DNA from: Acetofilamentum sp.
GTDB taxonomy: Bacteria; Bacteroidota; Bacteroidia; Bacteroidales; DYOH01
NCBI GenBank assembly: GCA_020720625.1
Contig: DYOH01000039.1
Location: 1-32,497 of the forward strand
Reading direction: 5' to 3'
Length of the DNA: 32,497 nt
Shown here: piece by piece, positions 1-32,497 of the stretch
Layout: each line of letters opens with the position of its first letter
Numbering within the stretch: the stretch's first letter is position 1
Made by a program: the position numbers and the translations under genes
Notes under the pieces: generated by a model
Database searches by the model: none
Told to the model about the DNA's origin: nothing
The model's input: the letters and a program-made list of their open reading frames with translations, nothing else

Positions 1-48
1 GCAAAGCCTTAAGAAATAGAACGTCTAAGGCAAGAGCCTGAGACGAAC

Positions 49-321
49 GTGGGGATTGATTGGCTTTTAGAAAAAGATTTGTTGATTTGTAAAGATACTC
101 ATTTCGTTAATCTGTTTAAAACAGACCCCGCAAATTTATACATTAATTGGGCAGCAGCTATGCAAATACAATTTCATGTCAGCGATTTAGACCAAACATA
201 CAAAGGAACAAGCCAAAATTGGACAAAGGGATACTTAAAGCATTTTGTAGCACAAGCAAAAAAACGTTCAAATGACATGATTACGAAATTTGTGAAACCG
301 TTTGAAAAATATATAAAATGA
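49..321 (+). CDS. Hypothetical protein, possible gene-cassette ORF
   Basis: A 90-residue ORF opening with GTG. The frame is also open back to position 13, after a stop at 10-12, so the real start is uncertain. I do not recognise the family. The protein is soluble-looking, with no signal peptide or membrane segment, aromatic-rich in the middle and Lys-rich at the C-terminus. The stop at 319-321 lies about 20 bases before the left arm of a long imperfect hairpin (341-447). That arrangement, a small orphan ORF followed at once by a large inverted repeat, recalls an integron gene cassette. It could equally be the tail of a decayed larger gene cut by the window edge. Confidence 0.4.
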   Translation: MGIDWLLEKDLLICKDTHFVNLFKTDPANLYINWAAAMQIQFHVSDLDQTYKGTSQNWTKGYLKHFVAQAKKRSNDMITKFVKPFEKYIK

Positions 322-330
322 TAATCAAAA

Positions 331-460
331 CGCATAACATTGTATTGAAAAACATTGCGGGGCTGTGCATTAATGAAATGAAATTGTAAACTTTCAACTT
401 TGGTGCAAACATCAATATTTGTGTAGCCCCGCAACGTTTTCAATACAGTTTCGTTGTGGG
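331..460. repeat. Long imperfect inverted repeat, attC-like
   Basis: Arms at 341-364 and 425-447 are complementary over about 23 bases, with a one-base bulge and one mismatch, and enclose a 60-base loop. Outside the arms the ends read GCATAAC on the left and GTTGTGG on the right. These are roughly inverse to each other but match the integron core consensus (RYYYAAC / GTTRRRY) only imperfectly. Size, bulged stem and position right after a small ORF fit an attC recombination site. A plain transcription-terminating or mobile hairpin is the alternative. No integrase gene is in the window. Confidence 0.4.
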
Positions 461-658
461 ATACTTTATGATTAAGACCTGAATGATATAATTAGAATTT
501 TTTTTTTTGCGGCGATAAACCTTAAAATTAAAAGATTGACTAAGACTCCTACAACCCAAAATGCTAAAACCGGGCATTTATTTATATATGCTTGTTGCAG
601 ATAATTACACTGGTAATATCGAACGACTCATTATTACTGAATAAATAAAACTTATATC

Positions 659-1357
659 ATGAAAACATTATTTTACTTAATGCTATTTTCGGCATTTTAT
701 TTTTTACACGCTTGCGAACCCGCTGAAAGCTTGGTAACGTACAAACCTTGTATAGATGCAAACGGAAACAAATACGATACCGTAAATATTGGAACCCAGG
801 TTTGGATGAAAGAAAACCTGAAAGCTACCCGGTATAACGATGGCACGCCAATACTTGAAATAAAGGAAGCTAGTTTGTGGGCAAGCGCATTATATCCAAG
901 ATTTTGTTGGTTAAATTACGACACAACATATAAACACGAATATGGAGCGTTTTATAACTGGGCAGTGGTGGATAGCAACAGTAATGGGGGTAAAAATGTT
1001 TGCCCTGTTGGCTGGCATGTACCCGATACTGTAGAGTGGAATACCCTGATAAACTTTTTGGGTGGCGTTTATGTAGCTGGTGGTAAAATGAAAATCCCCG
1101 ATGAAAAATATTGGTTAGCACCAAATATTGGTGCTGATAACAGCAGTGGTTTTTCAGCTATTGGCGCAGGTGGAATCCAATATAATGGTTATTATAATTG
1201 GCAGTCATTTCTAACGGCTTATTGGAGCACGCTAAACTATAGAGAACCTTACGGTTTAGCTTTATATTTAAGATACGATTATTCAATCGGATCCTATCAA
1301 GCGCGTTACAAATCAGAGGGATTCTCAATTCGCTGCATAATGGATAAAAAGGAGTAA
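659..1357 (+). CDS. FISUMP-domain lipoprotein
   Basis: A 232-residue exported lipoprotein. The N-terminus is a lipoprotein signal peptide ending in the lipobox LHAC, with Cys19 the predicted lipidated residue. The rest is one FISUMP domain (Fibrobacter succinogenes major paralogous domain). Recognisable family marks are DANGNKYDTVNIGTQVWMKE near residue 33, GAFYNWAVVDS near 99, CPVGWHVPDTVEWN near 118 and the C-terminal GFSIRCI. The domain's biochemical role is not known; such proteins are surface or periplasmic and often multicopy in Bacteroidota. A second, broken family member lies at 7717-8453. The ATG follows an A-rich leader without a clear Shine-Dalgarno, as is usual in this phylum. The gene stands alone in an accessory patch. 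Confidence 0.85.
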   Translation: MKTLFYLMLFSAFYFLHACEPAESLVTYKPCIDANGNKYDTVNIGTQVWMKENLKATRYNDGTPILEIKEASLWASALYPRFCWLNYDTTYKHEYGAFYNWAVVDSNSNGGKNVCPVGWHVPDTVEWNTLINFLGGVYVAGGKMKIPDEKYWLAPNIGADNSSGFSAIGAGGIQYNGYYNWQSFLTAYWSTLNYREPYGLALYLRYDYSIGSYQARYKSEGFSIRCIMDKKE

Positions 1358-1377
1358 CAAAACTAAATCTGTATTTT

Positions 1378-1500
1378 ATGAAAAGAAGTATAAAGAACAT
1401 ACTATTCGCAATATTATTTGCTTATTCGCTAAATCTGTACTCTATTAATACTGAAAATGTGAGTTTTTGTAAAAACGAAAACCTAAATTGGGGCTGCTGA
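1378..1500 (+). pseudogene. Truncated secreted-protein ORF, cut by repeat element
   Basis: Starting at ATG 1378, 20 bases after the FISUMP gene, the frame encodes MKRSIKNILFAILFAYSLNL followed by about 20 more residues. This is a convincing Sec signal peptide with a basic N-terminus and hydrophobic core. The frame then runs into the nested-palindrome element, and its stop (TGA, 1498-1500) lies within the element's left terminal repeat. Beyond the element, the sequence belongs to a different gene ruin (Fic). The 5' end of a secreted-protein gene therefore seems to have been cut off by insertion or by a linked rearrangement. The product was probably co-transcribed with the FISUMP gene. Confidence 0.55.
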
Positions 1501-1831
1501 AAAACTAAAACAGAATGATTTTGAATGAGAATTTCAGAAAATGGTTTTCATCTCAGTGGCTACATAATAAGGTAATAAGGTTTAACCGTGCCTTTTAAAA
1601 TACTGACTACTAAGGTGTAAATGGCAGATAAGGTTTTTGATGCTCTAACGTGTGGGGGTACACCTTAGTAGAAAACAACTGTAGCATTAATTTCTACCTT
1701 ATTACCTTATCCTATAGAAGTTTAAGGTTTTCGCGAGTTCTGCTATAAAAAGCTTGCACCCGAAATTATTATCTATAGAAGTAATATCCTAAGGAACTTA
1801 TTATTAGCGTTATTTCAGCAGCCCCTAATTA
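1486..1831. mobile_element. MITE-like element with nested palindromes, copy 1
   Basis: A non-coding element of about 346 bp, repeated at 32115-32461 in the same orientation with roughly 85-90% identity by eye. It has terminal inverted repeats (GGGGCTGCTGAAA at the left, its complement at the right, 1490 and 1825). Inside are two further perfect inverted repeats arranged concentrically: 15 bp (1567-1581 with 1696-1710) and 13 bp (1607-1619 with 1659-1671). The whole element could fold into one long branched hairpin. The right end is flanked by TA; the left flank is TT, so a TA target duplication is only weakly supported here. No transposase is encoded, so it fits a miniature inverted-repeat transposable element moved in trans. 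Confidence 0.75.
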
Positions 1832-1832
1832 A

Positions 1833-2300
1833 GTTAACGATAATGTAGATATTTCTGTCAGTTATGCAACATTAAAAAGAGTTTTATAAAAGTTAATAAC
1901 AGAAAGTTATCTTGTAACTATTGGACAAGGTAAAGGAACTTAATATAATACTTCCCCAACATTTGCGCTCCAGGCACCAATTGATATTGAAAAGTATTTT
2001 GAGGACTAAATTGAAGATAGAGCTATAAAAGAAACTTTTAATTTTTCAATTATCAACGAAGTTCTTGCAAAGATATAGTGTTTTTACTGAAACTGAATTA
2101 GTGAAACTCAAGCTATTTCATGCAAAATTTCGGAACAAAATTTCTCAACTATCATAAATTGAATAAAATGAAGTTTGAACGATTAGCAATTGAATTAAGC
2201 TGGAAATCTTCGCAGATAGAAGGTAACACATATTCATTTGAACCATAAAGATGCATTGGGTTTCATTATTGAAAACTTTTTAAAAATTGTAAAATTTTAT
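1833..2300 (+). pseudogene. Decayed Fic-family gene
   Basis: Translation across frames gives a recognisable Fic-family N-terminal region. It contains YATLKRVL, LVTIGQGKGT, TFALQAPIDIEKYFED, FNFSIINEVLAKI, LKLFHAKFRNKISQLS, then FERLAIELSWKSSQIEGNTY and, after a small deletion, LNHKDALGFIIENFLK. The frame is broken by at least four in-frame stops and two or more frameshifts. The segment joining the GNTY motif to LNHKDALGFI has been deleted. The catalytic HxFxxGNGR core that should follow is absent. Fic proteins transfer AMP or related groups to target proteins; this copy cannot. Its 5' end abuts the nested-palindrome element, which may have removed the upstream part. Confidence 0.8.
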
Positions 2301-2349
2301 ACTTGCTGTTGGAGGTTCCAAAGATTAGCCACATGGCTTTGTGCGAAAA

Positions 2350-5300
2350 TTATAAATTCGTATATCGTTTTACAATACTGGTGAGTTGGTCTTGGTTTAT
2401 GGGTTTGGTAATGTAGTCACTAAAACCTCCATTTATACATTCTTCGCGTTTAAAAGAGTAGGCCGTTTGCGCAATAATGGGCACTGTTTGGTTGAATTTG
2501 CGGATTTTTGAAGTGGCTTCAAATCCATCCATCACAGGCATTTTTATATCCATTAGGATTATATCAAAGGCTGAATTTTCTGTATACTCGAGCGCTTCTT
2601 TTCCATTTTGCGCATGAATAATTTTAATAGGTAATTCGGAGAGAATTTCGCGAATGTACAGGAAATTATATTCTTCGTCTTCAACTACAAGTACTTTGGC
2701 TATTTCATTGCTTGGTGTAGCGATTTGTTTGTTGGCTACTTTTTGTGTAATTTGTATCGGTAAATCAAAGCTTATTTTGGTGCCTTTTTCTAGTTCCGAC
2801 ACCAGGCTGAGATTTCCATTCATCAGTTTGATAAGACCATAAACGATAGACAAACCTACTCCGGTTCCTCCGTGGTTTTGCATGATTATCTCATCGGCTT
2901 GGGTAAAGCTTTTAAAAATGGTATCTTGCTTGTCGGGCGGAATACCCATGCCGCTATCCTCTACAAAAAATTCGATATGTGTGCCATTTAGAATAAATCC
3001 CAAACGTATATATCCCGCAAAGGTAAACTTTATGGCATTGTCCAAAAGGTTTTTCATTATTTGTCGAAGGCGCATTAAATCGCCATGAAAAACAAAATCT
3101 CTTTCCGGAGGATTACTTACTTGTAATTCCAGGTGCTGCTTGTTGTGTTTTGCTTTTAGTTCTGTGTATTCTTCGCAGAGTTCATTTACCAATCTAAACG
3201 GATTAATATCGCCCATCTGTAGGTTTATTTGGTTGGTTTCCAGATGCGCTATGGTAATCATATTTTCAATTACTTCAAGTAATCTGAGCGTCGATTGATG
3301 TATTATATTTCGATATTCTGTAATTTGACCCGGCGATAAATTTGGTTTTACCAATAGGTTTGAAATGCCCAGAATAGCATTCATTGGGGTTCTTACCTCG
3401 TGCGAAACGTTGCGTAGAAATGCCGATTTTAAGCGGTCGCTTTCTTTGGCTTTTTCAAGTGCGCCTATTAGTTCCTGTTGTGTTTTCCATAAGTCTGTTA
3501 AATCCTGCAAATTTGCCCAAATGCCTGTTACATTATTATCTGTAATTATGGGCACCAAAAAGTATTTCATAAAAACGGTTATGCCCCATTTACTGGTATA
3601 TTGTGCATCGGCAGAAACAATCTCTTTTGATGTTACGCATTTAATAATATTTTCGGAGAAGCCAACATCTTGCAGTGGTTTAAAATGGAGTAAGTTTATT
3701 TTTTTTGTCATTTCGAAGGATGGAGAACCAATTATCTTAAGCACAGCGGCATTGGCTTCTAAAATTTCGCCTTCGGGTGTAAAGAATAAGAAGCCCGAAA
3801 GTGAATTTTCGAACATACTCCGAACCTTGTATTCGTTTATTTCAGCTTTTTCTTTGGCTTCCAATAGCTCGATGCTCATTTTTTTTAAATCGCTGATATT
3901 GGTCTTAATTGCTACAAAATGTTTGATTTGTTGTTGTTTGTTAAATACCGGCGAAATGATGGCCTGTTCCCAATAGCACTCACCATTTTTGCGTTTGTTT
4001 TTAAACTCACCGGTCCATGTCTTGCCCGATTTTACTGTTGGCCATAAATCCGGATAAAAATTTTTGCCGTGGAATTCGGAATTTACAAGATTCACGTTTT
4101 TTCCCAAATATTCTGCTTCCTTGTAGCCGCTAATTTCGCCAAATGCCTGATTAGCATATTCAATATTTCCATTCATATCGGTAATTATTACACTGGCGCT
4201 GGAGTTTTCGATGGCATTTTGCAATATTTGGTTTTTTTCCTCGGCATTTTTTCTTCTGATAATATTCCAGATATTTTGTAGGTAGGTTTTAATATTTCGA
4301 ATTTCATCCGGAATGTAATCACTGCTTTTATTCATAAGCAGAATCAAAGAGTTTGAATATTCACTGTCGAGCACGGGCACTGCAAGCATTTTTTCTATTT
4401 CCCGGTTACTAAAAAATTGGTTTTGACTATTGCTGTTGTCTGCGTAGTTGTTATATATTATGGCATTTCTGGTAAGTAAAGCTTCTATGTAAATGCCTGC
4501 ACTCATTATTGGAAATTTTATAAATGAGCTTTTTAACTGCGCTTCAGCAGATAATTTCGATTTTTTACTCTCCAGTTTTAGCGTTTGTGTAATCTCGTCG
4601 AAATTATACACAAGTATATCGGTACTGCTTGTTAAGTCCATTAAAGCATTTACAGCATAATCTGCAATTTCGTCGTTCTCAAGTTTATCGGCTATTTCAT
4701 AAAGTTTTATCTGATTGTTTTTGAATTTCGTTTCGATTTCTTGCTTACTGATATCGCGTATTGTACCTAGGGCAAGTTCTTCGCCTGCGATACTTATTCT
4801 TTTGCCTATTACTTCTGCTAAAATTACTGATTTATCTTTTCTTACGATTTCTACCTGTATCGGAGTACCTGCTTTTTCTGTAATGCTATCGTTAAAAATA
4901 TTTTCCCGGTTTTGGCTTGCTTTAAGGTTTTTTACATTCATGTTTAATAATTCGTCTTCGCTATAGCCGGTCATTTTACAAAATGCATGATTCACAAAAA
5001 CGTAATTCCCGTTGAGTGTGGCAACTGTAATTCCTTCTGATGATTGGGTACTAAAGGCTCTAAATTTCTGTTCATTCTCTTCTGCGCTGTTTTTTGCTTT
5101 TAGAATCTCTAATTCCTGTAATTTGCGTTCACTGATGTTTTGGGCAAAGAATGATGCGCCAAGAATTTGGTTTTGCGAAACAATGGGATGTACAAATACT
5201 TCAATATATATGGTTTTATGTTTGTTTATCCGAACGGCATCTTCAAAAGAAAAGTGCTCTCCTGCTAATGCTCTGTTGTATCTTGTCATCCATATTTCAC

Positions 5301-6696
5301 GCAAAAATGCGGGCAATTGATTTGGTAAATTCACCCCTATCTGAAGGTCGATGCCAAAACTTTGAAGAAACTCACTTCTAAATACCGAGTTTACAAATAT
5401 TATTTCGTATTTATTGTTAATCGCCCAAATACTACTTGTGGTGTTTTCTATGATAGTGCGAATGTTTGCTTCGTTTCGTTCCGAATCTTGTAAACTGCGC
5501 ATTAGTTTTTCTTCCGTAATTTTTTGCTCGCTGATATTCATGTGCAGACCTACCATCCGCAGTCCTTGCCTGCTTTTGTTGTATGCAACCACTTTTCCCA
5601 AACAGTGAACCCAGATATAACGGCCCGATTTGGTTTTTTGCCTGAATATCTCATCAAATTCTTCTGATTCACCTGTTTGGCAGAGTTTGTATTTGCTTAT
5701 TACTTCGTCTCTTTCATCGGCATGCAATCTTTCCACCCAAAACTCATTACTCTCTTTGAATTCCGACGGATTGTAATCTAGCATCAGGGCATACTCGTCG
5801 TTGGTTATGGCATGGCCACTAATCATATTTAAATCAAAGAAGCCTTGTTTGGCTGCTTTGATCGAGATGCTAAGCCTTTCTTCGTTGGATTTGCTGAGTT
5901 CCCGGTACGCAGTGATTTGGTTTTCGTATTCTTTTATCCTGCTAATATTGGTGGTTGTGGCTATGATATGTTTTATTCCACTTAATTCGATAAGCTCACC
6001 CGAAAACAGACAAGGTATTACTTTGCCATCTTTGGTGGTGAGCATCAGCTCTATTCCGCTTACATATCCTTTTTGCAATAGGCTTCTTTTTATTTCCTTC
6101 CATAATTGGTTGGCTCTACAAATCGGATGATCGTGTATTGATTGGCCTAGCAGTTCTGATGTATCATAACCTGAGGTTTTTAAGAATCCGGCACTGATTT
6201 CAACAAATGTGTCAGTCGCTTCATTCAATAAAAACATTGATAAAGTTTTTATACCAAATGTTTTATTGTATTTTTCTGTGAGTTTGCTTTTTTGGAATTC
6301 GGCTGTTTTTTGCTTATCTATATTTGTAGCAATACCCAGGAGTTGATGCTTACTGCCGTCTTCAAATCGTTTTAATATTTTGGTGGATATTTTAAACCAA
6401 TGATATACTCCGGCAGAATTTCTAATTTTTATTTCTTCTAAATCCTTAAGCTCTTCTTTGTGGTAAATTTGTTTTTCGAAATATGCATGAGTTACTTTTG
6501 CATCTTCAGGGTGAATTAAATCTGAAAGTACTGAAGTTTTTTTATTAATTATTTCTTCTGGATCATAGCCGAGAATCGATTTTATTTGATTATTTATGTA
6601 AATGAGTTTTCCTGTGGGAATATCGTACAAAAAAACGATTTCCAACATGGCTTCTAATATAGCATCTTTGAAATATTCTTCTGAGCTAATACTCAT
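2350..6696 (-). CDS. Hybrid histidine kinase with seven PAS and one GAF domain
   Basis: A 1448-residue sensor kinase with no signal peptide or transmembrane segment, so cytoplasmic. The order is five PAS/PAC units (about residues 10-650), a GAF domain (about 660-820), two more PAS units (about 830-1080), a HisKA dimerisation domain, an HATPase domain and a receiver. The H-box SAFLRNVSHEVRTPMNAILG places the phospho-histidine near residue 1100. ATP-binding motifs are LLDNAIKF (N), DSGMGIP (G1) and GGTGVGLSIV (G2). The receiver has acidic VVEDEE, phospho-acceptor LMDIKMP near 1382 and the KPI lysine motif. There is no DNA-binding domain, so output must pass through an Hpt or another partner not in this window. 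It is a single-gene unit; the upstream gap is shared with a divergent gene. Confidence 0.93.
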   Translation of the reverse strand: MSISSEEYFKDAILEAMLEIVFLYDIPTGKLIYINNQIKSILGYDPEEIINKKTSVLSDLIHPEDAKVTHAYFEKQIYHKEELKDLEEIKIRNSAGVYHWFKISTKILKRFEDGSKHQLLGIATNIDKQKTAEFQKSKLTEKYNKTFGIKTLSMFLLNEATDTFVEISAGFLKTSGYDTSELLGQSIHDHPICRANQLWKEIKRSLLQKGYVSGIELMLTTKDGKVIPCLFSGELIELSGIKHIIATTTNISRIKEYENQITAYRELSKSNEERLSISIKAAKQGFFDLNMISGHAITNDEYALMLDYNPSEFKESNEFWVERLHADERDEVISKYKLCQTGESEEFDEIFRQKTKSGRYIWVHCLGKVVAYNKSRQGLRMVGLHMNISEQKITEEKLMRSLQDSERNEANIRTIIENTTSSIWAINNKYEIIFVNSVFRSEFLQSFGIDLQIGVNLPNQLPAFLREIWMTRYNRALAGEHFSFEDAVRINKHKTIYIEVFVHPIVSQNQILGASFFAQNISERKLQELEILKAKNSAEENEQKFRAFSTQSSEGITVATLNGNYVFVNHAFCKMTGYSEDELLNMNVKNLKASQNRENIFNDSITEKAGTPIQVEIVRKDKSVILAEVIGKRISIAGEELALGTIRDISKQEIETKFKNNQIKLYEIADKLENDEIADYAVNALMDLTSSTDILVYNFDEITQTLKLESKKSKLSAEAQLKSSFIKFPIMSAGIYIEALLTRNAIIYNNYADNSNSQNQFFSNREIEKMLAVPVLDSEYSNSLILLMNKSSDYIPDEIRNIKTYLQNIWNIIRRKNAEEKNQILQNAIENSSASVIITDMNGNIEYANQAFGEISGYKEAEYLGKNVNLVNSEFHGKNFYPDLWPTVKSGKTWTGEFKNKRKNGECYWEQAIISPVFNKQQQIKHFVAIKTNISDLKKMSIELLEAKEKAEINEYKVRSMFENSLSGFLFFTPEGEILEANAAVLKIIGSPSFEMTKKINLLHFKPLQDVGFSENIIKCVTSKEIVSADAQYTSKWGITVFMKYFLVPIITDNNVTGIWANLQDLTDLWKTQQELIGALEKAKESDRLKSAFLRNVSHEVRTPMNAILGISNLLVKPNLSPGQITEYRNIIHQSTLRLLEVIENMITIAHLETNQINLQMGDINPFRLVNELCEEYTELKAKHNKQHLELQVSNPPERDFVFHGDLMRLRQIMKNLLDNAIKFTFAGYIRLGFILNGTHIEFFVEDSGMGIPPDKQDTIFKSFTQADEIIMQNHGGTGVGLSIVYGLIKLMNGNLSLVSELEKGTKISFDLPIQITQKVANKQIATPSNEIAKVLVVEDEEYNFLYIREILSELPIKIIHAQNGKEALEYTENSAFDIILMDIKMPVMDGFEATSKIRKFNQTVPIIAQTAYSFKREECINGGFSDYITKPINQDQLTSIVKRYTNL

Positions 6697-6976
6697 TTTG
6701 TTCTCTTTTTTTCATATATATATTCTAAGTTCCCATTTTTTCTAATAAAAAGAAAATTTGTTTCAACAAAAATAGTAAATTATGCTAAATACTCGTTACT
6801 GCAAATGATTTTAAGATGCAAATTTCATTTTTTTGTTGAAATTTATAGATACAATTCACAGTTTTTTTTGTGGCTTTGCATCCAGTGTGTTGAAAAACAT
6901 TCGTTTTGGAGCTTGTCTCAGTATTTTTATCTCTCAAAAATTCTCTAAATTTCTTTATTCCAAAATAGGATAGTTT
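6697..6976. promoter_or_regulatory. Divergent intergenic region
   Basis: This 280-bp AT-rich gap must carry promoters for both the minus-strand kinase and the plus-strand HEAT-like gene. Reading the minus strand, TATTTTTG (about 6756-6763) matches the Bacteroidota -7 element TAnnTTTG upstream of the kinase, but without a well-spaced -33 TTG. An inverted repeat AAATTTCA/TGAAATTT (6820-6827 and 6837-6844, 9-base loop) lies near the middle and could be an operator or simply reflect AT richness. Both assignments are tentative. Confidence 0.3.
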
Positions 6977-7606
6977 ATGGCAATAAGAGATTTACTTCCA
7001 TCATCTCTCGGAGAAAACGGAAGTGCTGCCAATATAGCACTGGCTGTTCAACTGGTTAAAATCAACAACAGAGAGGCGATTAGCGAATTAATTGCGTTGC
7101 TTAATGATAAAAACAAGCATATACAAAGCGATGCCATTAAGGTTTTATACGAAGTGGCTTATATTAAGCCTGAATTAATTGCCGACTATTATCAGATATT
7201 TTTTCAGCTTCTTTCGAACAAAAACAATCGCTTGGTTTGGGGGGCAATGATTGCTTTAGCAAGTATTACCGAGCTGAAACATGCCGAAATATTTGAATCC
7301 CTGGAAATTATCTTAAATAGCATGAGAACTGGCTCTGTGATTACCATTGATAATGCTATAGATATTTTGGCAAAACTTAATAGCTATGCTTCTTACACCA
7401 ATGAGGTGGAACCATACTTAATTGAGCAATTGTGGAAATGTCCGATAAAACAATTGCCTATGTATGTTGAAAAATCGCTTCTTTCTATCTGTCAGACTAA
7501 TAAAGCCTTATTTTTGGATGTGATACACAACAGAATCGCCGAATGCGAAACAGAATCGCAAAGAAAGCGACTTGATAAAGCGGTTTTGAAAATACATAGA
7601 CCCTGA
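6977..7606 (+). CDS. HEAT-like repeat protein
   Basis: A 209-residue, soluble, all-helical protein. Segments such as EAISELIALLNDKNKHIQSD, AIKVLYEVAYIKPELI and NRLVWGAMIALASI have the paired-helix pattern of HEAT/ARM repeats: a hydrophobic helix, a D/N turn, then another hydrophobic helix. These repeats form curved scaffolds that bind proteins or nucleic acid. No catalytic motif is visible. It could be a distant relative of the AlkD-type HEAT DNA glycosylases, but I see no evidence beyond fold. The gene is transcribed away from the large kinase and is followed by a broken FISUMP gene. The start ATG 6977 gives an N-terminus MAIRDLLPSSLGENGSAANI that leads directly into the repeats. Confidence 0.65.
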   Translation: MAIRDLLPSSLGENGSAANIALAVQLVKINNREAISELIALLNDKNKHIQSDAIKVLYEVAYIKPELIADYYQIFFQLLSNKNNRLVWGAMIALASITELKHAEIFESLEIILNSMRTGSVITIDNAIDILAKLNSYASYTNEVEPYLIEQLWKCPIKQLPMYVEKSLLSICQTNKALFLDVIHNRIAECETESQRKRLDKAVLKIHRP

Positions 7607-7716
7607 TTTTAGCAGTAGATGGGTTTTATTCGGAATTGGCTTTTTTTATTTCTTTCAGCATAAAACTGGAATTTTGTTTTTTTCTGCCTTATCTTTTGGA
7701 AAAATAGGAGGGACGC

Positions 7717-8453
7717 ATGAAAAATGTATTAAAAATTTGGACTACTATTATTGTTATGTTCTTGATAATCTATTTTCTGCCTGCCCAAAATGTGATGCGG
7801 ATTACCAAAACAAACAATTCTTATGTGGATATTCCGCTAAACGAGATTCTGAGCATTAACTTTATTGCTGGCTCCAATCCAATAAACAATAACACAGTAA
7901 TGAATTTGGATGGCAATGTGTACAAAACTGTTCATATTGGACAACAGGTGTGGATGGCAGAAAACCTGAGAGTTACCAAATACAAAGATGGCTCTGCCAT
8001 TGCTCAGCACAAAAAGCGGGTGCTTTCTGCTATTACGCTAATAATGCCGACTATAAAATGACCGACGGTGCATTGTATAATTTTTATGCTGTGCAAACTA
8101 TGAATCTTTGCCCCGAGGGGTGGCATGTTCCAAACGACGACGAGTGGAACTAGTTAATCAGTACTTTGGCTACAAGCGTGCCAGGTGCACTGCTAAAGGA
8201 GCCCGGAACTGTGCATTGGAATAAAAACGGCTCTAATGTAACCAACGAAACCGGTTTTACCGCTTTACCTTCCGGAACCAGGTTTGCCGCAGGTATTTTT
8301 ACCAGCTATGGTTCGCAAGCTACTTTTTGGACAATTACGCCAAATGGCGCCAAAGAAGCATTTTATAGGGGGATTTACGATTATACTTCGTTGGTTTTAA
8401 AGTATTCTTTTCCGAAGGAAGCCGGATTATCCATCAGATGTATCAGGGATTAG
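7717..8453 (+). pseudogene. Broken FISUMP-domain secreted protein gene
   Basis: Three adjoining reading frames together make one FISUMP protein. The first (from ATG 7717) gives a Sec signal peptide ending near LPAQ. It continues into a short module ([20 protein letters not shown]) that often precedes FISUMP domains, then [19 protein letters not shown] frameshift around 8005-8016 moves the rest into another frame ([32 protein letters not shown]). An in-frame TAG at 8151-8153 then interrupts it, where relatives have a residue such as Lys or Thr. The remainder, through GLSIRCIRD, ends at 8453. Two lesions argue for a real pseudogene rather than one sequencing error, although low-quality assembly remains possible. 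Confidence 0.8.
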
Positions 8454-8474
8454 ACGGGCTTTGTAATAAAACAT

Positions 8475-8516
8475 AACACAGCAGTGTACAAGTAAATGCA
8501 TTGCTGTGTTTTGTTT
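8475..8516. terminator. Bidirectional terminator hairpin
   Basis: AACACAGCA (8475-8483) pairs with TGCTGTGTT (8502-8510). The flanking AAAC and GTTT extend the stem, and T-rich sequence lies on both sides. It sits between the convergent ends of the FISUMP pseudogene (plus) and the carboxyltransferase (minus), the expected place for a shared intrinsic terminator. Confidence 0.65.
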
Positions 8517-8529
8517 GCTTTTTATTCAT

Positions 8530-10077
8530 TTATAGCGGAATATTGCCGTGTTTTTTCTTTGGCAGATTTCCCACTTTGTTTTCAAGCATTTTAAATCCCC
8601 TGATTAAACGCTGACGGGTAAATTGGGGTTCTATAATTTCATCGATATAACCTCTGGCGGCAGCAGCATAAGGGTTGGCAAAGCGGTCTTTGTATTCTTC
8701 TTCTTTCATAGCCAGCATTTCTTCCGGATTGGCTGCCTCCTGAATTTCTTTTTTAAAGATAATTTCTGTTGCTCCTTTGGCTCCCATTACGGCAATTTCG
8801 GCCGATGGCCAGGCAAAGTTGAGGTCGGCACCAATGTGTTTCGAATTCATTACATCGTAGGCACCTCCATACGCTTTTCTGGTAATCAGACTTATGCGTG
8901 GCACTGTGGCTTCCGAAAAGGCGTAAAGCAATTTGGCGCCATTGGTAATAATGGCGTTCCATTCCTGGTCTGTTCCAGGTAAGAAGCCCGGAACGTCAAC
9001 AAATACAAGTAGCGGAATATTAAAGGCATCGCAAAAGCGCACAAAACGTGCTGCTTTTTTAGAGCTGTGTATATCGAGCACGCCGGCTAAAAAGGCTGGT
9101 TGATTGGCCACAATACCTATGCTCTTGCCTGCTAAGCGCGCAAAACCAACGACTATATTTTCGGCAAAATCTTTATTCACCTCCAAAAAGCTTTTGCTAT
9201 CTACTATTTTGCATATTACATCTTTAATGTCGTAGGGTGTATTTGGGTTTTCGGGAACTACATTGTTTAGTTCTTCGCGAATATCGTTGCCCGCTTCGTA
9301 GGGCAAGTCGGGGGCGTTTTCCTCACAATTTTGGGGCAAATAGGAGAGTAGTTTTTTTATTTTTTCTATCGCATCTACTTCGTTTGGAGCCGAGAAGTGA
9401 GCCACCCCGGATTTGATACTATGCGCACTTGCGCCACCAAGGTCTTCGGAGCTTACTTCTTCGTGGGTTACCGTTTTTACAACATTGGGGCCGGTTACAA
9501 ACATATAGCTGCTATGTTCTACCATGATATTGAAATCGGTTATGGCCGGACTATACACTGCTCCGCCTGCACATGGTCCTAAAATGGCCGATATTTGCGG
9601 AATTACGCCGCTGGCAAGTGTATTGCGGTAAAAAATGTCGGCATAACCTCCCAGAGACACTACTCCTTCCTGAATACGTGCACCACCCGAATCGTTGAGT
9701 CCTATCATAGGAGCTCCATTTTTTATGGCCAAATCCATTATTTTTACAATTTTTTCCGCATGAGCTTCCGACAAAGAGCCTCCTAATACAGTAAAATCCT
9801 GCGAAAATACATACACCAAACGGCCATTAACAGTACCGTAACCTGTAACTACGCCATCGCCCAAAAAAGTCTGTTTATCCAGGCCAAAATCGCGGCTTCG
9901 GTGGCTTACCAGCATTCCTAATTCCTGAAAACTATCCCTGTCGAGCAAAAGTTCTATGCGCTCGCGGGCAGTTAATTTTCCTTTTTTGTGCTGGGCTTCA
10001 ATTTTATCATCGCCGCCACCTTTCTTGGCCAATTCAATCTGGCGATTCAGGTATTCGAGTGTATTTTTTTCGTGCAT
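8530..10077 (-). CDS. mmdA: Acyl-CoA carboxyltransferase subunit (methylmalonyl-CoA decarboxylase alpha / propionyl-CoA carboxylase beta)
   Basis: A 515-residue carboxyltransferase, the usual length for this family. It moves a carboxyl group between biotin and propionyl- or methylmalonyl-CoA, cytoplasmic or docked to a membrane decarboxylase complex. The N-terminal half has [13 protein letters not shown] and the acyl-CoA oxyanion-loop region SGGARIQEG followed by [12 protein letters not shown]. The C-terminal half has [13 protein letters not shown] and ARGYIDEII near the end. Bacteroidota carry this protein for the propionate (succinate) pathway. Which of the two activities it serves cannot be told from this subunit, because no biotin carrier, gamma/delta subunit or biotin carboxylase gene is adjacent. 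It is a single-gene unit with a terminator just downstream. Confidence 0.92.
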
Positions 10078-10435
10078 TTTCTTATTTTTTTCCTGATAAC
10101 AAATATACTAATATTTCGATATTATATGCAATCGTGGCCAAAATATGTGGGCAATGAACCCGGAATCAAGTACTGGTCATAGTTTTTAAGACATAAATAA
10201 GCAGCAAAGTATAAAAAAGCCTCGAGTTCAGGAATTACAATTCAAAAGAAGGACTTGTTATAAACATATTGATTGAATCAGGATAAGAATATTTTTGGAA
10301 ATAAAATTTGTTGTTTTAAATCAGCAGAAAATGCTATTTGTTTGTAATGTAATTCGTAGTTTTATCAGCAGTATAAACTTAGCTGGAGAATGTTGGCATT
10401 CTTAATAAAGGAATTCTTGTGCTTGAATATATATC
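10078..10435. other. Intergenic stretch without a recognised gene
   Basis: AT-rich non-coding DNA upstream of the carboxyltransferase (minus) and of the GxxExxY remnant. No long ORF, RNA fold or strong promoter match was found by eye. The divergent arrangement means the carboxyltransferase promoter should lie in its first hundred bases. Confidence 0.5.
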
Positions 10436-10687
10436 ATGGAAATTCATAATCAAATGGGAACCAGTTTTTTGGAAATTGCGGATAAAGATGCTTCTGAATA
10501 TGAATTTTGGAATCATGGATTTCCTTTCGAAAGGGAAGAAATTTTAAAGTTACTTATTAAGACATTGTTTCTATCGTCAAATTCTTCATCTCATCAAATT
10601 TCACATTTTGCTTATAAATTTTTACTAAAATTCTATTCTATCCTTAAAGATATTTTTAATTTCGCACTCGTATATTTTAAATTATAA
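10436..10687 (+). pseudogene. GxxExxY-family remnant
   Basis: The first 38 or so residues match the N-terminus of GxxExxY proteins, whose usual pattern is MEIHNELGPGFLE followed by a Y..AL..E segment and GIPFERE. Here it reads MEIHNQMGTSFLE, then EYEFWNHGFPFEREEILK. The conserved Tyr of GxxExxY is replaced (FLEIADKDA), and everything after FEREEILK is unrelated low-complexity sequence lacking the YKG / IADF / VEIKA block that should follow. It is therefore a truncated relic about a third of family length. The family's function is unknown, though a nuclease-like fold has been proposed. It lies just upstream of gcvP but is unlikely to be functional. Confidence 0.6.
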
Positions 10688-10712
10688 GTAAAACAGACTA
10701 AAAAATTGATAT

Positions 10713-13610
10713 ATGGCAAAAGATACTTTTGTAGACCGTCATATTGGGCCAAGAGATTATGAACTAAGCGAAATGCTTCAATCTATTGGCGTTGAAACTG
10801 CCGACCAACTCATAGATCAAACTATTCCGGCGCATATTCGTTTGGAAAACGAGCTCGATATAGTGCCTGCGATAGCAGAAAACGAATTGTTAAACAAAAT
10901 CCGGGCGATTGGTTTCAAAAACAAAATTTTCAGAAGTTATATCGGATTGGGATATTATAATACCATCATGCCTGCTGTAATTCAAAGAAATATTTTGGAG
11001 AATCCGGGTTGGTATACATCTTATACTCCTTATCAGGCCGAAATTTCGCAAGGTCGTTTAGAGGCTTTGCTTAATTTTCAGACCATGGTGAGTGAGCTCA
11101 CTGCGCTGCCCATGACTAATGCATCTTTGCTCGATGAGGCTACTGCCGCTTCCGAGGCCATGCTGATGGCTTTTCATTTGCGATCAAAAAATCAGCAAAA
11201 AAACAATGTCATGAAGTTTTTTGTGGATACAGAGGTATTTCCGCATACTATCGATGTATTGAAAACACGTGCCATTCCGCTTGGCATTGAGCTCGACATC
11301 CGGGAATATCAACAAAGCCCGCTCAACGAAACTTATTTTGGTGCATTGATACAATATCCAAATGCAAAAGGCGAAATTGAAGACTATAAGGATTTTGTGC
11401 AAAAAGCCAAGGAAAAAGAGATTTTTGTTGTGGTTGCTGCCGATTTACTTAGCCTTACTATTTTAACGCCTCCCGGACAATGGGGTGCCGATGCAGTTTG
11501 TGGTTCTACTCAGCGCTTTGGTTTGCCAATGGGATTTGGTGGCCCACATGCCGGGTTTTTTGCTACAAAAGAAGAGTATAAAAGAAATATTCCCGGTCGT
11601 ATTATTGGGGTTTCTAAGGATGTAAAAGATAAGCCTGCTTTGCGAATGGCTCTCCAAACCAGAGAACAACATATTAAGCGCGAAAAAGCTACTTCAAATA
11701 TTTGTACTGCTCAGGCTTTGCTGGCTATTATGAGTGGAATGTATGGTGTATACCACGGGGCCGAAGGGCTAAAAAGTATTGCCTGGCAAGCGCATTATTC
11801 TGCTGCAACCCTTGAAAGCGAATTACGCGAGTTGGGCTACAACCAGGGTAATAAAAATTATTTTGATACTTTAGGTATTATTCTTCCCGAAGGAATTACA
11901 ACTGAGCAAATTAAGAAATTGGCATTGGCTAATGAAATTAATTTTTACTATCCGGATAATAATACCGTAAGTATCGCAATGGATCAAACTGTATCTGTGA
12001 ACGATATCAATGATATAATTCATATTTTTGCATCGGCTGTACATTGCGAAGCAACCGATTTAAGTGCATTAACCGAAAAACAGACTTTCGACAATAAATT
12101 TGCTCGTAAGGGTGAATTACTTAGCCAAAAAGTTTTCCGTAACTATCGTTCGGAAACCGATATGATGCGTTATATCAAGAAACTTGAGCGTAAAGACCTT
12201 TCATTGGCTCACAGCATGATTTCCTTAGGTTCATGCACCATGAAACTGAATGCCGCCGCCGAATTGCTGCCGCTTAGCTGGCCCGAATTTGGCGCTTTGC
12301 ATCCTTTTGTACCGCAAGAACAAGCGGCTGGGTATTATGAAATGTTTACCGAATTGCGAAATGATTTAAAGGCTGTTACCGGATTCGAAGATATTTCGTT
12401 TCAGCCAAACTCAGGTGCTTCGGGTGAGTATGCCGGTTTGATGGTGATTCGTGCTTATCATTTAAGCCGTGGTGAAAATATGCGTAATGTCTGCTTAATC
12501 CCTTCGTCGGCTCATGGCACAAACCCTGCAAGTGCTGTTATGGCGGGTTTTGATGTGGTAATTGTAAAATGCGACGAAAATGGTAATGTAGATGTGGCTG
12601 ATTTAAAGGAAAAAGCACAAAAATATGCGGCTAATCTCGGAGTGTTTATGGTAACATATCCTTCAACACACGGCGTTTTTGAGAGTGCCATTATGGAAAT
12701 GTGCGATATTATACACCAAAATGGTGGTCAAGTATATATGGATGGTGCTAACATGAATGCACAGGTGGGTTATACTAGTCCGGCACGTATTGGCGCCGAC
12801 GTTTGTCACCTGAATTTGCACAAAACCTTTGCCATTCCACATGGTGGCGGCGGTCCGGGTGTTGGCCCTATCGGTGTGGCTAAGCATCTTACCGAGTTTT
12901 TGCCTGGACATAGTGTTGTGAAAATTCTGGAACGCTCTACAACCGCTGTTTCGGCTGCTCCTTATGGCAGTGCAAGCATTTTAACCATTTCTTATGCTTA
13001 TATTAAAATGTTGGGTGCTTCCGGATTAAAAGAAGCAACCAAAATGGCTATCGTAAATGCCAATTATCTGGCTTCTAAACTTAAAAATTACTACAACATT
13101 TTATACACCGGCGAAAATGGACGTGTGGCTCACGAAATGATTCTCGATTGTCGTCCGTTTAAAGCAATGGCCAATGTATTGGAGATTGATATTGCCAAAC
13201 GCCTTATGGATTATGGTTTCCATGCTCCAACGGTGTCGTTTCCTGTACATGGTACTTTAATGGTGGAACCAACTGAGAGCGAATCTAAAGCTGAACTCGA
13301 CAGATTTATCGATGCTATGATTAGCATTCATGCTGAGATTATGGAAATTAAAGATGGTGTGGCCGATAAAGATGATAATGTGCTGAAAAATGCACCTCAC
13401 ACCATGTTCGAAACTTCGGCCAACGAGTGGAATCATGCTTACAGTAGAGAAAAAGCTGCTTTCCCCTTAAACTGGATTGTCGAGAATAAATTTTGGCCAA
13501 GTGTGGCTCGTATCGATGATGCTTATGGCGACAGAAATCTATTTTGCACTTGTTTGCCGCTGGAAGAATATGCCGAACTGAAAATTAAAACGGCTACCGT
13601 AAATGTTTGA
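10713..13610 (+). CDS. gcvP: Glycine dehydrogenase (decarboxylating), P protein
   Basis: A 965-residue, single-chain P protein of the glycine cleavage system, full family length. It decarboxylates glycine with pyridoxal phosphate and passes the aminomethyl group to the lipoyl H protein in the cytoplasm. The N-terminal half starts FVDRHIGPRDYELSEML, with YIGLGYYNTIMPAVIQRNIL and TPYQAEISQGRLEALLNFQT. The C-terminal half holds SMISLGSCTMKLNA, QPNSGASGEYAGL and the PLP-lysine motif LNLHKTFAIPHGGGGPG near residue 706. The start ATG at 10713 begins the conserved N-terminus directly. No gcvT, gcvH or lpd gene is adjacent, so the system is dispersed in this genome. No glycine riboswitch was recognised upstream. 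Confidence 0.98.
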   Translation: MAKDTFVDRHIGPRDYELSEMLQSIGVETADQLIDQTIPAHIRLENELDIVPAIAENELLNKIRAIGFKNKIFRSYIGLGYYNTIMPAVIQRNILENPGWYTSYTPYQAEISQGRLEALLNFQTMVSELTALPMTNASLLDEATAASEAMLMAFHLRSKNQQKNNVMKFFVDTEVFPHTIDVLKTRAIPLGIELDIREYQQSPLNETYFGALIQYPNAKGEIEDYKDFVQKAKEKEIFVVVAADLLSLTILTPPGQWGADAVCGSTQRFGLPMGFGGPHAGFFATKEEYKRNIPGRIIGVSKDVKDKPALRMALQTREQHIKREKATSNICTAQALLAIMSGMYGVYHGAEGLKSIAWQAHYSAATLESELRELGYNQGNKNYFDTLGIILPEGITTEQIKKLALANEINFYYPDNNTVSIAMDQTVSVNDINDIIHIFASAVHCEATDLSALTEKQTFDNKFARKGELLSQKVFRNYRSETDMMRYIKKLERKDLSLAHSMISLGSCTMKLNAAAELLPLSWPEFGALHPFVPQEQAAGYYEMFTELRNDLKAVTGFEDISFQPNSGASGEYAGLMVIRAYHLSRGENMRNVCLIPSSAHGTNPASAVMAGFDVVIVKCDENGNVDVADLKEKAQKYAANLGVFMVTYPSTHGVFESAIMEMCDIIHQNGGQVYMDGANMNAQVGYTSPARIGADVCHLNLHKTFAIPHGGGGPGVGPIGVAKHLTEFLPGHSVVKILERSTTAVSAAPYGSASILTISYAYIKMLGASGLKEATKMAIVNANYLASKLKNYYNILYTGENGRVAHEMILDCRPFKAMANVLEIDIAKRLMDYGFHAPTVSFPVHGTLMVEPTESESKAELDRFIDAMISIHAEIMEIKDGVADKDDNVLKNAPHTMFETSANEWNHAYSREKAAFPLNWIVENKFWPSVARIDDAYGDRNLFCTCLPLEEYAELKIKTATVNV

Positions 13611-13647
13611 TTAGTAGTTAATATATAGGATTATTTTTATAAAGAAC

Positions 13648-13678
13648 TGCCTTTCTTTGTTGGGGGGCATTTTTTTTT
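13648..13678 (+). terminator. Intrinsic terminator after gcvP
   Basis: TGCCTTT pairs with GGGGGCA (three G-U pairs) around an eight-base loop and is followed immediately by nine Ts at 13670-13678. It lies 38 bases after the gcvP stop, before the convergent recO gene. Confidence 0.6.
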
Positions 13679-13720
13679 GGAAATTTTTATTTCGGATTGC
13701 ATTTTCTGCCATCAAAAGGT

Positions 13721-14446
13721 TTAATCGAATATATCGTTTAATACTTTTAGTGCATTTATTTCACCAAATCCATCCAGATGCAGTCTGTAAAATATGATCC
13801 ACTTTTCAAGAAAACTTTGGCGCAATGCCCTACTTATTTTAAGAGCGCTTAGTGTGCTCAGATCTGCATTTAGCAAGTTCCGGAGCAAATTACTTTCTTC
13901 GAGGCTGAGCATGTATAAATTAATTTTGAAATCGGCACCAAATTTTCCGGATTGTAAATTAAAGTAGGCATTTGTATCGCTGTAATTAAGTTGGGGCACA
14001 AATCCTAAAAATCGTGTAAGCTTTACCAAAAAATAGAGGTGAAAATTGGCCATGCCAACAGATAATTGGTCGAGCGCCAACAAATGTGTTTTGATAAAGT
14101 CGAACAAGTTGTAATTGCTCTCTTCTTCGCGAATGGCTTTATTCAGCACCTCTGCCAGAAAAAGGGCAATGGTGCTTTTTTCTGTGATGAAAGGAATTTC
14201 GCTGTACATGGGAGCCAACATAAAATTACGCAAACTTTGCATGCTCCGGTTGTTTTTGTATTCTATTTCGGCATCAATAAGACTTAAAACATTGAGCATG
14301 CTGCGTTTGTGCCGGTTTTTTTTCCCGCTTAGGCCTTTGAGCATAATGCTTATGCGCCCAAACTCACGGGTGTATAATTGCACAATGATGCTATTGTCGT
14401 TATACCTTAAGTGATGAAGCACAATGGCCTCCGTTTTGCTAAGCAT
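13721..14446 (-). CDS. recO: DNA repair protein RecO
   Basis: A 241-residue RecO, the mediator that anneals single strands and helps load RecA in the RecFOR pathway. The N-terminal OB-fold is clear (TEAIVLHHLRYNDNSIIVQL, then FGRISIMLKGL), followed by the basic stretch SGKKNRHKRSMLN. The C-terminal helical domain includes LVKLTRFLGFVPQL. The four zinc-binding cysteines present in many RecO proteins are absent, as is common in Bacteroidota. The ATG (14444-14446) abuts the stop codon of the upstream porZ-like gene (14447-14449), so the two are probably co-transcribed and translationally coupled. Confidence 0.93.
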   Translation of the reverse strand: MLSKTEAIVLHHLRYNDNSIIVQLYTREFGRISIMLKGLSGKKNRHKRSMLNVLSLIDAEIEYKNNRSMQSLRNFMLAPMYSEIPFITEKSTIALFLAEVLNKAIREEESNYNLFDFIKTHLLALDQLSVGMANFHLYFLVKLTRFLGFVPQLNYSDTNAYFNLQSGKFGADFKINLYMLSLEESNLLRNLLNADLSTLSALKISRALRQSFLEKWIIFYRLHLDGFGEINALKVLNDIFD

Positions 14447-16777
14447 TTAGTTGAAAAAAAGAATTTTGCTTACATAGGTTTTGGTGCCATCCGAATTGCT
14501 GCTAAAAACCAAATAAACTCCCGATGCCGCCCTTTCTCCGCGCAAGTTGCTTCCGTTCCATTGGGCTTGTCCGCCAAGTGCTTTGGTTTCAAATACCAGA
14601 TTGCCGGCCATATCAGTAATTTTTACATTTACATTGCTTACCAGTCCGGTTATGGTTATTATTCCGTTGTAGGATGGTAGCACTGGATTTGGATACACGT
14701 ATACATCAAAATAATCGGCATGCCCTGTGGTGGCTGTGCCTTTGTAAGATACAATGCCTTTGTCGGTGGCAAAAAAAACTTCTCCGGTATTTTCGTTAAT
14801 CTCAATATCGCGTATGGTATTAGAAATGAGCGGACTGTTTTTCGTATTGAAAGAGACAATGGTTTGCTGGCCATCGGCGCTAAGCAAAAACACACCTCCA
14901 CCTGCGGTACCAATCCATTTGCGGTTGGCTCCGTCTACGGCAATGCTTGTTACGCTTTGGGTTTCGAGTAAATATTGCACTACCGAATCGTTTTCCTCTT
15001 CGTATACTTTCAAGCGTGTGGCATAGAAATTCTGGTTTTCTTTAAATCCTGCGGGATTGAAATAACTCAGAACACCTTTGTCGCTTCCCAACCAAATTGT
15101 GCCATCCAAATCTTTGGCAATACAGTATATTTGGTTGGTGATGAGTTCTCCTGTTTCGTCGCGGATATCCAGCTGTTTGTAAAAATCGTCGGAAATATCT
15201 GCCACGCTGAAATTGTCGTTGTAGACAAATAGACCATAACCACGGGGTAATACCATCCATTTCTGGTTATAATCGTCGATGAGCATTTCGCCCATGGTTT
15301 GTGCGTTGATAGCATTTCCCACCGGAAAACTAATCCAGTTTCCATTTGTCTGTAACACGTGAAGCGCATTTGACACCCCCGAATTGTTTACCCATAATTG
15401 GTTGGCTGCATCGAAAGCCATTCCTCCTATACGCACAAATCCTTCGGTAAATGGGCTGATATTTTCGAGTGGGCTATTTTGGTGGTTATGGATTTTCACC
15501 AACTCAAAGTTCTTAAATTCGTAGAGTCCGTCGCTCCAGGTAGCACCAAAAATATGGTTTGGGTTGTATGGATTGATGCATAGATTTATTAAATCGCGCC
15601 CTTTCTCGTTCCACAAAAAGTTGGAATTCCAGTTCTCATCGAAAAATCTGTGTAAACCAGCTGTTTGAAACGAGTTGTTCCAGGCTAAATCCACTGCCCC
15701 GGGGGCAACATAAAGATAATCTCCCTTCGATTTGATATTAAAAGCATCCGAATACAAAGGACCATTCGGATATATACTCCTAAACTGCTGATTTTCGTAG
15801 ATTACCAAACCCAGATATTCATCGGCAAAATATAGGTTATCGCCCTGAGCAATAATTTGGTTGGGATAAAAGTCGCCGAATCCATAGGTGTTGATTTCTG
15901 TTTTCAACACAAAATTGTCGGTGTAAATACGGGCACTTTGGGGTAGCAATACATAAAATTGCTTATTCTGATAATAGAATTGTTTGGGCTTTTCTGTGAG
16001 CAATAATTCATTTGTCCAATTATTTTGCAGGCTGTAGATGTGGAATGCCGTATCGCTTCTCGTGCAAAGGGTCACAAAATCCGCTGTGCCGCACATGTAT
16101 AAGCTTTCTTGAGTTCCGGTTGGCAATGATACTTGCTTCCATTGTGCTACATCGGCAAGAAAGCGATTTTTTACGCCCGCTTTTTTTATGATATTATCCA
16201 TTAGCACATAAATCGTGTCGCCGGCAATATGTACGTTCTTTACATTCTCTTGTTGACCATTATTGCCTACGAAATAACTTTCTTTGATTTCCTTTCGCTG
16301 CAAATCTACTACCGAAACTCCATAAGATGCTGCCAAATAGGCAAAATTATCATAAATGAATATTTGATTGATATTTACTGAACCTAATTCGGTTTTGTTT
16401 CGAATATCGGGAATATTAATCACATTGCCATTGTCGTAGATTATATCCATATTGCCATTGCTGTAGGCCAGCAGATGCAAATTTTGGGTGGCAGAATAGG
16501 CCATATCGGATATTCCGAAATCCGAAAGTACTGATATTTTAGATAGTTTCTCAATTTCGCGCGTAGAATTGTCGTAAACAAATAGGGCTTCGGGGGTTGA
16601 TGCAAATACACTACTCCCGGAGATACTTATTTTACGTACGTGCGAATAAGCCAGGTGGTCGCGCCACTCGCCTATGCCTATTTGCGCATCGCTCAATTGC
16701 GATTGCATCAATAGTATCAGAAATAGAAAAACTGATAAGCGATGCGATTTATGTTTGCTTATGCTATACTCTTTCAT
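14447..16777 (-). CDS. porZ: PorZ-like T9SS protein with beta-propellers and type A sorting domain
   Basis: A 776-residue exported protein. It has a Sec signal peptide (to about residue 32, cleavage near SDAQ), then the PorZ-like opening IGIGEWRDHLAYSHVRKISI. Two stretches of beta-propeller blades follow (about 35-680; for example GTIWLGSDKGVLSYF and RKWIGTAGGGVFLLS). The end is a T9SS type A C-terminal domain (VYVYPNPVLPSYNGIITI ... GERAASGVYLV, about 690-776). PorZ is a component of the cell-surface attachment complex with PorU, PorV and PorQ. It helps the sortase transfer T9SS cargo to A-type LPS, and its own C-terminal domain is retained. The length and the propeller-plus-CTD plan match. 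Alternatives are other two-component-regulator-propeller proteins, but the opening motif and the recO linkage favour PorZ. Confidence 0.85.
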   Translation of the reverse strand: MKEYSISKHKSHRLSVFLFLILLMQSQLSDAQIGIGEWRDHLAYSHVRKISISGSSVFASTPEALFVYDNSTREIEKLSKISVLSDFGISDMAYSATQNLHLLAYSNGNMDIIYDNGNVINIPDIRNKTELGSVNINQIFIYDNFAYLAASYGVSVVDLQRKEIKESYFVGNNGQQENVKNVHIAGDTIYVLMDNIIKKAGVKNRFLADVAQWKQVSLPTGTQESLYMCGTADFVTLCTRSDTAFHIYSLQNNWTNELLLTEKPKQFYYQNKQFYVLLPQSARIYTDNFVLKTEINTYGFGDFYPNQIIAQGDNLYFADEYLGLVIYENQQFRSIYPNGPLYSDAFNIKSKGDYLYVAPGAVDLAWNNSFQTAGLHRFFDENWNSNFLWNEKGRDLINLCINPYNPNHIFGATWSDGLYEFKNFELVKIHNHQNSPLENISPFTEGFVRIGGMAFDAANQLWVNNSGVSNALHVLQTNGNWISFPVGNAINAQTMGEMLIDDYNQKWMVLPRGYGLFVYNDNFSVADISDDFYKQLDIRDETGELITNQIYCIAKDLDGTIWLGSDKGVLSYFNPAGFKENQNFYATRLKVYEEENDSVVQYLLETQSVTSIAVDGANRKWIGTAGGGVFLLSADGQQTIVSFNTKNSPLISNTIRDIEINENTGEVFFATDKGIVSYKGTATTGHADYFDVYVYPNPVLPSYNGIITITGLVSNVNVKITDMAGNLVFETKALGGQAQWNGSNLRGERAASGVYLVFSSNSDGTKTYVSKILFFN

Positions 16778-17368
16778 GCAATAAAATCACTATTCTGTTT
16801 CCGCCTTAAAAGTATAAAAAAATATGGGAATGGACGTTTTATGTTTAATGATGCCCTTTTTTTTGTGAATATAGCGTCATATTGTTAATCAAATTTACCT
16901 GTTATTACATTTTTACTGAAAAATGCTTGTGAATTTTATAAAATATGGTATTTGACACTATATTTGATAGGGCAAAATGTAAGCTACAATATGCATAAAG
17001 CTATCATTTTAAGAATATAAATGCAGAAAATCCCATCTAAGTGAAGCTTCTCCGGATAGAATTTTAGGGTTTGCCTGCACTAAAGCTTTTTGCAAAAAAA
17101 AACTCAGAAAATTGAAAGAACATCAGAACCATCACTTTAGTGATTTTTCTGCTTTAAGCCATGTATCATCAAATCTATTCTTTAAATAATTGTCTTATAG
17201 GTTGTTGAATAGTAAAAAATAGATTAATTGTATATAAAATTGGCCATTCAATTCTGTTATTTCACATTGCTTAAGCAGATAGTACTTGAACGTACGGTGT
17301 TCTGTACTTGTTCCGGTGTTGGAATAAGAGAATCCCGAAATTGAATTATATTGAAAGTTTAATCACTA
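16778..17368. other. Intergenic stretch, 591 bp
   Basis: Between the porZ start (minus) and the phosphatase gene end (minus). It should hold the porZ promoter, but no confident -33/-7 pair was found. The only clear structure is an imperfect hairpin at 17124-17151. No ORF with family resemblance was recognised. Confidence 0.5.
17124..17151. repeat. Imperfect hairpin downstream of the phosphatase gene
   Basis: CAGAAccATCACT pairs with AGTGATttTTCTG around a two-base loop: 11 pairs with two internal mismatches. It contains the 10-mer ACTTTAGTGA, which also lies inside the perfect hairpin upstream of the same gene (19831-19863). It could be a distal terminator or a shared protein-binding site. 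Confidence 0.4.
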
Positions 17369-19798
17369 TTAATCAATTTCCACTCCTAAGACCAGTATAT
17401 CGTCGAGCTGTTCATATTTGTCATTTGTCCAGCGATGGTATTCCTGTCGGAATAGCTCTCTTTGTTCTAAAATTCCGTTCTGCTGTATACCAATGATGAA
17501 TTCGGAGAAGTGATTTTTTAGATATTTTCCTCCGTTTTCGCCGCCAAATTGGTCGATAAAGCCATCGGAATACAAATATATTCGGTCTTGCGATTTTAGG
17601 GTATAGTTTTGCATCGTAAATGGTTTTTCGCGATAGTATACACCCACAGGCTGCTTATCGGCTTTTAGTTCTATCAATTCCTTATTTCTCATTATAAATG
17701 CCGAATTATAAGCACCGGCAAAACTTAATATTTTGCTTTGCATATTTATAATGCAGAGGGCAATATCCATACCGTCTTTTTGCGAAGCGTTGGCATCATT
17801 TTGGTTTAGCGCATGTTTTATCCCTTTGCGCATTCGGTCTAAAATGTCGGCCGGATTTAACTCGGCAGATGTGTGGAGAATTTCGTTCAAAAAAGCCATT
17901 CCCAGCATACTCATAAAGGCACCCGGAACTCCGTGGCCGGTTGAATCTGCTGCCGCAAGCACCAAATTGTCGCCATATTGGTCGACCCAATAGAAATCGC
18001 CCGATACAATATTGCGTGGTTTCCAGTAAACGAAACTTTTCGGAAAGAATAATGCAACTCGCTCGTTTGTTGGCAGCACAGCTTGTTGTATCCGTCGGGC
18101 ATATATGATACTGTCGTTTATTTCCTTGTTTTTTTGTTCCAACATTTGGTTTTGCGATACAACCATTTCTTGTTGGGTTTTTATCTCGTCGTTTTGGGCT
18201 TTTATTTCTTCGTTTTGGATAAATAGTAATTCGTTCTGACTTTTTATTTCTTCCTGACTTTTTTCGAGCATCTCGTTTTTGTATTCAATTTCCTTTTTTT
18301 GCTCCCTAAGCAATGCATTGGCTTTTTGTTTGATTTTGTTTCCGCGAATAAAGAAAGCCAATGTAAGTAATATGAGCAGAATGCCAACAATCATAGAGTA
18401 TTGGGTTATTTTCTGCTTTTGAATGATTGCATGGTTGAGTTGCTGTTGGGTTTTTAGTTGATTATTCTCTTTCTCTACCCTTTCTATTTCGAGAAGGGTG
18501 TTTAGTGAGTTTACCTGCGAAATGCTTTCTGCCGACATGGTGCTGTCTTTTACTTCGTAATATTTTTTAAGGAAAAGCATGCTTTTTTGGTGCTGATTTT
18601 GTGCCTCGTATAGCAGATGCAGGTTGAAATATAGTTTCATGGCCATATCGGGCAAAAAAAAGTGCTGCAAATAGTTTTGTGTATAACCAAAGGCTTTTTG
18701 TGCATCGTTATATTTTTTTTCGCCCATGTAGATTTCGCCAAATATGTTTTTACAATAAGCAATACCTCCTTCGCCCATTAGTCTTGGCGCCATTGCCAGC
18801 GCTGTATCGGCATATTGCCGGGCAAGTGGGTAGTTTTTCAAACCCAAATGTATTTCGGCCAATGTAGCCATATTGTAGTAAAGTAGCCTTTGGTTGTGTT
18901 CCGCCTCGTTTATTCTTTTCGATTTAAGCACAAACTCCATAGCTTCTTTATACATTTTTTTATTCATATAGGCATCGCTGATGTTGTTGGCTGCATGGGC
19001 GTATTGTAAAACGTTGAATCGGGTGGTGTCTAGTAAACTTTTATATTTTTCAATTGTTTGGTCGTAATCTTTGATGTAGCCGTAAATATAGCCCATCATA
19101 TTCACCGATTGAAAAATAAATTCTGTATTTTTTATTTCCTCTGCCATTGTTTGTATTTCGGTATACATTTTTATTGCTTCGGAGTAATTGCCTAAATCAA
19201 AGCGCATAAAGGCTTTAACGCTCAGAAGTGTTATATAGGAGAGGGTATCGGATGTGCTAATGCGATCAAAACCTTTACTGAGCAAAATATTGGCTTCTTT
19301 TGCTTTTTGGGTATTGATGAGTATAAAAACGCAGGTGCCCAGCCAAGTGCTGGCAATTTCGGCGGAGAATTGGGCGTAATGCAGTGGAATCAGACTATCA
19401 AATTTTTGAATTATTTGTTCGGAGTTTAATTGTTGCATATTAAATAGGCCTATTAGTTTCTCGCTTACAAATGAAGCCTCATGTGTTCGGTTCAGAAATA
19501 AAAAATGTTGTATGGATTGCAGATAATAGTGCTCGGCAGAATCGGCATTGGCTTTCATTTGAAAATAATCGCCTTTGTATCGGTAAAATAATGCATTCTC
19601 CATGCTATCTGCATTGTTGTCATTCGGTTCGTACAAAAGTAGGAGTAATTGTAAGGAATCAGAATGGCGATTTTGTACAGCAAGGCTCATTTTTTCCCAT
19701 AAATTACTATGCTTTAATGATTTTTGTTGTGCCTTTGCTTGATGCACGAAAATTAGTAGTAAGCAAAAGAACCCTGCCAAACGGATATACTTTTTCAT
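17369..19798 (-). CDS. TPR / SpoIIE-type PP2C serine phosphatase, membrane-anchored
   Basis: An 809-residue signalling protein. A Sec signal peptide (to about residue 23) is followed by a periplasmic TPR array (about 30-430; for example ADSAEHYYLQSIQHFLFLN). One transmembrane helix (about 464-486, SMIVGILLILLTLAFFI) follows. Next is a cytoplasmic coiled coil with heptad-like repeats of QNEEIKAQNDEIKTQQE (about 490-570), then a SpoIIE/RsbU-type PP2C phosphatase (about 580-809). Metal-binding and catalytic motifs are SGDFYWVD, ADSTGHGVPGAFMS, DGMDIALCI, LYSDGFIDQFG and the final LDDILVLGVEI. Such enzymes dephosphorylate anti-sigma-factor antagonists or other Ser/Thr phosphoproteins in response to an extracytoplasmic signal. 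No STAS-domain antagonist or anti-sigma kinase is in the window, so the target is unknown. A perfect palindrome lies just upstream. Confidence 0.9.
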   Translation of the reverse strand: MKKYIRLAGFFCLLLIFVHQAKAQQKSLKHSNLWEKMSLAVQNRHSDSLQLLLLLYEPNDNNADSMENALFYRYKGDYFQMKANADSAEHYYLQSIQHFLFLNRTHEASFVSEKLIGLFNMQQLNSEQIIQKFDSLIPLHYAQFSAEIASTWLGTCVFILINTQKAKEANILLSKGFDRISTSDTLSYITLLSVKAFMRFDLGNYSEAIKMYTEIQTMAEEIKNTEFIFQSVNMMGYIYGYIKDYDQTIEKYKSLLDTTRFNVLQYAHAANNISDAYMNKKMYKEAMEFVLKSKRINEAEHNQRLLYYNMATLAEIHLGLKNYPLARQYADTALAMAPRLMGEGGIAYCKNIFGEIYMGEKKYNDAQKAFGYTQNYLQHFFLPDMAMKLYFNLHLLYEAQNQHQKSMLFLKKYYEVKDSTMSAESISQVNSLNTLLEIERVEKENNQLKTQQQLNHAIIQKQKITQYSMIVGILLILLTLAFFIRGNKIKQKANALLREQKKEIEYKNEMLEKSQEEIKSQNELLFIQNEEIKAQNDEIKTQQEMVVSQNQMLEQKNKEINDSIIYARRIQQAVLPTNERVALFFPKSFVYWKPRNIVSGDFYWVDQYGDNLVLAAADSTGHGVPGAFMSMLGMAFLNEILHTSAELNPADILDRMRKGIKHALNQNDANASQKDGMDIALCIINMQSKILSFAGAYNSAFIMRNKELIELKADKQPVGVYYREKPFTMQNYTLKSQDRIYLYSDGFIDQFGGENGGKYLKNHFSEFIIGIQQNGILEQRELFRQEYHRWTNDKYEQLDDILVLGVEID

Positions 19799-19830
19799 TT
19801 CTATTTTCGGTTAAGTTATTGTTCAAAATT

Positions 19831-19863
19831 AACTTCACTAAAGTAATTAACTTTAGTGAAGTT
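19831..19863. promoter_or_regulatory. Perfect 14-bp hairpin before the phosphatase gene
   Basis: AACTTCACTAAAGT and ACTTTAGTGAAGTT are perfect inverted arms around the loop AATTA. The site lies 33 bases upstream of the phosphatase start and 13 bases beyond the stop of the SPFH gene, both on the minus strand. No long T-run follows in the direction of transcription, so an operator or mRNA-processing site is as likely as a terminator. Confidence 0.6.
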
Positions 19864-19875
19864 TTATTCATGCCA

Positions 19876-20943
19876 TCAGGCTTTTTGTGTTAAATAGCTT
19901 TTAATTTCTGAAACAACTTGAGCTATTTCTGTTTTCCCAATGTTTAATTCGTTAATTTGTAGTTCGGAAACAATTTGATGCAATTGCTTTATGAGTAAGT
20001 GAACATGGTTTTCGGTATTTAGTATTCTGATACGCTCTTCTTCGGTTGCCAGTTCTATATTAGCAATATGGGCATTGGCTTCGTTTTCAATTCGCTGAAT
20101 TTCTATTCTTCGCATCATTATTTCTTTTTCTTTTTCGGTGGTTTCTATTTCTGATGCTATTTTTATTCTTCGGTTTTCTTCTTCTTTTTGATAAAGTGTT
20201 AATTCGTTTTCTTTTTGCAGTAGGCTTTGTTTATTGCTTTCTTCTGCTTTTCTAAGAATAAGTGCACTTTGTTTTTCAAGTTCCAGATTTTCTATTTCGT
20301 GCTTGCGCTCCAGATTTTTGCGTTTGGCTTCTTGTTCGAGAAGCGCTATTTCTTCTTTATGTTTTATCTGATGTTCGGCTATTTCCTGATTGGTTTTTAG
20401 TGCACTTGTTTCACTCTCGAGCCTTACCTGGTCGCGGTATTTGGCTTGCATGTTGTGAAACAATTGCTCCGACATAATTTTTACATTCTTTATTTCAATG
20501 GTTTCTATAGCAATACCCCATTCGTTGGAGATGTATTCAAGTTCTTTTTTTAGCTGAAGTATGATAGTACCTCTTTTGCGAAGCACTTCTTCTATGGTCA
20601 TGTTGGCCACCTGATGCCTTATGGCCGATTCTACTACATCTTTCAGAAAAATGTCTATCGTATCTATTGGGTCTTTTTTGCCAGCAAAATCAAAGTGCAG
20701 GTAGGTTTTCTCGGGCACGTTCACTTTCCAGAAGGCGAAGCCGCTTACTTCAACACCTTGGTTTTCTTTGCTTATCTGGTCGGCCAGAAAGTGTATTTTA
20801 CTCACCGTGGTTGGAATAATTACATATTGCTCCGATGGAATGGTAAAAAAGTTCATTCCCAGGCCTTGCGAATGTATTTTTCCGTTTCTAAGTCTTATTA
20901 CGTAATCCGAAGGATTAACCCTAACAATTCCAATATTTTTCAT
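19876..20943 (-). CDS. SPFH / band 7 domain protein
   Basis: A 355-residue flotillin-like protein without a transmembrane helix. The N-terminal SPFH/band-7 domain covers about residues 5-185, with RVNPSDYVIRLRNGKIHSQG, then FFTIPSEQYVIIPTT, then SAIRHQVANMTIEEVL. A long charged coiled coil (about 185-330) rich in Glu, Lys and Gln follows. SPFH proteins oligomerise on membranes and organise microdomains or complexes. The missing N-terminal hydrophobic anchor suggests peripheral attachment through the SPFH face or a partner. It sits between a chemoreceptor-like gene, separated by a terminator, and the phosphatase gene. A functional link with the phosphatase is only an inference from proximity. 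Confidence 0.85.
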   Translation of the reverse strand: MKNIGIVRVNPSDYVIRLRNGKIHSQGLGMNFFTIPSEQYVIIPTTVSKIHFLADQISKENQGVEVSGFAFWKVNVPEKTYLHFDFAGKKDPIDTIDIFLKDVVESAIRHQVANMTIEEVLRKRGTIILQLKKELEYISNEWGIAIETIEIKNVKIMSEQLFHNMQAKYRDQVRLESETSALKTNQEIAEHQIKHKEEIALLEQEAKRKNLERKHEIENLELEKQSALILRKAEESNKQSLLQKENELTLYQKEEENRRIKIASEIETTEKEKEIMMRRIEIQRIENEANAHIANIELATEEERIRILNTENHVHLLIKQLHQIVSELQINELNIGKTEIAQVVSEIKSYLTQKA

Positions 20944-21057
20944 AAATCTGATGTATTTTACATTAGTATAATTTACGATTTTTTTTTCATTTTTTTGCTT
21001 AGCATCGACAATTTATGAAGAATTTTTTTGGGGTAAAAGAATGTTGTACTTTTGAAA

Positions 21058-21098
21058 AAACCACTATCCAAAAGTTTGAATGCTCTGGAAAGTGGTTT
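21058..21098 (-). terminator. Intrinsic terminator of the chemoreceptor-like gene
   Basis: On the minus strand, AAACCACTTTCC pairs with GGATAGTGGTTT across a 17-base loop, with one mismatch, and is followed by a T-rich run. It lies about 25 bases after the stop of the dCache receptor gene. Confidence 0.7.
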
Positions 21099-21121
21099 AA
21101 AATGATAATAATACATCAAAA

Positions 21122-22987
21122 TTATACCTTAAATTTTGCGGTAATATCGCTAAAAGATTTTGCTAATTGGTTTAAATCTTCGGCATTTTGCCCCATTTGT
21201 TCTACAATTCCCGAATTTTGTTCCGAAATGCTGCTCAATTCATTCATTGCCCGTATAATATTGTCAATATTGGCGGTTTGTTCGTTGCTAAGTTCGGCAA
21301 TTTTTTCTACCAAACTGGCCGTTTTTTCTATTTCAGGGAGCAATAGTTTTACCATTTCGCCCGTCTGTGTGCTTATTGTTAAACCATTTTTTGTAAGATG
21401 ATTGATTTGTCCGGCTGCTTGAGCACTTTTTTCGGATAGTTTTCTAACCTCACCCGCCACAACGGCAAATCCTACACCATGTGTGCCCGCTCTTGATGCT
21501 TCGATAGCTGCGTTTATGGCCAATAAATCGGTTTTTGCGGCTATTTCGCCAATAATACTAATTCGCGCAGCAATTTCTTTCATGGCATCTACCGTTTTTA
21601 TAATCATATCGTTGCCTTTTGTGAGTTCTTCCATTGCTTTTTGCGAAATGGCCTTGGTGGTAGAAGTATTGCTGTGCGAGATGCGAATATTGTCCGACAT
21701 GTCGTTTAAGGCCGCAGAAACTTCTTCTTCGGCTTTTTTTTGTGCATTAGAGTATTGTGCATAATATTTTGAGCGTTCGTTGAGTATTGTCGAGAATTCT
21801 GTCATTTGTGCGGCACTCTTTTTCATGTCGTTTACCATTTCCCGGAAACGGGCTACTGTGGTGCGCAATGCCTCTGCAAGTGTTCCTATTTCGTCTTTGG
21901 AGTGCACATCTAGTTTGGCGGTAAGGTTGCCCGAGCTTATTTGGTTGGCAAATTCAACGCCCTTATTGATGGAGTTAAACACATTGTTGGTAAACCACGT
22001 GAGAATGGCAAGCATTAGAAACAAACCGATAATACCAACAATCATTGTATTGCGGATTATTTTGTTGGCATCTTTTAGTACATCACTCATATATACTATT
22101 ATGCCTAAAGACCATGGTGTGCCTGTTTGGCCAATATGCACGGGTGTCAGAAAAAACAAAATATCGTCGTTGGTATCTGAGTGTTTATCATAGCTCAGAA
22201 ACTCATTGCCTTGGGCTATTATTTCCGAAATGTGGTCTAAACTGTCTTCCGATGGATTCAGGTCGGAAAATGTTGTGCTAATGGCAACAGTATCCGGATG
22301 ATAAACGTATTTGGCTCCATTTGACATTAGAAAAGCATATCCGTTTTCGTAGAGTTTGATGTTTTTTACAATCTCCTGAAAATGCTCGAGCGTAATATCT
22401 ATGCCTACTAGGCCCGAAAACTTGTTATTTGTCATTATCGGAAAAGCCAATGTGGTTTCGAGAATACCGGTTGTTCTGTCGTTGTATGGTTCCATGATGG
22501 TTTCTTTCGGATTATCCATCATTTTATGATAATTGGTTCTTTTTTTTATACCACCAATGTCTATACTATCGAAAACGTAAACCAGTTTCTTATTTTCGTC
22601 TCTAAATGTGGCGCCGTTTACTCTTCCCGGCTTGTTGCCCCACAAGGGGTCGAAGTAACTCAGCTGCCACGAGTACCATACTCCTTTGTAATTGGGATTA
22701 AGATTTAAACCATGATTGATAATATTATCAAATCTGTTTTTCTTTTCTTTACTGGTTAAACCTTTGTGCGACAGCATGCCGGTGGCCATTCCTCTGGTTA
22801 ATCCCATATCCAGATTGAGCTCTTTGGTTATTAATTCGGCTTGCAAACGGGCTTTATTCTTTACAATCTCCTCGGCATTTTGCCTGTTTTGAGATTTTAA
22901 ATTTATTAGGATATAACTTAAGGTGATACCGTAAATAATGATTCCTGATATTAATGTTACAAGAATTAATTTCTGTTTGAGTGACAT
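21122..22987 (-). CDS. Methyl-accepting chemotaxis-like receptor with dCache domain
   Basis: A 621-residue receptor. Transmembrane helix 1 is at about 8-28, followed by a periplasmic double Cache domain (about 35-300; YKGVWYSWQLSYFDPLW, GLVGIDITLEHFQEIV, NGYAFLMSNGAKYVYHPDT). Transmembrane helix 2 is at about 308-330, then HAMP (about 330-385) and a cytoplasmic MCP signalling domain. The conserved hairpin tip is recognisable (AKTDLLAINAAIEASRAG, then GVGFAVVAGEVRKLSEKSA). It would sense small extracellular ligands such as amino acids or organic acids. No CheA, CheW, CheR or CheY gene is in the window, and the C-terminus lacks a CheR-binding pentapeptide. It may serve an alternative pathway or a distant chemotaxis cluster. 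Confidence 0.92.
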   Translation of the reverse strand: MSLKQKLILVTLISGIIIYGITLSYILINLKSQNRQNAEEIVKNKARLQAELITKELNLDMGLTRGMATGMLSHKGLTSKEKKNRFDNIINHGLNLNPNYKGVWYSWQLSYFDPLWGNKPGRVNGATFRDENKKLVYVFDSIDIGGIKKRTNYHKMMDNPKETIMEPYNDRTTGILETTLAFPIMTNNKFSGLVGIDITLEHFQEIVKNIKLYENGYAFLMSNGAKYVYHPDTVAISTTFSDLNPSEDSLDHISEIIAQGNEFLSYDKHSDTNDDILFFLTPVHIGQTGTPWSLGIIVYMSDVLKDANKIIRNTMIVGIIGLFLMLAILTWFTNNVFNSINKGVEFANQISSGNLTAKLDVHSKDEIGTLAEALRTTVARFREMVNDMKKSAAQMTEFSTILNERSKYYAQYSNAQKKAEEEVSAALNDMSDNIRISHSNTSTTKAISQKAMEELTKGNDMIIKTVDAMKEIAARISIIGEIAAKTDLLAINAAIEASRAGTHGVGFAVVAGEVRKLSEKSAQAAGQINHLTKNGLTISTQTGEMVKLLLPEIEKTASLVEKIAELSNEQTANIDNIIRAMNELSSISEQNSGIVEQMGQNAEDLNQLAKSFSDITAKFKV

Positions 22988-23199
22988 AGGCTAAGTATTT
23001 GTTTCGAAAAATACTAAATTTTCTTTAGCAATCAAATATTTAGGCAATTATTGTGTTGCTTTTTTGTTTTTTATATAAGGGCTGTTAATGCTGATACTAT
23101 TTGCTTAATAATTCAGAAAATTCTATAAAGAGAATCTTCTTCAGGACTTGTTTTCCCGCATTTTGATTCCTAAACTGAAATATTTTTAAATTATTTGGT

Positions 23200-24606
23200 T
23201 TAAGGCGAATGCTGCTGAAAGCGCGCTACCAAAAAATATTCATTTTCGAAAACTATTTCTGTATTTAAATTTCGAAGCTTATCAGGGTAACCATGAATAA
23301 CGAGGTAGCGGCAGTTATTTGATGCTAGATTTGCCAAATAACCGGTGTCTGCTAATTGGGCAGTGCTGCAAATCCAACCTTTTCGATGCGCCAAATAAAT
23401 GAGTTGTGGATTACCATCGCCGTTGATGGCTATTAAATCATCTTTTTTCGAAACTTTTTCCATAATGTTTTCCAATTCGAGTTTATAATTCTCCTTCCCG
23501 GATAGAAAAAAATCGTGGTATTGATTGGCCAATCCTTCTGCAATGCCTAAAGTTAATAAGGTGTAGAAAATCCAGGTCGATTTTATTTGGGAAAGTGCGT
23601 ATCCGGCCAGAAGTGCCATAAAGGGTACAAAAGGAATGATATAGTAATTGTGATGATAAAAGAAATAGCCCGATTTAAACATATACATAAGAAATACGCC
23701 AAAGGCTGCTAAAAAATATAGAAGCATTTTTAGTGTTTTATTGTATAATAGTAGTATTAGGCCGGTGATAAATAGTATAAAATGGATGTAGCCGGAGAAG
23801 GCATCAAAATAAAACCGGTGAAATGTTTGCGGCAGATGGGTTAATATATCCATAAAACCTTGGGACATTGGTTTTCCAATATTATACCAATAGCCATATT
23901 CTGCTGCTAAATGTGCGTTCCATTGAAAATACCATAGATAGGTTAAAAGCAATGGAAAAATAGTGGCAACGCCTAGTGCAATACGTTTTGGGGCTTGGTA
24001 TACAGAATTTGTAAGCAAAGGAATGAGAATCACAAAACATGTAAGTGCCGGAATTTTAGATAAAAGGCCTAGGCTACTAAAAGTTATATATAAGATAAGC
24101 TGGTGTAATTTACCTTCTTTTAGATATATAAAACCATAATATACTCCAATAATCACCAACGAAACGGCGTAAGTATCGGGCATCATTTTTCTTGAGAATG
24201 AAAACCAGATAGAAGACGCCAGGATAAGGGTAGAGACAAATGAAATTTGTTCACCAAATCCGGATTTGGATAGGATTCGATAAAAATACAGTAAACCCAT
24301 TGACGAAATAATCAGGTTAAGCAATCGGCCATACCAGTGTGTGTAGCCCAAAATTTTAGAGAGGATAAAATGCAAGTAATTGAGCGATGGAAATTCCATT
24401 GCAATAATGCCGCTAGCGCCATTGGTCTCGTCGATGCGGGGGTACAATATGTTGGCATTTGTTTCCAGAAAATTGCGCGCTACCATTAAGCCTGTAGCTT
24501 GTCGCCAATTATGTCCGGCTTCTAATGGCGCATTTGTTATTCCTATCAGTCTGATAGCCATAATAATTAGAATCCAGAATTCAGCTTTTTTCAGTGTTTT
24601 TTTCAT
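23200..24606 (-). CDS. GT-C (family 39-like) membrane glycosyltransferase
   Basis: A 468-residue polytopic membrane protein with about ten predicted helices. The first loop carries APLEAGHNWRQATGLMVARN, the place where GT-C enzymes such as ArnT and PMT-like proteins keep a catalytic acidic residue and an Arg. After the last helix comes a soluble tail of about 110 residues (for example DDLIAINGDGNPQLIYLAHR). Such enzymes use lipid-phosphate sugars to glycosylate lipids or proteins at the outer face of the inner membrane. The acceptor cannot be inferred. It is the last gene of a probable operon, 15 bases after the DUF429 gene. Confidence 0.75.
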   Translation of the reverse strand: MKKTLKKAEFWILIIMAIRLIGITNAPLEAGHNWRQATGLMVARNFLETNANILYPRIDETNGASGIIAMEFPSLNYLHFILSKILGYTHWYGRLLNLIISSMGLLYFYRILSKSGFGEQISFVSTLILASSIWFSFSRKMMPDTYAVSLVIIGVYYGFIYLKEGKLHQLILYITFSSLGLLSKIPALTCFVILIPLLTNSVYQAPKRIALGVATIFPLLLTYLWYFQWNAHLAAEYGYWYNIGKPMSQGFMDILTHLPQTFHRFYFDAFSGYIHFILFITGLILLLYNKTLKMLLYFLAAFGVFLMYMFKSGYFFYHHNYYIIPFVPFMALLAGYALSQIKSTWIFYTLLTLGIAEGLANQYHDFFLSGKENYKLELENIMEKVSKKDDLIAINGDGNPQLIYLAHRKGWICSTAQLADTGYLANLASNNCRYLVIHGYPDKLRNLNTEIVFENEYFLVARFQQHSP

Positions 24607-24621
24607 TTGTAAAGCTTGTTA

Positions 24622-25302
24622 CTAAAATGTACCAAACATCATCTTATCATTGTTGCTTTGCGAAGTAAGCTGCATCTGATGTTTTTGTGCCGCCGATAAG
24701 GCCAGAATAATGGCATCTAGCAAATCGTCGGGGCCAAAGTCTGTTCCTTTTTTTCGTTTTGATAACATATTTTGAATGTGTATTTCTGCATTCGGAACAA
24801 ATTGCATTAGCTGTTCTAACCTTATGGTAAGGCCAGCTTGTGTTTTTTTGGAAGGTGGTAGAATACCGGAGTTGAGTAAAAGAAATGCCAATTCCGGATG
24901 CGATTCAAACAAAATATTTTTTGTTTTGTTTTGATAAAATGCTTGCGCTTCAATAATTTTGTGCTTAATATTCCAGTATTGTATCGATATTTTTTTACCC
25001 ATTATTTGATAGTTAAGTTCGCAAGCCTGAGTGTAGGTTTCTTGTTGCAAGGCTGCAAAGTTTGGACTTAGAAATATGGAATGGGCTCTTTTGTTTAGTA
25101 ATTTGCGCGCTTTAAGTTCGCTTTTGCGGTAGCTTGTTTGGGCAAAATGCAGTGGAATATCAATATAGATGCGTTCGAATTGCTCCAAATCGTTTATCAT
25201 GTTTAATTCTGTGAGATGATGAAGGCTTAGTTTCATTTGTTGGTCTAAAATGGCTAGTATCCAGCCATTTCTGCATCCATCTATTCCTCCATGCATACTC
25301 AT
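24622..25302 (-). CDS. DUF429 protein (predicted RNase H-like fold)
   Basis: A 226-residue soluble protein. The N-terminal GGIDGCRNGWILAIL, the central ERIYIDIPLHFA and the C-terminal GPDDLLDAIILALSA are the acidic signature blocks of DUF429. This family is predicted to have an RNase H-like fold with Asp residues poised for metal binding. No function is established. The start at 25302 (MSMHGG) was chosen; the second Met two codons later is also possible. It begins seven bases after the end of the broken SRPBCC gene and ends 15 bases before the GT-C gene, indicating one transcript. Confidence 0.8.
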   Translation of the reverse strand: MSMHGGIDGCRNGWILAILDQQMKLSLHHLTELNMINDLEQFERIYIDIPLHFAQTSYRKSELKARKLLNKRAHSIFLSPNFAALQQETYTQACELNYQIMGKKISIQYWNIKHKIIEAQAFYQNKTKNILFESHPELAFLLLNSGILPPSKKTQAGLTIRLEQLMQFVPNAEIHIQNMLSKRKKGTDFGPDDLLDAIILALSAAQKHQMQLTSQSNNDKMMFGTF

Positions 25303-25309
25303 TTGCAGA

Positions 25310-25776
25310 TTATTTTGTTTGATGAAAATATTGCTCTATTGCCAGGTATCTATAGGCGAATATTTCTTTTATTTTTTTTTGATAACCAGACTGTTGGCAA
25401 TTGCTCCCAAAAACCCGAAAGGTGGCGAATAAGTAACAATATCGTTCATTAGCACCCCTTCGGGAGTGTTTTTGATAAAATGCCGGTGGTGTCATAAGTT
25501 GTATGGCCCAATTCGTTGTTCGTCTACAAAATATTCAAAATCGCGCACGTGGGTAATTTCCGTAAGCCAATCTGTTTTTATGCCCAATATCGGACTAACT
25601 TTATAGCTTATAATCATGCCCTGATACATTTTATCGGGCAATTCGCCCGAAGTAATGTCGAATCCCATATATGGCGGAGTTATTTTTTTTGGATTGCCGG
25701 AAGTGGAAATAAAGTTCCATACTGTATGTAAATCAGCTTTAACTATTTGTTCTGTTTTAAATTGATAGAATGCCAT
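25310..25776 (-). pseudogene. SRPBCC-family gene with nonsense codon and frameshift
   Basis: A START/SRPBCC-like ligand-binding protein of about 154 residues if repaired. The N-terminal 94 residues (MAFYQFKTEQIVKADLHTVW ... FVDEQRIGPYNL) read cleanly to a TGA at 25492-25494, exactly where relatives have Trp in a GPY..W.H motif. The same frame goes on as HHRHFIKNTPEGVLMNDIV and PFGFLGAIANSLVIKK, then fails in a nine-A run (minus strand, 25372-25380). One more base there would restore KEIFAYRYLAIEQYF to a stop at 25310-25312. There are two separate lesions. The TGA could also be a TGG miscall, but the homopolymer makes an assembly indel equally plausible for the second. It lies between the 5TM kinase and the DUF429 gene. 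Confidence 0.8.
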
Positions 25777-25798
25777 TTTTTTAAAATTGATTTAAATA

Positions 25799-28369
25799 TC
25801 AAACAATATTATACTTAGATAATTTATTTTTTAATTCGCTTATTTGTATCGGTTTGGTAATATAATCGTCGAAAATATTATTGTATTTGTACACTTCGTA
25901 TTCCATGGCATAAGCCGTTTGTGCAATGATAGGCAAGTTTGTGCGTCGTTTTTTTATTTCGGCGGCAGCTTTCTCTCCACTCATCACAGGCATTTTTATA
26001 TCCATGAGTACCAAATCAATTTCTGTATTATCCTGAATCATTTCTATGGCTATTTTTCCATTTGCAGCCCTCAACACTTTAATCTCCATATAATTTAAGA
26101 ATTCTTCCAAGAACAAAAAGTTGTTTTCTTCGTCTTCTGCCACCAGAATGGTTTTTGGTTTATATAATTTTTCTGAGGTTAAGCTTAAGATGTTTTTTTT
26201 AATACGAACAGGTTTGTACGGCAAAGTGAAGTGGAAAGTGGTACCATTACCGGGCATTGATTCTACCCAGATTTTGCCTCCGAGCAGTTCTACAAATCCT
26301 TTGCAAATGGATAGGCCCAATCCTGTTCCGCCATACTTGGTTTGTATGCTGATTTCTGCCTGATTAAATCTTTCGAATATAATGTGTTGATATTCTGGCT
26401 TGATACCTATTCCAGTATCTTTAACATAGAAGTTTAAAACTGTCTCCTTTAAAAAAACGCCTAATTCTACGCTTCCTTGCTCGGTAAATTTAATGGCATT
26501 ATTCAGCAAATTGCTGATAATCTGGATTAGCATGGTTTTATCTGTAATAACTAAACTTTCTTCGACAACGATGGCTATGTTCGATATAAGTGCTATATTC
26601 TTTTTTGATGCCTGAAGTTCGAAAATCGAATGCATTTCGTTAAATAACTGAAATATATCTGTTTCTAAATATTCCGGCTTCTCTTGTTTGGTTTCGAGCG
26701 ACGATACCGTTAAAATATTTGTAACTACGGCAAGCAGTTGTTCCGCACTGTTTTGTATTATTTCAATAAAGTGTGCTTTCTTTTCCGGAACAATATTGTT
26801 TTTCGCCAGAAAACCGGTAAAACCGATTATGGCGTTCATTGGAGTTCTAATTTCGTGCGACATATTTTGCAGAAAGGCCGATTTGAGCCTGTTGCTTTCC
26901 TCTGCTTTTTCCTTTTGTACAATTAGCTCTTTGTTTAGCATTTCTAATTTGCTGATAGTCTCTGCTAATTCTTTGTTTAGTTTTGCTGTTTCCTTGGTTT
27001 TTTGTTGAATGGCTTTTTCTGCATTTTTTCTTTCTGTAATATCTCTTACTACTGCCATGATAAATAGTTCGTTATGAATTTCGGTTATTTCGCCCGAAAT
27101 AAGCACTGTTTTTACCGAATTGTCTTTCATTTGCAGTTCAGCTTCGAAATTGGATACTTTTTTTTCTGCATCCATCAATGCGGTGTACTCTGCTATTTGT
27201 TTTTTGTTGTGCCAAATATTGCTTTGATAAATGGTTTTGCCGATAAAATCGTGGCGCTGGTAACCCGAAATCAGGCAGGCACTTTTGTTCACATTGCTTA
27301 TGATGTTGTCTGCCATGCGTGTTATCATTATGGCATCGGGACTGGCATTGAATAAGGTATTAAATTTAGATTTCGATTTTTTGAGGGCTTCGATGTATCG
27401 CTTTTTGTCGGTTATGTTTTCTCCAATAGCAGCAATGGCTTCGGTTTCTCCATTTTCGTCTTTCAAAAGGGTATTGCTCCAGGCAATGAGCAGTTTTTCG
27501 CCGCTTTTCGTGCAAATTTCATTTTCAAAATACAATATGCTGTCTCCTTGAATTATCTTATTTGTTGTTTTGTAAACTTTGGCTCTGGTTTCCTGTGGAA
27601 TAAATATTTCAAACCAATTTTTGTTTATTATTTCTTCATATAAAAAACCGGTAATCCGCAATAAATATTCATTACAAAAAATAATTTTACCGTTGGTATC
27701 TAGTATGACTGATATGAGCTGCACATTTTTCATCATATCCGAAAACCGACGATCCATTTCCAGTAAACTTTCTTTGGCTTTGCGGTTTTCCCAATTTAAT
27801 TGCTGCTTATTGAGCAGAATGCCCAATAGCATAGTGCCCATCGGATAAATGCTAAGTGTGGGTATAGCTATGGCATAAAGTGTGTTCAGCGATTTTTCAT
27901 CAGGCAGGAGGCTTGTCCAAATAAGCATGACAAAATGAACGATAAATCCCATGGTAAGAAAACTTAAGGCGGCTTTCTTTTTTGTAAATTCCTTAAAAAA
28001 ATACCTCCAAATCAGACCAATTAGTCCGGAGCTTATTATTACCATAATGCCCATGTATACGCCGTCGCCACCCATGCTGAACCGATACATAAATGTAATG
28101 GCCATTGCAATAGCAGATGGAATAAAACCAAGAAACAATGCTGATACTGATAGTAAAATGGAGCGTGTATCGAAGCTTATTCCAGGTTGATATATCCATG
28201 GGGTTTTCATGAGCAAAATGCCCATAAAACCCAAGATAACTCCGGCAATAGCTTTGTGTATAATTTCTTTATTGGTATTATTATTAAGCCAATTGCTATT
28301 GTATAGGTAACTAAAAACCAGTAAAAGGGATATATTTTGAATTAATCTGGCAAAAAATTCGTGCCCCAT
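25799..28369 (-). CDS. 5TM (LytS-type) hybrid histidine kinase
   Basis: An 856-residue membrane kinase. The N-terminal ~200 residues are a 5TMR-LYT sensor (five or six helices; FDTRSILLSVSALFLGFIPS, then GGDGVYMGIMVI). Two to three PAS domains follow (about 205-450), then a coiled linker, HisKA, HATPase and receiver. The H-box SAFLQNMSHEIRTPMNAIIG puts the phospho-histidine near residue 501. Other motifs are LLNNAIKF, DTGIGIKPEY, GGTGLGLSIC and the receiver's VAEDEE with LMDIKMP (phospho-Asp near 788). There is no DNA-binding output. Its catalytic half resembles that of the 2350-6696 kinase closely enough to suggest a common ancestor. It heads a tight minus-strand cluster (22 bases to the next gene). 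Confidence 0.92.
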   Translation of the reverse strand: MGHEFFARLIQNISLLLVFSYLYNSNWLNNNTNKEIIHKAIAGVILGFMGILLMKTPWIYQPGISFDTRSILLSVSALFLGFIPSAIAMAITFMYRFSMGGDGVYMGIMVIISSGLIGLIWRYFFKEFTKKKAALSFLTMGFIVHFVMLIWTSLLPDEKSLNTLYAIAIPTLSIYPMGTMLLGILLNKQQLNWENRKAKESLLEMDRRFSDMMKNVQLISVILDTNGKIIFCNEYLLRITGFLYEEIINKNWFEIFIPQETRAKVYKTTNKIIQGDSILYFENEICTKSGEKLLIAWSNTLLKDENGETEAIAAIGENITDKKRYIEALKKSKSKFNTLFNASPDAIMITRMADNIISNVNKSACLISGYQRHDFIGKTIYQSNIWHNKKQIAEYTALMDAEKKVSNFEAELQMKDNSVKTVLISGEITEIHNELFIMAVVRDITERKNAEKAIQQKTKETAKLNKELAETISKLEMLNKELIVQKEKAEESNRLKSAFLQNMSHEIRTPMNAIIGFTGFLAKNNIVPEKKAHFIEIIQNSAEQLLAVVTNILTVSSLETKQEKPEYLETDIFQLFNEMHSIFELQASKKNIALISNIAIVVEESLVITDKTMLIQIISNLLNNAIKFTEQGSVELGVFLKETVLNFYVKDTGIGIKPEYQHIIFERFNQAEISIQTKYGGTGLGLSICKGFVELLGGKIWVESMPGNGTTFHFTLPYKPVRIKKNILSLTSEKLYKPKTILVAEDEENNFLFLEEFLNYMEIKVLRAANGKIAIEMIQDNTEIDLVLMDIKMPVMSGEKAAAEIKKRRTNLPIIAQTAYAMEYEVYKYNNIFDDYITKPIQISELKNKLSKYNIV

Positions 28370-28772
28370 AATATTTCATTTTATTTGTTCAAATCTGAAA
28401 TAATATTTTTGATTCAATTATATTAGATTTAACTTAACTATAAATAATTAAAATTTGCGAAGCTGCATTGCATTTCTTCACTTTTTCTGGATGTAAGGCC
28501 TTCAAAAGTAATAAAAATTTTATGAGATTGATAATATATTCACTTTTATTATCCGGTATTTTGATTAATTTTTGAACTGTTTGTGTGTGGTATTGTGGAT
28601 TTATTTATGTATTTATGCGTTAATATGTTGAATTGCTTTTATTTTGTTCAATATTTGGCATATAGTATGTTTCTAAAAAAACGCTTGCATATATGCAATT
28701 TACTCTTTACCTTTAGCGCCGAATTAGATATATTCAACTAACTGAGAATTAATTGAAAACAGAATTTAACTT
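28370..28772. other. Divergent intergenic region, 403 bp
   Basis: Very AT-rich DNA between the 5TM kinase (minus) and the methyltransferase (plus). The only clear signal is the palindromic promoter region at 28685-28715 facing the methyltransferase. Nothing else resembling a gene or RNA was seen. Confidence 0.5.
28685..28715 (+). promoter_or_regulatory. Putative promoter overlapping a perfect palindrome
   Basis: TTG at 28685-28687 and TACCTTTA at 28708-28715 fit the Bacteroidota -33 (TTG) and -7 (TAnnTTTG, last base off) elements with a 20-base spacer. The -33 lies in a perfect 14-bp palindrome, TTGCATATATGCAA (28685-28698), which could be an operator for a dimeric repressor. Predicted initiation is near 28722, about 50 bases before the methyltransferase ATG. 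Confidence 0.5.
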
Positions 28773-29588
28773 ATGAAAAAACTGGTAATAAATTATGTAG
28801 AATTGCCCAGTCGCATTCGGAAACCGCTGTGGCGTTTATGGCATAATTTAATCTTGAAGTACGACAAAGGTCGTCCGGAATCTTTTTTAAACTATGGATA
28901 CCATGGCGACGATTTAGAATTTTCGCACTTCAGATTAAGTGAAGAAGATTTGCCCGATAAGTACAGTATTCAGCTCTATGCACATGTTGCCCGTCATCAC
29001 GATTTCAGCGGCACCAATGTGCTCGAGGTTGGTAGTGGCAGAGGCGGTGGAGCTTCTTTCCTTACCAGGTATTTTAAGCCTCAGACTTATACTGCTTTAG
29101 ATATTAACCAAAAAACTGTGGATTTTTGCAATCAGCATCACCGCGCTCAAGGTTTAAAATTTGTGCAAGGACATGCCGAAAAACTACCTTTCGATAATGA
29201 ACAATTTCATGCGGTGGTAAACGTTGAATCGGCCAGATGCTATACCGACATTCCCGGATTTTTTGATGAAGTGAAACGTGTGCTTAAACCAGGCGGTAAA
29301 TTTTTGTTTGCCGACATGATTCGTCCGGAAGATTACGATAGCATTGTAAACCATTTGAAAAAAACGGGTCTGCGTATTGTTGAAACCAAAGACATTTTAC
29401 CCAATGTAGTGGAAGCGCTTAAAAAAGATACAGAACACCGAAAACAAATGATAAACTCCAAAATACCTAAATTTTTGCGTAAATCCTTTTACGAATTTGC
29501 CGGGGTTGAAGGCTCTGGTAGATTTAAAGAATTTGATACCCGCGAAATCGGATATTGGTCTTTTACTTTGGAAAAACCATTGAATTAA
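28773..29588 (+). CDS. Class I SAM methyltransferase, phthiotriol-dimycocerosate methyltransferase-like
   Basis: A 271-residue soluble methyltransferase. Motif I is VLEVGSGRGGGASFLTRYF, followed by YTALDINQKTVDFC (motif II) and GHAEKLPFDNEQFHAVVNVE (motif III region). Then come FFDEVKRVLKPGGKFLFADM and the C-terminal FLRKSFYEFAGVEGSG. The run of motifs, including GRGGGASFLTR and AVVNVESARCY, resembles the mycobacterial phthiotriol/phenolphthiotriol dimycocerosate O-methyltransferase family more than the generic ubiE-type enzymes, as judged from memory of that family. The natural substrate here is unknown and is likely a lipid or polyketide-like hydroxyl. The gene is monocistronic, with its own palindromic promoter and a strong terminator. 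Confidence 0.85.
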   Translation: MKKLVINYVELPSRIRKPLWRLWHNLILKYDKGRPESFLNYGYHGDDLEFSHFRLSEEDLPDKYSIQLYAHVARHHDFSGTNVLEVGSGRGGGASFLTRYFKPQTYTALDINQKTVDFCNQHHRAQGLKFVQGHAEKLPFDNEQFHAVVNVESARCYTDIPGFFDEVKRVLKPGGKFLFADMIRPEDYDSIVNHLKKTGLRIVETKDILPNVVEALKKDTEHRKQMINSKIPKFLRKSFYEFAGVEGSGRFKEFDTREIGYWSFTLEKPLN

Positions 29589-29627
29589 TAGTTTAACTTC
29601 AGGTTAGTTAACGAACTCCCTACACAC

Positions 29628-29662
29628 ACCCGAAAATATATTGTTTTCGGGTTTTTTTTTCT
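29628..29662 (+). terminator. Intrinsic terminator after the methyltransferase
   Basis: ACCCGAAAA (29628-29636) pairs perfectly with TTTTCGGGT (29644-29652) around a seven-base loop, followed by a run of Ts. It is 40 bases after the stop codon. Confidence 0.88.
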
Positions 29663-29703
29663 TTTTATGTCACATTTTATTGTTTTATTTCGTCATAATA
29701 TAA

Positions 29704-30174
29704 ATGATACTTAAAATGAGAAATCTAATTGTTCTGTTTTTAGTCGTTATGCTTTCCTCGTGTATGCAAGATAATGCCACTGATAATTTGTCCCTGGCCG
29801 AAACTAATATTCAATTGTATAACGATGCTACTATTTATCAAAGTATTATTGGCAGTAGGGGGGAAGAAATTTCTGATGCTTTTCTGATTGATTCTGCTTA
29901 TATTGTTGGCGATTGGCTCACCCTGCGTGTAAATTATTCGGGTGGATGCAATCAGCATTCTTTTGCTGCTTATTGGAGTAATGCATGGAATTATTCCGAA
30001 CCGCCGCAAACACATATTCTTATTACCCACAATGCAAATCAGGATTACTGCGAGGCTTGGATTACACAGGAATTATCTATCAATTTAAGCTGGCTAATGA
30101 ATGGGAATATTGAAAATCCAATGATTTTGATTATTCAAAATGGTTCTAATAATCAGGATTTTATTATATACTAA
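29704..30174 (+). CDS. Small lipoprotein in the sigma-factor operon
   Basis: A 156-residue lipoprotein. The signal sequence MRNLIVLFLVVMLSSC ends in the lipobox LSSC; with the upstream ATG at 29704 the Cys is residue 20, and the ATG at 29716 is an equally good start. The mature part has LTLRVNYSGGCNQHSFAAYW and QDYCEAWI, with two further cysteines that may form a disulfide. I do not recognise a named family, although Bacteroidota have similar small lipoproteins with a YSGGC..H segment. It ends three bases before the sigma-factor start, so it is co-transcribed. It could be a sensor or a target of the sigma system, but that is inference. Confidence 0.8.
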   Translation: MILKMRNLIVLFLVVMLSSCMQDNATDNLSLAETNIQLYNDATIYQSIIGSRGEEISDAFLIDSAYIVGDWLTLRVNYSGGCNQHSFAAYWSNAWNYSEPPQTHILITHNANQDYCEAWITQELSINLSWLMNGNIENPMILIIQNGSNNQDFIIY

Positions 30175-30177
30175 TTT

Positions 30178-30774
30178 TTGTTTAAGAAGAAAGAAAATAT
30201 AGAAGATATTATTGCCGGATGTCGGAAAAAACAAAGTAAATCGCAAGAAGCTTTGTATAAGGAATATTTTGGCTATGCCATGAGCGTGGCACTGCCTTAT
30301 GCACATGTACCCGACGAGGCACACGAGATTGTTAACGACAGTTTCATGAAAGTTTTTGATAAAATTGACTCTTATAAGGAATCACATTCTTTTAAATCGT
30401 GGTTTAGAGCCATTGTGGTAAATACTGCCATTGATTATTACCGCAAGAATGGTAAATACCGCTTAAATACTGATGTGGAGCAGGCAGACAGAAGCGAATA
30501 CAGCGAAGAAATTCTGGATAGCCTGAATCTGGAAAATATTTTGGAACTTCTCAACGGATTATCAGATAACCAGAGAGTTATTTTTAATTTGTATGAAATT
30601 GAAGGCTATTCGCATCGCGAAATTGCCGAAATGCTGGATATTACCGAAACGGCATCGCGAACCAATTTAACAAGGGCAAAAAAATCGCTCAGAGATTTGT
30701 ATTTTAATTATTTTGAACAGCATGAAGAAACCAATAGATATAGCATTGAGCAGCAAGATAAAGCAAACTCTTGA
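30178..30774 (+). CDS. ECF-type RNA polymerase sigma factor
   Basis: A 198-residue sigma-70 family ECF factor. Region 2 is SQEALYKEYFGYAMSVALPY ... DSFMKVFDKIDSYKESHSFK, then WFRAIVVNTAIDYYRK. Region 4 is LENILELLNGLSDNQRVIFN, then YEIEGYSHREIAEML and the recognition helix ITETASRTNLTRAKKSL. It directs RNA polymerase to a specific regulon. The start is unusual: the best start is TTG at 30178, three bases after the lipoprotein stop; no ATG occurs before region 2. Its 3' end overlaps the next gene by 53 bases in another frame, a classic arrangement for a sigma factor and its own anti-sigma factor. Confidence 0.93.
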   Translation: MFKKKENIEDIIAGCRKKQSKSQEALYKEYFGYAMSVALPYAHVPDEAHEIVNDSFMKVFDKIDSYKESHSFKSWFRAIVVNTAIDYYRKNGKYRLNTDVEQADRSEYSEEILDSLNLENILELLNGLSDNQRVIFNLYEIEGYSHREIAEMLDITETASRTNLTRAKKSLRDLYFNYFEQHEETNRYSIEQQDKANS

Positions 30775-31840
30775 AAATTATCAGCCGGGGTATAAGCCGG
30801 AATACTGGGAACAGTTCTTGCAACAGAAATTGCAGCAAAATAAACGTTTGTTTTTGTGGTGGCCAATTATTGCAAAAGCGGCTGTTGTTGCAATATTGGT
30901 TTCTGCCTTGCCCTCAAGTATTCAAAATAGCCTGAGTCCCAAAATTTGGCTTCCGCAAAATAATTTTGCTGAGCTTGCCTTACAACAAGATAATTATACT
31001 GAAATTAATATCAGTAAAAGTCAAAATACGCATTTTAGTAAACAAACAAGGCAAATGAACGAAAGGCCGGAAGAGATTCTAATTACAAATCTGCCTTTTC
31101 GCGAAATTGACTTAAACCACCGGCAAAAGCCCGGTTTTGATTATCTGAATACGCAGTATGCAACGATGGATATGCTTCAGGAAGCGCTGTATGAGATGCC
31201 TCTGGAAAAAGCAGTGGACGAAACGCCGGATAAGAATATGCTGCTTAGTTTTGATATCAGCAGTGCAATGGGAAATCAACAGCAAACCAATGCCAGCTTG
31301 CTCGAGAGCACTGTTGCCGCCGCTATTCCTTTGGGAAAAAAATGGCATATAAGTACCGGTCTAAGATGGCAAAAAAATAGTGAGATTATGAATATGAAAA
31401 TGATGCTTTCGCCTGCAGCCGATGCATCTATGAGCGTTAACGAGGAAACCAATTATCAGGTACTTTCTGTTCCACTCTCTTTTCATTTTAAAATTAATAA
31501 GAATATTCATGTCGCAATGGGCTCATCACTCGATTATGTAAATAATCTACACCAGAGCAAAACCGCATCCATGCCATCTGTAACTTTTTTTAGTGGAGCA
31601 AATAGCCTTAACGATTTAAAACATACCAGCTTGGTGTCAAATAGCTATGAATCTACAACGCAAATAGACCGCCTTCAATTGTTTAGTCACCTGCGATTGG
31701 GCATCAGTTATCAATGGCAAAATGCCAAGCGGGCTATGCAATTCGAGCCTTTTATGCAGTTTCCGGTTAATCAGTATCAGCAATTAAATAATATGCCCAT
31801 GCTGGGAGTGAACCTAAAATATCAATGGAAATTTAGCTGA
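30722..31840 (+). CDS. Putative dual-membrane anti-sigma factor with outer-membrane beta-barrel
   Basis: About 372 residues from ATG 30722; a TTG three codons earlier is possible. The N-terminal ~40 residues are cytoplasmic and helical (DIALSSKIKQTLENYQPGYK, then EYWEQFLQQKL). One transmembrane helix follows (about 43-65, FLWWPIIAKAAVVAILVSAL), then a ~100-residue Gln/Asn-rich, probably disordered periplasmic linker. The C-terminal ~200 residues alternate polar and hydrophobic as beta-strands (KKWHISTGLRWQKN, YQVLSVPLSFHFKIN, MLGVNLKYQWKFS) and end near a terminal aromatic, like an eight-stranded outer-membrane barrel. This matches the dual membrane-spanning anti-sigma (Dma) design described in Bacteroides thetaiotaomicron. 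It overlaps the sigma gene by 53 bases, so it should bind that sigma factor and report on the outer membrane. Confidence 0.8.
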   Translation: MKKPIDIALSSKIKQTLENYQPGYKPEYWEQFLQQKLQQNKRLFLWWPIIAKAAVVAILVSALPSSIQNSLSPKIWLPQNNFAELALQQDNYTEINISKSQNTHFSKQTRQMNERPEEILITNLPFREIDLNHRQKPGFDYLNTQYATMDMLQEALYEMPLEKAVDETPDKNMLLSFDISSAMGNQQQTNASLLESTVAAAIPLGKKWHISTGLRWQKNSEIMNMKMMLSPAADASMSVNEETNYQVLSVPLSFHFKINKNIHVAMGSSLDYVNNLHQSKTASMPSVTFFSGANSLNDLKHTSLVSNSYESTTQIDRLQLFSHLRLGISYQWQNAKRAMQFEPFMQFPVNQYQQLNNMPMLGVNLKYQWKFS

Positions 31841-32114
31841 AAAACTGCTTAACAATCTATCAAAAACTATTATCCTAAATGCTCCTTAGTGGCGAAATCT
31901 TTGTAATTCAGAAATGAAATATTTAGGGCAAATCTGCTATTGTTTTATGTAGGGTCTGCTGAAAAATATATAATTATTATTAAATCAAATATTTGATGCT
32001 TTAATGCAAGGTTTTTAACGCATATTGCTATTTTTCATGCATTGATTCTTCATTTACAACAATAAGCACTTAGAGTTAATAGTGAGCATGTATTTTTTAA
32101 AGAGATATATTTAT
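31841..32114. other. Intergenic DNA with an orphan IS-like end
   Basis: No gene was recognised. At 31950-31966 the sequence TAGGGTCTGCTGAAAAA is identical to the left end of the element at 32115. The ~150 bases after it differ from that element's interior, so this looks like the stranded end of a related insertion sequence. No transposase coding remains. Confidence 0.5.
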
Positions 32115-32461
32115 AATTAGGGTCTGCTGAAAAACTAAAATAGATTGATTCTGAATGTGAATTTCAGAAAATGGTTTTCATCTCAGTGTCTATGTAATAA
32201 GGTAATAAGGTTTAACTATGCCTTTTAAAAGACTGACTACTAAGGTGTAAATAGCAGATAAAGTTATTGATGCCCTTACGTGTGGGGGTACACCTTAGTA
32301 GAAAAAAAATTGTAGCCTTAATTTCTACCTTATTACCTTATATATTTTAGCTAAAGGTTTTCGCAAGTTCTACTTTAAAAAGCTTGCACTCGAAATTATA
32401 ATCTATAGAGGTATAATGCTAAGAAACTTATTATTAGAGCCATTTCAGCAAACCCTAATTA
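32115..32461. mobile_element. MITE-like element with nested palindromes, copy 2
   Basis: A second, same-orientation copy of the element at 1486-1831, about 347 bp including the flanking AATTA. The ends are TAATTAGGGTCTGCTG and the complement of TAATTAGGGTTTGCTG. TA flanks the GGGT termini on both sides, which fits a TA target duplication. The 15-bp arms (32197-32211 with 32327-32341) and 13-bp arms (32237-32249 with 32289-32301) are perfectly complementary and identical to copy 1, while much of the spacer sequence has drifted. No ORF is present. Confidence 0.75.
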
Positions 32462-32497
32462 GCCGTAGCATTTATGCTACGGTAAAATTTGACATCA

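Follow-up and report, generated by a model that had tools for sequence, protein, structure and literature searches.

A nested palindromic repeat of Acetofilamentum sp. as a probable composite of an IS5-family MITE and a REPIN-like core associated with Y1 transposases

The window, that is, the whole stretch of 32,497 nucleotides analysed here, carries a repeat in two copies that is best explained as a composite of two layers, with an IS5-family MITE on the outside and a REPIN-like core associated with Y1 transposases on the inside. We give this reading a probability of about 0.7. The source genome is a 3.8-Mb assembly of 143 contigs, of which the window is contig 41, and among the genes of the window are gcvP and porZ, the latter a gene of type IX secretion. 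Each copy is 336 bp long (1490-1825 and 32120-32455, both on the + strand), and no open reading frame of 90 or more amino acids lies over either of them. In both, a terminal inverted repeat (TIR) encloses a perfect 15-bp pair, which in turn encloses a perfect 13-bp pair. An earlier note, made from the sequence alone, had described two copies with three nested inverted repeats, and both were found where it had placed them; its boundaries also took in the 6-bp target duplications, which lie outside the element proper.

In copy 1, the ends of which are GGGGCTGCTGAAAAA and TATTTCAGCAGCCCC, the arms of the middle palindrome are ATAAGGTAATAAGGT (1567-1581) and ACCTTATTACCTTAT (1696-1710), and those of the inner palindrome are CTACTAAGGTGTA (1607-1619) and TACACCTTAGTAG (1659-1671), all on the + strand. 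The two inner palindromes make up a core of about 146 bp built on TAAGGT and CTACTAAGGT, which occupies 1566-1711 (+) in copy 1 and 32196-32342 (+) in copy 2, where the middle arms are at 32197-32211 and 32327-32341 and the inner arms at 32237-32249 and 32289-32301. The target duplications, assigned to neither strand, are TAAATT (1484-1489) and TAATTA (1826-1831) around copy 1, the left one being imperfect relative to the right, and TAATTA on both sides of copy 2 (32114-32119 and 32456-32461).

The repeat does not occur by chance, since BLAST gave 41 matches in its own genome, seven of them essentially full length and many ending at contig ends. Conservation was determined from 30 alignments, which represent 30 of the 41 matches at as many loci, the query itself and duplicates being left out. 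Across the two inner palindromes, the 58 positions in arms showed 29 mismatches in 801 cells (3.6%), compared with 222 in 1073 cells (20.7%) for the core spacers and 634 in 4147 cells for all positions outside arms and TIRs, core spacers included. When the arm mask was shifted circularly, none of the 307 shifts was as conserved as the true arms. The contrast first noticed between the two window copies, of unchanged arms and diverged spacers, thus extends to the copies of the whole genome, and the genome search proposed by the earlier note returned copies in which the inner arms stay conserved. The joint change of position 10 at both ends of the terminal repeat, which had been taken as a sign of selection on folding, holds for the window copies and is not general; the two ends agree at this position in four of the seven full copies and differ in three. 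Of the two other genomes of the family, only G002 gave a BLAST match, a homologous element at locus L083, and the covariance model described below, applied later, matched the other one (G001) as well. Plasmids and phages searched for the element gave no match.

The outer layer has the termini GGGKCTGCTGAAAAA and a 6-bp target duplication of the form TAnnTA. This duplication is identical on the two sides in five of the seven full copies, has one mismatch in another and two in window copy 1 (TAAATT/TAATTA). When the flanks of copy 2 are joined with a single TAATTA, the result matches, as far as the contig reaches, the uninterrupted L058 copy of MITE-B, a second MITE family that has these ends as well. 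The 17-base end was found in 22 of 295 genomes of the same order, and the full-length insertion sequence (IS) that the earlier note had proposed to look for exists there, in relatives that share these ends and measure 1.64-1.66 kb. One of these (L136/L335) is 1657 bp long with TAAGTA on both sides, and a protein search gave two copies in G256, each of 1644 bp, with TAATTA and TATTTA; at L119 a transposase lies between such ends in a broken element of 1649 bp that has no matching duplication. Among 23 loci checked from the protein search, both ends were present in five of the seven with at least 61% identity, and looser versions in four of the 16 less similar ones. Ends of the GGGKCTGCTGAAAAA type, allowing up to three substitutions, stand on both sides of the IS copies L335, L336, L357, L337 and L338, with 6-bp TAnnTA duplications in the first three and imperfect ones in the last two.

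The parent element belongs to the IS5 family according to the curated profile, as the L136 transposase scores 379 bits against NCBIfam transpos_IS5_1 (NF033578; cut-off 275); the named plasmid relatives, ISAcma17 and ISMae6, have about 42% identity, and all plasmid matches stayed below 60% identity. On account of its ends, the TAnnTA duplications and the full-length IS with the same ends, we regard the outer repeat, which shares the duplication type of these elements and has no transposase coding, as an IS5-family MITE. Its standing as a non-autonomous IS5-family derivative is supported by the anatomy, the target duplications, the empty site and the full-length relatives, and the suggestion that the repeat is a transposition substrate is borne out for this layer. 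In addition, both ISs and nine of 13 MITE rows, some of which are copies of one family, carry the heptamer [AG]TGCAAG at a distance of 66-67 bp from one end. The earlier note had also considered that the copies might be what a deletion left of the ends of a known IS, with the palindromes explained by its interior. The ends are indeed IS ends, but BLAST of the element against the two full-length ISs found only the ends and one 18-base stretch in common, and no such palindromes inside them.

MITE-B itself is about 465 bp long and parallels the focal element, having the same IS5-type ends and central palindromes of its own, CCGTAGCATTTATGCTACGG and GGCTTTAGCC. In the window it extends over 31950-32497 (+), where it is split by copy 2 into 31950-32119 and 32462-32497 and cut by the contig end; uninterrupted copies are present at L058 and L041. 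A further MITE-B copy, within 818-1406 of L030 (G000:C110), is itself interrupted by a third element, the ends of which are GAGTTCAGTCTAAAAAG and TTTTTAGACTAGACTC. MITE-B gave no BLAST match to the fetched Y1 loci, and its end gave none in plasmids.

The core was traced outside this genome with the exact pattern TAAGGTAATAAGGT-N(100-130)-ACCTTATTACCTTA in a single pass over the GTDB genome collection, which yielded 68 loci, 65 of them titled as Bacteroidota groups, two as Ignavibacteria and one as Atribacteria; the viral contigs scanned with the same pattern gave none. On alignment, AATAAGGTAATAAGGTT and CTACTAAGGTT are common to these loci and AATAAGGTT is frequent, all three being accompanied by their inverses.

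For loci L137-L204 and L267-L334, the 200 bp to either side of the core were then scanned with eight TIR sequences that came from these loci themselves; 123 core sites were found and 116 were kept after seven with short flanks were dropped. A matching TIR was present on both sides at 25 of the 116 sites, in seven kinds, and on one side at 23, while 68 had no recognised frame; in control windows 350-550 bp away, both-sided TIRs were found in none of 88 and any TIR in five of 88. The both-sided frames consist of the IS5-type end at four sites, TCAGCGATTTT at eight, TAAC[CG]TGAGTTCG at six, GACTTGTTGTAAATTGA at three, GTAAACAATATTGTCGTAA at two, TGGGGTGACGTAAAT at one after equal flanks were merged, and GCTGTGTTAAAA at one, which is weak. 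The left share of the flanks was 0.39-0.61 in all 25 framed sites, sites of the same family not being independent of each other. Hence the core occupies a central place in MITEs with six kinds of ends other than the IS5 type, one of them weakly supported, and it is a module separate from the outer MITE. The frame kind TAACGTGAGTTCG carries the end of MITE239 of Porphyromonas gingivalis as printed in PMC4596501. In G170, the Y1 gene of which has no internal stop, five copies that are identical or almost identical over 255-261 bp, with ends TGGGGTGACGTAAAT, occupy five sites with five different 9-bp target duplications (judged by eye), indicating that a core-carrying MITE of another transposon moved recently. 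In an earlier scan for inverted repeats, with swapped flanks as control, five of 64 loci exceeded the 99% score of the control, which was contaminated by families shared among loci of the same genome.

A pair of one frame with and without the core was sought in G002 and no clean one was found, the nearest being L129. This locus (605-869) has the frame of the core-bearing L083, but roughly half the core is missing, between the loop and a point just past the edge; we rejected it as an empty frame because it is a half-core deletion. The loss resembles what a palindrome-mediated deletion might leave.

The core also adjoins genes of Y1 transposases of the HUH type (PF01797, NCBIfam transpos_IS200), as seen at L186 (Paludibacter sp. 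221) and L149. The only Y1_Tnp match in the genome of the window, on contig 92, has an internal stop and lies between core palindromes, of which the upstream one is without its outermost left arm. The L186 protein was compared with the 295 genomes of the order, and 30 fetched loci were examined; two further matches of at least 56% identity (a second gene of G153 and a fragment in G242) had no locus and are outside the 30. At least two TAAGGT/ACCTTA hexamers within 300 bp on one side were found at all 17 genes with 56-76% identity to L186, and at none of the 13 related genes with 40-48% identity, three of which had single hexamers. Similarly, tandem arms were present at 12 of the 17 and none of the 13, and hexamers on both sides at only 10 of the 17. 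The 19 core-associated genes form one clade with a support of 100/100; 17 of them had been picked by similarity to L186, without use of the motif.

The association was examined at the genome level with the covariance model (E 1e-4; best ten candidates per genome scored, on drafts). On this basis at least 24 of the 295 genomes were core-positive and 17 carried the Y1 clade, and the two sets overlapped in seven genomes against 1.4 expected (p = 1e-4), or in six without the genome of the window (p = 6e-4), kinship being ignored in both cases. Using the strict pattern, three of eight core genomes were shared (p = 0.008), and two when the genome of the window was left out (p = 0.05), again with kinship ignored. 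Among the best ten candidates per genome in these drafts, 10 of the 17 Y1-clade genomes had no model match. Conversely, 17 of the 24 core-positive genomes were without a clade Y1 gene, and we take this majority to reflect gene loss or carriage by other means. The core is thus a REPIN-like repeat family that goes with a Y1 clade close to subclass 1.2, and we infer that the Y1 enzyme acts on it by cutting. The earlier note could match the element to no repeat it could name; its ends are now tied to an IS5-family element and its inside to repeats associated with Y1 transposases.

It might be supposed instead that the whole 336 bp is one ordinary fold-back IS5-type MITE, with inner arms kept only for the DDE transposase or for cruciform extrusion, and that the link to Y1 genes is incidental. 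The element does move in one piece, with both ends preserved and TAnnTA duplications beside it, its nested palindromes fold well, and the one Y1 gene of its genome has an internal stop. However, the core is absent from the two full-length ISs and from other MITEs with the same ends, it also lies inside MITEs with different ends and duplications, such as the 9-bp duplications of the G170 elements, which already disfavours this explanation, and its hexamers cluster beside every examined Y1 gene of one clade. We consider it unlikely.

Another explanation would make the core an array of sites to which a DNA-binding or nucleoid protein of the host binds, gained by MITEs and Y1 genes for insulation or silencing. 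The nearly invariant TAAGGT repeats and their symmetric arrangement would suit such an array, as would the many core-positive genomes without the clade gene, but the hexamers are associated with just a single clade among the 30 Y1 genes examined, and other clades often have other CTACnAAGAT repeats. This confinement points to the Y1 enzyme rather than to a conserved host protein, and makes the host-protein array distinctly improbable.

The pairing within the core was analysed separately. The second palindrome, which lies outside the search pattern, is present in 58 of the 68 loci, a count that omits 10 loci, several of which have variant, array-like cores. In these 58 its positions TACTAAGGT are almost invariant, and compensated double changes amount to 24 against 7.5 expected from shuffles, 22 of them at the three outermost pairs. 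A third palindrome is present in 38 of the 58 against 0.7 expected from shuffles. In an alignment of 26 sequences under a three-helix model, standard pairs make up 92.9% of the cells, and both sides have changed in 19 cells compared with 7.6 in shuffles; helix 1 is not assessable from the 68 loci, its pairing being fixed by the search pattern. The covariance model built from this alignment (R1), which includes the core of copy 1, matched copy 1 with 96.1 bits (E = 8e-16) and copy 2 with 89.4 bits (E = 1e-14). Folded as single-stranded DNA, the cores did better than dinucleotide shuffles, with z of -3.25 and -4.89.

The covariance analysis that the earlier note had proposed therefore did give an excess of double changes, mostly at the three outermost pairs of helix 2 and with helix 1 preset. 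Inner arms that are invariant as sequence, together with double changes at the outer pairs, suggest sequence-specific recognition of symmetric sites. Judged from the sequences, protein binding to such sites fits the core arms better than a structure kept for pairing only, with some selection on symmetry; of the idea that the folded structure itself is selected, this selection on symmetry is what stands, while the arms are kept as sequence. A structured non-coding RNA or RNA regulatory element (attenuator or sRNA) carried on MITEs, with the hairpin selected as RNA, is very improbable and not supported as an option of the earlier note, since against the standard pairs and the excess of cells changed on both sides stand the preset pairing of helix 1, the nearly invariant inner positions of helix 2, the lack of any Rfam match, and scores nearly equal on the other strand (83.6 bits for copy 1 and 84.3 for copy 2), as a near-symmetric DNA element would give.

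The composite reading, with a Y1-associated core, raises the identity of the clade. Subclass 1.2, as defined by Quentin (2018), has the signature Y---Q--HH, with the HuH motif listed as DH[IV]H, and comprises near kin of IS200 transposases that generally are without typical IS200 end structures; it is entered with 'no' REP-type repeats, low copy number and hosts mostly in Cyanobacteria and Bacteroidetes (PMC6006769). The Y motif of this subclass was found, as Y--NQ--HH, in 14 of 17 clade proteins, three giving no match to the pattern, and the HuH motif was EH.H in 14 of the 17 and DHVH in one, compared with DH.H in the 13 related genes. Because of EH.H instead of the listed DH[IV]H, we call the clade subclass 1.2-like and not a member; unlike the subclass as listed, it carries repeats, the TAAGGT cores. 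Since subclass 1.2 is listed without REP repeats or typical IS200 ends, no substrate had been in view until now, and the clade next to it gains a specific candidate DNA partner.

Neighbouring clades gain candidates with a common tag. CTACnAAGAT motifs are present within 400 bp of nine of the 14 other (non-clade) genes, and CTACnAAGRT, a pattern devised after viewing these loci, occurs 51 times in the 23,993 bp within 400 bp of 31 genes compared with six times in the 40,477 bp beyond 700 bp, being near nine of 17 clade genes and nine of 14 others. As the pattern is post hoc and the Y1 gene of the window's own genome has both CTACTAAGGT and CTACAAAGAT nearby, we regard one repeat family per clade as a lead and not a rule.

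The core resembles several described systems in part. Like the REPINs and REPtrons of TnpA_REP (RAYT) enzymes (PMC6006769, PMC3733652), it consists of dispersed palindromes that flank their own Y1 gene, is of a clade-specific type and contains GTAG/CTAC. It differs in being about 146 bp long with three nested long arms and not a hairpin of 20-40 nt, and in an enzyme nearest to a subclass listed without REPs in PMC6006769. In the canonical REP, GT[AG]G stands 0-2 nt 5′ of a hairpin with a stem of 7-20 nt and a loop of 2-5 nt (PMC6006769). In the left arm of the core CTAC stands before TAAGGT, in the right arm GTAG stands after ACCTTA, and by inspection neither half is a hairpin, so that the canonical GTAG tag is present but does not mark the 5′ foot of a short hairpin. 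That REP dimers can lie within longer palindromes was already on record in 2013 (PMC3733652). TIRtrons (TIRYT) likewise comprise Y1-type genes with long flanking inverted repeats, some self-complementary, in small dispersed families; they were described for RAYT-like proteins, and the TAAGGT core is not among the repeats described in the available part of that source (PMC3733652). PATEs, the MITE-like derivatives of IS200/IS605, are also non-autonomous palindromic derivatives of Y1 elements (PMC4853749), whereas the present palindrome occurs within DDE-type MITEs and next to Y1 genes. On the side of the outer layer, the IS5-family MITEs MITE239 and BrickBuilt of P. gingivalis are likewise short, non-coding and multicopy with IS5-type ends, and MITE frames with unrelated interiors have likewise been described (PMC4596501). 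One frame of the core elsewhere, TAACGTGAGTTCGATATAA, carries the printed MITE239 end and the ISPg3 end that resembles it (PMC4596501). Compared with these MITEs, the present element has a conserved nested-palindrome interior common to several MITEs with different ends, and a 6-bp TAnnTA duplication. In the open-licence literature, no title or abstract was found that describes the combination of a DDE-type MITE with a Y1-linked core.

As to how the composite arose, the evidence supports a spread of the outer layer, with ends GGGTCTGCTGAAAAA and 6-bp TAnnTA duplications, as double-stranded DNA by an IS5-family DDE transposase, and the Y1 enzyme may have recognised the core as a single-stranded fold-back. 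In the most likely history, this enzyme would have placed the core mid-way in pre-existing MITEs, perhaps through a preference for hairpin centres, and the MITEs would then have carried it along by DDE transposition. Neither enzyme looks active in the genome of the window, as no such IS5-type transposase was found in it at E 1e-30 and its only Y1 gene has an internal stop.

That a single palindromic module occupies the middle of several MITE families whose ends differ is relevant to the question of how MITEs acquire their interiors, and also to whether hairpins are targets of single-strand transposases. A wider proposal, which we offer tentatively and hold to be rather doubtful as a whole, is that the core represents a Bacteroidota-wide family of fold-back DNA that would be mobilised by subclass 1.2-like Y1 transposases and inserted preferentially at the hairpin centres of other transposons, with DDE-type MITEs as vehicles and each Y1 clade having its own CTACnAAGRT-tagged family (CTACTAAGGT, CTACAAAGAT, CTACGAAGAT). 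If true, the core would parasitise other parasites and owe its movement to two transposases of different chemistry.

Several loci showed further features. Many contigs of G000 (e.g. 46, 50, 79, 80, 98 and 142) end 55-66 bp inside these repeats, which probably explain part of the fragmentation of the draft; the contigs that end about 55 bp inside the repeat were considered as traces of a longer IS, and this was rejected in favour of assembly breaks. L081 (G000:C35), where the ends lie 2.2 kb apart, was rejected as an autonomous element, being a tandem-repeat insertion without a transposase-sized open reading frame; at about 1200-3130 the focal MITE is split by about 1.9 kb of tandem repeats with a CTACAAAGAT-type motif, bounded by TTGAATTAGGC and GCCTAATTCAA. 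At L264 and L259, Y1 genes of another clade lie amid arrays with CTAC[GT]AAGAT and AGGGCTACGCCCCT-like palindromes, another repeat family, and at L205 (G001, of the same genus as the window) a Y1 gene lies amid many AGCCCTGAAAGGGCGG palindromes, apparently another Y1-linked repeat family.
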